Of a DNA stretch of 64,000 nt, positions 1 through 64,000 are shown one piece after another. A model generated the notes under the pieces. The model searched no databases. It saw only the letters and a program-made list of their open reading frames with translations, and was not told where the DNA came from. The stretch lies in assembly GCA_005879315.1 (NCBI GenBank), contig VBLC01000065.1:1-64000 (forward strand), read 5' to 3'. Positions within the stretch are counted from its first letter, which is position 1; every line of letters begins with the position of its first letter. This DNA comes from Deltaproteobacteria bacterium. GTDB taxonomy: Bacteria; Myxococcota; Myxococcia; Myxococcales; 40CM-4-68-19. The position numbers and the translations under genes are program-made.

Positions 1-24
1 CGACCCATCGAGATCGAATGACCG

Positions 25-2082
25 TTACCAGACCACGCAGCGATTCGCCGGCGCCATCGGGCTCCCCGGCTTGCAGGAGAACGCCGCCGCGAAATCGGGA
101 TTGTCCGAGACCGGCCCGTTCACCCGCCACTGACCGGTCGAATGCGGATTCGTCAGCGCCTGCAGCCGCGCCGCCTCGGGCCGATAATTGGTGCACCACA
201 CCTGCGCGAAGGCGGTGAAGAGAAGCCGATCCTCCGCCGGGTCGTCTTTGCCCCTCCGCGCGCGCAAGGCCGAGAGCGCCAGCTTGAGCCCGCCGATGTC
301 GGCGATGTTCTCGCCCAGGGTGAGGTGGCCGTTGAGGTGCACGTCCTCGACGGCGACGTAGCCGTCGTACTGCCGCGCCACGCACTCGGCGCGCTCGGTG
401 AAGGCCTTGCTCACCTCCGGCGTCCACCACTCGCGCAGGTTGCCGTCGGCGTCGAACTGCCGCCCCTGGTCGTCGAAGCCGTGGGTCAGCTCGTGGCCCA
501 TCACCATCCCCAGGCCGCCGTAGTTCGCGGGCAGGGGCGAGTCGGTCTTGAAAAAAGGCGTCTGCATGATGCCCGCCGGAAAGACCATCTCGTTCATCGT
601 CGGGTTGTAGTAGGCGTTGACGGTGGCCGGCGTCATGCCGAATTCGTTGCGGTCGACCGGCTTGCCGATCTTGTTCAGGTCGCGCCGCGTCTCGAACTCC
701 GCCGCGGCAAAGACATTGGCGAGCAGCGACTCGCGGCCGATCCGCAGCGTCGAGTAGTCGCGCCATTTCTCCGGATAGCCCACCTTGTTGTTGATCTTGT
801 GCAGCTTCTCTTCCGACGCCTGCCGCGCCTGCGGGTCCATCCACGAGACGTTCCGCAAGTTGCGCGAGAAGGCGCCCTCGATGCCCTCGATCATCTCCTT
901 CGCCATCCGCTTGCCTTCGTCCCCCAGCGTCGCCGCGACGAAAGTGCGGCCGACCGCCTCGCCGAGAGCGCGATCGGTGAACGCCACGCAGCGCTTCCAG
1001 CGCGGCAGGATGGCTTTGGTCCCCTGCAGCGCTTTGGTGAGGCGGAACTGCTCCTCGACGAACTTCTCTCCCAGCGAAGCCGCGGCGGCGCGCACGGCAT
1101 GCCAGCGCAAATAGGTGCGGACCTCGGCCGGCTTTCGCTGGGCGAGCAGCGCATCGAGGCCGGAGAAGAACTCGGGCACCGCCACGTTGATGGCCTGCAC
1201 CTCGGGCGCGCCCAGCTCGGTGAGATAGACGTCCCAGAGAAAATGCGGCGCGGTCTTGCTCAGGCCGATGCGATCGATCCGGTGATAGATCTTGTTGGGA
1301 TCGCGGCGCGAGACGCGATCGAGCGAGGACTTGGCGAGTCCGGTCTCGATCTCCATCACGGTCTTCGCTTCCTGCTCCGCCTTCTCGTCGCCGATCAGCG
1401 CGAGCATCTTGCCGACGTGGTCGAGGTACAGCTCGCGCAAGGACTTCATCCGCGCATCGTCCTTGAGGTAGTAGTCGCGGTCGGGCAGCCCCAGGCCGCT
1501 CTGGTCGGCGCCGCCGATCACTCGAGTTGCGTCCTTGAAGTCCTGCTCGGAGCCGAAATCGAAGAACGGGCGTGCGCCGCGCGCATGCAGGTGGGCCACG
1601 GCGGAAGCGAGCGCCTTGCGGTCGCGCGCGCTGTCGATCTCCTTCAGCTGTTCGCGCAGCGTGAGCAGCGAAGCGGTCTCGGCTTTCGCCTCGTCCATGC
1701 AGGTGGCGTAGAAGTCGCCGGCCTTCTGCGCGAAGGGATCGGTCGGGTCGACCTCGCCGCGCGCGTCCTTCTCGAGGATGTCGTGCAAGAGCGCTTCGTT
1801 GCGCTGGAGGATCTCGAGGAAGCTGCGGCTCCACAGCGCCCGGTCCTCCGGGATGGGGGTCTTCTTCAGCCAGTTGCCGCAGGCGTAGGTGTAGAAGTCG
1901 GTGCAGGGATCGATCGACCTGTCGATCGATGATTCGTCGACGGAGGGCGGCTCGGCCTTCACTTGCGCTGCGATCGACGCCGGCACGGGCGGCTGCTGAG
2001 CGGCGGCGGGAGGCTCTACGGGCCGGGCCTGCGGCGTCGATTGGCAAGCGGCGAGGGCGAGAACGAGGAATTCTTTGCGCAT
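25..2082 (-). CDS. M13-family (neprilysin-like) metallopeptidase, lipoprotein
   Basis: Zinc endopeptidase of the M13 (neprilysin/PepO) family, 685 aa; family members cut short peptides, here probably in the cell envelope. The zinc motif HELTH is at about residues 530-534, the third ligand is in GENIADIGG (E591), the substrate-binding motif NAYYNP lies upstream, and the chain ends in CVVW, the usual M13 terminus, so the gene is complete at the window edge. The first 13 residues look like a short lipoprotein signal (LALAAC, lipid Cys13). ATG at 2082 is preferred to a GTG six codons upstream because it starts right at this signal. It is divergent from the peptide/sigma-factor unit that begins 71 bp away. 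Its natural substrate cannot be told from sequence. Confidence 0.93.
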   Translation of the reverse strand: MRKEFLVLALAACQSTPQARPVEPPAAAQQPPVPASIAAQVKAEPPSVDESSIDRSIDPCTDFYTYACGNWLKKTPIPEDRALWSRSFLEILQRNEALLHDILEKDARGEVDPTDPFAQKAGDFYATCMDEAKAETASLLTLREQLKEIDSARDRKALASAVAHLHARGARPFFDFGSEQDFKDATRVIGGADQSGLGLPDRDYYLKDDARMKSLRELYLDHVGKMLALIGDEKAEQEAKTVMEIETGLAKSSLDRVSRRDPNKIYHRIDRIGLSKTAPHFLWDVYLTELGAPEVQAINVAVPEFFSGLDALLAQRKPAEVRTYLRWHAVRAAAASLGEKFVEEQFRLTKALQGTKAILPRWKRCVAFTDRALGEAVGRTFVAATLGDEGKRMAKEMIEGIEGAFSRNLRNVSWMDPQARQASEEKLHKINNKVGYPEKWRDYSTLRIGRESLLANVFAAAEFETRRDLNKIGKPVDRNEFGMTPATVNAYYNPTMNEMVFPAGIMQTPFFKTDSPLPANYGGLGMVMGHELTHGFDDQGRQFDADGNLREWWTPEVSKAFTERAECVARQYDGYVAVEDVHLNGHLTLGENIADIGGLKLALSALRARRGKDDPAEDRLLFTAFAQVWCTNYRPEAARLQALTNPHSTGQWRVNGPVSDNPDFAAAFSCKPGSPMAPANRCVVW

Positions 2083-2153
2083 GGCGGCGCTCTCTACCAC
2101 AAGCTGTCACGCGCGCCGGCTCTCGCGCCTAGAAGATGTGAAAGGAGGGTCAG

Positions 2154-2294
2154 ATGAAGCTCAAGTGGAAGGCGTTGATCGCCGCCCTCGCGCTCGCCGT
2201 CCCGGCTCTGGGCTGGGCAGCGACGAAGGGCCTGCACAGCGATGCGCCCTGCGGGGAAGACTGCCCGTACCCCTGTCCTCTGATGAAGAGGTAG
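2154..2294 (+). CDS. Small secreted Cys-rich peptide (46 aa)
   Basis: A short gene with a near-ideal ribosome site (AAAGGAGG, 5 nt before ATG). It encodes 46 residues: a basic N-terminus (MKLKWK), a hydrophobic stretch ending in ALGWA that reads as a signal peptide, then a short tail with three cysteines in C-x3-C-x3-C spacing (CGEDCPYPC). The mature part would be about 24 residues. The stop lies 7 bp before the GTG of an ECF sigma factor, so the two are very probably co-transcribed. I do not recognise the peptide family. Three regularly spaced Cys suggest metal binding or disulfides, and its place ahead of a sigma factor suggests a role in the signal that factor answers; both points are inference. 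Confidence 0.75.
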   Translation: MKLKWKALIAALALAVPALGWAATKGLHSDAPCGEDCPYPCPLMKR

Positions 2295-2301
2295 CGGGCG
2301 G

Positions 2302-2802
2302 GTGGAGGCCGGCGAGCGCGCGGAGCTGAGGCGCCTGATGCAGCAGCTGAGAGACGGAGACCGGACCGCCTTCGGGCCGGTGTTCGCCATGCTCTGGCCG
2401 CGGCTTCGCGCGTTCGCCGTCCGATTCGCCGGCGCCGACGGCGAGGACGCGGCGCAGACCGCGCTGCTCAAGGTCTTCTCGCGCGCCAGCGAATTCGACG
2501 GCGCGCGCGACGCGTTCGCCTGGGCGCTCGGCATCACCGCCTGGGAGTGCCGCACGCTGCGCAAGCGGCGGCAGCGCCGCAGGGAGCAGTCGGGCGTCCC
2601 CGATCGGCCCGGCAACGATCCCGAGAGGGCGCATCTCCTGCGCGCGTCCGCAGAGGCGGTGATGGGGATGCTCAGCCCCACCGACGCGGAGACGATCCTT
2701 TCGCTCGCCACCGGCCGCCGCGCTGCGCAGGGCGCCACCTATCGCAAGCGGCTGCAGCGCGCCCTCGCGCGCTTCCGGCTTCTCTGGAGGACCGATGAAT
2801 GA
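2302..2802 (+). CDS. ECF-type RNA polymerase sigma factor
   Basis: A 166-aa alternative sigma factor of the ECF class. Residues about 10-95 fit sigma region 2 (LWPRLRAFAVRFAG, then the acidic DGEDAAQTALLKVF helix and the DAFAWALGITAWE segment that normally contacts -10 DNA). The C-terminal part (LSPTDAETIL to YRKRLQRALARFR) fits the region 4 helix-turn-helix, though its middle is shorter than usual. The start is GTG at 2302, 7 bp after the Cys-rich peptide gene. Its end overlaps the next gene, a membrane protein, by 8 nt, which means translational coupling. That partner sits where an anti-sigma factor is usually found. Confidence 0.85.
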   Translation: MEAGERAELRRLMQQLRDGDRTAFGPVFAMLWPRLRAFAVRFAGADGEDAAQTALLKVFSRASEFDGARDAFAWALGITAWECRTLRKRRQRRREQSGVPDRPGNDPERAHLLRASAEAVMGMLSPTDAETILSLATGRRAAQGATYRKRLQRALARFRLLWRTDE

Positions 2803-3325
2803 TCTCGTTCTCGAGCGGCGCGCGCGACGCGCTTACGAGCTGGGCCGGCTTCGCTCGGCGCTGCGGCTCGCGCCTTTCGTGCTGGCGGCAGCGGCGGTGG
2901 CGGTGGCTTGCGGACGGCCGGCGGGACTGAGTTGCGCGCTCGGCGCGATGCTCCTGCCTCTGACGGTTGCGCTCGCTTTCCGCGGCGGCGGCGCCGGCCG
3001 CGGAGTCGTGCCCGGCCTTCTCGCCGGCACCGTTGCCCTGGCGATGCCGCTTCTCGTGCAGATCGTCGGCCATGCCTGCATCGGTCCTGCCTGCATGGCG
3101 CTCTGCATGCCCTCCTGCGTCGTCGGCGGCGCTGCAGGGGGCGCGTTCATCGCGCTGCGCGCTCGCTTCGAGGAGCGGCCGGCGCCCTTCGCGCTCGCTG
3201 CGCTCGCTGTCGCGGGGCTGATGGGCGCGCTCGGCTGCACTCTGGCCGGTGCGGCGGGAGTTGTGGGAATGCTCGCCGGAGCCGTGGTGGCTGGCGCGCC
3301 GGTCCTCATCTCGGTGCGCCGCTGA
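2795..3325 (+). CDS. Cys-rich multi-pass membrane protein, possible sigma partner
   Basis: A 176-aa protein with a basic N-terminal 25 residues (LERRARRAYELGRLR) followed by about five hydrophobic segments. Cysteines are unusually frequent, especially in CIGPACMALCMPSC (roughly residues 95-109, spacing C-x4-C-x3-C-x3-C), between or inside membrane segments. It overlaps the ECF sigma gene by 8 nt, so the two are translated together. By position it is a candidate membrane anti-sigma factor, with the basic N-terminus as the cytoplasmic sigma-binding part, but no ZAS zinc motif or known anti-sigma domain is visible. No family was recognised. Clustered Cys here and in the small peptide upstream hint at thiol or metal sensing. 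Confidence 0.8.
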   Translation: MNDLVLERRARRAYELGRLRSALRLAPFVLAAAAVAVACGRPAGLSCALGAMLLPLTVALAFRGGGAGRGVVPGLLAGTVALAMPLLVQIVGHACIGPACMALCMPSCVVGGAAGGAFIALRARFEERPAPFALAALAVAGLMGALGCTLAGAAGVVGMLAGAVVAGAPVLISVRR

Positions 3326-3330
3326 GGGCG

Positions 3331-3837
3331 TTACTTGAGCAGCTTCACCAGCCTCAAGAACGCGCCTGGGTGCATTCGCGAGCGCACCTTCTTCAGCCCG
3401 CGCCCCTCGGCGAGCCGCTCGATGCCTTCGTGAGCGGACAAGGTCCCGGGCCCTGCGATGAGGAGGGCCAGCGCGATGCCCATCAACGCCAGGTTGTACT
3501 CGAAGCCGCCCTTGGTGATGTCGTAGCCCTTGGTGGCATGCACCTTCCAGATGGCCACCGCCTGCGTTACCAGAACGGCGAGCGCGGCAGGCCGCGTCCA
3601 GAGGCCGAGCACCGCGCTGAAGCCGGCGAACGCTTCGGCCACCCCTGTGGCGACCGCGAAGTGCTTGCCGGGCCGGATGCCGACCTGGTTGAAGAACTTC
3701 CCCGTCTGCTGCGGGCCTTCGCCCTTCAGCTTGCCTAGCCCGTGATAGATCATGCTAGCGCCCAGCGCCGCGCGCACCGGCAGTACTGCCGCTTCCTTGC
3801 GCAGTCGCGTGTCGTTCCATTGCAGAGAGAGGGCCAT
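3331..3837 (-). CDS. DoxX-family membrane protein
   Basis: A 168-aa protein with four hydrophobic segments in the DoxX/TQO-small-subunit pattern: an N-terminal LPVRAALGASMIYHGLGKL helix, the VATGVAEAFAGFSAVLGL helix, AALAVLVTQAVAIWKVH, and NLALMGIALALLIAGPG near the end. DoxX proteins are inner-membrane proteins often tied to redox or oxidative-stress functions. ATG at 3837 is chosen because AGGAGGAAAT lies just before it and the protein starts like its relatives; a longer frame upstream reads like non-coding sequence. It ends 5 bp from the convergent membrane protein gene. No operon partner is evident. Confidence 0.88.
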   Translation of the reverse strand: MALSLQWNDTRLRKEAAVLPVRAALGASMIYHGLGKLKGEGPQQTGKFFNQVGIRPGKHFAVATGVAEAFAGFSAVLGLWTRPAALAVLVTQAVAIWKVHATKGYDITKGGFEYNLALMGIALALLIAGPGTLSAHEGIERLAEGRGLKKVRSRMHPGAFLRLVKLLK

Positions 3838-3911
3838 GGCATTTCCTCCTAGCCCTGTACGCTCGCCACGACACGCTCGCTTTTCAACGAGCGAGCGCCC
3901 GCCGCCTGATT

Positions 3912-6900
3912 CTAGAAGTAGGCGTAGTGCAGCGAGATGTTCGGCACCCAGGTCGGCAGGCCGTCGGAGGTGGGGATGAGCCCGCCGATGTCGATGTTCC
4001 GCGCGAACTGCACGCGCAGCTCGAAAGGACCGAGGCCGAGGTTCACGCCCAGCACGTAGTCGGCAGTGCGGTTCTGCCAAGCCTCGGTCAACGTGGCTCG
4101 CAGCTTCGTGTATCCGGGATTGTTGAGCTGCGCGCGGCTGCTGTCGACCACGCCGCCGAAGTCGATGCCGACGACGCCGGTGATGCCGCTGAAGAGCGCA
4201 AAGCGGATGAGCACGTCGAGTGGGAACTGCAGCTCGGCCTGCGCGATGTAGTAGCCGTCGCCGAGGAGGCGCGCGTCGCCCCACTGGAAGCCGCGCAGGT
4301 TGTCGAAGCTGGAAAGATAGAAACGGCGGCCGAAGCGGCTCCCCTGCGCCAGGCCGGCGGCGACGCGGGCGTTGATCTTGCTGCGGCCCACCAGGCGGAG
4401 CGTCTGGATGGCGTCGGTCTGCAGGTAGCCGAAGATGCCGTCGGTGCCGCGCGTGGGAAGATCTCCTGCGCCGAATTCGATGAGGAAGGAGGTGCCGCCG
4501 ATGGCGCCGCCCGGGCCGTAGCGGGTGGTGTCCCAGCCGTAGGCGATGCTGGCCGTGGTCTCGGCATCGAATCCCTTGATCTCGTTCTGCTCACTCTGGC
4601 CGAGGTTGGCGCAGGAGAAGTCGCGCGCGATGGCGAAGCAATCGCTGAGGAACGATCGATTCACCCCCATCAACCGCGCGGCCGCATCGATGCGGCTGAA
4701 GGTGGAGATGGGATAGGAAAGCAGTCCCTCGCCGCCGAATTGCCTTTGCAGGTAGAAAACCTCGCAGGCATTGCCTTGGGTCCCGTTGGTCGGGGGCAAG
4801 AAGCATTTATATGCGCTGGGGAACCGGGTATCGCGGCCCTGCTGGAAGGTATGGAACAGGCCCAAGCCCCAGATCAATCGCTTCGATTTATCGACGTAGA
4901 AAGCGAGCGCGTCGGTGAGATCGAAAGAGCCATAGATGGCCAGATTCACCAGCGCCGTCCGATCGCGGAGGATGTCGGCGAAGATCACCCCGCCCTGGCC
5001 GACGGGCGCAAAGCCCACTCCTGCGCCACCGATTGCGGCGCCCCCGCCCTCGATGCGCCAGTTCTTGCTCAGATCGAATGGATCATAGGTCGGCGATTTG
5101 AAAGGGATGGGCTCGTCGGGAAAGGTAACGGGCTTGTCGATGGAAGCGAGATAGCTGGGAGGAATCGCGTCCTGCTCGTCGGCGCTGAGCAGGTCGGGGC
5201 TCGAGACTTCGAAGAGCCGGAACCGTGCGCCATAGAAAGCGACGCCATAGAAACCCTGCGGCGCAAGCCCCGGATGGGAGAGCGCCGTGGCAAAATCGGT
5301 GATGCGCTTGATGCGGCCATTCTGCAGGAACCAGAGATCGTATTTGCCTCCGGCGTCGCTGGAGAAGACGACCGCCTCGCCGGGCAGTGCCAGAGGATAG
5401 CGCTGGTCGACGGGCGCGTCGGTGAGCCGCACGCGGGTGCCATCGACAGGATTGATGCGGAAGAGGTTGTATTTTCCGCTCTCAGTGGCGTCGCTGGCGT
5501 AGACGATGCCGTCCTCGCCCCAGGAGAGATCGCGCTCGCTGTAGAGGTCCTCGGTGAGCCGGCGGACGTGCGCGTCCTGGGCGTAGATGTCGACGGTATA
5601 GATGTCGATCTTGCCGTCGCGATCGAGGCCATAGAAAGCGAGCTGCTTGCCGTCAGGGCTGAAAGTGGGATCGCCGGCCTCGATGACCCCGTCGCGGATG
5701 ACGTTGATCACCTTGGTCTCGCTCAGCTGCAGGTCGATGCGCGGGCGAGGCGAGTTTTCCGGGTGCGTCTCCTGCCGGCGCAGCGCACGGAAATGGAGCA
5801 CGTCGGAATCGCCCGATTGCGCGAACCAGGCAATGCCCGAATCGCAGACCGCCATCACCGAGCGCAGCACCGGGTGCAGGCTCTCGGTGCCGGGATGCTG
5901 GTCGATGGCGATCTGCTGAGATGACGAGGGATCGCGCCGGTCGAGCAAGACCAGCTTCGCGCGCGCGGTCTCCCGCTCCACGCCTCGATAGAAGAGCAGA
6001 TTGCCGTCGCTCGAGCTGATGAAGGCGTCGAGCTCGTCGGGGAGCTTCAGCTCGGTGACGTCGGGCAGGTCCTGCCGCGCGTCGAGGTAGGTGCGCATCA
6101 CCCGCTTGCGCGCCCAGGTCTGCCAGCGCGCGTTCATCTGCTGCGGCTGCTCGCCGGCGACCCGGCCGAGAAGCGCCATGAAACCTTCGCGCGCCTCCCC
6201 GCGCCGCGCCTGGCCGGCGAGGCGCGGGCTCTGGTCGAGCAATCCCTGGATCACCCGCTCGCCATAGGTCTCGGCGAGGAACACCAGCTTGGCCTGGCCA
6301 TACTTGTAAGTATAGAGATAGGCATAAGGCCTATCCTCTTCCAGAGTGGGAAAGTCATATCCGATCTCGCCGTTCGGATTGAGCACGATGTCGCGCAGGA
6401 ACATCTCGGTCTCGCTGTCCATCTGCTGGTTGTGCGCGTAGTACTCGGCGAGCCCTTCGGTGAACCAGAGCGGGAAGGCGTTGATCGGGCTCTCCAGCCC
6501 CGCGCTGGCGGAGCGCTCGGCCACTTTCTGGATGTGGAACTGGTGGGTCATCTCGTGCGTCGAGACCATGCGGAACATCTCGCGCTCGCCCGCGTAGGGC
6601 AGCGACATCTTCAAGTCCTGCGGGCTGGTCACGCCGAGCACGCCTTCCTGCACTTCGAAGACGTTGGTTTCGAGGAATTCCCGATAGGTATTGTAAAGGA
6701 TGTAAGGGACCTTGAAGGAAGGCCTGTACTGGAATCGGTCGCTCAAGTACCGCCAGCTCTCGCGCACCAGCCCCGCGGCGATGCGCGCCACCGGATATTC
6801 GCGGTCGTAGAAATAAAAGCGCACGCCGGCCGAGCCGTCGTCGTCGAGATAGTCGAAGTCGCGCCAGTGGTAATCGAAGTAGCGCACCAGGTTCTTGCCC

Positions 6901-7076
6901 GGGCGCTGCGGGACGACGTACGCCTCCTGGCTCCAGCCGACCGGCGCGCGGCCGGACACTTCCGAGAGCCGGCCGTGCTCGGACCACGGCAGGGAAAGCC
7001 GTGGCCCGGGCGGGAGACTGAACTCCGCCAGCGCCGGCCCGGCGCAGAGCAGCGCGGCGCAGAGGACTGTCTTCAT
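3912..7076 (-). CDS. Outer-membrane protein: HExxH peptidase + WD40-like propeller + C-terminal barrel
   Basis: A 1054-aa protein in three parts. It starts with a signal peptide (MKTVLCAALLCAGPALA). Residues about 40-290 form a gluzincin-type peptidase with H174-E-M-T-H178 and a third ligand E207 in LWFTEGLAEYY. The middle (about 300-615) has TolB/PD40-like propeller repeats such as FSPDGKQLAFYGLDRDG, YASDATESGKYNLF and FSSDAGGKYDLWF. The last 390 residues (from about 660) are Gly/aromatic-rich, amphipathic and end in YAYF, as in barrel proteins of the bacterial surface antigen (Omp85 C-terminal) type. The ATG at 7076 follows a purine-rich AAGGAAGGGAG. It probably sits in the outer membrane with the peptidase and propeller on one side. 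Substrate unknown. Confidence 0.85.
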   Translation of the reverse strand: MKTVLCAALLCAGPALAEFSLPPGPRLSLPWSEHGRLSEVSGRAPVGWSQEAYVVPQRPGKNLVRYFDYHWRDFDYLDDDGSAGVRFYFYDREYPVARIAAGLVRESWRYLSDRFQYRPSFKVPYILYNTYREFLETNVFEVQEGVLGVTSPQDLKMSLPYAGEREMFRMVSTHEMTHQFHIQKVAERSASAGLESPINAFPLWFTEGLAEYYAHNQQMDSETEMFLRDIVLNPNGEIGYDFPTLEEDRPYAYLYTYKYGQAKLVFLAETYGERVIQGLLDQSPRLAGQARRGEAREGFMALLGRVAGEQPQQMNARWQTWARKRVMRTYLDARQDLPDVTELKLPDELDAFISSSDGNLLFYRGVERETARAKLVLLDRRDPSSSQQIAIDQHPGTESLHPVLRSVMAVCDSGIAWFAQSGDSDVLHFRALRRQETHPENSPRPRIDLQLSETKVINVIRDGVIEAGDPTFSPDGKQLAFYGLDRDGKIDIYTVDIYAQDAHVRRLTEDLYSERDLSWGEDGIVYASDATESGKYNLFRINPVDGTRVRLTDAPVDQRYPLALPGEAVVFSSDAGGKYDLWFLQNGRIKRITDFATALSHPGLAPQGFYGVAFYGARFRLFEVSSPDLLSADEQDAIPPSYLASIDKPVTFPDEPIPFKSPTYDPFDLSKNWRIEGGGAAIGGAGVGFAPVGQGGVIFADILRDRTALVNLAIYGSFDLTDALAFYVDKSKRLIWGLGLFHTFQQGRDTRFPSAYKCFLPPTNGTQGNACEVFYLQRQFGGEGLLSYPISTFSRIDAAARLMGVNRSFLSDCFAIARDFSCANLGQSEQNEIKGFDAETTASIAYGWDTTRYGPGGAIGGTSFLIEFGAGDLPTRGTDGIFGYLQTDAIQTLRLVGRSKINARVAAGLAQGSRFGRRFYLSSFDNLRGFQWGDARLLGDGYYIAQAELQFPLDVLIRFALFSGITGVVGIDFGGVVDSSRAQLNNPGYTKLRATLTEAWQNRTADYVLGVNLGLGPFELRVQFARNIDIGGLIPTSDGLPTWVPNISLHYAYF

Positions 7077-7156
7077 TCCGGGCTCCCTTCCTTCCCCGAA
7101 TGTTGGGCCCGGGTCGCGGTGACGTGCGAGTCCGACGGGCGAGCGTTGTCCTTCAT

Positions 7157-8704
7157 TCAACCGCGCCGCAACAAAGTGGCGCGCTCGTGCGGCATGGTGG
7201 CTCGAGGGGAGCGGAAGACCTGCATGGGCGAATAATAAAGGAAATTGGACACCCGCGAGGTGTAGAGGTCGGCGTAGTCCTCCACCTGCTCGCCGAAGCG
7301 GGAGTTTTCGTTGCCTTCCTTGAAGACCAGGCCCCAGTAGGCGTTGGCGCCCGTCTCGAAACGGGCCTCGACTGCGGCGCCTTCGGCCAGAGTGGCCTTG
7401 AAGGCGCGGCGCAGCTTCTCCAGATCCTGCTTCTCCCGCTGGCGGCGCGACTCCAGATCGGCCGGCAGAGGACCGCCGCGCTCCAGCTTGCGGTCGAGAG
7501 CGTTCAAGAGGAGCTTGTGGTGGTTGATCATGTCGTCGAGCCGCGCGCGCAGCGCGTCCAGCTCGTTGAGCCGCTGGACGTCTTCGGCGTGCTCCTCGGT
7601 GTACTCGATCTCCTTCTCCAGCTCCTGGACGACGAAGCAGGTGCGCCACTGCGAGGCCTTCCGGTTGCGGATGATGTCGCCGTAGATGTGGTCGCCGACG
7701 TAGAGGACGCGCTCGCCGGAGAAGCCGGTGAGCCGCTCGAAGTCGAAGAGGTTGCCGCTCTCGTAGATCTTGCCGCGCTCGAACGCCTCTGCCGCCGGCT
7801 TGGCCACCTGTCCTGCGTCATTCAGCTCGACGAAAGGCCGGTGCTCGGTGAAGAAGGCGGGCTTCTGCGCGCCGACCACGATGTAATCGAAGTAATTGCG
7901 CCACGACGGATACTCCGGCAATCGCCCGTCGAGGAGGAACCTCATCACTGCATCGGTGTAGTCCCACAATGAATTGGTGAGGACGAAAAGCTTCTTGCCG
8001 CCCGAGCGCAGCTTGTGCAGCGCCGGCGCCAGCTCCGGGTCGGGCTTGATGTAGCGGCCCAGGTCCTTGCCGAGCTCGGCCTTGAGGCTTCCGTCGCGGT
8101 GGACCTCGTCGATGCTCTCGCGGGTGTCGTCGTAGATCTTGTGGGAGTCGACCTTCTCGCCGCGCGCTTCCTGCGCCTCGATGATCTCGGCATAGAGGCA
8201 CGCCTCGGGCAGGGAGAAGAGGGTGTCGATCCAGGCGAAGCGCGGCAGGCTGAGCCGGATCTTCTCGTTCGTCTGATAGAGCGCGCGTCGTTCGTCGAGA
8301 GTGAGCTGCCGGCGGCCGTGGTAGCAGCGGCCCACGTGGTTGTGCCGGTCCATCTTGAAGATGTTGCCGAAGTCCTTGTCCACCACCAGGCCGCGGATGA
8401 CGAATTCGTGGTCGTACTTGAGCGCGGTCAGGTACGCGGGATACCCGCGCTTCTCCACCAGGCGCTGCAGCGTCATGTGGAAGGCCAGCTCTTCGATCTG
8501 GCGCATGGAATAGACGGCGAGCGTGTAGTCCATGTCGAAGCCGACCAGCGCGATCTCGTCCATCTTCAGCGAGCGGTTGGTGTAGATCTGCCGGCTCTTG
8601 GCGAGCTCCAGCCCCTGGTGCTCGGGGTGCGCCAGCAGGCGCTGGACTTCTGGATCCCGCAGGACATCCTGGACCGTGTCGGGTGGAGATTTCGGGATCG
8701 CCAT
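7157..8704 (-). CDS. HAD-superfamily 5'-nucleotidase (cN-II/IG type)
   Basis: A 515-aa enzyme of the HAD-IG family related to purine 5'-nucleotidases, which remove phosphate from nucleoside monophosphates. The nucleophile motif is GFDMDYTLAVY, with D57 as nucleophile and D59 as acid/base; motif II is in LFVLTNS and the last acidic motif in LYVGDHIYGDI. A long charged helical segment (about residues 410-480) follows, as in eukaryotic-type cytosolic nucleotidases. ATG at 8704 begins MAIPKSPPD just before the homologous region. It is divergent from the NarL-type regulator, with 54 bp between the two starts. Confidence 0.88.
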   Translation of the reverse strand: MAIPKSPPDTVQDVLRDPEVQRLLAHPEHQGLELAKSRQIYTNRSLKMDEIALVGFDMDYTLAVYSMRQIEELAFHMTLQRLVEKRGYPAYLTALKYDHEFVIRGLVVDKDFGNIFKMDRHNHVGRCYHGRRQLTLDERRALYQTNEKIRLSLPRFAWIDTLFSLPEACLYAEIIEAQEARGEKVDSHKIYDDTRESIDEVHRDGSLKAELGKDLGRYIKPDPELAPALHKLRSGGKKLFVLTNSLWDYTDAVMRFLLDGRLPEYPSWRNYFDYIVVGAQKPAFFTEHRPFVELNDAGQVAKPAAEAFERGKIYESGNLFDFERLTGFSGERVLYVGDHIYGDIIRNRKASQWRTCFVVQELEKEIEYTEEHAEDVQRLNELDALRARLDDMINHHKLLLNALDRKLERGGPLPADLESRRQREKQDLEKLRRAFKATLAEGAAVEARFETGANAYWGLVFKEGNENSRFGEQVEDYADLYTSRVSNFLYYSPMQVFRSPRATMPHERATLLRRG

Positions 8705-8758
8705 GAGGTGGACGGGAAAATCATCCCCCCGGCTGCCCCTCTGTGCAAGAGTTGTCCG

Positions 8759-9400
8759 GTGAGCGTTTCCGTCTTCGCCGTCGAGGATAGCGCGCCGGCC
8801 TTGCGGGCGCTGCGCAAGCAGCTTGCGGGGCGCGAGGAGGTGCGCTTCATCGGCGCGGCGGCGTCCGGGGAGGAGGCGCTGCGCGAGATTCCCCTGGCAG
8901 CGCCGCAGGTGGTCCTGATGGACATCGAATTGCCCGGCCTTTCCGGCATCGAGACCACCAAGGCTCTGAAGGCGCTGCCGCAACCGATGGAAGTCCTCGC
9001 TTTGACCAGCTTCGACGACGAGGAGCGCGTCTTCGCCGCCATGCGCGCCGGCGCGAGCGGGTATGTGGTCAAAGGAGTTTCGACAGCCAGGTTGATCGAG
9101 GCGATCGTCGAAGTGGAGGCTGGCGGCACGATCATCGAGCCGCGCCTCGCCCGCCGCTTCTGGGCCTTTTTCAAAGGAGTGCAGGAGCCGCGCAAGGCCG
9201 GCCCCGAGCTGAGCGAGCTGGAGCGCGAGATCCTTTTCGCCATCGCGCGCGGACTCTCGAACGAAGAAGCGGGACGGATCGTGCAGCTCGACCGCCGCAC
9301 GGTGCGTACCCATCTCGGGCACATCTACCAGAAGCTCGGCGTGCGCTCGCACGTCGAGGCGGTGGTGCGCGCGCTCAAGCTGGGACTGATCGAGCTGTGA
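8759..9400 (+). CDS. NarL/FixJ-family response regulator
   Basis: A 213-aa two-component regulator with an N-terminal receiver and a C-terminal LuxR-type DNA-binding domain. The phosphoacceptor is D55 in VVLMDIELPGLSG; the acidic pair is E9-D10; the conserved Thr/Ser and Lys are in ALTSFDD and GYVVKG. The helix-turn-helix reads LSELEREILFAIARGLSNEEAGRIVQLDRRTVRTHLGHIYQKLGV. GTG at 8759 is the only start that begins the receiver correctly. No kinase gene is next to it, so it is an orphan here. Its stop abuts, without a spacer, the stop of the convergent VWA lipoprotein gene. Confidence 0.92.
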   Translation: MSVSVFAVEDSAPALRALRKQLAGREEVRFIGAAASGEEALREIPLAAPQVVLMDIELPGLSGIETTKALKALPQPMEVLALTSFDDEERVFAAMRAGASGYVVKGVSTARLIEAIVEVEAGGTIIEPRLARRFWAFFKGVQEPRKAGPELSELEREILFAIARGLSNEEAGRIVQLDRRTVRTHLGHIYQKLGVRSHVEAVVRALKLGLIEL

Positions 9401-12367
9401 TCAGCGGCAGGCCGCCTGGTAGTCCGCGGTGATGTGCGATCCCGGAGGCGGGACCGCGCTGGTCGGAAAGACGATGCGGTTCGAGCTCGGGTCGTAGGTC
9501 GAGCCCGAGAATGCACTGCCGTTGACGGTGACCTGGATGGCGTTCGGGTCGCGCGGCTGCGTCGAGAGCGGGAAGCTGGTCAGGGGCAAGAGCAGGCTGC
9601 CCAGCGCGTTCTCCAGCATGTTGCCGAAGTCGTTCAGGTTGCACGAGTCGTAGAGATGTCCGCCCAGGAGCTGTGCCGCTTCGGTGAAGCGCGGCGTGGG
9701 ATACGACTCGGCGGCGCTGCAGGGCTGCAGCGGGACCAGCGCGGCGAAGGAGATCAGGTCCTTCGCGCCGTGCTTCACCGCGATGAGCTGGTTCACGTAG
9801 CTCGACACCGGCGGCGGGTAGGGCAGCTTGACGTCGTCGTCGGTGTCCGTGACCACCAGGATCGCGAGCCGCGCATCGTCGCGCAAGAAGCCGGCGTTGC
9901 CGTCGCTGGCGTAGGGCGTGCCCGGCGCCTTGGTCGAGCTGATCAGCGGATCGGTCAGCGCCGCCACCGCCGGCTGGAGGAAACGCTCGTCCCAGTGGCA
10001 GAGCCCGACGTTGGTGTTGGCGAAGAGCGCATCCTTCACGTTGGCGGTCTCCGGCGTGAGCAGGCGCGGCCGCGAGTTGTCCACCGGGAAGAAGCGGCCC
10101 GCCTCCCCGCCGCTCGCTCCACCCGGACACTGCGTCCAGCCCTGCGTGTACGCATACGTCCCGCTGGTGGTGATGGCGATGTGGAAGTCGGCGTTGGCGA
10201 TGGCGATGCGGTTCCAGAGATGGTCGAGGTTGGCCTGCAGCGCGTGCTGCACGGAAGCCATCGAGCCGGAATTGTCGATGACCATGAGCAGGTCGACTTT
10301 CGGCGTCGACTGGTCCCACTGGTCGTGCATGGCCGACGCTGGCAGCACGCCGCCTGTCAGGCCGACCTGGTACGGAGTCGCCCGGGTCGAGGCGATCGCC
10401 GAGAGCGAACCGACGTCGTCGCCGATCGAGGGTGGCCGATAGGAGACCGGGATGGGGACGTTGCCGTTCGGCTGCACGGTGAAGGGCACCGCTGGCGCGT
10501 TCGGCGCGAGCGAGAAAGGCGGCCCGCTGGTGTGCACTTCCGTCACCGTCACGGGGCCGGCGCAGTGATTGACTGCGTAGGCGACCTGGTCGGGCGAGGT
10601 GCAGCCTTGGGCCGAGCCGCCGAAGTCGACGGCGCCAGGCGTAAGGAAGAAGCAGCCGCCATCGCCTTCGGCCTGCAGGCCCACCGTGAGCAAGGGCGTG
10701 AATTTGTTGCTCAGGTAGAACTGGACGCCGCCCGTATAGGTCCGCGCGGCCTCGGGAAAGAACTCCACGCGCACCGACATGCGCCCGCCCGGCGGCAAGG
10801 TCCGCCCCGAGGGGGTGAGGCCGCCCGGCCAGCGGAAGGCGGGCCCGCCGCTGAGGACGGGGTCGCCGATGATGCAATCGTCGGCGATGGCGTTGACCAG
10901 CTCGAAGCCCTGCGTGCTCGGGTGGAAGAGCGGCGTCGCGCCGAAGTCGACCGGATTCGAGGGCAGGACGGAGACGGTGCAGGGCTTCAGGACGCGGCCG
11001 AGCGCAGTCAGCGGGACTTCCACCCGCGGATTGAGGCCGTCGTTCGAGAGGAGCACCAGCGTCGCCTGCGACCAGCCGGCTTGAGTCGGCGAGAAGGAAA
11101 TCTGGATTTGCGTGCTCGAGCCCGGCTCGCCGACCCAGGCGAAGGGTGGTGTCACCGCCCAGGCGGGATCATTCGAGACGATGGAGATGCCGTTGAGCGA
11201 GAGCGGAGCGGTCTGGTGCGGGTCGAGGCCGACGTTGGTCACCACCACGGTGCTGCTGCGGGTCGTCTCGACGGCAGTGGCGCCGACGTAGAGCGTCTTG
11301 GGCTGCAACTGGAGGACGGGTCCCATGCCCAGCCCCGTGAGCGCGAGGAGCCCGGGACCGCCGTCCGATGCGGGCAGCGTCGCCTGGAGACTCTGCGAGC
11401 CGAGCGAGCGGGGCTTGAAGCGCGCCGAGCCCGTCACGGTCTGCCCGGGCGCCAGGGTGTAAGGCAGCGGCGCGTTGTCGAGCGCGACGGTCATGTCCGG
11501 CCCGCCGGTGAGCGCAAGGGATTGCAGCGTCACCTTCGAGTGGCTGGTGTTGGTCACGCTGAAGGGCTTTGCCGCCTCGCTGCCGAGGAGCACCTCCCCG
11601 AAGTTCATCGAGGCCGGGTCGACGGAGAGGAGGCTGTCCACTCCCCGGCCCACCAGCGAGACGTCGCGCGGCCCGCAGGTCGGGCAAGGAGTGATGTGGA
11701 AGACGGCAGTGAAGTCGCCCAGACCCGGCGGGGTGAAATCCACCTGCACGGCTAGCTGCGCGGCGGGGTCCATCGGCAGCGGGCCCTGGCTCTGGCAGCG
11801 GAAGGCCGAGGCGTCCTTGCCTTGCGGAGCGGTGATGACGACCTGGGTCTTGGCGCTGCCGTCGTTGTTGGAGAGCGCGATGCTCTGGGAAGCCGTCTCG
11901 TGCGCGACGACGTCCCCGAAGTCGATCACGTCGCCCGAGAGCTGCACGAGCCCTTTGACGGCGTGACCGCGCAGATCGACGGCTGCGCCCTTCGCGCCGG
12001 GGGCGTCGGTGACGAGCGAGATGGTGTGCGTGTGCGTGCCCAGCGCGGGAGGCTGATAGCGGATTTCGACGGGGCTCGACTGGCCTGGCGCGAGCCGCAC
12101 CGGCAGGCCCTTGGCGACGAAAGCGTTGCTGTTCAGGCTGCCGATCGTCTCGACGTCGAGCGGCGCGATGCCGTCGTTGCGCACGAGGAGGGAGGTGTTC
12201 GCCTCCATGCCGAGCGCGACGTCGCCGAAGTCGACGGCCGGAGGTTGGACGATGAGGTCTCCCCCGACCGCCCGGACGTGGTTTCCACTGGCTCCGCCGC
12301 ACGCCGCCGCGAGCGCGGCCACCGCCGCTGCCGCCGCCGAGAACAGCCGCCCGACCCGCCCGATCAT
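9401..12367 (-). CDS. Choice-of-anchor/ASH-repeat lipoprotein with VWA domain
   Basis: A 988-aa secreted protein. The signal ends in a lipobox-like ALAAACGG, so it is probably a lipoprotein. Residues about 35-660 contain repeated immunoglobulin-like units of the ASH/choice-of-anchor D type, each starting with a pattern like VDFGDVALG, IDFGDVVAH, MNFGEVLLG or VDFGATPLF. After that comes a von Willebrand A domain with the MIDAS sequence VIDNSGS (D698, S700, S702) and the later TDTDDD stretch. It is likely a large adhesin-like or matrix-binding surface protein. ATG at 12367 starts the signal peptide. Upstream lies a perfect 18-bp palindrome in the divergent promoter region shared with the HNH gene. 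Confidence 0.88.
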   Translation of the reverse strand: MIGRVGRLFSAAAAAVAALAAACGGASGNHVRAVGGDLIVQPPAVDFGDVALGMEANTSLLVRNDGIAPLDVETIGSLNSNAFVAKGLPVRLAPGQSSPVEIRYQPPALGTHTHTISLVTDAPGAKGAAVDLRGHAVKGLVQLSGDVIDFGDVVAHETASQSIALSNNDGSAKTQVVITAPQGKDASAFRCQSQGPLPMDPAAQLAVQVDFTPPGLGDFTAVFHITPCPTCGPRDVSLVGRGVDSLLSVDPASMNFGEVLLGSEAAKPFSVTNTSHSKVTLQSLALTGGPDMTVALDNAPLPYTLAPGQTVTGSARFKPRSLGSQSLQATLPASDGGPGLLALTGLGMGPVLQLQPKTLYVGATAVETTRSSTVVVTNVGLDPHQTAPLSLNGISIVSNDPAWAVTPPFAWVGEPGSSTQIQISFSPTQAGWSQATLVLLSNDGLNPRVEVPLTALGRVLKPCTVSVLPSNPVDFGATPLFHPSTQGFELVNAIADDCIIGDPVLSGGPAFRWPGGLTPSGRTLPPGGRMSVRVEFFPEAARTYTGGVQFYLSNKFTPLLTVGLQAEGDGGCFFLTPGAVDFGGSAQGCTSPDQVAYAVNHCAGPVTVTEVHTSGPPFSLAPNAPAVPFTVQPNGNVPIPVSYRPPSIGDDVGSLSAIASTRATPYQVGLTGGVLPASAMHDQWDQSTPKVDLLMVIDNSGSMASVQHALQANLDHLWNRIAIANADFHIAITTSGTYAYTQGWTQCPGGASGGEAGRFFPVDNSRPRLLTPETANVKDALFANTNVGLCHWDERFLQPAVAALTDPLISSTKAPGTPYASDGNAGFLRDDARLAILVVTDTDDDVKLPYPPPVSSYVNQLIAVKHGAKDLISFAALVPLQPCSAAESYPTPRFTEAAQLLGGHLYDSCNLNDFGNMLENALGSLLLPLTSFPLSTQPRDPNAIQVTVNGSAFSGSTYDPSSNRIVFPTSAVPPPGSHITADYQAACR

Positions 12368-12457
12368 GGAACACCCCCCACACAGGGCACCGCCCGCAGG
12401 GCTGCAAGTACACGCTCCGTGCCAAGGCCCGGGCGGGGGAGCGGGCGCCAGCAGCGG

Positions 12458-12475
12458 TGGGAACGCGCGTTCCCA
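12458..12475. promoter_or_regulatory. Perfect 18-bp palindrome in divergent promoter region
   Basis: TGGGAACGCGCGTTCCCA is its own reverse complement. It lies between two divergent genes, 91 bp upstream of the VWA lipoprotein start and 73 bp upstream of the HNH start. A second small hairpin, CCCC-TTC-GGGG, is at 12515-12525. The position and perfect symmetry suggest an operator for a dimeric regulator, but no regulator is identified. Confidence 0.4.
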
Positions 12476-12547
12476 ATCTTGGCCCCCGCGGGTTACAACC
12501 GTGCCCCCCAACGTCCCCTTCGGGGAACCTGGAGGCCGAGGGCATCG

Positions 12548-12841
12548 ATGATGGACTGGGTCGAAATCGAGACCGACCCTGCTCACCAGGCGCGCGAGCG
12601 TGAGCGGGCCCGAGCGCTGCGCAAGACCGCCTGGTGGCAGCGCCGCATCCAGCGCGGCATCTGCGGCTATTGCGGTCGCTCGGTCGGCGCCAGGCAGCTC
12701 ACCATGGACCACGTCGTGCCGGTGGCGCGCGGCGGCCGCAGCGTGCGCGGCAACGTCGTCGCCAGCTGCAAGGAATGCAACACCCGCAAGAAGCTCCTCA
12801 CCCCTGCCGAGCAAATCATGATGAAGCCGCGCGAGGACTGA
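12548..12841 (+). CDS. Small HNH endonuclease-family protein
   Basis: A 97-aa protein with a complete HNH core: a first CxxC zinc pair in CGYCGR, the catalytic DHVVPVARGG with His in beta-hairpin position, an Asn in RGNVV, and a second CxxC pair in CKECN. HNH proteins of this size nick or cut DNA and are common as stand-alone genes in GC-rich genomes; the real role is unknown. It starts at ATG 12548 (a second ATG follows directly), with a GGAGG about 13 nt before it. Its stop codon shares one base with the start of the M16 peptidase gene (TGATG), so the two are coupled. Confidence 0.88.
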   Translation: MMDWVEIETDPAHQARERERARALRKTAWWQRRIQRGICGYCGRSVGARQLTMDHVVPVARGGRSVRGNVVASCKECNTRKKLLTPAEQIMMKPRED

Positions 12842-14103
12842 TGGCCCTCGTCTTTCCCGTGCTGGAGCACGCGCTGCCCAACGGGCTGCAGATCCGGCTC
12901 CTGCGCGACAGCTCCCTGCCGGTCGCCACTTTGTACAGCTTCTTCCGGGTCGGCTCCCGCAACGAGCGCCCCGGCATCACCGGCATCAGCCACCTCTTCG
13001 AGCACATGATGTTCAACGGCTCGAAGAAGTACGGGCCCAAGGAATTCGATCGCAGGCTGGAGGCCGCAGGGGGCAGCTCCAACGCCTATACCTCGAACGA
13101 TCTCACCGCCTACTACGAAGACTTCGCTTCCGACGCGCTTCCGCTCGTGCTCGATCTCGAGTCCGACCGGATGGCGTCCCTGGTGATCGACGACGCGTCG
13201 CTCGCCCGCGAGCGCGAGGTGGTCAAGGAAGAGCGCCGCTTCCGGACCGACAACGACATCGACGGCATGATGGACGAGGCCCTCGGCGCGCTCGCCTTTT
13301 TCGCCCATCCTTACCGCTGGCCGGTGATCGGATGGATGAGCGACATCGAGCGCATCAGCCGCGAGGACTGCGAGGGATACTTCCGCGCCTGCTACGCGCC
13401 GAACAATTGCACGCTCGTCCTGGTGGGGGACTTCGAGGAGCAGCCGGCGCTGCGTTCGATCGAGAAGCTGTACGGTCCGATCCCGTCCGGCCCTCCTTTG
13501 CCGAAGGTGCCCGACGGCGAGCCGTCGCAGAAGGGCGAGCGGCGCGCGGTCATCCGCTATCCTTCGCAGGCGCCGGCGGTGCTGGCCGGCTTTCGCGGAC
13601 CGGACGGGCGCAATCCCGATTCGCTGGTGCTCGATCTGATCGAGGCAGCTTTGAGCAGCGGCGAAGGCGCGCGGCTCAAGCGCGCGCTCGTCTACGAGCA
13701 GGAGCTGTGCGTCGACGCGCACGTCTGGTTCGGCTGGCGGATGGATCCGGGGCTTTTTCAGATCTCGCTCAAGCTCAATCCCGGCGTCGATCCCGCCCGC
13801 GCCGAGTCGTCGCTCTGGGCCGAGCTGGCGCGCGTCTGCAACGAGTCCCTTCCGGAGAAGGAGCTGGAACGCGCCAAGAACCTGGTCCGCGCCGGCCTCT
13901 TGCGCGCGCTGCAGACCACCAATGGCCGAGCGCACACGGTCGGGCAGATGGAGATCATGCTGGGCACCTGGCGGGCGATGCTCGATCTGCCCGATCGCTA
14001 CGCCGCCATCACCGCCGCGGAGATCCAGCGCGTCGCGCGAAAGACGTTTGCGCCACACCGCCGCAATGTCGTGACGCTCGTCCCAGGGGAGCAGCCGGAA
14101 TGA
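12841..14103 (+). CDS. M16 zinc peptidase, catalytic-type subunit
   Basis: A 420-aa pitrilysin/processing-peptidase-type protein. The inverted zinc motif HLFEHMMF gives H51, E54 and H55, and E131 in VVKEE is a fitting third ligand. M16 enzymes degrade or process peptides inside a closing chamber made of two halves. Bacteria often encode the halves as two genes, and that is the arrangement here: the next gene overlaps by 4 nt (ATGA) and encodes the half without zinc ligands. No signal peptide is evident, so the protein is probably cytoplasmic. It shares a base with the HNH stop codon. Confidence 0.93.
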   Translation: MALVFPVLEHALPNGLQIRLLRDSSLPVATLYSFFRVGSRNERPGITGISHLFEHMMFNGSKKYGPKEFDRRLEAAGGSSNAYTSNDLTAYYEDFASDALPLVLDLESDRMASLVIDDASLAREREVVKEERRFRTDNDIDGMMDEALGALAFFAHPYRWPVIGWMSDIERISREDCEGYFRACYAPNNCTLVLVGDFEEQPALRSIEKLYGPIPSGPPLPKVPDGEPSQKGERRAVIRYPSQAPAVLAGFRGPDGRNPDSLVLDLIEAALSSGEGARLKRALVYEQELCVDAHVWFGWRMDPGLFQISLKLNPGVDPARAESSLWAELARVCNESLPEKELERAKNLVRAGLLRALQTTNGRAHTVGQMEIMLGTWRAMLDLPDRYAAITAAEIQRVARKTFAPHRRNVVTLVPGEQPE

Positions 14104-15440
14104 GCGACATCGCCCTGCCGCCGCTCGCCGTCGAGAAGATGCCCTCGGGGCTCGCGGTGCTCGGCATCCAGAAGCGCGGCCTGCCACTCTTCCACGCGCG
14201 GCTCTCGCTCCCCGCGGGAGCCTGTGAGGACCCGCGCGGCAAGGCCGGGCTGGCGCAGTTCACGACCGACCTCTTGCGGCGCGGAACGCGGCGCAGGCCG
14301 GCGCAGGACGTGGACGACCTGATCGAGTCGATGGGGGCGCAGCTCGCCGCCGAAGTTTCGATGGAGGAGGCGGCGCTGGCGCTGACGGTGCCGGCCGAGC
14401 TGGCCGAGCGCGCGCTCGATGCGCTCCTGGAAGTGGCGCTGGAGCCGGCCTTTGACGAGCACGAGGTGAGCGCGGCGCGGCGACGGGCGGCGGCGGCTCT
14501 GCAGAGCGACCTCGACGAACCCGCGACGGTGGCCGCACGGGCGCTGATCACTCTGGGCTACGGTCCAGGCCATCCATATGCGCACCCTCCGCATGGATTC
14601 CGTCGCGACGTGGAGTCTCTGCGCCGCGAGGACGCGCTCGGGTTTCATGCCACTCGTTTCCAGCAGTCAGGCGCGCTGCTCGCCTTGGTCGGGCAACAGG
14701 AGCCCGCCGAGCTCCTGACGCTGGCGAAGCGCAAGCTCGCCCAGTGGCAGTCGTCCTGGCCGGGCCATTCGCAGCGGCAGCCGCTGCACTTTTCCGCGCT
14801 CTTGCCGGGCGAGGGGCTGCGGGCGGTGGTGGTCCACAAGCCCGACGCCACGCAGGCGCAAGTGCGCATCGTTTCGCCCGGCTTGCCGAAGACGACGCCG
14901 CGCTATTTCGAGGCCGTGGTCTGCAACACCGCGCTCGGCGGGGGATTCACCTCTCTCCTGGTCGATGCCATCCGCGTCGACCGCGGACTTTCCTACAGCG
15001 TCTCGTCGCGGCTGCAGATGAACCGGCGCGCGGGGCTCTCGATCTTCTCCAGCTTCACCAAGAACGAGACGCTGCGCGAGCTGGTCGACGTCGCGCTGGA
15101 GAAGATGCGCGGCTACGCGCAGTCGGGGCCGAGCGAGCAGGCGACGGAGAAGGCGCGCCGCTATCTCGCCGGGCTGTTCCCCATGGGGCTGGAGAGCCAC
15201 GAGGCCATCGCCGAGCAGGTGGCGGATGCCCTCCTCGACGGCCTCGGCCTCGAGCACTTGCAGCGCTATCGCTCGCGGATGCTCTCGGTCACCTCCGAGC
15301 AGGCGCGCGCGATCGCTCCCGAGATCTCCCCCGCGCGCGACGGCGCGCTGCTCATCGTGGTGGGCGAAGCCGACAAGGCGCGCAAGGCGCTGGCCGGTCT
15401 CGGACCCATCGAGGTGCGGCAGCTGGAGGAGTTTGGTTAG
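14100..15440 (+). CDS. M16 peptidase-like, non-catalytic subunit
   Basis: A 446-aa M16 homologue. In the place of HxxEH it reads AQFTTDLLRRGT, so the zinc site is absent, as in the non-catalytic partner of M16B pairs. The C-terminal half keeps the conserved Arg/Tyr region (AIRVDRGLSYSVSS), which in M16 pairs binds the substrate C-terminus. ATG at 14100 overlaps the stop of the catalytic subunit, which implies equal translation and a heterodimer. It ends just before the inverted-repeat island. Confidence 0.9.
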   Translation: MSDIALPPLAVEKMPSGLAVLGIQKRGLPLFHARLSLPAGACEDPRGKAGLAQFTTDLLRRGTRRRPAQDVDDLIESMGAQLAAEVSMEEAALALTVPAELAERALDALLEVALEPAFDEHEVSAARRRAAAALQSDLDEPATVAARALITLGYGPGHPYAHPPHGFRRDVESLRREDALGFHATRFQQSGALLALVGQQEPAELLTLAKRKLAQWQSSWPGHSQRQPLHFSALLPGEGLRAVVVHKPDATQAQVRIVSPGLPKTTPRYFEAVVCNTALGGGFTSLLVDAIRVDRGLSYSVSSRLQMNRRAGLSIFSSFTKNETLRELVDVALEKMRGYAQSGPSEQATEKARRYLAGLFPMGLESHEAIAEQVADALLDGLGLEHLQRYRSRMLSVTSEQARAIAPEISPARDGALLIVVGEADKARKALAGLGPIEVRQLEEFG

Positions 15441-15442
15441 AA

Positions 15443-15470
15443 CGCATCTCACAACCTCAAGCTGCAACTC
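15443..15470 (+). repeat. Outer inverted repeat, left copy (28 bp)
   Basis: Perfect inverted match to 16111-16138. It starts two bases after the stop codon of the M16 subunit gene. The next base differs between the two copies, so the repeat is exactly bounded there. Confidence 0.85.
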
Positions 15471-15483
15471 CACAAGCGTAGCG

Positions 15484-15606
15484 CTAAGCCGGACTGGTGA
15501 CTGCGGCCGCGACTAGTACACCCGCCCGGAGGATTGTTTCCGGGCTCGCCAGCATTGGTTGTGCTTTCTCGAAGGCCACGGTGTCGGCATTGATGTTGTA
15601 GTTCAC
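15484..15606 (-). CDS. Possible 40-codon ORF with an ArgB-like motif
   Basis: A GTG-started frame of 40 codons inside the island. Its first residues are VNYNINADTVAFEKA, which match the conserved acetylglutamate kinase segment YNINADTVAAEVA seen in this window's own argB. The DNA is 29/31 identical to argB (15574-15604 against 51146-51176), with 21 identical bases in a row. The rest does not resemble ArgB. No ribosome site is visible, so this may be a gene fragment carried by the element and not a real gene. Confidence 0.25.
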   Translation of the reverse strand: MNYNINADTVAFEKAQPMLASPETILRAGVLVAAAVTSPA

Positions 15607-15612
15607 AGCTTC

Positions 15613-15655
15613 TGGAGCCCCCGGCTGAAGCCGGGGGCTAGAAGTGCACGAAGCC
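15613..15655 (+). repeat. REP-like palindrome repeat, left inverted copy (43 bp)
   Basis: It contains the hairpin AGCCCCCGGC-TGAA-GCCGGGGGCT (15616-15639). The 43-bp unit matches the reverse complement of 15983-16025 with three mismatches. Strong palindromes at both ends of an IS200/RAYT-type gene are typical of REP sequences mobilised by such transposases. Confidence 0.8.
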
Positions 15656-15719
15656 TCCTGCCGAGGCTGGAAAGCTGGGTTTGACGCTCGTCGGTAAGCT
15701 CCAGGCTTGGCTCGAGAGC

Positions 15720-15954
15720 TCAATTCGCGTGGTGGTGCCTTTGGTCGAGAACGTAGCGCTCGACAGCCGGCACGTCCTCGGTGGAGACGGTGAAGGCACC
15801 GTATCCGGATTGCCAGCGGAACCAACTCGAGACTCTTGGCAGCGATGACCCGGAAAAGGTCTGCCTCCATCGCCGCAGGGATCAAATGGTTGACGCTGGA
15901 AGGTCCCCCAGACGAGGTGCACGTACAGTTCGACCCGATTCCTCCGAATACCAT
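15720..15954 (-). pseudogene. Decayed IS200-like/RAYT (Y1) transposase
   Basis: Pieces of a Y1-type transposase in different frames. First frame: VELYVHLVWGTFQRQPF, the usual N-terminal beta strand. Second frame: LIPAAMEADLFRVIAAKSLELVPLA, the following helix. Last: WQSGYGAFTVSTEDVPAVER followed by YVLDQRHHHAN and a TGA at 15722-15720; this holds the catalytic Tyr helix (RYVLDQ). The central part with the HUH histidines is missing. So the gene has a frameshift and an internal deletion and cannot make an active enzyme. It sits between the two 43-bp REP-like repeats, as an intact REP-transposase unit would. Confidence 0.75.
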
Positions 15955-15982
15955 CGATCGCTCCGGCCGAGCCTCCGAAGGC

Positions 15983-16025
15983 GGCTTCGTGCTTTTCTAG
16001 CCCCCGGCTTTAGCCGGGGGCTCCA
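15983..16025 (-). repeat. REP-like palindrome repeat, right inverted copy (43 bp)
   Basis: It contains AGCCCCCGGC-TTTA-GCCGGGGGCT (15999-16022). It is the inverted partner of 15613-15655 and with it brackets the decayed transposase. Just outside, the 9-mer ATGCGGAAC occurs twice as a direct repeat (16027-16035 and 16072-16080). Confidence 0.8.
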
Positions 16026-16110
16026 CATGCGGAACTACCTATCACTGACCCCTGACATTCGACGCGTCCCAATGCGGAACGACCTTCCGGGCGGCTGGAC
16101 TAGGCCTGTC

Positions 16111-16138
16111 GAGTTGCAGCTTGAGGTTGTGAGATGCG
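16111..16138 (-). repeat. Outer inverted repeat, right copy (28 bp)
   Basis: Perfect inverted match to 15443-15470. It ends 6 bp before the stop codon of the DUF3187-type gene. Confidence 0.85.
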
Positions 16139-16144
16139 CTCTCG

Positions 16145-17161
16145 CTAGAGGGAGGTCGTGTAGGCGAGGCCCATCACCAGATCCGGCGCGTTCGAGACCC
16201 AAAGGAACTTCAATGTGCTGTGCGGATTCGGTCCGGGCGTGAAGTCCTCGCTCATCCAGACGAGGAAGGCCCCGCGGCGCACCCCGATGCTCACCTGGTT
16301 GTGCGCCTTGAAGTCGGCGTAGAAGCCGGAGGAGAGCAGCGCATCGTCGCCGCCCTGCGGGGTGCGGTCCCATCCTTTCGCGAGCAGCTGCGAGAGCACG
16401 CGCGACTCGAGCAGCAGCGTGGTTTCGCCGATCTGCGCTTCGAAGCTGATCTCGGCGGTGAAGTGCCAGGGCGCGGGCTGCAAGAGCGTCGGCGCGGACA
16501 GGTGCGAGAAGCGGCTGACCGCAAAGAGGCCGTGCAACGCTGCCCAGGAGCTCGGGGTCCAGGTGGCGCAAAGGCCGGCGCCAGCATCGAAACCGCCCGA
16601 CCCCCCGGCCGCCGACAGCGAGCCGACGGGCAGCTTCACGTCGAGCCGCGCCGCCAGCGCGAGCGTGCTGCGCTCGAGAACCGTCGCCTGGGTGCGCAGC
16701 GTCAGGTCGCCGACCGCGAGCGTGGCGTGGTCGATGCGGAAGGCGGAGCCGCCGTCGTCGTAGTAATGGAGGTGCACCTCGTTGCGCGGCCACTGCGAGC
16801 GCTGATAGTTGAAGGCGCCGATCAGGCTGTGCCAGGCGTCGATGGGCCGGTCGGACCAGCCGCCCCAGTGCTCGGTCAGCTTCCATTCCACCGCGCTCCA
16901 GATGCGGCGATTCCAGGGGACGCGCAGGCGCAGCGAAATCGAGTCGGCCTGCTCGTCGAGGAACTGCATGGCGAGCTGCGAGCCGCGGAAGAGCTGCATC
17001 GGCTCGTTCCAGGTGTTGGCGAAGCTCCAGCGCACGTCCAGCTCGGGCCGCTCCAGCGGTCTCGCGTCGAGGGCGGTGATGTCGAGGAACAGCTCGCGCA
17101 GCGGGCCCTGCGTGCGCAGGCCCATGGGTCCGCCCAGCAGCAGCGCGAGGAGCAGGGCCAC
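16145..17161 (-). CDS. DUF3187-like envelope protein
   Basis: A 338-aa protein with a short hydrophobic N-terminus (ALLLALLLGGPMG) that may be a signal peptide, then alternating amphipathic strands with many aromatic residues. The segments NTWNEPMQLF, AARLDVKLPVGSLSAAGGSGGFD and the strand-rich C-terminus resemble DUF3187, a presumed outer-membrane barrel family. The start is GTG at 17161; an in-frame stop lies 27 bp upstream, so no long extension is possible. It follows the acetyltransferase gene by 24 bp and is probably co-transcribed with it. Function unknown. Confidence 0.65.
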   Translation of the reverse strand: MALLLALLLGGPMGLRTQGPLRELFLDITALDARPLERPELDVRWSFANTWNEPMQLFRGSQLAMQFLDEQADSISLRLRVPWNRRIWSAVEWKLTEHWGGWSDRPIDAWHSLIGAFNYQRSQWPRNEVHLHYYDDGGSAFRIDHATLAVGDLTLRTQATVLERSTLALAARLDVKLPVGSLSAAGGSGGFDAGAGLCATWTPSSWAALHGLFAVSRFSHLSAPTLLQPAPWHFTAEISFEAQIGETTLLLESRVLSQLLAKGWDRTPQGGDDALLSSGFYADFKAHNQVSIGVRRGAFLVWMSEDFTPGPNPHSTLKFLWVSNAPDLVMGLAYTTSL

Positions 17162-17185
17162 GCGCGCTGCAGCGTACTCGAAGTC

Positions 17186-17785
17186 TCAGCCGGTGCGCAG
17201 CAAGAGCTGGGTCGGCCGCGGCAGGATGTTGCGCAGCCAGGCGCGCAGCTGATCGGCCAGCGGCGGGCGCTGCCGTCCGCGAACCATCCGCAGGGGCCTG
17301 GTGCTGCCCACCGCGGCCCCATCGGGGATGTCGCGCCGGACGACTGAATTCGCTCCGACCGCGGCGTCGTTGCCGACGCGCACCGAACCTTCGACGCGCG
17401 CGCCCGGGCCGAGGTAGACGCGGTCGCCGATCAAAGGCGACCCCCGCACGCGCACGCCGCGCGAGACGTTGCAGTCCCGCCCGATGCGCGCCTGCGGCGA
17501 GATGCGGATGCCGCCGGTGTGCGCGAGGTAGAGGCCGCCGCCGATTTCGGCCGCGACCGGCAGCTCCACTCCGGTGAAGAGCTGTAGAGCCATCGCCAGC
17601 GGGCGATGGAGAAAAAGCAGCGGCGCCCTGAGCGGCGCCGGCAAGGAGAACAGCGCCCGCCCGAGGCGGTACGTCGCCACCACCCAGGCGGCGGGGTCGA
17701 AGAGAATGTCGGCCGGGCTGGCGCCCATGCGGGACAGTCGATCGAGATCGCGCCAGAGATCATCGACGAGCTGCAGCAGATGCAT
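17186..17785 (-). CDS. Hexapeptide-repeat acetyltransferase (serine acetyltransferase-like)
   Basis: A 199-aa left-handed beta-helix acyltransferase. Residues about 75-165 show hexapeptide repeats (VAAEIGGGLYLAHTGGIRI, ARIGRDCNVSRGVRV, PLIGDRVYLGPGARV, VRVGNDAAVGANSVV). The His in YLAHTGG fits the catalytic base of serine acetyltransferases, and the N-terminal helices with LFDPAAWVVATYRLGRALF match the short CysE-like proteins found in polysaccharide or envelope loci. It may acetylate serine or a sugar; sequence alone does not decide. ATG at 17785 has an AGGGGGG 11 nt before it. DUF3187 follows. Confidence 0.8.
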   Translation of the reverse strand: MHLLQLVDDLWRDLDRLSRMGASPADILFDPAAWVVATYRLGRALFSLPAPLRAPLLFLHRPLAMALQLFTGVELPVAAEIGGGLYLAHTGGIRISPQARIGRDCNVSRGVRVRGSPLIGDRVYLGPGARVEGSVRVGNDAAVGANSVVRRDIPDGAAVGSTRPLRMVRGRQRPPLADQLRAWLRNILPRPTQLLLRTG

Positions 17786-17910
17786 TGCGTCGTCCCCCCT
17801 TGTTGCAAAGTGGAAACGAGGGATCGGCCCGCCAAGAGACGGCCGGGCTGCCTGTTGCCCCCCGTCCCTCAGCAGGCAGGCGAGCACGCCCGTGCTAGCC
17901 TGCGCAGGAT

Positions 17911-18630
17911 GTGCCTGTAGCCGCCCAGGTGAGGGTCCTCTACCGCGACGAGCTCCTGCTGGTGGTGGACAAACCCGCCGGCGTGCTCACCGTGCCGGGG
18001 CGCAGCGACTCGTCGGTGCCGCTCAGCGCGATGGTGCGCGAGATCGCGCCGTCTGCGCTGGCGGTGCACAGGCTCGATCGCGATACGAGCGGCGCCGTCG
18101 TCTTCGCGCTGACTCGCGAGGCGCATCGGGCGCTCAACATCGTCTTCGAGACCAGAAAGGCGGAGAAGATCTATCTCGCCCTCTGCCGCGGCGATCTGCC
18201 GGGCGCGCGGCGCATCGACGTGCCGCTCGCCGACGCGCGGCGCGGCGGAATGCGGCTCGCCGCGCCGGGCGAGCTGCGCGCGCAGGAGGCGCTCACCGAG
18301 TTCGAGCCGCAGGAACGCTTCGGCGCCGTCACGCTGGTGAAATGCTTGCCCCGCACGGGGCGCACGCACCAGATCCGGCTGCATCTCGCCTCGATGGGCC
18401 TGCCCATCCTGGTGGACCCGCGCTATGGCGAGGGGCGGCCGGTGCGCTCCCGTGAGCTGTGGGCGGATGCGCCCGAGGACTCGATCGTGCTGGCGCGCAC
18501 TCCGCTGCACTCGGCTTCGCTGCGCATCCCCCATCCTTCGGGGGTGAGATGGCTGCAGGTCGAGTCGCCGCTGCCCGAAGATCTTTCGCGCTGCCTCGAC
18601 TTGCTTCGCGCCGCCCGCCGCGCGCAATGA
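17911..18630 (+). CDS. RluA-family pseudouridine synthase
   Basis: A 239-aa RNA pseudouridine synthase. The active-site motif is HRLDRDTSG, with catalytic D56; the motif II region is EKIYLALC and the last motif is GRTHQIRLHLASMGLPILVDPRYG. RluA-type enzymes modify uridines in 23S rRNA or tRNA; there is no N-terminal S4 domain here, as in RluA/TruC. The start is GTG at 17911 with GCAGGA before it. The DUF1579-like gene follows 6 bp downstream, so the two are likely one transcript. Confidence 0.92.
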   Translation: MPVAAQVRVLYRDELLLVVDKPAGVLTVPGRSDSSVPLSAMVREIAPSALAVHRLDRDTSGAVVFALTREAHRALNIVFETRKAEKIYLALCRGDLPGARRIDVPLADARRGGMRLAAPGELRAQEALTEFEPQERFGAVTLVKCLPRTGRTHQIRLHLASMGLPILVDPRYGEGRPVRSRELWADAPEDSIVLARTPLHSASLRIPHPSGVRWLQVESPLPEDLSRCLDLLRAARRAQ

Positions 18631-18636
18631 TCGGCC

Positions 18637-19110
18637 ATGAAAGCGATCCTTCTCGCGCTCTCGCTGGCGCAGCCGCTGCCGCTTTCGCCCGCCCCGCCGG
18701 AGCTCTCGCAGCTCAAGTGGCTCATCGGCGACTGGAGCTGCCGGATCCAGTTCCACGATCCGGAGCGCTCGATCGTCTCGCGCTGGACGTACGCGCTCGA
18801 TCTCGACGGCTACTGCCTGACGCTGACGACCCAGCAGCTCGGGGGCGCGCCCGGTCGAGCCATCGCGCACATCGTCTGGGATGCGAGCGCGAAAACTTTC
18901 GTGCAGCTGCGCGTCGACAAGCGCAGCTGGATGGTCTTGACCCGAAGGTCGCTCGATGCGGACCACTGGGATTGGATCGGAACGAGGACTTCCCAGGAAG
19001 GGCAGAGGCCGGTCCTCATCCACGACACGCGCAAGAGCGATCGCGAGTTCACTTTCCGCAATGAGCGGGACGGCCGCAACACCGAGGAAGCAACCTGCAC
19101 GAGGCTCTAG
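18637..19110 (+). CDS. Secreted lipocalin-like/DUF1579-type protein
   Basis: A 157-aa protein with a signal peptide (MKAILLALSLAQPLPLS). The mature part starts LSQLKWLIGDWSCRIQF, the L-x2-L-x-G-x-W signature of small beta-barrel proteins such as DUF1579 and lipocalin-like families, followed by strand-forming segments (YALDLDGYCLTLTTQQLGG, HWDWIGTRTS). These bind small ligands or have unknown roles. It follows the RluA gene by 6 bp. Its TAG stop shares the palindromic CTAG (19107-19110) with the stop of the convergent gene. Confidence 0.7.
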   Translation: MKAILLALSLAQPLPLSPAPPELSQLKWLIGDWSCRIQFHDPERSIVSRWTYALDLDGYCLTLTTQQLGGAPGRAIAHIVWDASAKTFVQLRVDKRSWMVLTRRSLDADHWDWIGTRTSQEGQRPVLIHDTRKSDREFTFRNERDGRNTEEATCTRL

Positions 19111-19499
19111 ACCCTGCCGTGCACCAGGGTCTTGACGTCGGCCTTGAAGGCGACCTGGATCTTGTCGCCCCGAACTTCCTGCACGAGCCCGATGCCGAAG
19201 ACGGGATGGTTCAACACCTCGTCCTCAGCGAACTTCTCCCTGACCGTATAGCGGCGGGCGCGCGCCAGGTCCTTCTTGGCGAGCAGCGCTTCCCATGAGG
19301 TCACCGCCGGCCGGTCGCGAGGCTCGGCCTTTCGCGCGGGCACCGCCGAGCCGCGATAGTTGTGCTCGCCCTGGCAGGTGTTGCAGCGCACCCGCGCCGG
19401 CCGAGAGCCCACCATCGCGAGCACGGTGTGCCCGAGGACCATCTTGCAGCGCGTACACCATGCATCGACGTCGCCACCCACCTTGATAGCTTTCTCCAT
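19107..19499 (-). CDS. Zinc-ribbon protein with CarD/KOW-like C-terminal domain
   Basis: A 130-aa protein. The N-terminal half has two CxxC pairs (C15/C18 in WCTRCK and C39/C42 in RCNTCQ), a zinc ribbon. The C-terminal 50 residues, VREKFAEDEVLNHPVFGIGLVQEVRGDKIQVAF, form the small beta-barrel pattern seen in CarD_TRCF/KOW-like domains, which bind RNA polymerase or ribosomes. The pairing suggests a small transcription or translation factor, but the family has no function I know. It is divergent from alr by 37 bp and convergent with the upstream gene. Confidence 0.75.
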   Translation of the reverse strand: MEKAIKVGGDVDAWCTRCKMVLGHTVLAMVGSRPARVRCNTCQGEHNYRGSAVPARKAEPRDRPAVTSWEALLAKKDLARARRYTVREKFAEDEVLNHPVFGIGLVQEVRGDKIQVAFKADVKTLVHGRV

Positions 19500-19536
19500 G
19501 TGTCGCGTACCCTAACACTGTTACTCTCGGAGCAAG

Positions 19537-20682
19537 ATGATTTCCGATCCGCAGCGGCGGGCATTCGACCTCCGCGTCCGGCCCACCGAGGCGCGCATCG
19601 ACGCTTCCGCGCTGGCCCACAACCTCCGCGAAGTGCGCAAGGCCGCTCCGAACGCCCGCATCTGCGCGGTGGTCAAGGCCGACGGCTACGGCCATGGCGC
19701 GGTCATCGCCGCTCGCTCCTTTCTCGGCGCCGGCGCCGACTGGCTGGGCGTCGCGCTCGTCGAGGAGGCACTGGCGCTGCGCAATCTCGACATCCGTGCG
19801 CCCATTCTCGTCCTCGGCGGCCAGTACACCGACTACGGCCTGCTGCTGCAGCATCACCTCACGCCGCTCGTCTATCGGGCCGAGATGATCGACGCGCTCG
19901 CCTCGGCAGCGAAAGAGCGAGGCGTCGTCGCCGAAGCGCATCTCAAGCTCGATTCCGGCATGGGCCGCATCGGCGTCTTGCCGCGCGATCTGCCCGGCCT
20001 GCTCGAGCACGCCCGCTCGGTGCCGCAAGTGCGCCTGACCGGGCTCTGCTCGCATTTCGCCAATGCGGACCTGCGCGACGAGGCCGCGACCGCACGCGCG
20101 CTCGAGCTCTTCGCCGAGGCGCGGCAGGCGATGCGGGCGCTGGGATTTCCCCTGCAGCTCTCGCATCTCGCCAACAGCGCGGCGGTGCTGGACGTGAAGA
20201 TCTCGCACCACGACATGGTCCGCCCTGGCCTGATGCTCTACGGCGCTGTGCCCGCGCCCAAGTTCGCCGGCATGGCCGATCTGCGGCCGGCGATGAGCTG
20301 GGTCACCGGCGTCTCGCATCTCAAATGGGTGCCGAAGGGCATGCCGATCTCCTACGGCCACAAGTGGACCGCGCAGCGCGAGAGCCTAATCGCGACGCTG
20401 CCGGTGGGGTACGCAGACGGCTACCGGCGCAGCCTGACCAACAAGGCGCAGGTGCTGATCGCCGGGCGGCGAGTGCCGCAGGTGGGCGCGGTCTGCATGG
20501 ACATGATGATGGCCGACGTGACGGATCTGGCCGCGGAAGTCTCGCTGGGGAGCGAAGTGGTGCTGCTCGGCCAGCAGGGGGATGCGCGTATCACCGCCGA
20601 GGAGTTGTCGGCCATTTGCGACACCATCCCTTACGAGATCTTCTGCGCAGTGGGAGCGCGCGTGCCCCGCCTCGCTGTCTAG
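19537..20682 (+). CDS. alr: Alanine racemase
   Basis: A 381-aa PLP enzyme that interconverts L- and D-alanine for peptidoglycan. The PLP lysine is K47 in VVKADGYGHG; the second catalytic base is Y273 in ISYGHKW. Other conserved parts are HLKLDSGMGRIG, MVRPGLMLYG and GAVCMDMMMADVT. The start ATG at 19537 follows AGCAAG. It is followed after 42 bp by the mlaEFD operon. Length is normal for the family. Confidence 0.95.
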   Translation: MISDPQRRAFDLRVRPTEARIDASALAHNLREVRKAAPNARICAVVKADGYGHGAVIAARSFLGAGADWLGVALVEEALALRNLDIRAPILVLGGQYTDYGLLLQHHLTPLVYRAEMIDALASAAKERGVVAEAHLKLDSGMGRIGVLPRDLPGLLEHARSVPQVRLTGLCSHFANADLRDEAATARALELFAEARQAMRALGFPLQLSHLANSAAVLDVKISHHDMVRPGLMLYGAVPAPKFAGMADLRPAMSWVTGVSHLKWVPKGMPISYGHKWTAQRESLIATLPVGYADGYRRSLTNKAQVLIAGRRVPQVGAVCMDMMMADVTDLAAEVSLGSEVVLLGQQGDARITAEELSAICDTIPYEIFCAVGARVPRLAV

Positions 20683-20724
20683 AAGAACTCGCCGCCAGGC
20701 CGCCTCCGGGATAGAAATTGCCCG

Positions 20725-21552
20725 ATGGCCGAGCAGACGGCAGTCTCGCCGCGCAAGCCGCCCGAGTGGCTGAAGCCGCTCGCCCGGCCTTTCGAGGTGC
20801 TGGGCGAGCTGTCCACCTTCACCGGCGCGTCGGTGGCGGCCGTCTTCCGGCCGCCCTATCGGGTAGGGCTGCTCTTCTCCCAGCTCGAGTTCGTGGCCTG
20901 GGGTTCGCTCTTCGTCGTCGGCCTGACCGGGCTCTTCACCGGCATGGTGCTGGCGCTGCAGACCGTCTACGCCTTCGGGCTCTTCAACGCGCAGAGCCTG
21001 GTGGGCGCGACCGTCGAGATCTCCCTGGCGCGCGAGCTGGCACCCATCTTCACCTGCATCGTGCTCGTCGCGCGCGTCGGCAGCGCGGTGGCAACCGAGC
21101 TCGGGACCATGCGCGTGACCGAGCAGATCGACGCGCTCGAGACGATGGCCGTCGACCCCTTGAACTACCTGGTGGTCCCGCGCGTTCTGGCCTCGGCGCT
21201 GGCGGCGCCGCTCCTCACCATGCTCTTCAATGCCATCGCGCTGGGGGGCGCGTACGGCATCGCCGTCTGGCTCAAGGATCTCTCGCCCGGCACCTTCCTG
21301 AACCGCCTCCAGGGCCTGGTGGAGGTGAAGGACATCACCAGCGGCCTGGGCAAGGCGGCGGTGATCGGTTTCGTGGTGACGATGATCGCCTGCTACCGCG
21401 GCTACCGCGCCGAAGGCGGCGCCCGCGGAGTCGGCATCGCCACGACGCAGGCGGTGGTCGGCGGGCTGGTGGCCATCTTCGCCATCGACTACATCTACAC
21501 CGCCATTTCCCTCAGCGGTCCCCAGGAAATGTCGGGAGGCCTGGGTGGCTAA
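20725..21552 (+). CDS. mlaE: Mla-type ABC transporter permease
   Basis: A 275-aa inner-membrane permease of the MlaE/YrbE family. It has the typical hydrophobic segments and conserved sequences ELAPIFTCIVLVARVGSAVATELGTMRVTEQIDALETM and RVLASALAAPLLT. With MlaF (ATPase) and MlaD (MCE protein) it moves phospholipids between the membranes. Its end overlaps mlaF by 8 nt. An extended N-terminus (about 40 residues) precedes the first membrane segment. MlaB and MlaC genes are not next to it. Confidence 0.93.
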   Translation: MAEQTAVSPRKPPEWLKPLARPFEVLGELSTFTGASVAAVFRPPYRVGLLFSQLEFVAWGSLFVVGLTGLFTGMVLALQTVYAFGLFNAQSLVGATVEISLARELAPIFTCIVLVARVGSAVATELGTMRVTEQIDALETMAVDPLNYLVVPRVLASALAAPLLTMLFNAIALGGAYGIAVWLKDLSPGTFLNRLQGLVEVKDITSGLGKAAVIGFVVTMIACYRGYRAEGGARGVGIATTQAVVGGLVAIFAIDYIYTAISLSGPQEMSGGLGG

Positions 21553-22300
21553 CGGCCCCGAGCCAGTCATCGACGTCCAAGGGGTGTACAAGAGCTTCAA
21601 CGGCTTCCAGGTCCTCAAAGGAATCGATCTGAAGATGATGCCGGGCACGACCACCGTGGTCCTGGGCGGCTCGGGCAGCGGCAAGACGGTCTTGATGAAG
21701 CACATCATGGGACTCTTCAAGCCCGACAAAGGGCGGGTGCTGGTGGACGGCGAGGACGTCTCGAACATGGGCCGGCAGGAGCTGTCGGTCTTCCGGCAGC
21801 GGATGGGGATGGTCTTCCAGAGCTCGGCGCTGTTCGATTCCATGACGGTGGGCGACAACGTCGCCTTCCCGCTGCGCGAGCACAGCAAGCTGAGCGAAGC
21901 CGAGATCATGCAGAAGGTGAAGGAAAAGCTCGCCATCGTCGATCTGCACGATGTCGAGGACAAGTTCCCGGCTGAACTGTCCGGCGGAATGCGCAAGCGA
22001 GTCGGGCTGGCCCGTGCCATCGTCCGCGAGCCCAAGATCGTGCTCTACGACGAGCCCACCACCGGACTGGACCCGCTCACGACCGAGAGCGTCGACGAGA
22101 TGATCATCAACGCACGCCAGCGCCTGGGGGTGACCTCGGTGGTCATTTCCCACGATGTCGGGTCTGCCTTCCACATCGGGGACCGCATCGCGGTGATCAA
22201 CGAGGGCCGGATCGTGGTCGAAGGCACCCCCGAGGAGGTCCGGCATACGCAGGAGCCGTTCACCCGTCAGTTTCTCGCAACCTGGTTCGGCAGGACATAG
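21545..22300 (+). CDS. mlaF: Mla-type ABC transporter ATPase
   Basis: A 251-aa ABC ATPase of the lipid-transport (MlaF) type. Walker A is GGSGSGKT, the signature is LSGGMRKRVGLARAI, and Walker B is IVLYDEPTTGLDPLT with the switch His in VISHDVG. The GTG start at 21545 overlaps mlaE. The LSGGM variant of the ABC signature, in place of LSGGQ, is usual in MCE-linked ATPases. It powers the MlaE permease and is followed after 11 bp by mlaD. Confidence 0.94.
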   Translation: MANGPEPVIDVQGVYKSFNGFQVLKGIDLKMMPGTTTVVLGGSGSGKTVLMKHIMGLFKPDKGRVLVDGEDVSNMGRQELSVFRQRMGMVFQSSALFDSMTVGDNVAFPLREHSKLSEAEIMQKVKEKLAIVDLHDVEDKFPAELSGGMRKRVGLARAIVREPKIVLYDEPTTGLDPLTTESVDEMIINARQRLGVTSVVISHDVGSAFHIGDRIAVINEGRIVVEGTPEEVRHTQEPFTRQFLATWFGRT

Positions 22301-22311
22301 GATCAACGCAG

Positions 22312-23931
22312 GTGCAATCTTTCTGGACACCGATCCGGGTCGGCCTGGTGGTCGCTGCCGCCGCGGCTGCCTTCGGCATCGGCCTGTGGCTGATCGGCGC
22401 CGACCTGTCCGGGGCCAGCAGCACGTACCGGGTCTACAGCGTCTTCGATGACGCAACCGGCCTCGGAGTGCGCTCGCGCGTGCAGATCGCCGGCATCCCG
22501 GTGGGGCAGGTGGACAAGATCGAGCTCGACCAGACGGTGGCGAAGGCCAAGGTCTGGCTGCGCATCAAGAAGAATTTCGTCCTCCACCGCGACGCCGGCA
22601 TCACCAAGCGCAGCGAGAGCATTCTCGGCGACTTCCTCCTCGACATCACGCCGGGCAGCGCCGACCAGCCCGCGCTCAAGGACGGCGACGAGATCAGGAA
22701 CGTGCTCCGCCAGCCGGGGATGAACGACGTCTTCCAGTCCCTCTCCAAGATCGCCGGCGACATCTCCGACATCACCGGCAACCTGCGAAAGGCGCTGGGC
22801 GGAGAGGCGGGCGAGAACAACATCCGCGGCCTCATCGCCTCCTTGCAGCGGATCACCGGCGGCCTGGAGAAGGTGATCGACACCGCCGGCGCCAAGCTCG
22901 ACGCCACCCTGAGCAACTTCCAGCACTTCTCCGGCGACCTCGCGCAGCTGAGCAGCAGCGAGGGCGAGGACATCGTCGCCATCCTCAAGAACACCCGCGA
23001 GGCCACGGCCCAGGCGCGCGACATCTTGAGGACCATCGGGGACGTCGTCGGCTCCTCGCAGAAGGGCGAATTCAAGGAGAGCGTCAAGAGCCTGAAGGGG
23101 AACCTCGACAAGCTCGACGCCACGCTCGCCAACATGCGGGACATCACCGACAAGGTGAACAAGGGGCAGGGAACCGTCGGGCACCTGATCAACGACGACA
23201 AGCTGAGCAGGAACCTCGACAAGGCAGCGTCGCAGCTCACTTCCATCCTGGGCACGCCCGACCAGCTCAGGGTGGAGATCAACGAGCGCAGCGAGCTGAT
23301 GGTCGGCGCGCCCAAGGGCGGCACGCCCGACCCGAACTTCGGCAACCTCGGCGCGGTCGCCAAGTCGACCGCGTACAATCCCTGGACCAAGAATTATTTC
23401 GGCATCCGGATCATCCCCCGGCCCGACAAATGGTACGGCTTCGAGCTGGTCGACGACCCGCGCGGCCTGACCAAGCAGGTGCGGACCAAGAACACCTGCG
23501 GAGCCTCGGACTGCGGCTCGCTCTTCCCGGCGTCGCTCGAGCAGATCACCACCGAGCGCCAGCTCAAATTCAGCGCCTATATCGCCAAGCGGTACGGGCC
23601 CCTCTCGGGACGCTTCGGCATCCTCGAGAATACCGGCGGATTCGGAATGAAGCTCCACCTCCTCAACGACGCGCTGACCATTTCCGCCGACGCCTTCGAG
23701 TTCGCCAACCCGCTCAAGGACCATCCGCGCATCAAGGTCTACGCCGACTGGCGGTTCCTCGACCACCTGCTCATCACCGTGGGCGGCGACGACCTGGCGA
23801 ACAAGGCGGTGGTGGACCCCGAGAACGACACCCGCATCACCAGCGGCCGCGACTTCTTCTTCGGCGCCGGGTTCTACTTCACTGACGAGGACATCAAGCT
23901 GCTCATCGCGGCGTTGCCCATTCGTTTCTGA
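22312..23931 (+). CDS. mlaD: MlaD/MCE-domain protein with long helical region and barrel-like C-terminus
   Basis: A 539-aa protein, about three times longer than E. coli MlaD. It has one N-terminal membrane helix (residues about 8-28) and an MCE domain (about 37-116: YRVYSVFDDATGLGVRSRVQIAGIPVGQV, ILGDFLLDITPGS). About residues 130-340 are long amphipathic helices (ITGGLEKVIDTAGAKLDATLSN and similar). From N356 to the end, alternating amphipathic strands with aromatic girdle residues appear (YFGIRIIPRPDKWYGFELV, KLHLLNDALTISADAFEF, IKVYADWRFLDHLLITVGG), closing with a terminal Phe (LPIRF). This fits an outer-membrane barrel, so the protein could reach from inner to outer membrane. GTG start at 22312. 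Confidence 0.88.
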   Translation: MQSFWTPIRVGLVVAAAAAAFGIGLWLIGADLSGASSTYRVYSVFDDATGLGVRSRVQIAGIPVGQVDKIELDQTVAKAKVWLRIKKNFVLHRDAGITKRSESILGDFLLDITPGSADQPALKDGDEIRNVLRQPGMNDVFQSLSKIAGDISDITGNLRKALGGEAGENNIRGLIASLQRITGGLEKVIDTAGAKLDATLSNFQHFSGDLAQLSSSEGEDIVAILKNTREATAQARDILRTIGDVVGSSQKGEFKESVKSLKGNLDKLDATLANMRDITDKVNKGQGTVGHLINDDKLSRNLDKAASQLTSILGTPDQLRVEINERSELMVGAPKGGTPDPNFGNLGAVAKSTAYNPWTKNYFGIRIIPRPDKWYGFELVDDPRGLTKQVRTKNTCGASDCGSLFPASLEQITTERQLKFSAYIAKRYGPLSGRFGILENTGGFGMKLHLLNDALTISADAFEFANPLKDHPRIKVYADWRFLDHLLITVGGDDLANKAVVDPENDTRITSGRDFFFGAGFYFTDEDIKLLIAALPIRF

Positions 23932-23952
23932 TGTGCTAGCCAGCGCGGCCCT

Positions 23953-24396
23953 ATGGCCATCGAGCGGACCCTGAGCATCCTCAAGCCCGACGCCCTCCAG
24001 TGGCGCGCGGTCGGGAAGATCCTCGCCAGGCTGGAAGAGGCGGGCCTCAAGCCCGTGGCGATGAAGATGTTGCAGCTCTCGCAGAAGCAGGCGGAGGGCT
24101 TCTACGCCGTGCATCGCGAGCGGCCCTTCTTCAAGTCGCTGGTGGCGTACATGAGCTCGGGGCCGGTGATCGTCCAGGTGCTGGAAGGCGAGAATGCCGT
24201 GGCGAAGAACCGCGAGGTGATGGGCGCGACCGATCCCGCCAAGGCGGCCGAGGGGACCATCCGCAAGCTCTTCGCCAGGAGCATCGAGGCCAACAGCGTG
24301 CACGGCTCGGATTCGCCCGAGAACGCCCGGACTGAAATCGCCTATTTCTTCGCCCAGACCGAGCTGGTGGCGTACGACTGGACGGCCAAGCGCTAG
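23953..24396 (+). CDS. ndk: Nucleoside diphosphate kinase
   Basis: A 147-aa enzyme that transfers phosphate from ATP to other nucleoside diphosphates. The phosphohistidine is H117 in [12 protein letters not shown], and the N-terminus has the usual [11 protein letters not shown]. Conserved [11 protein letters not shown] and [14 protein letters not shown] are present. The length is normal. It lies 21 bp after mlaD and 30 bp before the CNNM-type gene, all on the same strand, so a shared transcript is possible. Confidence 0.96.
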
Positions 24397-24426
24397 GACG
24401 CCTCGACGCGTTAGAATCCGGCGACT

Positions 24427-25746
24427 GTGGTTCCCGCCTGGCAGTGGATCACGCTGGCCGCGGCCCTGATCGGGTCCGCATTCTTTGCCGCCACCGAGAC
24501 GGCGCTCACCTCACTGGGGCAGGCGCGGGTGAGCGCGCTGGTCGATTCCGGGGCGCGCTCGCTGCGGCTCTGGCAGAAGCATCCCGACCGGATCCTCTCC
24601 ACGCTCCTGCTCGGCAACACCCTGGTCAACGTCGGCATGGGCGCGCTCACCGCGCTGGTCGCCCAGGAGCTCGGCTTCTCGCGCGGCTTGGCGCTGCTCA
24701 CTGGCGTCATCACGCTCATCATCCTGCTCTTCGGCGAGATCACTCCCAAGACGCTGGCCAAGCGGCACGCGACGGGATTCGCGGTCTTGATGATGCCGCT
24801 CGTGGCGGTGGTCTACTACCTGCTTCTCCCCCTTTCCTGGCTGCTGGTGCAGTTCCCCCGGGCGCTCTCGCACAAGGAGCCGGGCAAGATGGAGGCCGTC
24901 ACTTCGCAGGAGCTCGAGTACATGATCGAGATGGGCGTCAAGCAGGGCTCGATCGACAAGGTGCGCGAGGAGCTGCTCAGCTCGGTGCTCGCCTTCGCCG
25001 AAGTGCTGGTGAAGGAGATCATGATCCCGCGCACACAGGTGGTGGCGCTGGAGGAGACCGCCACTTACGACGAGGCCCTGCAGCTGGTGATCGAGAGCGA
25101 GCTGTCGCGGATTCCCGTCTACCGGAACAGCCTCGACGAAGTGGTGGGCGTGCTCCACGCCAAGGCGCTGCTCGCCGACATCAAGAAGGGCATCGCGCCC
25201 GGCGAGTTCCAGCTGACCAAATATTGTCGCAAGCCCTTCTTCGTCCCCGACGCGATGAAGGTCTCGCGCCTGCTCACCGAGATGCAGAGCCGCAAGACCC
25301 ATCTCGCCGTCGTCGTCGACGAGTTCGGCGGCACGAGCGGCATCGTCACCCTCGAGGACGTGGTCGAGGAGATCGTCGGCGAGATCCACGACGAGAGCGA
25401 CGTCGAGGACAAGAAGATCAAGGTGCTCCCCGACGGCGTCGTGCTGGCCGACGCGCAGGTGGGGATCCGCGAGCTGGAGCAGCATCTCGGCGTCGAGTTC
25501 CCCGAGACTGGCGACTACGAGACGCTCGGCGGATTTCTCACCGCGACTGCCGGGCGCGTGCCGCCGGCCGGATCGCTGGTGGTGTGGGGCGGGCTGACGT
25601 TCACCGTCAAGGCGGCGGACGATCGGCGCGTGCACAAGGTGGAGATCGCCCGCAAGCCTGCGCCGGGCATCGCCGCCACCGGCCCGCAGCATTCGGCGCC
25701 GGAGAAAGCCGCCCTGCAGTCGGCGCCGCCCGACAAGGTCCACTGA
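24427..25746 (+). CDS. CNNM/CorC-type membrane protein with CBS pair and transporter-associated domain
   Basis: A 439-aa protein of the so-called hemolysin C/CorC family. The N-terminal DUF21 region has about four membrane segments (ITLAAALIGSAFFAATETAL, LLTGVITLIILLFGEITPKTLAKR). A CBS pair follows (VKEIMIPRTQVVALE; HLAVVVDEFGGTSGIVTLEDVVEEIVGEI), and then the CorC_HlyC domain (LPDGVVLADAQVGIRELEQHLGVEFP). Related proteins export Mg2+ or other divalent ions. The last 35 residues are low-complexity Ala/Pro. Start GTG at 24427. rlmN begins 3 bp after its stop. Confidence 0.92.
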   Translation: MVPAWQWITLAAALIGSAFFAATETALTSLGQARVSALVDSGARSLRLWQKHPDRILSTLLLGNTLVNVGMGALTALVAQELGFSRGLALLTGVITLIILLFGEITPKTLAKRHATGFAVLMMPLVAVVYYLLLPLSWLLVQFPRALSHKEPGKMEAVTSQELEYMIEMGVKQGSIDKVREELLSSVLAFAEVLVKEIMIPRTQVVALEETATYDEALQLVIESELSRIPVYRNSLDEVVGVLHAKALLADIKKGIAPGEFQLTKYCRKPFFVPDAMKVSRLLTEMQSRKTHLAVVVDEFGGTSGIVTLEDVVEEIVGEIHDESDVEDKKIKVLPDGVVLADAQVGIRELEQHLGVEFPETGDYETLGGFLTATAGRVPPAGSLVVWGGLTFTVKAADDRRVHKVEIARKPAPGIAATGPQHSAPEKAALQSAPPDKVH

Positions 25747-25749
25747 ATC

Positions 25750-26877
25750 ATGTTGCCCGTGGCCGGCACGCGTCCGGATCTCCGCTCGCTCTCGCTGGAC
25801 GAGCTCGCGCTGCTGGTCAGTGGCATGGGCGCGGAGCCCTATCGCGCGCGCCAGCTCTTTCGCTGGCTGCACCAGCGCGGGGCGTCGTCGATCGAGGAGA
25901 TGACGGACTTGCCGCGCGCCTTTCGCCAGCGGCTCGCGGACGAGACGCGGCTCGCGACGCTGAGCATCGATGCCGTGCAGCAGTCGAGCGACGGGACCCG
26001 CAAATACCGGCTGCGGACCGAGGACGGCAAGTTCATCGAGGCCGTCTACATGCCGGAGGAGAGTGACGACACGGAGGAGGAGCCCGCCGCGGGTCGCGGC
26101 GGCAGTGGGGACGAACATCTACGGCTGCGGCGCACGCTCTGCGTCTCGACGCAGGTCGGCTGCGCGATGGGTTGCGGCTTCTGCATGACGGCGACGATGG
26201 GACTCTTGCGCAATCTGAGCGCGGGCGAGATCGCGGACCAGGTCTACCGGGTCAACGCCGACCTGCGGACGCTCGGTATCCCTGGCGAGCGGGCGCTGAC
26301 GAACCTCGTCTACATGGGGATGGGCGAGCCGCTGCACAACTACGCGAACGTGAAGCGATCGCTCGAGCTCCTCCTGCACGAAGAGGGCGCTCATTTCAGC
26401 CAACGTCACATCACGGTGAGCACCAGCGGGCTCGTGCCTGCCATCGACCGCTTCGGCGAGGAGACCAGCGTCAAGCTCGCGGTCTCGCTGAACGCCACGA
26501 CCGACGAGCAGCGCGAGAAGCTGATGCCGGTGGACAAGAAGTGGAACATCGCGGCGCTCCTCCAGGCGGTTCGCCGCTTTCCCTCGCGGCAAGGGCGCCG
26601 GGTGACGTTCGAGTACGTGCTCTTGCGCGGCGTGAATGATTCGGCGGAGGACGCAGCGCGGCTGGCGAAGTTGCTCGAGGGAATGCAGGTGAAGGTCAAC
26701 TTGATCCCGTACAACGAGAATCCCGGGCTGGGCTTCGGCGATCCCGGCGCAGAGCGCGTGCAGGCCTTCCGCAAGGAGCTGACCTCGCGCGGAGTGACCG
26801 CGATGATTCGCAAGAACCGCGGCCGCGACATCGCCGCGGCCTGCGGACAGCTCGCCGTCGCGGGTCAGCCAGCGTAG
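25750..26877 (+). CDS. rlmN: Dual-specificity 23S rRNA/tRNA methyltransferase RlmN
   Basis: A 375-aa radical SAM enzyme that methylates C2 of A2503 in 23S rRNA and A37 in some tRNAs. The iron-sulfur motif is C138-x3-C142-x2-C145 in GCAMGCGFCMTATMG. Further family sequences are NLVYMGMGEPLHNY, ITVSTSGLVPAIDRF and the AVSLNATTDEQREKLMPV strand. A charged, low-complexity insertion (about residues 101-120, DDTEEEPAAGRGG) precedes the radical SAM core. It is tightly linked to the CNNM-type gene upstream. Confidence 0.94.
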   Translation: MLPVAGTRPDLRSLSLDELALLVSGMGAEPYRARQLFRWLHQRGASSIEEMTDLPRAFRQRLADETRLATLSIDAVQQSSDGTRKYRLRTEDGKFIEAVYMPEESDDTEEEPAAGRGGSGDEHLRLRRTLCVSTQVGCAMGCGFCMTATMGLLRNLSAGEIADQVYRVNADLRTLGIPGERALTNLVYMGMGEPLHNYANVKRSLELLLHEEGAHFSQRHITVSTSGLVPAIDRFGEETSVKLAVSLNATTDEQREKLMPVDKKWNIAALLQAVRRFPSRQGRRVTFEYVLLRGVNDSAEDAARLAKLLEGMQVKVNLIPYNENPGLGFGDPGAERVQAFRKELTSRGVTAMIRKNRGRDIAAACGQLAVAGQPA

Positions 26878-26901
26878 CTGGCGGGGCGATCGGCCACCCC
26901 T

Positions 26902-27372
26902 TCAGCGCTTTCGTCGGTTGCCGAGAATGTGCCGGACGGCGTTCGCGACTTCGCGGCGCGTATTCAAGGCGCGAGCCTGATAGCGGTCAACGAAGACTCC
27001 GCCCTTGCGGCCCGCGAGAGCGTTGAGCCCCTTGGCGATTCGGATGGTAAGGCCCTGCATCCCCCGCGAGAGGGAGTCGGCGCTGTCGACTTCGACGAGC
27101 AGGTGCAACTCGCTGCCTTGCATGGCGTGATGGAGGATGCGCATCCCGAGCCGGATGCGCGCTTCGCGAACGGCGTCCTCGAGCAGCTTCGCTCGCTGGC
27201 CGCGCAGCGGACCGATTCCCGGTTGCACCCGCAGCGTCACGTGCACCGGGTGGCGCGGGTCGATCTCTACTCGAGCCAGGTGCGGCACGCCCGGTCCGGT
27301 CAGGCCCGGGTGCGGCCGTGTCCTCGGCCGGCCCGCGCCTTCGCGGCGGCCTCCCCATCTGGGCTTGTCCAT
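26902..27372 (-). CDS. RAYT-like (Y1/HUH) transposase with substituted catalytic residues
   Basis: A 156-aa protein of the REP-associated tyrosine transposase family, typical in its N-terminal GGRREGAGRP, the HPVHVTLRV strand, SLSRGMQGLTIRIAKGLN and FVDRYQARAL. Two key positions are changed: the HUH motif, normally N-H-L-H, is S-E-L-H (E88), and the helix that should carry the nucleophile Tyr (usual xYVLxN) reads RHILGN (H148). The rest of the frame is open and well conserved. It is therefore probably not an active transposase; it may be exapted or in early decay. ATG at 27372 matches the family start. It is convergent with rlmN and single-copy in the window. Confidence 0.82.
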   Translation of the reverse strand: MDKPRWGGRREGAGRPRTRPHPGLTGPGVPHLARVEIDPRHPVHVTLRVQPGIGPLRGQRAKLLEDAVREARIRLGMRILHHAMQGSELHLLVEVDSADSLSRGMQGLTIRIAKGLNALAGRKGGVFVDRYQARALNTRREVANAVRHILGNRRKR

Positions 27373-27454
27373 GGTGCTTGAATAGCAGACGTCGCGCCAG
27401 GGCCGCCAGTCGCGGAACCACATTCGCGATGGTCCCAAGGTCCATGTGCGTCCC

Positions 27455-28204
27455 TCAGAAGAAGATCAACTTGCAGGCCGCGACGACCAGCACGGCGGCG
27501 AGCAGCTTGCGGAAGGTGAGCACCGAAAACCGGGTGCTGCCGAAATACGCGCCGAGAAGGCCGCCGGCGCCTGCCGACGCGACGTAGTAGGGAAGCTCGG
27601 CCGGCAGCTCTCGCACGCTGGCCAGGTTTCCGCCCAGCCCCGCGATGGAATTGCAGAGGATGAAAAACGCCGCCACGCCGGCGGTGTCGCGCGTCTCCGC
27701 CCATCCCGACAAGAGCAGCACGGGGCTGAGGAAGATGCCGCCTCCGGTGCCGGTGAGCCCGGAAAGAAGCCCCAGCCCGACGCCGCAGAGGATGGCGGGA
27801 ATGACCGGCGGCGTCCGGATCGTCCCCGGCGGCGGATCCCGATAGCGGACCAGGCGGTAGGCGGCGAAGAGCAGCACGAAGCCCACCAAGAGCCGGTAGA
27901 TGTGCGTGGGCAGCTGGATGCCGCCGCCGACGAAAGCGAAGGGGATCGATCCGATCAGGAACGGCCACACCGTCCGCCAGCGGAAATATCCCGCGCGCCA
28001 GAAGCGCACGAAGGTCATCGTCGCCACCAGGATGTTGAGCACCAGCGCCGTGGGCTTCATCACCCGGGGGTCGAGCCCCAAGAGGCCCATCGCCGCGAGG
28101 TACCCGGACGCGCCGGCGTGGCCGACCGCCGAGTAGAGAAAGGCCGCACCGAAGAGGAGGGCGCAGAGGAGCGCGATCTGTTCCACGCGCGCCGCACATA
28201 TCAC
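27455..28204 (-). CDS. TSUP/TauE-SafE family membrane transporter
   Basis: A 249-aa inner-membrane protein with about seven or eight hydrophobic segments and the two-fold repeat of TauE/SafE proteins (AAFLYSAVGHAGASGYLAAMGLLG early; CGVGLGLLSGLTGTGGGIFLSPVLLL late). These export or import sulfite, sulfonates and small organic anions. The start is GTG at 28204; an in-frame GTG at 28186 is an alternative. It is divergent from the MTA phosphorylase gene with 23 bp between starts. A link to sulfur salvage is possible from that neighbour, but is only suggestive. Confidence 0.88.
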   Translation of the reverse strand: MICAARVEQIALLCALLFGAAFLYSAVGHAGASGYLAAMGLLGLDPRVMKPTALVLNILVATMTFVRFWRAGYFRWRTVWPFLIGSIPFAFVGGGIQLPTHIYRLLVGFVLLFAAYRLVRYRDPPPGTIRTPPVIPAILCGVGLGLLSGLTGTGGGIFLSPVLLLSGWAETRDTAGVAAFFILCNSIAGLGGNLASVRELPAELPYYVASAGAGGLLGAYFGSTRFSVLTFRKLLAAVLVVAACKLIFF

Positions 28205-28227
28205 GGCATTGACCCGCGCAAGGGGCC

Positions 28228-29109
28228 GTGCGAAACCCGCGCGCCGTGTCGTTGCTAGCCGTCATCGGCGGGTCGGGCCTCTACGATCTGCCCGGCCTCA
28301 CCGGCGTGCGCCGGGAAAAGCCCGCCACTCCTTTCGGCGAGCCGAGCGACGAGATCGTCATCGGCCGGCTGGGCGAAGAGGAGATCGCCTTCCTCCCCCG
28401 CCACGGCCGCGGACACCGCTACGCTCCGGGAGAAGTGAACTCTCGCGCCAACCTGCACGCCTTGAAGCAGCTCGGCGCCACCCGGGTCATCTCGGTGAGC
28501 GCGGTGGGATCGATGAAGGAGGAGATCGCGCCAGGCCACCTGGTGTTGCCGACGCAGTACATCGACCGCACCTACGCGCGGCCGAAGAGCTTCTTCGGCG
28601 AAGGCATCGTCGCCCACGTCGCCTTCGCCGATCCGGTCTGCCCCCGGCTGCACGAGCATCTCAAAGCGGCCTGCTTCGCGGCCGGGGCCACGACCCACGC
28701 GCGGGGCACCTACTTGTGCATCGAGGGGCCGCAGTTCTCCACCCGCGCGGAGAGCGAGCTGTACCGGAGCTGGAAGGTGGACGTGATCGGCATGACCGCG
28801 CTGCCCGAGGCCAAGCTCGCCCGCGAGGCCGAGCTCTGCTACGCGACGCTGGCGCTCGCCACCGACTACGACAGCTGGCATGCGGGCCACGAAGCCGTCA
28901 CCGTCGAGCAGGTGGTGGCGGTGCTGACGGCGAACGTCTCCCTCGCCCGCGAAGTGGTGCGCAACGCCGCGCTGGGGCTCTCGCGCATCGAGCCGCGCAC
29001 CTGCCCCTGCGCGCACGCGCTCGACCGCGCGGTGATGACCGCGCCTTCGCAGATTCCGCCGGCGGCGCGCGCTCGCCTCGCCCTCCTTCTGGGAGATCGC
29101 TTCCGATGA
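28228..29109 (+). CDS. mtnP: S-methyl-5'-thioadenosine phosphorylase
   Basis: A 293-aa purine phosphorylase that splits methylthioadenosine (a by-product of polyamine synthesis) into adenine and methylthioribose-1-phosphate. Sequence signs: AVIGGSGLYDLPGL phosphate loop, FLPRHGRGHRYAPGEVN, and CIEGPQFSTRAESELYRSW with the substrate-binding VIGMTALPEAKLAREAELCY. A CxC pair near the end (RTCPCAHALDRAV) resembles that of archaeal-type MTA phosphorylases. GTG at 28228 is used, with GTG at 28246 as an alternative. It overlaps the PfkB kinase gene by 4 nt. Confidence 0.93.
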   Translation: MRNPRAVSLLAVIGGSGLYDLPGLTGVRREKPATPFGEPSDEIVIGRLGEEEIAFLPRHGRGHRYAPGEVNSRANLHALKQLGATRVISVSAVGSMKEEIAPGHLVLPTQYIDRTYARPKSFFGEGIVAHVAFADPVCPRLHEHLKAACFAAGATTHARGTYLCIEGPQFSTRAESELYRSWKVDVIGMTALPEAKLAREAELCYATLALATDYDSWHAGHEAVTVEQVVAVLTANVSLAREVVRNAALGLSRIEPRTCPCAHALDRAVMTAPSQIPPAARARLALLLGDRFR

Positions 29110-30029
29110 GCCTCCTCGTGGTGGGCAGCGTGGCGCTCGATTCGGTCGAGACGCCCTTCGGCGCGCGCGAGGACGTTCTCGGCGGTAGCGCCACTTATTT
29201 CGCCGCCGCCTCGAGCCTGCTCACCCGCGTCTCGGTGGTCGGAGTGGTGGGCGACGACTTTCCCCTCTCCGAGCTGGAGTTTCTCGGCCGGCGCGGCGTC
29301 GACCTGGAAGGCCTGGAGAAGGTGCGCGGCCGCACGTTCCGCTGGAAAGGCAAGTACGGCTTCGACCTCAACGCCGCCGAGACGCTCGACACGCAGCTCA
29401 ACGTCTTCGAGCATTTCCAGCCGAAGCTCGGCGCGCAGGCGCGCAAAGCGGAGCGGATCTTCCTCGGCAACATCGATCCCGAGCTGCAGCTGCGCGTGCT
29501 CGACCAGGTCGAGCGCCCCCAGCTGGTCTGCGCCGACACGATGAATTTCTGGATCTCCGGCAAGCGCGCGACGCTGCTCAAGCTCTTGCCGCGGGTCGAT
29601 GTGCTGATGGTCAACGACTCCGAAGTGCGCCAGCTGGCGGGCGAGTCCAACGTCATCAAGGCGGCGCGCGCGGCGCAGCAGATGGGGGCGCGCAACGTGG
29701 TCGTCAAGCGCGGCGAGTACGGCGCGCTGTTGGTCGACGGTGCACAGAGCTTCTACGCCCCCGCCTTTCCGCTGGCGGACGTGGTCGATCCCACCGGCGC
29801 CGGCGACAGCTTCGCCGGCGGCTTTCTCGGCCTGCTCGATCGTTTGAGCTCGAGCGACCCCTCCGCTCTGCGGCAGGCGACGGTGATGGGCGCGACCATT
29901 GCCTCCTTCACGGTGGAGCAGTTCAGCATCGATCGCCTGCGCGACCTGACGCTTGTGGAGGTGCGCAAGCGCTTCGCCGCCTTTCGCCACTTGACGCACT
30001 TCGAGGAATTGCCGGATCACGTCGCTTGA
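29106..30029 (+). CDS. PfkB-family carbohydrate/nucleoside kinase
   Basis: A 307-aa ribokinase-like kinase. The N-terminal GSVALDS and VLGGSATYFA form the substrate pocket, and DPTGAGDSFAGGFLG is the PfkB signature with the catalytic Asp. The substrate is not clear; coupling by a 4-nt overlap to MTA phosphorylase suggests a nucleoside or sugar released in methylthioadenosine salvage (inference). Length is normal for PfkB enzymes. The phosphoesterase gene follows after 36 bp. Confidence 0.9.
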   Translation: MSLLVVGSVALDSVETPFGAREDVLGGSATYFAAASSLLTRVSVVGVVGDDFPLSELEFLGRRGVDLEGLEKVRGRTFRWKGKYGFDLNAAETLDTQLNVFEHFQPKLGAQARKAERIFLGNIDPELQLRVLDQVERPQLVCADTMNFWISGKRATLLKLLPRVDVLMVNDSEVRQLAGESNVIKAARAAQQMGARNVVVKRGEYGALLVDGAQSFYAPAFPLADVVDPTGAGDSFAGGFLGLLDRLSSSDPSALRQATVMGATIASFTVEQFSIDRLRDLTLVEVRKRFAAFRHLTHFEELPDHVA

Positions 30030-30065
30030 AGTGCCTGGCTCTCCGGTGTACTGAGTCCGGCGCCG

Positions 30066-30794
30066 ATGCGGACCGCCATCCTCACCGACGTCCACGCCAA
30101 CCTGGAGGCCCTGACGGCGTGCGTGGCGGCGGCGGACGCGGCGAAGGTCGATCGCTTCGTCTGCCTGGGCGACACCGTCGGCTACGGCGCCGATCCCAAC
30201 CCGGCTTGCGACATCATCCGCACGCGCTGCCAGTTCGCGGTCCTTGGCAACCACGACGCCGCCGTCGCGGGCCGGATGGACTACAGCTACTACTACGCGG
30301 CGGCGCGCGAAGTGCTCGACTGGACCGCGCAGCAGCTCTCGGCCGCCAACATGGAGTGGCTGCGCTCGCTGCCCTACACCCGATCGGAAGGCGACGTCAC
30401 CTACGGCCATGCCTCGCCGCGCGACCCGTCCGCCTTCGAGTACGTCTTCGCGCTCGAGCAGGCCGAAGATCTGCTGGTGCGCGCCGCCAACCTCGCCCAT
30501 CTGACCTTCATCGGCCACTCGCACCTGCAGCGCGCCTTCCTCCTCGGCGCAGAAGTGAAGGACGTCTGGAGCGAGCGGCTGCGCATCGAGGACAGCAAGA
30601 AATACCTCTGCTCGATCGGCAGCTGCGGCCAGCCGCGCGACTACGACCCGCGCTCCTGCTTCGGCATCTGGGACGACTCCGCGAAGATGGTCGAGTTCCA
30701 CCGCGTCGCCTACGACGCGGAGAAGACGGCGCACAAGATCCTCGAGGCGGGGCTTTCCCCTCATTTCGCGCGGCGGCTCTTGCATGGCGTCTGA
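30066..30794 (+). CDS. Calcineurin-like metallophosphoesterase
   Basis: A 242-aa phosphoesterase. Metal-binding motifs in order: LTDVHANLEAL (D-x-H), CLGDTVGYGADPN (GD), VLGNHDAAV (GNHD) and FIGHSHLQRAF (GHxH). The GDTVGYGADPNPA wording is typical of the YfcE-like/serine phosphatase subgroup of small phosphodiesterases. The substrate is unknown. Its end overlaps pyrB by 11 nt, so it is the translational lead of the pyrimidine genes, which is unusual for this family. Confidence 0.9.
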   Translation: MRTAILTDVHANLEALTACVAAADAAKVDRFVCLGDTVGYGADPNPACDIIRTRCQFAVLGNHDAAVAGRMDYSYYYAAAREVLDWTAQQLSAANMEWLRSLPYTRSEGDVTYGHASPRDPSAFEYVFALEQAEDLLVRAANLAHLTFIGHSHLQRAFLLGAEVKDVWSERLRIEDSKKYLCSIGSCGQPRDYDPRSCFGIWDDSAKMVEFHRVAYDAEKTAHKILEAGLSPHFARRLLHGV

Positions 30795-31740
30795 GGTGGA
30801 TTTTCCCCGCCACCTGCTGGAACTGGAAGCGCTGACGCGGGAGCAGATCGAGCTGTTGCTCGATCTCGCCGCGCGCTTCAAGCACGAGCGGGCCAAGGCG
30901 CGCAAAGGCTCGGCGCCTCCCGAGCGGCGCGAGCTGTTGCGCGGCCGCACCATCATCACCCTCTTCTTCGAGCATTCGACGCGCACGCGCAGCTCCTTCG
31001 AGGTGGCGGCCCGCTCGCTCGGCGCCGACGTGCTCTCCTTCCAGAAAGACGCCTCGAGCGTGGCCAAGGGCGAGTCGCTCGAGGACACCGTGCGCAACCT
31101 GGACGCCATCGGCGCCGACGCGCTGGTGGTGCGGCATCCGGCGGCCGGCGCGCCGCGGCTGGTGGCGCGGGCGGTGCGGGCGAGCGTGATCAACGCCGGC
31201 GACGGGGCGCACGAGCATCCCACCCAAGGTCTGCTCGATGCGCTCAGCCTGCGCGAGCGCTGGGGCACGCTGGAAAACAAGACGGTGGCCATCGTCGGCG
31301 ACATCGCCCACAGCAGGGTGGCGCGCTCCAACATCCATTGCCTCTCGAAGCTGGGCGCGCGCGTGCGCGTCGGCGGGCCGCGCACGCTCATCCCCGAAGG
31401 CATCGAGAAGCTCGGCTGCACGGTGGCGCGCGACCTGCGCGAAGCGCTCACCGGCGCGGACGCGGTCATGGCCCTGCGCATCCAGAACGAGCGCATCGCC
31501 GACGCGCGGCTGCCGGGGGCGCGCGACTATTCGCGCACCTGGGGGCTCGACGCGCGCAGCCTGGAGATGCTGCCGCGCGATGCGCTGGTGATGCATCCGG
31601 GGCCGGTCAACCGCGGCGTGGAGATGTCGAGCGACGTCCTGGAGAGCCCGCGCAGCCTGGTGATGGACCAGGTCGATTCCGGTGTCGCCGTGCGCATGGC
31701 CGCGCTCTGTCTCTGCCTTCGCGCCGAGGTGAAGAGATGA
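30784..31740 (+). CDS. pyrB: Aspartate carbamoyltransferase, catalytic subunit
   Basis: A 318-aa enzyme that joins carbamoyl phosphate and aspartate, the first committed pyrimidine step. The carbamoyl phosphate site is FFEHSTRTRSSFE; the other active-site parts are NAGDGAHEHPTQGLLD and the late VMHPGPVNRGVE. The flexible 240s loop is replaced by the MALRIQNER segment seen in class B/C catalytic chains. There is no pyrI gene nearby, so allosteric control by PyrI is not expected. It overlaps the gene before by 11 nt and pyrC by 4 nt. Confidence 0.96.
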   Translation: MASEVDFPRHLLELEALTREQIELLLDLAARFKHERAKARKGSAPPERRELLRGRTIITLFFEHSTRTRSSFEVAARSLGADVLSFQKDASSVAKGESLEDTVRNLDAIGADALVVRHPAAGAPRLVARAVRASVINAGDGAHEHPTQGLLDALSLRERWGTLENKTVAIVGDIAHSRVARSNIHCLSKLGARVRVGGPRTLIPEGIEKLGCTVARDLREALTGADAVMALRIQNERIADARLPGARDYSRTWGLDARSLEMLPRDALVMHPGPVNRGVEMSSDVLESPRSLVMDQVDSGVAVRMAALCLCLRAEVKR

Positions 31741-33059
31741 TCCTCCTCGACGCCGGCAGGGTGATCGACCCCTCGCAGAAGATCGACGGCACCCGCACGG
31801 TGCTGATCGACGGGGAGCGGATCAAGGAAGTGCGGGAGCAGGGCGCGACTCCCGCCGAGAAGCTGGTCCACACCGTGATCGACTGCCGCGGCCGGTGGAT
31901 CCTGCCCGGCCTGGTCGACCTGCACGTCCACCTGCGCGAGCCGGGCGAGGAAGGCAAGGAGACCATCGCCACCGGCGCGCGCGCGGCGGTGGCGGGCGGC
32001 GTCACGACGATCGTGGCGATGCCCAACACCCGGCCCGTCTGCGACAGCGCCGCGGTCGCACGCTTCGTCGCGGCCCGCGGCCGAGAGGCTGGATTTGCCC
32101 GCGTTCTGCCCGCCGGGGCGATCACCCGCGGATCCAATGGCGAGCAGCTCGCCGACATGGCCGAGCTCAAGGAAGCGGGCTGCGTCTGCGTCACCGACGA
32201 CGGCCGGCCGGTGATGTCCGCCGGCGTGATGCGCCGCGCCCTGGAGTACGCCCGCGACCTCGACCTGCCCGTGATGGTCCACGCCGAGGACCTGACGCTC
32301 TCCTCGGGCGGCTGCATGAACGAAGGTCCGGCGGCCACACGGCTGGGCTTGCCCGGCATTCCCGCCGCCGCCGAGGTGGCAATGGTGCAGCGCGATCTTC
32401 TTCTCGCCGAGTTGACCGGCGCACGGCTGCACGTCGCCCACGTCAGCGCGGCCGGCAGCGTCCGCGCCATCCGCGAGGCCAAGGCGCGCGGCGTGCGCGT
32501 CACCTGCGAGGCCGCGCCGCATCACTTCACTCTCACCGACGAAGCAGTGGCAGGCGTCGCCGCTGCGCTCGGCCCGGCAGGCGAGCCCTACGACGCGCAC
32601 GCCAAGATGAACCCGCCGCTGCGCGCCGAGAGCGACCGCCGGGCCATCATCGGCGCGCTCGACGACGGCACCATCGACGCCATCGCCACCGACCACGCGC
32701 CGCACGGCGCGGGCGACAAACAGCTGGAGTTCATCAACGCCCTGAACGGCGTGATCGGCTTGGAGACGTCGCTGGCCCTGACGCTGGCCCTGGTGCGAGC
32801 GGGCGACCTGCCGATCTCCCGCGCGGTCGAGCGCTTGACCTTTGGCCCCGCTCGCGCTTTCGGCTTGCCGTACGGAACGCTCGCTTCGGGCGCCACGGCC
32901 GACGCCGTCGTCGTCGATCCCGAGCGCGAATGGAAGGTCGAGCCGCAGCGTTTCTTCTCGCGCTCGCGCAACAGCCCTTTTTCCGGATGGACCTTGCGCG
33001 GCCGTGTGCTACGCACCTATGTGGGAGGGAAGCTCGTGCACACGGAGCAGGGTCAGTGA
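31737..33059 (+). CDS. pyrC: Dihydroorotase
   Basis: A 440-aa zinc amidohydrolase that closes carbamoyl aspartate to dihydroorotate. Metal ligands are in DLHVHLREPG, PVMVHAED, LHVAHVS and IATDHAPH; AHAKMNPPLRAESDR is the substrate region. Length and motif order match class I dihydroorotases, which often sit next to pyrB. It starts at ATG 31737 with an ATGA overlap and ends in a GTGA overlap with carA, so the three are one translational chain. Confidence 0.96.
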   Translation: MILLDAGRVIDPSQKIDGTRTVLIDGERIKEVREQGATPAEKLVHTVIDCRGRWILPGLVDLHVHLREPGEEGKETIATGARAAVAGGVTTIVAMPNTRPVCDSAAVARFVAARGREAGFARVLPAGAITRGSNGEQLADMAELKEAGCVCVTDDGRPVMSAGVMRRALEYARDLDLPVMVHAEDLTLSSGGCMNEGPAATRLGLPGIPAAAEVAMVQRDLLLAELTGARLHVAHVSAAGSVRAIREAKARGVRVTCEAAPHHFTLTDEAVAGVAAALGPAGEPYDAHAKMNPPLRAESDRRAIIGALDDGTIDAIATDHAPHGAGDKQLEFINALNGVIGLETSLALTLALVRAGDLPISRAVERLTFGPARAFGLPYGTLASGATADAVVVDPEREWKVEPQRFFSRSRNSPFSGWTLRGRVLRTYVGGKLVHTEQGQ

Positions 33060-34162
33060 CAAAGAAAGCGACGCTGGCGCTCGCCGGCGGCGAAGTCTTC
33101 GAGGGGATCTCCGTCGGCGCCGAGGGCGAGACGGTGGGCGAGGTCGTCTTCAACACCGCGCACACCGGCTACCAGGAGATCCTCACCGACCCCTCTTACG
33201 CCGGCCAGCTGGTCACCTTCACGGTCAGCGAGGTGGGCAATTACGGCATCCACCGCGGCGATGAGCAGGCAGAGACCGCCCAGGTCGCCGGCTTCATCGC
33301 GCGCCGCGTCTGCAAGGAGCCGTCGAACTGGCGCTCGCAGGAAACCCTGCCGCAGTTTCTCGCGCGCAATCGCGTGGTCGGCATCGAGGGGATCGACACG
33401 CGGCGGCTGGTGCGCATCCTCCGCAGCGCCGGAGCGCAGCAGGGCATCATCGACTCGACGGGCGCCTCCGCGAAGGCGCTGGTGGAGCGCGCCCGCAAGG
33501 CGCCCGGCATGGAAGGGCAGGACCTGGCGAGCAAAGTCTCGACGCGGGCGGCATATCGCTGGGAGCAGGGCGTGGAAGGTCGCGCGCCGCAGGCGAAAAA
33601 GCACGAAGTCGTCGTCGTCGACTACGGCGTCAAGCGCGGCATCCTCCGGCAGCTGGTCGACATCGGCTGCAGCGTGACGATCGTTCCCTCGCGCACGCCA
33701 GCGAGCGAGATCCTCGCGCGCAAGCCCGCAGGAGTGGTTCTCAGCAACGGGCCGGGCGATCCCGCCGCCGTAGTCGGCGCCGACCGGCAGGCCCGCGACC
33801 TGCTCGGCAAGGTTCCGGTGATGGGCATCTGCCTGGGCCACCAGATCCTCTCCCTCGCCTTGGGCGGCAAGACCTACAAGCTCAAGTTCGGCCATCGCGG
33901 CGCCAACCATCCGGTGCGCGACATCATCGGCGACAAGATCGACCTCACTTCGCAGAACCACGGCTTCGCCACCGACGAGCGGTCGCTCCAGGGCAAAGTG
34001 CAGGTGACGCACATCAATCTCTACGACGGCACGGTAGAGGGCATCGCCGCGCCAGATCTCAAGATGTTCGCGGTGCAGTACCACCCCGAGGACAATCCCG
34101 GGCCGCACGACTCGCGTTATCTCTTCCGCCGCTTCCTCGATCTGATCGAAGGCGGAAGATGA
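33056..34162 (+). CDS. carA: Carbamoyl phosphate synthase, small (glutaminase) subunit
   Basis: A 368-aa subunit that releases ammonia from glutamine for CarB. The N-terminal CPSase domain (LALAGGEVFEGISVGAEG, NTAHTGYQEILTDPSY) is followed by a class I glutamine amidotransferase with nucleophile C259 in MGICLGHQILS and the His/Glu pair in YHPEDNPGPHDS. GTG at 33056 overlaps the pyrC stop. carB is not adjacent; it lies at 43276. The product serves both pyrimidine and arginine synthesis, and arg genes are in this window too. Confidence 0.96.
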   Translation: MTKKATLALAGGEVFEGISVGAEGETVGEVVFNTAHTGYQEILTDPSYAGQLVTFTVSEVGNYGIHRGDEQAETAQVAGFIARRVCKEPSNWRSQETLPQFLARNRVVGIEGIDTRRLVRILRSAGAQQGIIDSTGASAKALVERARKAPGMEGQDLASKVSTRAAYRWEQGVEGRAPQAKKHEVVVVDYGVKRGILRQLVDIGCSVTIVPSRTPASEILARKPAGVVLSNGPGDPAAVVGADRQARDLLGKVPVMGICLGHQILSLALGGKTYKLKFGHRGANHPVRDIIGDKIDLTSQNHGFATDERSLQGKVQVTHINLYDGTVEGIAAPDLKMFAVQYHPEDNPGPHDSRYLFRRFLDLIEGGR

Positions 34163-34848
34163 TCCAGGCCCAGATCGATCTGTTGCTGCAGTACTTCGCT
34201 CCCCAGTCGGACGAGATCGTCCGGGCGAGAGACGAGTACTACGCCGCGACCGGTGGCGAGGTGCACGAGGAGGACCGCTGTTACGAGACGCGCATGCAGG
34301 CCTTCTTCAACTGGTTTCTCTTCGACTGGAAGATGGGCGATTCCACGCCCGTGGAACGCTACTTGCGCGAGAAGGGCTCGCAGCTGTCGGCGCAGGACAA
34401 GGACTTGCTGCTCGGCTGCACGAAGTCGCGGCTGGCCCTCTATGAGTATCGCGGCCTGCGCGGGCTCTTTACCCGCCCCAAGAAAGGGCAGGTGCGCGTG
34501 CGCGATGCGGTGACCGGTGACAAGTTCGACGTCACCGAGCGGCGGCAGATGCACGGGCTGGAGATCGGCGATCTGTTCGAGGCGCGGCTCGTGCCGGTGG
34601 AGCGCACCTGGCATTTCTCCACCAGCTTCACCTACCATCCGCGCGAGATGAACAACGTCATCTGGCGCGAGATCAAGCGGCGCAAGAAAGCGCGCAAGGC
34701 CGACGCGCGCCAGCTCTGCTTCGAGCTGGAAAAGATGGCGCTGCAGCAGGACCGCTTCCGCAACGTCAACATCGACGCCATCTACAATTTCAAGACGCCC
34801 TTCTTGAGCAAGCGGGCCGGGCGCAGCGAGGCGCAGCAAGGTGGCTGA
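34159..34848 (+). CDS. Conserved hypothetical protein in the pyr operon
   Basis: A 229-aa soluble protein with no signal or membrane segment. The N-terminal 75 residues are helical and acidic/aromatic (QAFFNWFLFDWKMGDSTPVERYLREKG); a middle beta-rich part (KKGQVRVRDAVTGDKFDVTERRQMHGLEIGDLFEARLVPVE) looks like a small barrel, and the C-terminus is a basic helix (REIKRRKKARKADARQ). I do not recognise the family with confidence. It starts in an ATGA overlap with carA and overlaps the next gene by 8 nt, so it is firmly part of the operon. Confidence 0.8.
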   Translation: MIQAQIDLLLQYFAPQSDEIVRARDEYYAATGGEVHEEDRCYETRMQAFFNWFLFDWKMGDSTPVERYLREKGSQLSAQDKDLLLGCTKSRLALYEYRGLRGLFTRPKKGQVRVRDAVTGDKFDVTERRQMHGLEIGDLFEARLVPVERTWHFSTSFTYHPREMNNVIWREIKRRKKARKADARQLCFELEKMALQQDRFRNVNIDAIYNFKTPFLSKRAGRSEAQQGG

Positions 34849-35437
34849 GCCGGCGGAATTGCTCCCACCTCCCGACGGGCCGTCGCGGCCGATGCCCTGG
34901 CGCTCGCTCTGCGCGCTGCTCGTTCCCAGCGCGGCGCTCGCGGCGGGAGTGGGGCTGCAGCGGATCTTCGAAGGGCCGCAGCCCGCGGGCGACGCGGCCT
35001 TGCGCTGGCTCCTCTGGTCCACCGGTCCGGGTCTGGCGGTGGGCGGAATCTGCGGGCTCGCGCTGCGGCGGCGGCTGCTCTGGACGGCGTACGGAATCGT
35101 CGCGCCCTGGGCCACGGCCCTGATGGTCAGCGCGCTCTGGGTCGCGGCGCTGCCGCTGCGCGAAGTCATCTACGATCGCCGCGAGGCCGCCTGCCGCGCT
35201 TCCGGCCGCACGGTCTGCAGCGCGGCCGAGTTCACCAGCCGCTGCGCCGAGCGCGGCGCCGGCCTGGGCGAGCCGCAGCAGAAACTGTGCGGCGTGGAAG
35301 GATGCACGTATCGCTGGATCTATGCCGGACCCTTCCGCTCGCCCATCCCAGAGCCGCCGCTGCTCTGCTCGGTGGTGGCCGACTCGGCGGGGAAGGGTCT
35401 GCGCTTCGCGCTCTTGCGGACGAGCCCTTTGCCCTGA
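34841..35437 (+). CDS. Hypothetical membrane protein
   Basis: A 198-aa protein with a Pro-rich N-terminus, three hydrophobic segments (CALLVPSAALAAGVGL, WLLWSTGPGLAVGGICGLAL, GIVAPWATALMVSALWVAALP) and a C-terminal domain with six Cys (for example CRASGRTVCSAAEFTSRC and LCGVEGCTYRW). The Cys-containing end is probably outside the membrane and disulfide-linked. Start GTG at 34841, coupled to the gene before. It appears to be the last gene of the mtnP-pyr run. No family recognised. Confidence 0.65.
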   Translation: MAEPAELLPPPDGPSRPMPWRSLCALLVPSAALAAGVGLQRIFEGPQPAGDAALRWLLWSTGPGLAVGGICGLALRRRLLWTAYGIVAPWATALMVSALWVAALPLREVIYDRREAACRASGRTVCSAAEFTSRCAERGAGLGEPQQKLCGVEGCTYRWIYAGPFRSPIPEPPLLCSVVADSAGKGLRFALLRTSPLP

Positions 35438-35441
35438 CCTG

Positions 35442-35622
35442 GTACCTCGACCGCGGCACGTTGACACCTGCGAACGGCGATGCCAGGGCTGCGCCGCGCG
35501 GCCTCGTCGCTGCGCTGCTCAGCGTAGGATCCACTACGCTTCCGCTGCTCGCTCCTCGGGCGCGCGTCTCGCCTCAGGCCTCGCCGTTCTCGGTTCCGAT
35601 CAGCGCGCCGCGGTCGAGGTAC
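35442..35622. repeat. 15-16 bp inverted repeat bracketing an intergenic gap
   Basis: GTACCTCGACCGCGG at 35442-35456 is perfectly inverted at 35608-35622; one more base pair extends it. The 151 bp between hold no gene that I can support. The right arm ends on the last base of the convergent deoxyhypusine synthase-like stop codon. It is too widely spaced for a simple terminator hairpin; it may be a chance or a remnant of duplication. Confidence 0.45.
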
Positions 35623-36809
35623 TAGCGGACGGTGCTCTCCGGATCGTGGCGGGTGGGAGCGCCCGGAAAGCTGGTCGTCTTGAGCAGCTCGGCGCGGTTC
35701 TTCGCCACCGCGCGGTCGAGGAAGTCCTTGGCGGCGTCGAGCTCGTCGAGCAGCCGCTTCGGCTTGCGCTTCATCTTCGCGTCGCTGAGCAGCGCGTGCG
35801 TCAGCCAGGGAAAGATCGCCGTCACGTCGGTGTGCACGTAGACCGAGCCGGTCTCCACCGCCTCCATCGAGACCTTGCCCCAGGTGTGCCCCTCGCCCGC
35901 GGGGCAGCTGGAGAGCGCGCCGTTGTCGACGGGGTCGACGCAGATCTGCAGATCGATGTCGAATCCGCTGGTGGGGACGAAGAGGATCTGATCGAGCAGC
36001 GGCTCTCCTTGGAGCGTGTAGTTCTTCGGCACTCCGCCGCCCAGGATCCAGATCGCCAGGCGCCGCGAGCCGTGATTTCGCGCCCAGTGCTGGACTGCGG
36101 CCATCAGATACACGTCGTCGTTGATGTCGATCTCGAACTTGAAGCGCTCGGGAAAGAGCCGCTTCAGCTTCACCGCATTGAGGAAGATCGATCCGTCCTG
36201 CACCGCCCCGACGAAAATGGGGACAGCGTGCCTGAAGCAAGCGGAGAGGAGCGAGGGCTGCGAAACGCCGAGCGCCTTCTCCATCGACGACAGATCGCGC
36301 CCGAGCAGCGCGTGGAACTCCGGCGTGGTCATCTTTCGCTGGTAGTCGGGCCCCTGCATCAGAGCCGAGAAGAGCTTGTCGGTGTCGAGCAGCGCCTCCT
36401 CCCAGAAGCCGAGGTCGTAGATGCGGATGATGCGCGCCAGCCGCAGCTGCAGATCGCCGGCGTTGGGATTCACTTCGCGGATCCCGTGGCCGATGATCCG
36501 GTGCGCGTCGTGATAGAGATTCGCGCCGGTGGTGGTGAGCGCGGAGATGATGCCGCGCTCGATGAGCGGAATGAGGCAGCTCTGGTGCAGCCCGGCCGGC
36601 GTCATCGCGCCCGAGAGAGTGAGGAAGATGCTGCAGTCCTCCTCCATCGAGCGGCGCATCAGCTCGTACGCGGTGCGCTCCTGCCGGCCGACGTACGCGC
36701 CGAAGGCGTTGCGGAGCAGGTCGCCGGGGGGCTCGCGCCCGGTGATGGGCCGTGGATCGACGGTGCGCGCTTTCTGGAAGGGCTTGCGGAGCTGTGATTT
36801 GGTCGGCAT
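35622..36809 (-). CDS. Deoxyhypusine synthase-like protein
   Basis: A 395-aa bacterial relative of eukaryotic/archaeal deoxyhypusine synthase. NAD-binding parts are FLTLSGAMTPAGLHQS and LTTTGANLYHD; the catalytic lysine position is kept, K312 in EGHTWGKVSMEAVETGSVYV; the late VHTDVTAIFPWLTHALL also matches. Bacteria lack eIF5A, so these enzymes are thought to act on polyamines, for example homospermidine formation from putrescine or spermidine (family knowledge, not shown here). The ATG at 36809 starts MPTKSQLRKPF. It is divergent from the NRDE gene. MTA phosphorylase upstream in the window would also fit active polyamine metabolism. Confidence 0.88.
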   Translation of the reverse strand: MPTKSQLRKPFQKARTVDPRPITGREPPGDLLRNAFGAYVGRQERTAYELMRRSMEEDCSIFLTLSGAMTPAGLHQSCLIPLIERGIISALTTTGANLYHDAHRIIGHGIREVNPNAGDLQLRLARIIRIYDLGFWEEALLDTDKLFSALMQGPDYQRKMTTPEFHALLGRDLSSMEKALGVSQPSLLSACFRHAVPIFVGAVQDGSIFLNAVKLKRLFPERFKFEIDINDDVYLMAAVQHWARNHGSRRLAIWILGGGVPKNYTLQGEPLLDQILFVPTSGFDIDLQICVDPVDNGALSSCPAGEGHTWGKVSMEAVETGSVYVHTDVTAIFPWLTHALLSDAKMKRKPKRLLDELDAAKDFLDRAVAKNRAELLKTTSFPGAPTRHDPESTVR

Positions 36810-36849
36810 GGCGGTCGGCGGAATATAGCCGACCGATTTTGGAAGAGAC

Positions 36850-37563
36850 ATGTGCACGCTGGTCCTACTGCTCCGTCCGGGCGAGTTGCTCGCCGTCTCC
36901 GGCAACCGCAACGAGCTGCTCTCGCGGCCTTCGTCGGGCCCGCGCATCGAGCACGGCATTCTCGCGCCGCGCGACGAGGTGGCGCACGGCACCTGGCTGG
37001 GCCTCAACCAGCACGGCCTTTTCGTCTGCGTCACCAACCGGCGCGCGGCGATGATCGACCCTTCGCGCCGCTCGCGCGGGCTGCTCGTGCTCGAGGCGCT
37101 GCAGGCGCAGACCGCCGAGGGGCTGCACCAGGCGCTGCACGAGCTGCGCGGCGATCGCCACAACGGCTTCCATCTGGTCTACGCCGATCTGCGCGAAGCC
37201 TTCGTCACCTGGAGCGACGGCCAGGAAGTGCGCCAGGAGGAGCTCGCGCCGCGGCGCGTGCACGTCATCACCGAGCGATCCTTCGGCGCGGGGCAGGGCG
37301 ACCGCGAGCGCACCGTGGCCGCCGCCTTCGCGAAGCTCGAGCCGGAAGTCTCCGCCTGGCGCGAGCCGATGACGACGCACGCATCGCAGCCGCTGGAGAG
37401 CGCCTGCGTGCACGCCGACGCGGTCGGCTACGGCACGCGCTCGTCGTTTCAGATGGTCCTGCGCGAGAAGAGCGTCGAGGCGCTCTGGACGGACGGCCCT
37501 CCCTGCAGAAACCCCGCGCGCGACATCAGCGCGCTCGCGACCTCACTTCTTGCGGCCGGGTAG
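36850..37563 (+). CDS. NRDE/TANGO2-family protein
   Basis: A 237-aa protein beginning MCTLV, with Cys2 as in Ntn-like NRDE proteins. The naming motif is altered: GNRNE (residues 18-22) has Asn where NRDE has Asp. Later conserved parts are HGTWLGLNQHGLFVCVTNRR and the GLLVLEAL helix. TANGO2-type proteins are linked to heme or lipid handling; the bacterial role is uncertain. ATG at 36850 lies 40 bp from the divergent deoxyhypusine synthase-like start. The last 21 nt overlap the end of the convergent small gene. Confidence 0.85.
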   Translation: MCTLVLLLRPGELLAVSGNRNELLSRPSSGPRIEHGILAPRDEVAHGTWLGLNQHGLFVCVTNRRAAMIDPSRRSRGLLVLEALQAQTAEGLHQALHELRGDRHNGFHLVYADLREAFVTWSDGQEVRQEELAPRRVHVITERSFGAGQGDRERTVAAAFAKLEPEVSAWREPMTTHASQPLESACVHADAVGYGTRSSFQMVLREKSVEALWTDGPPCRNPARDISALATSLLAAG

Positions 37564-37827
37564 AAAGCCGCGAGCGAAGGTGCGAGTCAGCGAAGGCACC
37601 TCCCGCAGCGCCTTGATCAAGGCGAGCGCAAACTCGAGCGGTGAGCGGCCTTCTGCCTCGATCTGCACCCGCTCGCCCTCTTCCTCGGCCATCCCACGGG
37701 CGATGATGTGCGTGCCATCGGAACGGATCTCGACGACCAGGCGCGCCACCACCGGCGGCTCCTTGCGCGCCTCGAGCGGCTCGTCTGGCTTCTTCTCCAG
37801 CGGGTGCTTCATGTAGAGCTTGAACAT
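37543..37827 (-). CDS. Small conserved hypothetical protein
   Basis: A 94-aa soluble protein with an N-terminal [19 protein letters not shown] stretch, a strand pair ([25 protein letters not shown]) and a helix ([16 protein letters not shown]). ATG at 37827 is the first good start after a purine-rich GCGGGAAG. It overlaps the NRDE gene tail by 21 nt on the opposite strand and is divergent from the macrodomain gene. No family recognised. Confidence 0.65.
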
Positions 37828-37887
37828 GGCACTTCCGCGGGAGGCGCGCATGAACGTGCCGGAGCCGGGAGGCGGAGGCACTACGAT

Positions 37888-38385
37888 ATGATCCAGGTGG
37901 TCGAAGGCGACATCACGCTGCTGGACGTCGACGCCATCGTCAACGCCGCCAACGAGAGCCTGCTCGGGGGCGGCGGGGTGGACGGCGCCATCCACCGGCG
38001 CGCCGGACCGATGCTGGTCGAGGAGTGCCGCACTCTCGGCGGCGCGCGCCCCGGCGAGGCGAAGATGACCGGCGGGTACAACTTGAAGGCGCGCCAGGTG
38101 ATCCACGCGGTTGGCCCCGTCTTTTACGGCGGCAGGCGGGGCGAGCCCGAACTGCTCGCGAGCTGCTATCGCAATGCGCTGGCGCTCGCCGACCGGCACG
38201 GCCTGCGCAGCATCGCCTTTCCCGCCATCTCGACCGGCGCGTACGGCTATCCCATCGACGCCGCCGCGCAGATCGCCGTCCGCGAGGCGCGCGCGTTCGA
38301 GAAAACGCATCCCGAGGTGCGCATCGTCTTCTGCTGTTTTTCTCCGCGCGATGCCGGGATCTACCGCCGCTACCTCGCCAGCTGA
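37888..38385 (+). CDS. Macrodomain protein (O-acetyl-ADP-ribose deacetylase type)
   Basis: A 165-aa macrodomain. It has the MacroD-type N-terminal [36 protein letters not shown], the catalytic/ligand loop [11 protein letters not shown], and the phosphate-binding [12 protein letters not shown]. These enzymes remove ADP-ribose from proteins or hydrolyse O-acetyl-ADP-ribose; YmdB of E. coli is an example. ATG at 37888 gives the exact family start. Its last 16 nt overlap the end of the convergent lipoprotein gene. Confidence 0.94.
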
Positions 38386-38864
38386 TCGAAGGCGCGGTCG
38401 GCGTTGTTCGTCATCTCGCGCTTGACCCTGTCGTCGCCCTCCACCCGCTGCAGCGCAGCCTTGAAGGCGGCGAGGTCGACCACGTCGAGCGCGCTCTCGG
38501 TTCCCTCGGAAGCGAGCCAGTGATCGCGGATCTCCGCCGCTTGCTCCGCCGCTCTCTTTCCGATGCCGGCGATCTCCTCGGGCGACGCGCTCGAGTCGCT
38601 CATCTTCCCCAGTGCCTGGAAGAAGGCGTTCATCGTCTGCGCCAGCTCCTGGCGCGCTTTGTTGTCGGCCGCCATCCGCCGCGTCTTCACGTCGCGCATG
38701 CCGCTCACCGCGCCCACCCCTTGGAGGCGCTTGCCCTCCTCGCTGTTGAACAAGCCGGTCCCTTGTCGCAGCCACTGCGGCGCCTGCTCGCCGCCGCCGC
38801 CGGGAACCGGCTTGGCTCCGCCGCAAGCCAGAAGCATCACCGCCAGCACGAAGAGCTTCCTCAT
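38370..38864 (-). CDS. LPP20-like lipoprotein
   Basis: A 164-aa lipoprotein with signal [14 protein letters not shown] (lipid Cys14). The mature part has QAPQWLRQG and [30 protein letters not shown], the G-x-G-...-A-x-x-x-A-R-x-E-L-A pattern of the LPP20/FlgT-like domain. Such proteins are periplasmic or outer-membrane lipoproteins of unclear role. It starts in an ATGA overlap with the YqgE gene, so it is the third gene of the fdxA-yqgE unit. Confidence 0.8.
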
Positions 38865-39402
38865 TGCTTTCCTCCGCCCTGCACCAGGAAGGCCGGATCG
38901 ATCCCGAGGTCGCGGATGACCGCGTCCCAGATCTTCTCCACCGGCGTGTCGAAGATGCGCTTCGCCGAGATGGTGGAGTTGAGCCAGCCGCCCGCCACCA
39001 TCTCGCGCTCGAGCTGACCCGGCCCCCAGCCGGCGTAGCCGAGGCAGAGGCGGTAGGAGGCGGGATCGCCGGCCAGGAGGGTCTTGAGCGCGTCGGTCGA
39101 GACGCTGAGGAAGACGTCTTCGTCCAACTTCACCGAGTCGGTGACATCGGTGCGGCGGTGGACGAGAAAGCCGCGCTCGCGCTGCACCGGGCCGCCGAGG
39201 AAGGCGACGCCGGCCTCGTCGCTGACGTCCATGCCGTGCTCCTGGCCGATGTCGGCGAGGGCGATGTCGCTGGGCCGGTTGAAGACGATGCCCATCGCTC
39301 CGGACTCGCCGTGCTCGACGAGCAGCACCACCGAGCGGTGGAAATTCGGGTCGTCCATCTGTGGAACGGCGATGAGGATTCCGGGAGCGAGGTCGCTCAC
39401 GG

Positions 39403-39406
<4 letters not shown>
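38861..39406 (-). CDS. YqgE/AlgH (UPF0301) family protein
   Basis: A 181-aa protein with the family signatures [37 protein letters not shown] and [20 protein letters not shown]. AlgH in Pseudomonas affects alginate and motility genes, but the biochemical role is not settled. The chosen start is GTG at 39406, because it overlaps the fdxA stop by 4 nt (GTGA), the style of this genome; GTG at 39400 is possible. The gene is between fdxA and a lipoprotein gene, all overlapping. Confidence 0.92.
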
Positions 39407-39741
<335 letters not shown>

Positions 39742-39775
39742 GAGTTGGCTCTCTCCTCAGAGGGGCGGCAGCCGC

Positions 39776-40513
39776 GTGTCTGACATAAAGCTATCACGGC
39801 CGCAAGAATGCGTGTGCGGAGACGCGCGCTCGGAGGAGACGTACCGCAGCGCGCTGCGCGGCGAGAAGGCGGCGCTGCTGTTGACCGACCCGCCCTACTG
39901 CTTGCTCACGCGGCGGCGCAAGAGAGGCGAGCTACGGGAGAAGCGGCGGGGGGTGAAGATCGACCGCGACCCCGTGCTCCGCTTCGAGGACGTGCGCGCC
40001 TATCGCAAGTTCACCGAGGAGTGGCTGCCCAAGGCAGCGGCGCAGGTGACGGGAGCTTTGATCATCTGGACGAACTTTCTCGGCAAGGATCCCATCCGCG
40101 CCGTGGCCGCCGGCCTCGGCCTGCACGAGGCCGGCGAATTCGTCTGGGCGAAGAAGACCAGCGAGCGCGAGGGAAACGAGCAGCTCCTGCGCGTCTATGA
40201 GACCGCGCTGGTGTTCCTGCGCGAATCGCTCCGGCCGCTCGAGCCTTCCGATCGCCCGCGGGTCTGGTGCGCGGCTGCCGCCTACGACGAGGAGGGCGAG
40301 GCGCAGCGCTGGGGCGGACATCCCAACCACAAACCCTTCAGCGTGCTCGAGCCCCTGGTCCGCCAGTGGTCGCGGCCGTCCGAGCTGATCCTCGATCCTT
40401 TCGCCGGCAGCGGGAGCATCCCTGCGGCGGCGCTGCGCCTGTCCCGGCGCGCCGCCTGCAGCGAGATCGATCCGCAGTGGGCCGGGAGGGTCTCGGAGCG
40501 GCTGCGCCAGTGA
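39776..40513 (+). CDS. DNA methyltransferase (beta-class, DPPY motif)
   Basis: A 245-aa amino-methyltransferase. The catalytic motif TDPPYC is at about residues 36-42 and the SAM-binding DPFAGSGSIPA is near the C-terminus, the order of the beta class, which methylates N6 of adenine or N4 of cytosine. The recognition part between them is short. No restriction endonuclease gene is adjacent, so it is probably an orphan methylase. GTG at 39776 is preferred (AGGGGCGG before it); an upstream ATG would overlap the start codon of fdxA. Confidence 0.88.
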   Translation: MSDIKLSRPQECVCGDARSEETYRSALRGEKAALLLTDPPYCLLTRRRKRGELREKRRGVKIDRDPVLRFEDVRAYRKFTEEWLPKAAAQVTGALIIWTNFLGKDPIRAVAAGLGLHEAGEFVWAKKTSEREGNEQLLRVYETALVFLRESLRPLEPSDRPRVWCAAAAYDEEGEAQRWGGHPNHKPFSVLEPLVRQWSRPSELILDPFAGSGSIPAAALRLSRRAACSEIDPQWAGRVSERLRQ

Positions 40514-40579
40514 TCGCTTGTGGACGCGTCACTGTGCGCTCAGCTTTTCCTCGGCCTTTTGTTGAGCGACACTCGCGAG

Positions 40580-40957
40580 ATGATCGAGCACGTCAGTCTT
40601 CGGTGCCGCGACGCGAAGAGGAGCCGCGACTTCTACCGCAAGGCGCTCGCGCCGCTCGGATACGAGCTGTCCAAGCGCTACGGCGACGCCTTCGGCTTCA
40701 AGGAGGGCGGCCGCCACGACTTCTGGGTCACCAAAGGGAAGGTGGGCACGCCGAGCCACGTCGCCTTCCATGCCAAGAACACGCGCAGTGTCGACGCCTT
40801 CTACAAAGCCGCCATTGCTGCCGGCGGCAAGGACAACGGCGCGCCGGGCATGCGCGAGGACTATGGCTACGCCGCTTTCGTCTTCGATCCGGACGGGCAC
40901 AACATCGAAGCCGTCATCTGGCAGGAAGAGCTGAAGCCGCGCCGCCAGAAGAAGTGA
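40580..40957 (+). CDS. VOC-family (glyoxalase-like) protein
   Basis: A 125-aa protein of the vicinal oxygen chelate superfamily. The N-terminal MIEHVSLRCRDAKRSRDFYRKALAPLGYEL holds the first metal His; the middle HVAFHAKNTRSVDAFYKAAIAAGG and the end FDPDGHNIEAVIWQ fit the two beta-alpha-beta-beta-beta modules. Such proteins act on small thiol or aromatic substrates or confer resistance. ATG at 40580 is the family start. Confidence 0.88.
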   Translation: MIEHVSLRCRDAKRSRDFYRKALAPLGYELSKRYGDAFGFKEGGRHDFWVTKGKVGTPSHVAFHAKNTRSVDAFYKAAIAAGGKDNGAPGMREDYGYAAFVFDPDGHNIEAVIWQEELKPRRQKK

Positions 40958-40961
40958 CACC

Positions 40962-42122
40962 TCATTTGAGCAGCTTGGGCCACCAGCGGTACGAGCAGTT
41001 TGTCTTGAGGCTGGTTGTCTGCAGCACAGTCCCATCGCGGCCAATGACAAAGCCGTAGTATGGCTCGTCCGCCTCTTGGGCGAAGTGGAGCTTCCCGCAC
41101 GAGCGGCCGTTCGCGGTGACGATCTCGAGATCGCTCGTGCCGTAGTTCGTCAGCGCATAGCCGCGCCCCCCTCGAACGATTGAGGGGCCCATCGTATATG
41201 GGGGACGATGCAGCCAGCGCGGCAGCGGCCCGGGCGGCTCGCCGTCGCGGTACACATTGGTGAACAGAGCCGATTGATTCGACCAGCCAACGAGGCCGCC
41301 GTCGGCGAGTGGCACCACCGGCAGATATTCGAGGCGCGACCCGCAGTGAGGAACAGCGAAGGTCTCCCCGAGCCGAGAGCCGCCCCTGTCGAGCCAGAAC
41401 CCCCGGCAGAGCGGATTCAAAAGCATCACCAGCGTGTTGCCGTTCACAGTGACGCCAACTCTGGGATAACCGAAGCTCGCCGCCTCGTTCGCGAGCACCT
41501 GCGGCACCACGACCTCACCGCGCTCGTCGACGCGCATATAGCTGATGTGCAACGTTCCGCTGTCTTGCTGCTGGAATTGGATGAGGACTGCACCCCCTCC
41601 GGGAACGGCACGCAGGTCGTATGAACCTTGTGGCAAAGTCGAGCGCGCACTCTCGCGTCCTTGATCGTCGACGGTTCGCAAGAATAGAGACGGAGTCATC
41701 TCGGCGGATTCTTCGAGGAAGGTGAATCCGCGCGGTTCGATGGCCGGTTGCCAGTAATTTGCAAACCCGGTGACGAAGGTGCCTCGCTGTTCGCCCGTCG
41801 CAGTATCGAGGAGCAGCCAATTCCAACGGTCAGCTGACGGCTGCGGTGCGTATTCGATCGCCGAAACGGCAAGGATCCCCTCGCCGTCGGGTCCCATGAG
41901 CCCGCAGCCGCCTGGGGTCTCCATCGAATACGTGATGGGCGCGGGTATCTCCTCGGGCATCAATTCGGCGCAGGCCGCCGACCGTGGTCGTGCACCCGCG
42001 CTGTCGGGCTCTCCGGTCCCCGCTGCGCGGGCGACGGTGGAAGCCTGCACCTTCGGCTGGTACTCTGTTGTGCACCCAACGGTGCAGAGGCTGACAGCCG
42101 CGAGTACGCCGATTCCGCGCAC
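40962..42122 (-). CDS. Hypothetical lipoprotein
   Basis: A 386-aa protein with a lipoprotein signal (MRGIGVLAAVSLCTVGC, lipid Cys17). The mature part is strand-rich with repeating loops (GPDGEGILAVSAIEYAP, NTLVMLLNPLCRGFWLD, LPVVPLADGGLVGWSNQSAL), which suggests a beta-propeller-like body, but no family is clear. GTG at 42122 is the only sensible start. The gene has noticeably more A and T than its neighbours by eye, so recent transfer is possible but not shown. Confidence 0.7.
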   Translation of the reverse strand: MRGIGVLAAVSLCTVGCTTEYQPKVQASTVARAAGTGEPDSAGARPRSAACAELMPEEIPAPITYSMETPGGCGLMGPDGEGILAVSAIEYAPQPSADRWNWLLLDTATGEQRGTFVTGFANYWQPAIEPRGFTFLEESAEMTPSLFLRTVDDQGRESARSTLPQGSYDLRAVPGGGAVLIQFQQQDSGTLHISYMRVDERGEVVVPQVLANEAASFGYPRVGVTVNGNTLVMLLNPLCRGFWLDRGGSRLGETFAVPHCGSRLEYLPVVPLADGGLVGWSNQSALFTNVYRDGEPPGPLPRWLHRPPYTMGPSIVRGGRGYALTNYGTSDLEIVTANGRSCGKLHFAQEADEPYYGFVIGRDGTVLQTTSLKTNCSYRWWPKLLK

Positions 42123-42162
42123 CGCAATACCGTGCGCATGCGTCTGCGCTTTGTCACGGCCA

Positions 42163-43242
42163 TCAGAGGTTCATCGTCCAGAGGTCGTGGAGCTGGCCGT
42201 GGCGGATAGTCTGGCTTTCGAGCGACATGCCCAATCGCTGCGCTACCCGGCGTGAGGCCCCGTTTCCGGGAAGGATCGGCGCGACGGCGCGCGTGAATCC
42301 GCGTGAGCGGGCCAACTCGAGGCAGGCGCGGGCCGCCTCGCTAGCGTAGCCGCGGCCCCAGTGTTCGGGGCGGAGATGGTAGAGCAGCTCGATCTCGCGG
42401 GGCCTTTCCGTGATGCGCACGCCGGCCGCGCCGATCAACTCGCCTTGCAGCTCCATCGCCCAAGCGCCGAGCCCGGTAGCGGCATTACTCGCGAGAGCGC
42501 GCTCGAGAAAGCCTGCCACCTCGGCAGGGCTGAGGTTGAAAGGCCAGCGCGGGTCCCCGAACATCGAGACCAGCGACGGCAAGTCTTCCCGCCGCAACTC
42601 GCGCAACGACAGACGCGCGGTCCGCAAGCCTGGGCGCATGCGGTCGAGCAGCGCCTCGATCTTCTCCGGTCCTTCGCGCTGCAGAGTGCGGAAGTTGTTC
42701 TCGGCGATCTGGTCCGAGAGCGAGAGCGGGCTCGCGCTGGCCAGCGCCTCCTCCAGCGTGATGCTGCCCAGGTAGATCGAGCCACCCTCGCGCCCGGCGC
42801 GCACCGCCTGCAGCACGCTGGCGCGGACCAGCTGGAGAGTCGGGTCGGGGCTGCGCCGGATGAACTGAACGGCCCGGTGGGCGTCGAGCAGGTCGCGCGG
42901 AAGGTCGGGATGGAAGGCGACGCAATAGAAAGGCGGGTTGCCCTGATGAGCGGCGATCATCCAGTCGCGCAAATCGGCGCAGAAGGCTTCGAAGGCTCTC
43001 GCCGACTCCGCGCCGCGGGCGGGAGCGAGGGGAAAGATGAGCAGCGCAATCTCGACCTCGCTCTCGGGCAGCGCCTCGACGGCGGAGATGGCCGCTTGCG
43101 CGTCGCGCGCGTCGAGCACGATCCGGCGGTGCAACTTGCCCGACTCGCGGCATTGCCTGGCGAACGGGCACATCCGCAATGCCTCGACGAAGTCGCGCAG
43201 ATAGCGGTCGTTGCGCGCCAGCGCCGCATCTTGCGTGGTCAC
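42163..43242 (-). CDS. DUF1415 - GNAT acetyltransferase fusion
   Basis: A 359-aa two-domain protein. The first about 190 residues match DUF1415: [38 protein letters not shown] and [12 protein letters not shown]. The last about 150 residues (from [26 protein letters not shown]) are a RimJ/RimL-type GNAT N-acetyltransferase with the acetyl-CoA loop region [24 protein letters not shown]. The frame is continuous and both parts look complete, so this is a true fusion. Start GTG at 43242, divergent from carB by 33 bp. Acceptor unknown. Confidence 0.85.
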
Positions 43243-43275
43243 GCGCGCCCCGCCGTGTTAAACGAGCGGCGCTGC

Positions 43276-46494
<3,219 letters not shown>

Positions 46495-46521
46495 AAGTCG
46501 ACTTTGGCGTCGCGCTCTCCG

Positions 46522-46545
46522 CCTCCCTACCTTCAACGAGGGAGG
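46522..46545 (+). promoter_or_regulatory. Hairpin that covers the ribosome site of the DUF3761-like gene
   Basis: CCTCCCT (46522-46528) pairs with AGGGAGG (46539-46545), and a further G-U pair is possible in RNA. The right arm is the ribosome-binding site, 6 nt before the ATG at 46552. Translation may therefore depend on opening of this stem. It also lies in the gap after carB. Confidence 0.45.
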
Positions 46546-46551
46546 TCTCCA

Positions 46552-46923
46552 ATGAGCGGCATCCTCATGGCTGGACTCTTGCTCTGCGCGGCAGCGGGCG
46601 GCGGGCCGGCGCCCAACCGAGACAAAGTGCAGTGCAAGGACGGCACCTGGCATGACAAAGGAAAGAAGGCCTGCCTTCGCCACGGCGGCCTCGGTCCCGC
46701 GCCGAGCTCCGACCCCGCGCGCACGTCGCTCCCGCCGACCCACCGGCCGCACGACAAGCAGGCGGGCAAGAGCCCTTACTCGGCCTTCGGCGGCAGGCGC
46801 ACGGCCCCGCGCAAGGAATCGAACGTGCGCGCCACCGCCATCTGCCGCGATGGGACCTTCTGGCGGAGCGAGCTCGATGCGACCGCCTGCAACGGCCACG
46901 GCGGGGTGAAGGAGCCCCTCTAG
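46552..46923 (+). CDS. Small secreted protein with two DUF3761-like repeats
   Basis: A 123-aa protein with a short signal (MSGILMAGLLLCAAAGG). The mature part has two related units: VQCKDGTWHDKGKKACLRHGG and AICRDGTFWRSELDATACNGHGGV, both of the C-x-DGT-...-AC-x-x-HGG type of DUF3761. A Pro/basic linker separates them. Function unknown. It has a strong ribosome site that can fold into a hairpin. The stop shares CTAG (46920-46923) with the stop of argF on the other strand. Confidence 0.7.
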   Translation: MSGILMAGLLLCAAAGGGPAPNRDKVQCKDGTWHDKGKKACLRHGGLGPAPSSDPARTSLPPTHRPHDKQAGKSPYSAFGGRRTAPRKESNVRATAICRDGTFWRSELDATACNGHGGVKEPL

Positions 46924-47780
46924 AGAATCAGCTTTTCCAGCAGCGCCTTCTGCACGTGCAGGCGGTTCTCGGCCTCGTCCAGCACGGCCGACTGAGGGCC
47001 GTCGAGCACGCCGGCGGAGATCTCTTCGCCGCGATGCGCGGGCAGGCAGTGCAGCACGATGACATGCCGGGCCGCGCGCGCGAGCAGCTTCTCGTCGAGG
47101 CAATAGCCGGTGAAGGCTTTGCGGCGCGCGGCTGCTTCCTTCTCCTGGCCCATGCTGATCCAGACGTCGGTGACGACGACGTCCGCGCCTTGCACCGCCT
47201 CGGAAGGGGCGACGACGCGCGCACCTTCTGGCCGGTATCCTTCCGGCGCGGCCAGCCGCAGGGTGAATCCGAAGATGGGCGCGGCCTCGAGAAAGGAGAG
47301 CGCCATGTTCGAGGCGCCGTCGCCGACGAACGCGATGGTCTTGCCTTCGATCGAGCCGAGCTTCTCTTGCACTGTGAAGAGATCGGCCAGCACCTGGACG
47401 GGATGGCCGCCGTCGGAGAGGCCGTTGATCACCGGCACGGTCGCGGCGCGCGCCAGAGACTGCAATCGGTCGTCGCCATGAGTGCGGAACATGATGGCGT
47501 CGACGTAGCGCGAGGCGACGCGGGCCGTGTCCTCCAGCGTCTCGCCGCGAGGGACCTGACTCTCCGCCATCGGCAGCGCGATGGCATGTCCGCCGAGTTG
47601 GCCGATGGCCGCTTCGAAGGAGATGCGCGTCCGCGTCGAGGCTTTCTCGAAGAGGAGCAGCAGCGAGCGTCCTTCGAGGGTGCGCTGACGCCGGTCGGCC
47701 TTGAGCTCGCGCGCGCGGCGGAAGAGCGCCCGATATTCCTCGGCGCTGAAGTCGCCCAGGCGGAGGAAGTCGCGCTTCAC
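46920..47780 (-). CDS. argF: Ornithine carbamoyltransferase
   Basis: A 286-aa transferase that makes citrulline from ornithine and carbamoyl phosphate. Active-site parts: LFEKASTRTRISFE for carbamoyl phosphate, FRTHGDDRLQ, NGLSDGGHPVQVLADL, and the late LHCLPAHRGEEI with the ornithine-specific HCLPAHRG. It is the last gene of the arg operon; its GTG at 47780 overlaps the argH stop by 4 nt. It is slightly shorter than most OTCs (around 300-330 aa) but all motifs are in place. Confidence 0.95.
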   Translation of the reverse strand: MKRDFLRLGDFSAEEYRALFRRARELKADRRQRTLEGRSLLLLFEKASTRTRISFEAAIGQLGGHAIALPMAESQVPRGETLEDTARVASRYVDAIMFRTHGDDRLQSLARAATVPVINGLSDGGHPVQVLADLFTVQEKLGSIEGKTIAFVGDGASNMALSFLEAAPIFGFTLRLAAPEGYRPEGARVVAPSEAVQGADVVVTDVWISMGQEKEAAARRKAFTGYCLDEKLLARAARHVIVLHCLPAHRGEEISAGVLDGPQSAVLDEAENRLHVQKALLEKLIL

Positions 47781-49192
47781 AAGCTCGCCTCCGAAAGCTC
47801 GGCGAAGAGCGCGTGGAGCCGCGGCACCGCGGCGGCCGCCTCGCCCGCGCGCTGCGACTCTTTTTCGAGAAAGGAAATCTGCTCGTCGACGCGCCCCGCA
47901 CCGCCGGCGCTGCGCTTGCGGGCGACGGAGGCGCGCGGATCGGCAGCGCGCAGGACGTCCTCGTCGAAGCGCGGGTCCACTTGCCTCGCCATCTCGAGCG
48001 TGAGCGGCGAGCGCGCATCCTGGCAGCGCCGAACCAGCTGTCCGGTGAGCTTGTAAGCCGTGCGGAAGGGAACACCTTTCATCGCCAAGGCTTCGGCCAC
48101 GTCGGTGGCCTGCGTGTAATCGGAGAGCAGGGCCTGCAGGCCGCGCTGGGCGTCGAACCGCAAGCGCGCCAGGCCGAGCTGAAGCATCTCCAGGACCGAG
48201 CGCAAGAGCGGCCCTGTCTCGAGCAGCGGCTGGCGATCCTCCTGCAGGTCGCGGTTGTATCCGCCCGGTAGTCCCTTGAGCGTGACGAAGAGCGCGGTGA
48301 GATTGCCTACCGCGCGGCCGGACTTGCCCCGGATCAGCTCGAAGACGTCGGGGTTCTTCTTCTGCGGCATCATCGAAGAGCCGGTCGCAATCTCGTCGTC
48401 GAGCCGCAGGTAGCCGAATTCCGCGGTGGAGAAGTCGATGACGTCGGCGGCGACGCGGCTGGCGTGGAGCAGCGCGCGCGCCGCGGCGTAAACGAAATCG
48501 AGGGCGAAATCGCGGTCGCCGACGGTGTCGAGGCCGTTCACCGAGACGCGCGAGAAGCGGAGCAGCCGGCGGGTCATCTCGCGGTCGATGGGAAAGGAGG
48601 TGCCGGCGATCGCCCCCACTCCGAGAGGCGACACGTCGCATTGCTGCAGGACGGAGCGGAGCGCCTCCGCGTCGCGGGCGAACATCGCGCCGTAACCGCA
48701 GAGAAAGTACGCCGCGCTCACCGGCTGCGCCCGCTGCCGGTGGGTGAAGGAGGGCAGGAGCGTGTCCTTCTCGGCCCCGGCCCGCTCGGCCAAGGAGCGC
48801 AAGAGCTTCGCCACCTGCTCGAGCGCGAGCGCGCACTGCTCGCGGACGTGCAGGCGCAGATCGAGCGCTATCTGATCATTGCGGGAGCGCGCCGTGTGGA
48901 GCATGCCGGCGGTCTCGTCCAGCTTGCGCGAGAGCGCTGCCTCGACGGCCATGTGCACGTCTTCCTCGACCGGCAGATCCTGCTCGCGGATCTTGACGAG
49001 CTCGGCGCGGATCTTCTCGGCCGCCTCGCGCGGCACGATGCCGCTGCGCGCGAGCATGATCAGGTGCGCTAGCGACCCGACCAGGTCCTCGCGCAAGAGC
49101 TGCTTGTCGAGCGCGAGCGAGCTGGAGAAGGCCAGCACCTCGGGCAGAAGCTGGGCCCCGCCGGATGCCGCGCCGGCGCCGACGATGGTCAT
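47777..49192 (-). CDS. argH: Argininosuccinate lyase
   Basis: A 471-aa enzyme of the fumarase/aspartase superfamily that releases arginine and fumarate. Key parts are HTARSRNDQIALDLRL, the FTHRQRAQPVSAAYFL region and the signature GSSMMPQKKNPDVFELIRGK with the catalytic Ser loop. The N-terminus is a little unusual (MTIVGAGAASGGAQLL) but reaches the family core by residue 15. It begins in an ATGA overlap with argG and ends in a GTGA overlap with argF. Confidence 0.96.
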   Translation of the reverse strand: MTIVGAGAASGGAQLLPEVLAFSSSLALDKQLLREDLVGSLAHLIMLARSGIVPREAAEKIRAELVKIREQDLPVEEDVHMAVEAALSRKLDETAGMLHTARSRNDQIALDLRLHVREQCALALEQVAKLLRSLAERAGAEKDTLLPSFTHRQRAQPVSAAYFLCGYGAMFARDAEALRSVLQQCDVSPLGVGAIAGTSFPIDREMTRRLLRFSRVSVNGLDTVGDRDFALDFVYAAARALLHASRVAADVIDFSTAEFGYLRLDDEIATGSSMMPQKKNPDVFELIRGKSGRAVGNLTALFVTLKGLPGGYNRDLQEDRQPLLETGPLLRSVLEMLQLGLARLRFDAQRGLQALLSDYTQATDVAEALAMKGVPFRTAYKLTGQLVRRCQDARSPLTLEMARQVDPRFDEDVLRAADPRASVARKRSAGGAGRVDEQISFLEKESQRAGEAAAAVPRLHALFAELSEASL

Positions 49193-50391
49193 TGCACCCC
49201 GCCGTGCTGCCGGCTGAACTCCTGGAGCTGCAGCCCGAGCAGCTTGATGAACCCTTCCGCGGCGCGATGGTCGAAACGATCCTCGACGCCGTAAGTGCTC
49301 AGCGCATGGTTGTACAGGGGATGCTGCGCGCTGCGGCCCACCACGCGCATCGAGCCCCGGTAGAGCTTGAGGACCGTCTCGCCGCTCACGCTCTGCGAGA
49401 GCGAGTCATTGAAGGACTGGATGGCGAGGCGCAGCGGGGAGTACCAGAAGCCGTCATAGGCGAGCTCGGCGAAGCGCTGATCGAGGAGCGCCTTGAGCCG
49501 CAGCGCATCGCCGGTGACGGTGAATCGCTCGATCTCCTTGCGCGCGCAGATGAGCGCCACCGCGGCCGGGCACTCGTAGGTCTCGCGGCTCTTGATGCCG
49601 ACCACCCGGTCCTCGATGAGATCGATGCGCCCCACGCCGTTCTCGCCGGCGATGGCGCCCGTCTTGATGATCACGTTTGCCGGCGAGAGCCGCTCGCCGT
49701 TGAGGGAGACCGGCAATCCTTTCTCGAATCCGATCTTGAGATACGCGGGCGCGGCCGGCGCGTCCTCGATGCTCTTCGTCCAGGCGAATGCCGCCTCGGG
49801 CGGCTCCTGCATCGGGTCTTCCAGCACGCCGCCCTCGATGCTGCGGCCCCAGAGGTTCTCGTCAATGGAGAAGGGGGACTTCTTCGTCGTCGGCACCTCG
49901 ATGCCGTGCTTGGCCGCGTATTCCATCGCCGCGTCGCGGGTGATGTTCCGCTCGCGCTGCGGAGCGAGGATCTTCAGATCGGGCGCCATCCCTTTCACGG
50001 CCAGATCGAAGCGGACCTGATCGTTCCCCTTTCCCGTCGCGCCGTGAGCAACTGCCGCTGCGCCGTGCTTGCGCGCCGATGCGACGAGGTGCCTGGCGAT
50101 GAGCGGGCGGGAGAGAGCCGCGCTCAGGGGATAGACGCCTTGGTAGAGCGCATTCGCCTGCAGCGCCGGAAAGCAGAAGTCACGGGCGAACTCCTCCTTG
50201 GCATCGACGATCTCGCAGGCCACCGCGCCCGCCTGCCTGGCCTTGGCGCGGAGCTTCTCGTGATCCTTCGCCTCGCCCACGTCGGCGTGGCAAGCGATGA
50301 CGTCGTATCCGTACTCGTCGCTGAGGATGCGCACCAGCACGCTGGTGTCGAGCCCGCCGGAATACGCCAGTACGACCTTGTCCCTGCTCAT
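49189..50391 (-). CDS. argG: Argininosuccinate synthase
   Basis: A 400-aa ATP-dependent enzyme joining citrulline and aspartate. The P-loop is VLAYSGGLDTSVLV; GATGKGNDQVRFDLA and SPFSIDENLWGRSIEGG are further family motifs. Length is normal. It follows argR in the operon through an ATGA overlap and runs into argH with another. Confidence 0.97.
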   Translation of the reverse strand: MSRDKVVLAYSGGLDTSVLVRILSDEYGYDVIACHADVGEAKDHEKLRAKARQAGAVACEIVDAKEEFARDFCFPALQANALYQGVYPLSAALSRPLIARHLVASARKHGAAAVAHGATGKGNDQVRFDLAVKGMAPDLKILAPQRERNITRDAAMEYAAKHGIEVPTTKKSPFSIDENLWGRSIEGGVLEDPMQEPPEAAFAWTKSIEDAPAAPAYLKIGFEKGLPVSLNGERLSPANVIIKTGAIAGENGVGRIDLIEDRVVGIKSRETYECPAAVALICARKEIERFTVTGDALRLKALLDQRFAELAYDGFWYSPLRLAIQSFNDSLSQSVSGETVLKLYRGSMRVVGRSAQHPLYNHALSTYGVEDRFDHRAAEGFIKLLGLQLQEFSRQHGGVQ

Positions 50392-50864
50392 GCGATCTCC
50401 CTTGCGAAGAGGTTTTTGATCTGCTGCGCGAGCCGCCGCGTGGGCACGCCGCGCGCCGGGGCGGCGAAGATGGTGTCGTCGCCGGCGAGAGTGCCCAGGC
50501 ATCCGGGCAGCCGCGCGTTGTCGACGGCGAGCGCCACCGCGGAAGCCATGCCGGGCCGCGTGCGCAACACGACCAGCGCCGAATTCTCGCGCAAGGAGAG
50601 AATGGTCTCGCCCAGCTCGGTCAGCTGCGGATTGGCCCGCGCCGACACCGCTTCGATCTCGTAGAGCGCGCCCTCGGGCCGCGAGACGCGCAGCACGCCC
50701 AGCTCGGCCAGGTCGCGCGAGAGGGTCGCTTGCGTCGCGGAGATGCCCGCGCCCAGGAGCCGCTCGGCGAGCTCCTGCTGCGTGGAGACGCGGTGGGCGC
50801 GGAGGATGCGCCGGATCTGCTCGTGCCGCTCCGCCTTGGTGGCTTTGTGCCGCAGCATCCTCAT
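50388..50864 (-). CDS. argR: Arginine repressor
   Basis: A 158-aa ArgR/AhrC-type regulator. The N-terminal winged helix has ERHEQIRRILRAHRVSTQQELAERL and ISATQATLSRDLAELGVLRV; the C-terminal oligomerisation and arginine-binding domain has VVLRTRPGMASAVALAVDN and LGTLAGDDTIFAAPA (the GDDTI site). With arginine it would repress at ARG boxes such as those near argC. It lies inside the operon, so it probably controls its own level. ATG at 50864 overlaps the argJB stop. Confidence 0.95.
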   Translation of the reverse strand: MRMLRHKATKAERHEQIRRILRAHRVSTQQELAERLLGAGISATQATLSRDLAELGVLRVSRPEGALYEIEAVSARANPQLTELGETILSLRENSALVVLRTRPGMASAVALAVDNARLPGCLGTLAGDDTIFAAPARGVPTRRLAQQIKNLFAREIA

Positions 50865-52942
50865 GCGGAGATCCAGGAGCCGACGCCCTTGTCGGTGAAC
50901 AACTCGCCGATGATCGAGTGCGGTACCCGCCCATCGATCAGGTGGACGCTGGGCACGCCGCTCGCCAGCACTTTGAGGACGCTCCTGGTCTTGGCGATCA
51001 TGCCCCCGGAGATGGTGCCGTCTTTGATCAGCTCTTCCAGATCCTTGGGATGGAGCTGGCCGATCAGCTCGCCGCCTTTCATGATGCCGGGCACGTCCGA
51101 GAGGTAGATGAGCTTGTTCGCCGAGATGGCGATGGCGACCTCGGCGGCCACCGTGTCGGCATTGATGTTGTAGCTCTGGCCGTCCTCGCCGAGCCCGACC
51201 GGTGAGATCACCGGCACGTAGCCCTGCTGCAGGAGCATCTCGAGGAAGTCCTTGTTGACGCGCGTGACCTCGCCCACCTGCCCCAGGTCGCGGCCTTCGG
51301 TGATCAGCTTGCGCGCGCGCAAGAGGCCGCCGTCCTTGCCGGAGAGACCGACCGCGTGCGAGCCTTCCTGGTTGAGCAGCGTGACGAGCTCGGTGTTGAT
51401 CGAGCCGGTCAGCACCATCTCCACCACCTTCAGGTCGGCGGCGTTGGTCACCCGCTGGCCGTCGATGAACTCGGCCTTGCTGCCCAGCTTCTCCAGCGTG
51501 CGGGTGATCTCGGGACCGCCGCCGTGGACCACGATGGGCCGCAGCCCGACCGCGCGGAGCAGGGCGATGTCGTCGCAGAAGGACTTCTTCAAGGACTCCT
51601 TCACCATCGCCGCGCCGCCGTACTTGATGACGCAGCGGGTGCCGCTGAATTTCTTGATGTAGCCGAGCGCGTCGACGAGGAGCTGCACCTTGAAGGTGGG
51701 GCTGTAGTTCGACAGGCGATCGTCCTTGCCGACGCCGCCGTCAGGCCGCGGCACGATGAGCGAGGTGTAGTCGGCGTTGATCTTGACGTAGTCGTAGGAG
51801 AGGTCGCATCCCCAGGCGAGACCGGCGCCTTTGCCGCGCCGCAGGTCGACGCGGACCTTGATCTCCGGCTCGCGCATGCGCGCCTTGAGCACGCCGGCGT
51901 CGTAGGCGAGCGGGGCGCGGTCGTAGACGGCGACCTCCTGCACCCAGACGGCGGCCTCGGCGGGATCGATGCCGTAGCCGGCCGTTCCCGCGCGGGCTCC
52001 GATGGACGCGAGCACGCGGCCCCAGTTCGGATCGGCTCCGAAGATGGCCGCCTTCACCAGGCTGGACCCGGCGGTGGCCTTGGCGAGATCGAGCGCGGTC
52101 TCGTCGTCCGGCGCTCCCGCCACCTTGACCTCGAGCAGCTTGGTGGCGCCTTCGCCGTCGGCGGCGATCTCGCGCGCCATCTGCTTGCAGATCTCTTCCA
52201 GCGCCTGGCTGAAGGCATCCAGCGCCGGCCCTGGGTCGGCGATGGGCGCATTTGCCGCCCGTCCATTCGCCAGGGCGAAGACGACGTCGTTGGTGCTCAT
52301 GTCTCCGTCGACGGTGAGCGCGTTGAAGCTCTTGCGCATCGCCTTCTGCAGCGCTCCCGCCAGCGGCTGCGGGCGGATGGCGCAGTCGGTGGCGACGACG
52401 GCGATCATCGTCGCGAGCGACGGCGCGATCATCCCCGAGCCCTTGCCGATGCAGGTCAGCGTCACCTCGCGGCCGTCGATGACCACGGTCCGCGCCGCCA
52501 TCTTGATGCGCGTGTCGGTGGTCATGATCGCCTCCGCGGCCGAGACCGCGTCAGGCCGGAGCGAAGCCACCAGCGCCGGCGCCGCCGCGACGATCTTGTG
52601 CGCCGGCAGCCGATGCCCGATGACACCCGTCGAGGCGCTCAGCACCGCCGCCGCCGGAATGTCCAGCTCGCGCGCCACGGCCTCGCAGACAGTGCGCACG
52701 TCCTCGATCCCCTCGGGTCCGGTGAGCGCATTGGCGTTGCCGCTGTTGATCACCACCGCTCGCACGCCCTCGGCGGGAAGCCGCTTCTCGGCGTCGATGA
52801 CCGGCGCGGCCTTCGCCAGGTTCTGCGTGAAGCAGGCGGCCGCCGAGCAAGGCGCCTCGCTGTAGACCAACGCCAGGTCCTTGCGGTTGGGTTTGATGCC
52901 TGCCTGCACGCCGGCGAAGAGGAATCCCGCGGGTATCTTCAC
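50861..52942 (-). CDS. argJB: Fused ArgJ-ArgB: ornithine acetyltransferase + acetylglutamate kinase
   Basis: One 693-aa reading frame holds two arginine enzymes. Residues 1 to about 392 are ArgJ: IPAGFLFAGVQAGIKPNRKDLALV, NSGNANALTG, the autocleavage site KGSGMIAPSLATM (nucleophile Thr178) and the ending YDYVKINADYT. Then comes a linker of about 25 residues (LIVPRPDGGVGKDDRLSN), and from about 415 acetylglutamate kinase: ALGYIKKFSGTRCVIKYGGAAM, PIVVHGGGPEI, YNINADTVAAEVAI and SGGMIAKTRSVL. No stop, ATG or ribosome site lies between the parts; only an in-frame GTG at 51688 could restart. ArgJ is expected to cut itself at Thr178, so the mature beta chain would carry ArgB. The start GTG at 52942 overlaps argC. 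Confidence 0.9.
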   Translation of the reverse strand: MKIPAGFLFAGVQAGIKPNRKDLALVYSEAPCSAAACFTQNLAKAAPVIDAEKRLPAEGVRAVVINSGNANALTGPEGIEDVRTVCEAVARELDIPAAAVLSASTGVIGHRLPAHKIVAAAPALVASLRPDAVSAAEAIMTTDTRIKMAARTVVIDGREVTLTCIGKGSGMIAPSLATMIAVVATDCAIRPQPLAGALQKAMRKSFNALTVDGDMSTNDVVFALANGRAANAPIADPGPALDAFSQALEEICKQMAREIAADGEGATKLLEVKVAGAPDDETALDLAKATAGSSLVKAAIFGADPNWGRVLASIGARAGTAGYGIDPAEAAVWVQEVAVYDRAPLAYDAGVLKARMREPEIKVRVDLRRGKGAGLAWGCDLSYDYVKINADYTSLIVPRPDGGVGKDDRLSNYSPTFKVQLLVDALGYIKKFSGTRCVIKYGGAAMVKESLKKSFCDDIALLRAVGLRPIVVHGGGPEITRTLEKLGSKAEFIDGQRVTNAADLKVVEMVLTGSINTELVTLLNQEGSHAVGLSGKDGGLLRARKLITEGRDLGQVGEVTRVNKDFLEMLLQQGYVPVISPVGLGEDGQSYNINADTVAAEVAIAISANKLIYLSDVPGIMKGGELIGQLHPKDLEELIKDGTISGGMIAKTRSVLKVLASGVPSVHLIDGRVPHSIIGELFTDKGVGSWISA

Positions 52943-53952
52943 GGATGCAGCCCCCTGAGGTTGTCGAGCCCGGCCGTCTCGGGCCAGCCCATGGCGAGGT
53001 TGAGGTTCTGCACCGCCTGGCCCGCGGCGCCCTTGACGAGGTTGTCGAGGGCGGCGATGGCCACCACCGTCTCGCCGTCGGTCGCCGCGGCGAGCTGGCA
53101 TTTGTTGGTGCCGACGACGCCCTTGAGCGAAACCTGGTCCGGCGAGTCGAGCACCTCGAGGAAAGGGCTCGATGCATATTTATGCAGGTAGACGGCCTGG
53201 GGATCCGCGCCGCGCGCCAGCCTCGCGTAGCAAGTCGCGAGAATTCCCCGCTTGGCCGGCAGGAGGTGCGCCGTGAAGGTCAAGGGGCGGCCCAAGGTCT
53301 GCGCGATCTCCGGCTGGTGCTGGTGGCGGAGGACGCGATAGGCGCGAAAGTCCTCGTCGACCTCGGCGAAGGACATCTCTTCGGTCGCTTTGCGGCCGGC
53401 GCCGGTGACGCCGGAGGCGGCGTCGACGATGAAAGGCCCTTGCACCGCGCCCGCTTCGATCAGCGGCGCAAGAGCGAGCGCGGCCGCGGTCGGATAGCAG
53501 CCGGGGTTCGCGATCAGGCGCGCGCCGGCCGGCGTCCGGGACAGCTCGGGCAGACCATAGAAGGCCTTCGAGAGGAGATCTGCTTGCGGATGATCGAAGC
53601 CGTAGTGCTTCGGATAGAGCGAAGCGTCGCGCAGCCGGAACGCGCCGGAGAGATCGATCACTTTCACACCCAGCGAGTAGAGGATCGGCGCGACCTGCAG
53701 CGAAGCTTCCGCAGGCGTCGCAAGAAACACGGCCGCGCACTCGCGCGCGAGCGGGATCGCCTGATCCTGCGGCGCGTACTTCAACTTGCCTGCCGCGCCG
53801 GGCAGCCCCGCCCGACGCGCCGCCGTCTCGCCTGCCCAGCTGTTGCTGGCCAGGAGTCTCAGCTCGACGAAGGGATGGACCGCCAGGATCCGGCTGGCCT
53901 CGAGCCCGGAGTATCCCGACGCCCCGATGATCCCGACCGGAACGGTCTGCAT
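52939..53952 (-). CDS. argC: N-acetyl-gamma-glutamyl-phosphate reductase
   Basis: A 337-aa NADPH enzyme of arginine synthesis, first gene of the operon. The Rossmann motif is VGIIGASGYSGLEASRIL, the catalytic Cys is in LIANPGCYPTAAAL, and HQHQPEI holds the active-site His. No clear ribosome site precedes ATG 53952, and a likely -10 (CATAAT) is only about 12 nt upstream, so the mRNA may be leaderless or nearly so. It has one A/T-rich box in front and a similar one inside its coding region. Confidence 0.95.
   Translation of the reverse strand: MQTVPVGIIGASGYSGLEASRILAVHPFVELRLLASNSWAGETAARRAGLPGAAGKLKYAPQDQAIPLARECAAVFLATPAEASLQVAPILYSLGVKVIDLSGAFRLRDASLYPKHYGFDHPQADLLSKAFYGLPELSRTPAGARLIANPGCYPTAAALALAPLIEAGAVQGPFIVDAASGVTGAGRKATEEMSFAEVDEDFRAYRVLRHQHQPEIAQTLGRPLTFTAHLLPAKRGILATCYARLARGADPQAVYLHKYASSPFLEVLDSPDQVSLKGVVGTNKCQLAAATDGETVVAIAALDNLVKGAAGQAVQNLNLAMGWPETAGLDNLRGLHP
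53173..53186. promoter_or_regulatory. ARG-box-like site inside argC
   Basis: TGCATATTTATGCA, a near-perfect palindrome that matches the box in front of argC except for one central base pair. It forces four A/T-ending codons in a row in argC (CAT AAA TAT GCA, for H-K-Y-A), although the neighbouring genes prefer G/C-ending codons. This suggests selection for the DNA site. Intragenic operators are known for some ArgR regulons. Confidence 0.55.
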
Positions 53953-53958
53953 GGAGCC

Positions 53959-53970
53959 GCATAATTATGC
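53959..53970. promoter_or_regulatory. ARG-box-like operator overlapping the argC promoter
   Basis: GCATAATTATGC is a perfect palindrome just 7 bp upstream of the argC ATG. On the minus strand it contains CATAAT (53969-53964), a 5/6 match to a -10 hexamer. A further symmetric element, GCATCC-N7-GGATGC, directly follows (53969-53987). In a very GC-rich genome such an A/T cluster stands out. ArgR-type boxes are A/T-rich palindromes of this size, and argR is in the operon. The remaining stretch up to greA (about 260 bp) holds no gene that I can support. Confidence 0.6.
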
Positions 53971-54148
53971 ATCCGACGCATGGATGCAAGCGAAAGCTGC
54001 GCCCCGTTTGCTTTGCTGCGCGCCCCCGACGAAGAGCGTCTGGTCTGGGTGATATCTCGAAGTCGCACGACAGCCAATCCAGCGGCGGGCCACTCGCTCT
54101 GGATGACGCGTCGCAGCAGCAGAGGCGCTTTTGATTGACGGGGGCGAT

Positions 54149-54171
54149 CAGCCGAGGCAATGTCTCGGCTG
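54149..54171 (+). promoter_or_regulatory. 8-bp stem-loop upstream of greA
   Basis: CAGCCGAG pairs with CTCGGCTG across a 7-nt loop, 66 bp before the greA start. There is no T-run after it, so it is not a typical intrinsic terminator; it may be a leader hairpin of greA. Confidence 0.35.
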
Positions 54172-54236
54172 TCCAGCGGCCGGCTCCCAGGGGGGCGCGG
54201 CCGCGTTTTGTTTCACTTTGCGAAAGCAGCAATTCA

Positions 54237-54743
54237 ATGGCAGGTCAGAACATTCCCATGACGAAAGCGGGCGCCGACGCCATCAAGCGCGAGATCAAGC
54301 GCCTCAAGTCGGTGGAACGCCCGCGCATCGTCCAGGAGATCGCCGCCGCCCGCGACCATGGCGACCTGAGCGAGAACGCCGAGTATCACGCCGCCAAGGA
54401 GAAGCAGTCGCATCTCGAAGGCCGCATCGCCATGCTCGAAGATCGCCTGGCGCGCGCCGAGATCATCGACGTCACCAAGCTCTCCGGCGAGCGGGTCGTC
54501 TTCGGCGCGACCGTCAAGCTCGAGGACAGCGACAGCGGCACGCAGACCCAGTACACCATCGTCGGCGAGCACGAGGCCGATCTGAAGAAGGCCCGCATCA
54601 GCATCACCAGCCCCATCGCCCGCGGCCTGGTCGGTCGCGAGGTGGGCGACAGCGTGAAGATCCGCACGCCGGGCGGCGAGCGCGAGTACGAGATCCTCGA
54701 AGTGCTCTTCGCCGACTACCCGGTCGAGGAAGAGAGCGCATAA
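54237..54743 (+). CDS. greA: Transcription elongation factor GreA
   Basis: A 168-aa factor that rescues backtracked RNA polymerase by stimulating transcript cleavage. The coiled-coil part contains the tip [17 protein letters not shown] with the essential acidic pair, and the C-terminal domain has [37 protein letters not shown] at 54237 ([12 protein letters not shown]) is the usual start for GreA; the upstream ribosome site is weak. recG follows 43 bp downstream. Confidence 0.95.
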
Positions 54744-54786
54744 CCTGGAGGAGCCGGCTGGCGGGCGTCGCCAGCTGCGCAGGCCG

Positions 54787-57249
54787 ATGGCCGGACCTTC
54801 CAACGACCTGTCGCTGGCGCTCTCGCCGCTGCTCTCGCCTCTGCGCTTCGCCAGCCGGGCGGGAGTTGCGCGCCTCAAGGATCTGGAGCCTCTGGTCGCG
54901 CGCGTCGTCGCCTTGGCGCGCACTCATGCCTCGGGTCCCTCCGCGCAGTCGCTCGATCGGCTCGCCGCAGCGGCCGAAGGATTCGATTCCGCGGAGGAGC
55001 CGCAGCGGCGCCAGGCGCTGGCAAAAGTGGTGCGCGAGCTCTCCGCGCTGGTGGATGTGCCCGACGACATCTCCGCGCTGGGCGAGCAGATGTCAGACCC
55101 CGCTGGCACGCTTGCGGAGATGAAATCCGTCCCGGCCGCGCGGCGCCTGGCCGAACCGCTCGCGACTCCGGTCATCGATCTGCGCGGCGTCGGCCCGGCC
55201 CTGGCTGCGAAGCTGGAAGCCAAAGGGCTGCGCACCGTCGAGGACCTGCTCCTCTTCCTCCCGCGCAAGTTCGAAGACCGGCGCGCGCCGCGCACGGTGG
55301 CCGAAGCGCCCGTCGGCGAGCGCTCCGTCATCGCCGGCCGCATCACGACCGTCCGCGAAGCGCACGGCCGCCGCCGGCGGCTCGAGGTCGTCGTCCGCGA
55401 CGAGCAGCGCGGCACCCTCATCTGCATCTGGTTCAATTACCGGCCCTCCTTCCTCAAGCGCTTTCCTCTCTTCGCCCACGTGCTGGTGAGCGGCGAGGTG
55501 CGCGAGGGCTACCGCGGCAACGGCAAGGTGATGCACCACCCGGACGTCGAGCTGGCCGACGCGGAGGTGCAGGTCGACGAGAGCTTCGGCCGCGTCGTGC
55601 CGATCTATTCCGAGATCGAAGGCGTCTATCCGCGTCAGTTCCGCAAGATCGCCAAGCGCGCGGTCGACGAGTACGTGCGCTGGGTGCCGGACGATTTTCC
55701 CGAGAACATCCGCAAGCGGCGGAAGCTCTTGCCGCTGCCGGAGGCGCTGCGGGAGGCGCACTTTCCCGAGAAATTCGCCGACGACATGGGGCAGGGCGAG
55801 CCGCGGCGCCGGCTGGCGTTCGACGAGCTCTTCATGGTGCAGCTCGGCCTGGCCCTGCGCAGGCGAGGCGTCAAGGTCGAACCGGGGATCGCTTTCCGCG
55901 CCACCGCGGAGTCGCTCGAGCGCGTTGCTGCCGAGCTCCCTTGGCCGCTCACCTCGGCGCAAGAGCGGGCCATCGAGGAGATCGCGGCCGACATGCGCAA
56001 GCCCGAGCCGATGAACCGGCTCTTGCAGGGCGACGTCGGCAGCGGCAAGACGGCGGTGGCGCTTCTCGCGGCGCGGCTCGCGGTGGCCGACGGCTACCAG
56101 GCCGCGCTGATGGCCCCCACCGAAATTCTCGCCGAGCAGCACGCGCGATCGCTGCGTGCGCTGCTGCGCGGGGCGAACGTGCACGTCGAGCTCGTCACCG
56201 GCAGCCTGCCGCAGCGCGAGCGCGATCACGGCGCCCGCCTGTTGCGCTCGGGCGCCGCGCAGATCGTGGTGGGGACGCACGCGCTCGCGGAGGAAGCGAC
56301 GGCCTTCCACAAGCTCGGACTGGTGATCATCGACGAGCAGCACCGCTTCGGCGTCATGACGCGCGCGAGGCTGATGTCCAAGGGGCATCGCCCCGACGTG
56401 CTGGTGATGACCGCCACGCCGATCCCGCGGACGCTGGCGCTGACTCTCTATGGCGATCTCGACTCCTCGGTGCTCGACGAGCTGCCGCCGGGGCGCACGC
56501 CGATCGTAACCAAGGTGTATCGCGACTCCTCGCGCGAGAAAGCGTACGAGGTGATCCGGCGCGAGCTGGCCCAGGGGCGGCAGGCCTTCATCGTCCTGCC
56601 GCTGGTCGAGGAGAGCGAGAAGCTCGCCGAGGTGAAAGCGGCCACGGTGGAGCGCGACCGGCTCGCTCTCGACGTCTTTCCCGACGTCCCCATCGGGCTG
56701 GTCCACGGCCGGCAGTCGGCGGCCGAGCGGCAGGAGGCGATGGAGAGCTTCCGCCGCGGCGAGGTCCGCATTCTCGTGGCCACCACCGTGGTCGAGGTCG
56801 GCGTGGACATCCCCAACGCGACGGTGATGCTCATCGAGCACGCCGAGCGCTTCGGGCTCTCGCAGCTGCATCAGCTGCGCGGCCGCGTCGGCCGCGGCGC
56901 GGCCCGTTCCTGGTGCCTGCTCGTCACCGGCGCGACGGGCGCGGAATGGGGCCCGGCCGCGCGGCAGCGGCTCAAGGTGATGGAGGAGACCACCGACGGC
57001 TTCCGCATCGCCGAGGCCGACCTCGACCTGCGCGGCCCGGGTGAATTTCTCGGCACCAGACAGAGCGGCTTGCCCGACTTCGCCGTCGCCGAGCTGGCCC
57101 GGGACCAGGTCATTCTCAAGGAGGCGCGCGAGGAGGCCTTCGCGCTGGTCGAGCAGGATCCGGATCTCAAGCTTCCCGAGCACACCGCTCTGCGCGATCA
57201 GCTGCTCAACCGCTGGCGCGGCCGCCTCAGCCTCGCGCGCGTCGGTTAG
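54787..57249 (+). CDS. recG: ATP-dependent DNA helicase RecG
   Basis: An 820-aa branch-migration helicase. It has an extra N-terminal helical region of about 130 residues ahead of the wedge domain, which starts near VIDLRGVGPALAAKLEAKG (HhH-like). Walker A GDVGSGKTAVA is at about residue 415, DEQH near 515, followed by VMTATPIPRTLALT, the motif V region and QLHQLRGRVGRG. It rescues stalled forks and Holliday junctions. Family members without the extension are around 690 aa. Its stop overlaps that of the convergent regulator. Confidence 0.95.
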   Translation: MAGPSNDLSLALSPLLSPLRFASRAGVARLKDLEPLVARVVALARTHASGPSAQSLDRLAAAAEGFDSAEEPQRRQALAKVVRELSALVDVPDDISALGEQMSDPAGTLAEMKSVPAARRLAEPLATPVIDLRGVGPALAAKLEAKGLRTVEDLLLFLPRKFEDRRAPRTVAEAPVGERSVIAGRITTVREAHGRRRRLEVVVRDEQRGTLICIWFNYRPSFLKRFPLFAHVLVSGEVREGYRGNGKVMHHPDVELADAEVQVDESFGRVVPIYSEIEGVYPRQFRKIAKRAVDEYVRWVPDDFPENIRKRRKLLPLPEALREAHFPEKFADDMGQGEPRRRLAFDELFMVQLGLALRRRGVKVEPGIAFRATAESLERVAAELPWPLTSAQERAIEEIAADMRKPEPMNRLLQGDVGSGKTAVALLAARLAVADGYQAALMAPTEILAEQHARSLRALLRGANVHVELVTGSLPQRERDHGARLLRSGAAQIVVGTHALAEEATAFHKLGLVIIDEQHRFGVMTRARLMSKGHRPDVLVMTATPIPRTLALTLYGDLDSSVLDELPPGRTPIVTKVYRDSSREKAYEVIRRELAQGRQAFIVLPLVEESEKLAEVKAATVERDRLALDVFPDVPIGLVHGRQSAAERQEAMESFRRGEVRILVATTVVEVGVDIPNATVMLIEHAERFGLSQLHQLRGRVGRGAARSWCLLVTGATGAEWGPAARQRLKVMEETTDGFRIAEADLDLRGPGEFLGTRQSGLPDFAVAELARDQVILKEAREEAFALVEQDPDLKLPEHTALRDQLLNRWRGRLSLARVG

Positions 57250-57899
57250 GCGGCGACGATGCCGTTGCGGATCGCGTAGCGGACGAGATCGACGACGGAG
57301 TGCAGGCCGAGCTTGGACATCAGATTCATCCGGTGGGTCTCGACCGTCTTGAGACCGATGCCGAGCGCCGCCGCCACGTCCTTGTTGGTCTTGCCTTCGG
57401 CGAGGAGCTGCAGCACTTCCCGCTCGCGCGGCGTGAGCGGCAGTCCCGAGCTGTCGCTCTCCGGCCGCGACTCGCCGGAGAGAAAGCCCGCCAGCACCAG
57501 CTCGGAGACGCGCGAGGTGAAGAATGGCTTGTGCGCGCTCACCGCCTCGATGGCCGAAACCAGCAGCCGTCCGGCGTCGGACTTGAGCACATACCCGCGC
57601 GCGCCCGCCCGCAGCACTTCGCGGATCACCTCTTCGGTCTCGAAGACGGTGAGGATGAGCACCTCCGTGCGCGGGGTCGCCTTGACGATCTGCCGCGTCG
57701 CCTCCAGCCCGTTCAGCTCGGGCATGCCGATGTCGAGGACCACCACGTCGGGTTTGAGCACGGCGACCTTGTCGACCGCCTCGCGCCCGTTGCTGGCCTC
57801 GCCGACGATCTCCACGTCGTGCTGCTCCTCGAGCAGCGAGCGCAGACCCTTGCGCACCACCTCGTGATCGTCGGCGATGACGATGCGCACCGGGCTCAT
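57246..57899 (-). CDS. NarL-type response regulator
   Basis: A 217-aa regulator with a receiver (ADDHEVVRKGL, phosphoacceptor D57 in DVVVLDIGMPELNG, ILTVFE, GYVLKSDAG) and a LuxR-type helix-turn-helix (LTPREREVLQLLAEGKTNKDVAAALGIGLKTVETHRMNLMSKLGL). It overlaps the preceding kinase gene by 4 nt, so the two form a two-component pair in one operon. It binds DNA as a dimer upon phosphorylation; targets are unknown. Confidence 0.95.
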   Translation of the reverse strand: MSPVRIVIADDHEVVRKGLRSLLEEQHDVEIVGEASNGREAVDKVAVLKPDVVVLDIGMPELNGLEATRQIVKATPRTEVLILTVFETEEVIREVLRAGARGYVLKSDAGRLLVSAIEAVSAHKPFFTSRVSELVLAGFLSGESRPESDSSGLPLTPREREVLQLLAEGKTNKDVAAALGIGLKTVETHRMNLMSKLGLHSVVDLVRYAIRNGIVAA

Positions 57900-59830
57900 C
57901 GGTCGCTCCGCAGCCGCGCCCGCACCAGCGTCCCTTGCGGGCTCGACTCCAGCTCCAGCATCCCGCCGAGCTGGCTGAGCCGCTCCGCCATCCCGGCGAT
58001 GCCCACGCCGATCGCCGCGGCCGCATGCATGCGCACCCGGCCGAGCATGTCCGGCGGAACGCCGACGCCCCTGTCCTCGACCTCCAGCACCACCTCGGGC
58101 CCGTGGCGGCGCAGGCGGATGCTCGCGCTCGGGCTGCCCGAATGGCGGTGCACGTTGGTCAGGCTCTCCTGCACCACGCGGAAGAGCGCGATCTCCAGAT
58201 CGGTGGGCAGGCGCCCGATGTCGTCGGCGATGTGCAATTCGACCTCGACCGCGCTGCGCGCGGCAAATCCCTGGACGTACCAGCGCAAGGAGGCCGGCAG
58301 CCCCGCCTCCTCGAGCAGCGGCGGATGGAGCAAGTGCGAGAGCGTGCGGATCTCGCGCGAGCACTGCGTCACAAGCTCGAGGCTGTCGGAGAGCGCCTCG
58401 CGCGACTGCGCGGGCAGCTCCATCCGTTCCATCCGCTGCAGGTTCATCGAGAGCGCGGCCACCGTCTGCGCGGCCGATTCGTGCAGCGAGCGGGCGATGC
58501 GCCGCCGCTCGTCGTCCTGCATGCGCAAGAGGCGGCCGGAGAGCTTGCGCACCGCATCCTCTGCTCGCTTGCGCGCGTCGATGTCCTGCACCACCGCGAC
58601 GAGGAGGCCGGTGTTGCCCAGCCGGGTGACCGTGGCGCGGCCCCAGACCTTGGTGCCGTCGCGGCGGAGGTACTGCCGCTCCACCTCGTAGGAGGAGACG
58701 CGGCCGGATTGCAGCTCGCGCCGATCGTGCAGCGACCGCTCCAGGTCGTCGGCCACCACCCGGCGCAGATGCGCTCCGTCCAGATCGTCCGGCTCATAGC
58801 CGAGAAAGCGCGCGTAGGCGGGGTTGACGCGCACCAGGTGCCCGTCGACGGTGCCGATCCCGAGGCCGACGCCGGCATCCTCGAAGATGGCCCGGAAGCG
58901 ATCCTCGCTGGCTCGCAGCGCCTCCTCTGCTGCTCGCCGAGTGGTGAGATCTTCCATGAGCGAGACGAAGCCGCGGGGCTTCTGGTCTGGCGCGGGCACC
59001 GGCGAGACGAACGCCTGGACGATGCGCTCCTTGCCGGCGCGGCTGAAGCGGTACTCGCCCTGTGTAGGCTCCCCGCTGCTGAGCATCTTTTTCCAGCTCG
59101 CCACCGCGCGCTCCCGGTCGTCGGGATGAAGGAACTGCGCCCAGGCGTCGCCGCGGCCCTCCTCGACAGTGAAACCGCAGACGATCGCGAACGCGGGGTT
59201 CGTATAGACGGGGTTGCCCTGCGCGTCGCTGAGGAAGACGCCGACCGGCAACGCCTCGCAGACGGCGCGGAAGAGGTCCTCGCCCGACTGCACTTTTCGC
59301 TCGGCATCCAGTCTCTCGACGATACGGCCGAGCTGCCAGGCGGCCTGCTCCGCGGTCATCAGCAGCACCGGATCCGGCGGCGCGACGGAAGGCGAGAACA
59401 GCTCGAGGACGCCGGCCGCCTCGCCGCCGGCGAGGATCGGACAGACGAGCGAGGCGCGCACGCCGCAAGACGTCGCGGCAGCCGCGCGCGGGTCGCCCGC
59501 CAGATCGAGAAAGGCCGCCCCGGCGCCTGGCGAAGGCGAGGGCTCGCGCTCGCAGGCCTCGCGGAGCGCCGGGCAATCGCCGAAGAAGGAGCGCGCCAGG
59601 GAAAGCTGCTGCGAGGGCGCCGAGACCAGCGCATGGCCCGCCGGCCAGCCGAACAGCTCGCAGAGGATCTGCAACACCTCGGCGAGCGCGGGCCACAACT
59701 CGGTGGCGCGCGCGGCGATCGAGGAGATCTGATGCAGCGCAGAAACGGCCGCCGCAGGAGAGCGCAGCTTGCCTCCCGCCTGAGCGGACGCGTCGTCGGC
59801 CGCGCGAAGGTTCATCCGAGGATTCACCAT
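57896..59830 (-). CDS. Soluble GAF-PAS-PAS sensor histidine kinase (NarX-type, HisKA_3)
   Basis: A 644-aa kinase without membrane segments. Residues about 25-165 look like a GAF domain; two PAS domains follow (about 175-300, with LPVGVFLSDAQGNPVYTNPAF, and 305-425, with FRAIFEDAGVGLGIGTVDGHLVRVNPAYARFLGY). The dimerisation/phosphoacceptor part is HisKA_3 type, H450 in RRRIARSLHESAAQTVAAL, then an ATPase domain (ESLTNVHRHSGSPSASI, EVEDRGVGVP, GIAGMAERLSQLGG). It signals to the NarL-type regulator encoded just downstream. ATG 59830 is chosen; ATG 59815 is an alternative. Confidence 0.92.
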   Translation of the reverse strand: MVNPRMNLRAADDASAQAGGKLRSPAAAVSALHQISSIAARATELWPALAEVLQILCELFGWPAGHALVSAPSQQLSLARSFFGDCPALREACEREPSPSPGAGAAFLDLAGDPRAAAATSCGVRASLVCPILAGGEAAGVLELFSPSVAPPDPVLLMTAEQAAWQLGRIVERLDAERKVQSGEDLFRAVCEALPVGVFLSDAQGNPVYTNPAFAIVCGFTVEEGRGDAWAQFLHPDDRERAVASWKKMLSSGEPTQGEYRFSRAGKERIVQAFVSPVPAPDQKPRGFVSLMEDLTTRRAAEEALRASEDRFRAIFEDAGVGLGIGTVDGHLVRVNPAYARFLGYEPDDLDGAHLRRVVADDLERSLHDRRELQSGRVSSYEVERQYLRRDGTKVWGRATVTRLGNTGLLVAVVQDIDARKRAEDAVRKLSGRLLRMQDDERRRIARSLHESAAQTVAALSMNLQRMERMELPAQSREALSDSLELVTQCSREIRTLSHLLHPPLLEEAGLPASLRWYVQGFAARSAVEVELHIADDIGRLPTDLEIALFRVVQESLTNVHRHSGSPSASIRLRRHGPEVVLEVEDRGVGVPPDMLGRVRMHAAAAIGVGIAGMAERLSQLGGMLELESSPQGTLVRARLRSDR

Positions 59831-60018
59831 CCTCGATCGACACGTACCCCCCGGACGCCGGAGGTGCAAGGACTGGAGCCGGTGCCTCAGGGATACACCT
59901 GAGTTCGGCGGTCAGGTGAATTCCGTGTGGACCTCGCGCCATGGCCATCGGGCCGCCATCCGGTAGCAGGGAGTTTGGAAGCCGGGGGTTTCCCGAATAT
60001 CGTCGCATTGTTCATTCC

Positions 60019-60038
60019 CCTAAAACTGTCTGTTTAGG
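60019..60038. promoter_or_regulatory. A/T-rich inverted repeat upstream of the response regulator
   Basis: CCTAAA (60019-60024) and TTTAGG (60033-60038) form a dyad with an 8-bp spacer, 20 bp before the ATG of the regulator at 60058. The divergent promoter region (59831-60057) is otherwise GC-rich. It may be an operator or promoter element. Confidence 0.35.
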
Positions 60039-60057
60039 CCCAGCGAAAGGCCATCCG

Positions 60058-60603
60058 ATGGAAGCGGTGAAGCAGCGAAACATCCTGGTCGTCGACGATG
60101 AGGAGCACGTCAGGGAATCGCTCTCAGCCGTTCTCGGTCGCGAGGGTTATGTCGTCCATCTTGCCGACAGCGGCGAGCGCGGCCTTCAGCTCCTCAAGGA
60201 GCAACCCGTCATCCAGCTGGTGATCAGCGACTACAACATGCCGGGCATGAACGGGGTGGAGTTCCTCAAGCTCATCCGCGAGCGGCACCCGAACGTCGTG
60301 CGCATCATGCTGACCGGCGATCCCGACCCGCAGACCATCATCCGCTCGATCAACGAAGGCGAGGTCTACCGCTTCATCAAGAAGCCCTGGGACAACACGC
60401 TCCTGCGGGTGACGGTCTATTTCGCTTTCGAGACCATCCAGCTGGAGGAGGAGAACCGCCGCCTCATCGCCGCGCTCCGCCGGCAGGTCAATGTGCTGCG
60501 CGATCTGGAGCGCGAGTTCCCGTACCTCTCGGCGCTGGCCCGCGACGAGGACGCCGCGCTACTGCTCGCCGAGGCCGACCTCGTGCGGACCAGCGGGAGC
60601 TGA
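60058..60603 (+). CDS. Response regulator with C-terminal helical tail
   Basis: A 181-aa protein: a receiver (NILVVDDEEHVRESLSAVL, phosphoacceptor D58 in LVISDYNMPGMNG, IMLTGDPDPQTIIRSINEGEVYRFIKKPW) of the RpfG/HD-GYP-linked type, then about 50 residues of charged helix and no HD-GYP or other output domain. It is likely a single-domain relay acting on the kinases encoded downstream. The REC-kinase gene follows after 3 bp. Confidence 0.93.
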   Translation: MEAVKQRNILVVDDEEHVRESLSAVLGREGYVVHLADSGERGLQLLKEQPVIQLVISDYNMPGMNGVEFLKLIRERHPNVVRIMLTGDPDPQTIIRSINEGEVYRFIKKPWDNTLLRVTVYFAFETIQLEEENRRLIAALRRQVNVLRDLEREFPYLSALARDEDAALLLAEADLVRTSGS

Positions 60604-60606
60604 TCG

Positions 60607-61688
60607 ATGCAAGGCTCCTCGATCCTGGTGGTTGACGACGAGCCGCTCAACCGCGTGGTGATGCGCGCGTCGCTGACCGGCTGCCAGGTGATCGAGGCTG
60701 AGAATGGCCGGCGGGCGCTCGAAGTGCTGGAGAAGACCCCCGTCGACCTGGTGCTGCTCGACATCATGATGCCGGAGATGGACGGCTACGAGGTCTGCCG
60801 CCGCATCAAGGAAACGCCGCGCGAAGGCTACCTGCCGGTACTTCTTGTCTCCGCCCTCGGCGATCAGGCCGATCGCAACCGGGGTCTCGAGGCCGGCGCC
60901 GACGACTTCGTCGGCAAGCCCTTCGATCGCCGCGAGCTGCTTCTCCGCGTCACCGCGTTCTTGCGGCTGCGCGAGCAAGACCGGGTGATCCGCAAGCAGC
61001 TCGCCGATCTGGCGCGGATGCAGGCGGCCAAAGACGACCTGGTGGCGCTCATCGTCCACGACCTGCGCAGCCCGCTCTCGGGAGTGGTCGCCTATCTGCA
61101 GTTGCTCCAGGAAGAAGTGACCGGCCGCGCCGCCAACGACGTGAAGATGGCGCTGCAGTCGGCCGACACGGCACTCTCGCGCCTGGAAGAGACGCTGCAA
61201 GTGCGGCTGCTCGAAGAAGGGCGGCTGGCCGTGCGGCGCGAGCCGGTGACGCTGCCTGCCATCGTCAGCGAGACCTTGGCGTCGATCGAGGCCATGGCCC
61301 GTCGCAAGGGCGTGGCGCTGGCCCGCACCGTCGAGGGCGAGCCGGTGGCGAGGCTCGACGGCAAGCTGGTGCGGCGATCGATGGAGAACCTGCTCAGCAA
61401 CGCGCTCAAATACACACCCTCGGGCGGCGATGTGCGCCTCTCGGTGCGCGCCCGGCCAGCCGAAGTCGAGATCGAGGTGGCCGACCGCGGGCCGGGCATT
61501 CCCGACGAGCTCAAGGGCTCCCTCTTCGAGAAATTCGGCTCGGTGGAGGTCAAGCGCGGCGGCGTGCGCAAGGGCTTCGGCCTGGGCCTCTATCTCGTCA
61601 AGCTGGTCGCGCAGGGTCATGGCGGCGAGGTCTCGGTGGAGGATCGCCCAGGCGGAGGCAGCGTCTTCCGCATGATCCTGGGAGGGCC

Positions 61689-61692
<4 letters not shown>
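60607..61692 (+). CDS. REC-histidine kinase (response regulator/kinase hybrid)
   Basis: A 361-aa hybrid: an N-terminal receiver with D52 in VLLDIMMPEMDGYEVC, then a HisKA domain with H151 in LIVHDLRSPLSGVVAYLQLL, and a HATPase domain (NLLSNALKYTPSGG, VADRGPGIPDELKG, GFGLGLYLVKLV). The receiver in front of a kinase suggests that it is controlled by phosphotransfer from another kinase, such as the one encoded next. It overlaps that gene by 4 nt. No membrane segment. Confidence 0.94.

Positions 61693-64000
<2,308 letters not shown>

Follow-up and report, generated by a model that had tools for sequence, protein, structure and literature searches.

The three-gene unit

Within the window (the whole stretch of 64,000 nucleotides of DNA that was analysed), an ECF-type promoter and a ribosome-binding site precede three genes for an exported peptide, an ECF sigma factor and a cysteine-rich membrane protein (Table 1). 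When checked on the sequence and the open reading frames, all three genes lie where the earlier note on this DNA had placed them. The sigma gene starts (GTG, 2302) 7 bp past the stop of the peptide gene, and the membrane-protein gene overlaps the sigma gene by 8 bp, just as had been described. The same triplet was sought in other genomes and found in 10/10 sigma-carrying members of the window's family, and the three genes, which had been proposed to form one unit, are conserved as a transcription unit among relatives. The three-gene observation is confirmed as genuine and lies far above chance. Divergent to it, a gene on the minus strand (25-2100) presumably encodes an M13-type zinc peptidase, with a HELTHGFDD motif.

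Table 1. Features of the three-gene unit, in positions of the window
Feature	Position	Strand	Basis and reading
Promoter, ECF-type, TGTCAC-N16-GCCTA	2105..2131	+	Sole strict match in its own genome; presumed autoregulated
Ribosome-binding site of the peptide gene, AGGAGG	2143..2148	+	Sequence; similar purine-rich sites in 10 orthologues
Exported Cys-rich peptide, 46 aa, C-x3-C-x3-C	2154..2294	+	ORF, orthologues, purifying selection; proposed metal-binding output
ECF sigma factor, GTG start	2302..2802	+	Region 2 recognisable, region 4 divergent
Cys-rich membrane protein, six segments, proposed anti-sigma	2795..3325	+	Topology, conservation and pairing; no Pfam family

The peptide proved to be as first described, 46 aa long and exported, with an ATG at 2154, a stop at 2294, a Sec-type signal and the triad C33-x3-C37-x3-C41. 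Its gene is coding: it has the AGGAGG-like ribosome site, GC3 ranges from 0.78 to 0.92 in 10 orthologues, and pN/pS of 0.13-0.58 in 10/10 pairs (five orthologues) indicates purifying selection. The peptide has no match in Pfam or NCBIfam, including the DUF2282/bufferin signature.

The sigma factor has 166 aa and a single cysteine, and it agrees with an ECF sigma in carrying regions 2 and 4 only at a length of about 160-200 aa. It matched many NCBIfam ECF models (best E 3.7e-8), and its Pfam Sigma70_r2 score (20.8 bits, E 3.4e-4) falls just under the cut-off of 24 bits; the divergent region 4 was recognised by eye only. The C-terminal Cys-rich domain of CorE-type sigma factors is absent. Strong orthologues (E about 1e-27 or better) were found in 12 of 60 relatives, its own genome counted, and a relative of the membrane protein follows the sigma gene in all 12; the remaining 35 matching genomes of that search held weak paralogues only. 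Carriage of the sigma gene on plasmids was also searched for, with no match.

The membrane protein and its pairing with the sigma factor

Relatives of the membrane protein, searched with a profile built from 12 of its members, occur in 43 of the 145 genomes of the order and 49 of the 195 of the phylum. Outside the window's family, most of them sit in one family of large, Myxococcaceae-like genomes (f4). A sigma gene adjoins the membrane-protein gene in 44/45 loci of the order and in 7/7 further loci of the phylum, and the two genes mostly overlap. The sole unpaired locus of the order (L148) holds a further copy of the membrane protein, close to the start of its contig. Within the window's family, the pair is present in 10/12 genomes; G002 (61% complete) and G007 (98% complete) lack both the sigma orthologue and the membrane protein. 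The two genes are inseparable. The distance matrices of 48 sigma/membrane-protein pairs correlate at r=0.93, a value reached by 0/2000 permutations, which co-inheritance alone would equally give.

The earlier note had counted five helices in the membrane protein; family hydropathy gives six hydrophobic segments instead, near residues 26-37, 49-57, 76-89, 106-117, 137-147 and 149-166. An AlphaFold model of two rows also has six helices, with low confidence (pLDDT 55). The hydropathy of the family places the basic N-terminus, with its YE..R motif, and the C-terminus inside, so that H93, C95, C100, C104, C108 and C148 would face the periplasm. The cluster C95-x4-C100-x3-C104-x3-C108 is present as claimed and is largely kept in 31 nonredundant members (C95 in 27, and C100, C104 and C108 in 28 each). 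Y14, E15 and C148 are found in 31/31, and they are again the invariant columns of a 26-member alignment; an arginine in the short basic cytoplasmic N-terminus is near-invariant.

The protein of the window has no match in Pfam or NCBIfam, its comparison with the transporter families in Pfam gave none, and no homologue was found among solved structures. Known anti-sigma domains had been said to be missing, and indeed 0/26 family members have a convincing Pfam match. Nevertheless, the protein does occupy the position expected of an anti-sigma, paired with a sigma in 51/52 loci. From this pairing and gene order we suggest that it is a putative anti-sigma that probably holds the sigma factor inactive.

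The promoter and its targets

The promoter GTCAC-N15/16-GCCTA stands at most 450 nt upstream of the sigma gene in 40 of 43 testable loci, compared with 0.64 expected from the background of the same loci. Testable loci had a sigma gene and enough sequence, which left out L147, at a contig edge, and L148, which has no sigma. The promoter is absent upstream of sigma in L142, L155 and L157, and in L190, L191, L192 and L195 its position is ahead of the Cys-protein gene. Seven of the 12 genomes of the window's family have the strict form, TGTCAC-N15/16-GCCTA, exactly once, always before this operon, and the other five have none. Its count in the 12 genomes is 7, against 9 for a reversed control pattern; since the control is no rarer, the evidence for the promoter lies in its position and not in its number.

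The window's own genome has a single strict promoter, ahead of the peptide gene. A larger regulon in that genome was considered for a second, relaxed site (G000:C92:136639) and rejected, as the site was read as coding by eye; it recurs in three relatives with synonymous-looking changes.

The same loci contain 22 further promoter sites on the gene strand and 2 on the other strand over a similar length. Of the 18 loci examined for efflux-linked sites (L050, L126-L142), 14, in Myxococcaceae-like genomes, have a promoter site before an OEP/TolC gene or before a second membrane-protein copy heading one (L050, L126-L133, L135, L136, L139, L140, L142); in L131 and L132, the called gene begins at or before the site. 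Moreover, a related pattern, GTCACGCT-N12/13-GCCTA, was found in 22/33 genomes with the system and 1/7 without it (40 genomes searched). Pfam matches of the neighbour genes comprise OEP, ACR_tran, CusB with HMBD, cupredoxin, HMBD/YHS P-type ATPases and multicopper oxidase. Matches of the L140 P-type ATPase seed at +173 to +245 were discarded, because a false N-terminal extension of the seed covers the membrane-protein gene.

Second copies of the membrane protein without a sigma of their own lie near TolC/CusB efflux genes in L137, L139, L141, L142 and L148 (contig start), and those of L139 and L142 have their own promoter copy. Between the pair and the TolC/RND genes, L126 has a gene (4732-5163) for a 143-aa Cys-containing lipoprotein-like product, with homologues in L050 and L127-L133; it looks TRASH/YHS-like by eye and has no Pfam match.

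Other loci have a different neighbourhood. A PD40 beta-propeller protein (Pfam on the L149 member) follows the sigma/membrane-protein pair in ten loci with no metal gene nearby (L143, L144, L146, L149-L154, L156), and several more have neither a PD40 nor a metal gene. In the window's family the operon comes without an efflux gene, so the link to metal rests there on homology.

The role of the peptide

The peptide is encoded just upstream of the pair in 10/10 genomes of the window's family that have the pair. Outside the family, small exported Cys-rich peptides precede sigma in L155, L191, L192, L193 and L195, which brings the total to 15/52 loci. About 36 of the 52 have sigma and membrane protein with no convincing peptide, as judged outside the 15 by a simple filter and by reading. 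Single loci carry something else nearby. In L190, an exported 186-aa Cys-rich protein full of C-x-C motifs (5701-6258, minus strand), metallothionein-like and with no Pfam match, replaces the peptide. According to Pfam, a multicopper oxidase lies upstream of the pair in L194, and a divergent HMBD/YHS P-type ATPase in L189.

Because most relatives keep the pair with no convincing peptide, many of them having efflux genes in its stead, and because single loci have a multicopper oxidase or a long Cys-rich protein that is exported, the peptide is best read as the output of the switch, a small exported metal binder that probably soaks up metal, rather than as a carrier of the signal. The earlier note had proposed a thiol- or metal-dependent signal carried by the peptide. 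The signal itself is well supported by the conserved periplasmic cysteines and by the promoter shared with heavy-metal efflux genes of relatives; its carriage by the peptide does not fit the relatives that seem to do without one.

Alternative explanations

That carrier role can be put in a more specific form, in which the exported peptide, metal-loaded or oxidised, binds to cysteine loops on the membrane protein and so brings about the release of sigma, loosely as CnrX acts on CnrY. The constant presence of the peptide gene in the window's family, its recurrence in five loci elsewhere and the periplasm-facing cysteines of both proteins would suit such a docking. However, the switch seems to work without the peptide in the many loci with no convincing one, the sequence and Cys spacing of the peptide vary widely whereas the cysteines of the membrane protein hardly vary, and L190 has the 186-aa protein instead; we regard a docking peptide as improbable. 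The membrane protein could also transport or otherwise handle metal and be co-regulated with a sigma factor that is under some other control. Its six hydrophobic segments with clustered cysteines are compatible with transport, as are the second copies that, with no second sigma, adjoin CusB/TolC-type genes in L137, L139, L141 and L142. A transporter explains poorly why the gene is paired with sigma in all loci except one and overlaps it in most, and why the invariant Y-E and the near-invariant R are kept even in those second copies whose DNA was inspected; together with the missing transporter-family match, this makes it an unlikely account.

It could further be argued that the triplet has been orphaned from a known bufferin system and that its peptide is a bufferin-like RiPP, which the MNIO of the genome would modify in trans ahead of export. 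An MNIO (PF05114) is indeed found in 10/12 genomes of the family, and the window's own genome has its copy in a bufferin-type operon, L124:5296-7692 (G000:C8:14295-16691), with an 89-aa Cys-rich exported protein, MNIO, DUF2063 and DoxX, behind which lies a further sigma-like gene whose product has a Cys-containing tail. In addition, SigF controls bufferin-type operons, according to the available parts of PMC3511200 and PMC12452194. However, G001 (96% complete) and G008 (87% complete) have the peptide and no MNIO match, the MNIO shares the contig of the triplet in G006 only, 6.5 kb away, and the peptide has no Pfam match; modification by the MNIO thus seems very doubtful. Since the window's genome has its bufferin-type operon elsewhere and two peptide-bearing genomes have no MNIO match, we see the peptide as a separate and probably unmodified metal binder. 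A DoxX gene (PF07681) lies convergent with the triplet (3331-3840, minus strand) and is also adjacent to it in five other loci of the family. DoxX is a usual member of bufferin clusters, and the one in the window is on the opposite strand to the triplet.

Proposed mechanism

The operon, the pairing, the promoter, the conserved residues and the efflux genes of relatives behind the same promoter can be read directly from the sequences. Based on the shared promoter at heavy-metal efflux genes, the conserved cysteines and the pairing, we read the pair as a metal-responsive switch, and we consider it fairly likely that the unit as a whole works as a metal-responsive ECF sigma/anti-sigma switch that regulates its own operon and includes a sequestration output. 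The signal metal is probably copper or silver.

At rest, the six-segment membrane protein would use its cytoplasmic N-terminal helix, A-R-R-x-Y-E-x-x-R, to tether sigma to the membrane. A soft metal in the periplasm, most likely Cu(I) or Ag(I), would bind the H-x-C-x4-C-x3-C-x3-C cluster, predicted to lie between segments 3 and 4, and C148, between segments 5 and 6. This binding could shift the helices and release sigma, and the freed sigma would drive the GTCAC-N15/16-GCCTA promoters. In the window the effector would be the 46-aa peptide, since its own operon is the only credible target in that genome; once secreted, it would bind metal in the envelope and lower the signal. In the Myxococcaceae-like relatives, the same switch would drive TolC/RND (Cus-type) efflux genes instead. 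Sigma binding, the identity of the metal, the mechanism of release and the function of the peptide are what we infer from these patterns.

A broader view is more tentative, and we would rate it as possible, short of likely: the unit may represent an undescribed class of anti-sigmas, spread through the phylum, that sense metal directly by means of the Cys cluster in the membrane. In its minimal form such a switch would run a closed loop, and its only other product would be a mini-metallothionein, exported in unmodified form, that would compete for metal with the sensor. If true, the peptide would be both detoxifier and feedback element. Elsewhere the switch would have been refitted with Cus efflux, or would have as its neighbour an ATPase of the copper type, a multicopper oxidase or a long protein rich in cysteines.

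Comparison with known systems

In Cupriavidus metallidurans, CnrYXH regulates RND efflux; CnrY and CnrX are single-span proteins, and the system has a separate periplasmic sensor. To our knowledge, it has no Cys cluster in the membrane. The likeness to the window is that an ECF sigma and a membrane anti-sigma (here proposed) serve metal resistance, and the difference is that the available part of the source mentions no peptide output (PMC4598750). Within myxobacteria, CorE and CorE2 are metal-dependent ECF sigma factors, as the sigma of the window may be (PMC8999054, PMC3107203, as far as available). CorE of Myxococcus xanthus senses metal through its own C-terminal Cys-rich domain, as described in the part of PMC8999054 at hand; by contrast, the 166-aa sigma of the window carries no such domain and is partnered by a membrane protein.

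Among known systems, SigF-NrsF with bufferins comes closest, as a functional analogue with a different anti-sigma family. In Caulobacter crescentus, the accessible part of PMC3511200 reports that NrsF, a six-segment protein whose C131 and C181 are periplasmic, retains SigF at the membrane, that metal stress or Cys replacement frees SigF, and that SigF targets include DUF2282, DUF692, DUF2063 and DoxX proteins. According to the available part of PMC12452194, Buf1-type bufferin clusters include genes for sigma and NrsF, and the exported peptides that they make chelate copper. As in these descriptions, the window has an ECF sigma and, after it, a membrane-bound negative regulator (here proposed) of six segments with key periplasmic cysteines, small exported Cys-containing proteins as targets, autoregulation and, as we read it, a heavy-metal signal. 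The plan of NrsF (six segments, conserved periplasmic cysteines, gene after sigma) is found in the window as a likeness of plan only. Homology was rejected and the analogy kept: hhalign gave a probability of 0.1% against 12 myxobacterial NrsF proteins, the NrsF profile PF06532 matches in 0/12 genomes of the family, and the membrane protein has more cysteines. Moreover, unlike in SigF-NrsF and bufferin systems as the sources at hand describe them, the peptide lies in the sigma operon itself and the promoter differs; unlike in bufferin clusters, the triplet has no adjacent MNIO or DUF2063, the one MNIO of the genome being on contig C8.

The earlier note knew of no described system with this layout. 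This stands for the triplet, as neither it nor the membrane-protein family was found in the literature searched (the main ECF reclassification may name the group), and needs qualifying for the function, given the SigF-NrsF-bufferin clusters. The unit would belong with the metal-responsive ECF sigma/anti-sigma systems, its anti-sigma family appearing undescribed in the literature searched. If our reading is true, very small exported Cys-rich peptides, which annotation readily overlooks, would also gain a function and a tie to the copper handling of myxobacteria, where the known copper sigma is the self-sensing CorE. Besides NrsF and CnrYX, the membrane protein would then offer a third plan for reading periplasmic metal and releasing sigma, with a defined promoter and defined candidate ligands.

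Follow-up and report, generated by a model that had tools for sequence, protein, structure and literature searches.

The last gene of a compact mlaEFD operon in the 64,000-nucleotide stretch of DNA analysed here (the window) encodes a 539-residue MlaD. We consider it probable (at about 0.85) that this protein belongs with the long MlaD known from Veillonella parvula, which carries a C-terminal barrel, and that it would act as a direct trans-envelope lipid bridge. In the arrangement that we propose, six copies of MlaD would sit on the inner-membrane MlaE–MlaF ATPase via their N-terminal helices and a ring of MCE domains; the amphipathic helices of the six chains would come together as a hydrophobic tube in the periplasm; and the C-terminal barrels would serve as its anchors in the outer membrane. 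Along this tube, phospholipids would travel directly, in place of the MlaA–MlaC shuttle. The hexamer, the tube, and the lipid cargo are proposed by analogy with relatives, as is the direction of flow, which would most likely be retrograde (i.e. from the outer to the inner membrane). A preliminary description of the sequence had already suggested that a single chain could link MlaEF to the outer membrane, and this suggestion gains support from the predicted barrel, the mlaEFD operon, and the absence of MlaA.

Gene order and the N-terminal half of MlaD

The operon and the N-terminal features of its last product are as follows:

20725–21552, + strand: mlaE, permease of a lipid ABC transporter (Pfam MlaE, E 4.8e-75; NCBIfam TIGR00056 over its cut-off)
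21545–22300, + strand: mlaF, ATPase (Pfam ABC_tran; top NCBIfam model PRK11831 MlaF, below its cut-off)
22312–23931, + strand: mlaD, long form, 539 aa (open reading frame with GTG start; Pfam MlaD)
22324–22392, + strand: predicted inner-membrane helix, MlaD residues 5–27 (AlphaFold2 secondary structure, hydrophobic sequence)
22423–22656, + strand: MCE/MlaD domain, residues 38–115 (Pfam MlaD, E 8.5e-14; modelled MCE fold)
22723–23250, + strand: amphipathic helical region, residues ~138–313 (AlphaFold2 helices, hydrophobic moment)

The genes are tightly packed in the order mlaE–mlaF–mlaD, where mlaE and mlaF share 8 nt and 11 nt separate mlaF from mlaD, so that mlaD, the last of the three, is accompanied by its MlaE and MlaF partners. 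An alanine racemase gene lies upstream of the operon and a nucleoside diphosphate kinase gene downstream. The MCE protein of 539 residues that had been placed at 22312–23931 corresponds exactly to the open reading frame with the GTG start.

The N-terminal half of MlaD is matched by NCBIfam MCE and MlaD models, all below their cut-offs, and the modelled MCE fold compares with that of E. coli MlaD at a Z of about 17. In the helices between residues 138 and 313, the hydrophobic moment at 105 degrees is larger than in all 1000 within-helix shuffles. The helical stretch that had been noted behind the MCE domain is therefore present, with a length of about 176 residues (and with interruptions) in place of the 200 or so first estimated.

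The predicted C-terminal barrel

Two further features complete the protein:

23269–23880, + strand: predicted C-terminal beta-barrel domain, residues 320–523, ~10 long strands (AlphaFold2, PDB matches, conservation, alternation)
23884–23913, + strand: conserved C-terminal helix past the barrel, residues 525–534 (AlphaFold2, family alignment)

The full-length AlphaFold2 model, based on a four-sequence alignment, contains the transmembrane helix, the MCE fold, the helices at 138–313, and strands from residue 320 on. Because this model is poor (mean pLDDT 42.7), residues 316–539 were folded alone, again with four sequences, which gave a prediction of modest confidence (mean pLDDT 60.7, pTM 0.56, with the five models ranging from 29 to 61) and several long strands at pLDDT 70–80. 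By our reading of the secondary structure in both models combined, there are ten long strands (320–331, 358–370, 373–383, 416–428, 431–437, 443–452, 455–463, 473–482, 485–493, and 514–523), of which 443–452 and 455–463 are shorter in the model of residues 316–539. Shorter strands occur in a long loop (384–415), and a loop of variable length separates strand 320–331 from the next.

These models support a roughly ten-stranded barrel, the main structural likeness of which is to outer-membrane barrels. The leading VIA-align match is OpcA (Z 15.4, rmsd 5.1, 162 aligned), the second is TMB10, a transmembrane barrel of ten strands made by design (Z 14.7, rmsd 2.6, 137 aligned), and Pla/OmpT-type barrels come next; further down the list are porins of the KdgM/NanC type and some soluble barrels. 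Foldseek matches are nearly all outer-membrane barrels, with weak E-values (best 8e-4). A Pfam search with the C-terminal domains of 19 members returned no convincing family, and a profile of the domain found no match among solved structures (best E 0.055, regarded as a chance hit). The preliminary description had recognized a barrel-like domain from residue 356; its character is upheld, and its start moves to near residue 320, where the first strand begins.

The soluble barrels among the structural matches—Rv0813, spirocyclases, and a phycobiliprotein lyase, at Z 10–12 (Rv0813 12.2, OssO 11.3, CPES 10.2)—would suit another reading, namely a lipocalin-like C-terminal domain that would bind lipid as a soluble periplasmic barrel and stay out of the outer membrane. 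They rank, however, below the outer-membrane barrels that take the top Z values and fill nearly the whole Foldseek list, and no soluble fold stands out in the prediction. The pattern of conservation also speaks for the membrane: with strand boundaries taken from the full-length AlphaFold2 model, and hence in a test not fully independent of that model, hydrophobic strand positions in 19 non-redundant homologues had a mean entropy of 1.40 versus 0.98 for polar ones (p 0.046). In the MCE domain of these homologues the tendency is the opposite and non-significant (hydrophobic 0.82, polar 1.12, p 0.27). Strands with variable hydrophobic and conserved polar positions fit the lipid-facing exterior and polar interior of a membrane barrel, rather than a hydrophobic core.

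The alternation of polarity that had been remarked on in this part of the protein is confirmed as well, residues 320–523 being predicted mostly as alternating strands, in which the two-residue hydrophobic alternation exceeds that of all 1000 within-strand shuffles. The last strand carries the pattern G518-x-x-[FILV]-x-F523, with F523 invariant in 19/19 homologues, and this outer-membrane-type closing motif resembles the beta-signal recognized by BAM. It was the Phe at the very end of the chain that had originally been read as a sign of a barrel; that residue is not conserved (Pro, Leu, Arg, or Phe in relatives), and the relevant aromatic is the invariant F523 that ends the last strand, ahead of the helix at 525–534. 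Given the fold matches, the conservation pattern, and this motif, we hold a soluble periplasmic barrel to be quite improbable. The host genome encodes two TamB and six Omp85 matches.

Elsewhere in the window, a long open reading frame (3912–7050, − strand) appears to combine an N-terminal region like a peptidase and repeats of the TolB/PD40 kind (both recognized by eye) with an Omp85-type barrel at the C-terminus (Pfam Omp85 at 4002–4397, E 2.6e-6).

Distribution of the long MlaD, MlaA, and MlaC

Homologues of the protein are found in 58 of the 60 genomes of the host order, and the C-terminal barrel domain is found in 168/195 sampled genomes of the host phylum (137/149 when only good-quality genomes are counted). 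In the host genome itself, the barrel-domain profile matches in one place only. In two further families of the order (L043 and L044), a long mlaD is preceded on the same strand by genes for an alanine racemase, an MlaE-like protein, and an MlaF-like protein (gene order read by eye from the list of open reading frames). The viral contigs scanned contained no relative.

The operon lacks genes for both MlaC and MlaA, as had been observed at the outset. MlaA was found neither in the host genome nor in any of its 59 relatives (0/60), in a search for which the E. coli and Caulobacter controls were positive. A separate complete mlaA–mlaC set, which like a soluble C-terminal fold would have counted against the idea in the preliminary description, is also absent from the host genome, which holds one MlaC-family gene (PF05494) on another contig (C40:71246; L039 7148–7786). 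The encoded protein scores 82.5 bits with HpnM versus 40.5 bits with MlaC, both below cut-off, and in the two relatives examined the gene comes immediately after one for outer membrane efflux (OEP/TolC family). Because of its location on another contig, its greater proximity to HpnM, and this neighbour in the two relatives, the unlinked MlaC/HpnM-like gene probably lies outside the barrel-MlaD system. The search of related genomes suggested by the preliminary description thus favours the bridge with regard to MlaA but not with regard to the MlaC family, members of which are encoded in 42/60 genomes of the order.

The presence of this family in the host and in so many genomes of its order would suit a barrel that is an outer-membrane anchor only, with lipid exchange there being performed by another protein, perhaps the MlaC/HpnM-like one; whether the barrel serves for anchoring or for passage was left open by Grasekamp et al. 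(PMC10665443). Against such a division of labour stand the lack of linkage to the operon, the higher HpnM score, and the position behind an OEP/TolC-family gene, along with the failure to find the MlaC-like gene in many relatives that have retained a barrel MlaD; we therefore regard it as rather unlikely. It is highly improbable that bridge and shuttle coexist, with the MlaC/HpnM-like protein serving the barrel MlaD of the host phylum in a hybrid between an ancestral bridge and the MlaABC shuttle of proteobacteria.

Comparison with known Mla and other MCE systems

The direct bridge, which we prefer, has its closest counterpart in V. parvula, the MlaD of which (419 aa) consists of a transmembrane helix, an MCE domain, a helical stretch of ~150 residues, and a barrel of ten strands; a barrel construct of this protein is reported to fractionate together with the outer membrane (Grasekamp et al. 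2023, PMC10665443). The 539-residue MlaD shares the transmembrane helix, the single MCE domain, a long region of amphipathic helices, and—by prediction, with modest confidence—a C-terminal outer-membrane-type barrel of about ten strands, the likeness being one between published domain features and our prediction. In both systems, MlaD has MlaE and MlaF as partners and MlaA is lacking. The two proteins differ in length (539 versus 419 residues) and in host phylum, and the helix past the barrel is a further difference from V. parvula MlaD, albeit one reported in some long-MlaD members of the type (PMC10665443). Finally, the host genome, unlike the V. parvula system, also has the unlinked MlaC/HpnM-like gene. 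Since the lack of MlaA and MlaC alongside a barrel-bearing MlaD is a general tendency and not a strict one (PMC10665443), an MlaC-family gene does not exclude membership of the Veillonella type. The trans-envelope MlaD of Veillonella named in the preliminary description was hence an apt comparison, matched here in its domains and in an mlaEFD operon without MlaA.

The canonical MlaABCDEF system fits less well, as the host has no MlaA lipoprotein and its MlaD has 539 rather than ~183 residues. E. coli MlaD (of MlaFEDB) likewise has a transmembrane helix and an MCE domain and forms a transporter with MlaE and MlaF, but its 183 residues include neither a long helical region nor a barrel, and it acts together with MlaB, MlaC, and MlaA. 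In mycobacterial Mce1 and E. coli PqiB, helices continue the MCE domains and form a hydrophobic tube, as they would in the 539-residue MlaD, but the individual chain lacks a complete membrane barrel at its C-terminus.

The design of the long barrel MlaD was published in 2023, and the host protein is a further case of it, widespread in its own phylum. A literature search on myxobacteria and MlaD returned nothing relevant. Our results support the view that lipid bridges made of one protein, and not the MlaA–MlaC shuttle of E. coli, are the common form of Mla. Culturable and genetically tractable myxobacteria probably belong to the host phylum and would allow tests of the bridge in hosts other than Veillonella.

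The host genome has a second MCE operon on contig C42 (L040 1533–4964), encoding an STAS–MlaE fusion, an ATPase, an MCE protein that gave no match to the barrel-domain profile, and an ABC_trans_aux lipoprotein. This operon resembles the Mla–Pqi chimera type reported in Brucella (PMC12436622).
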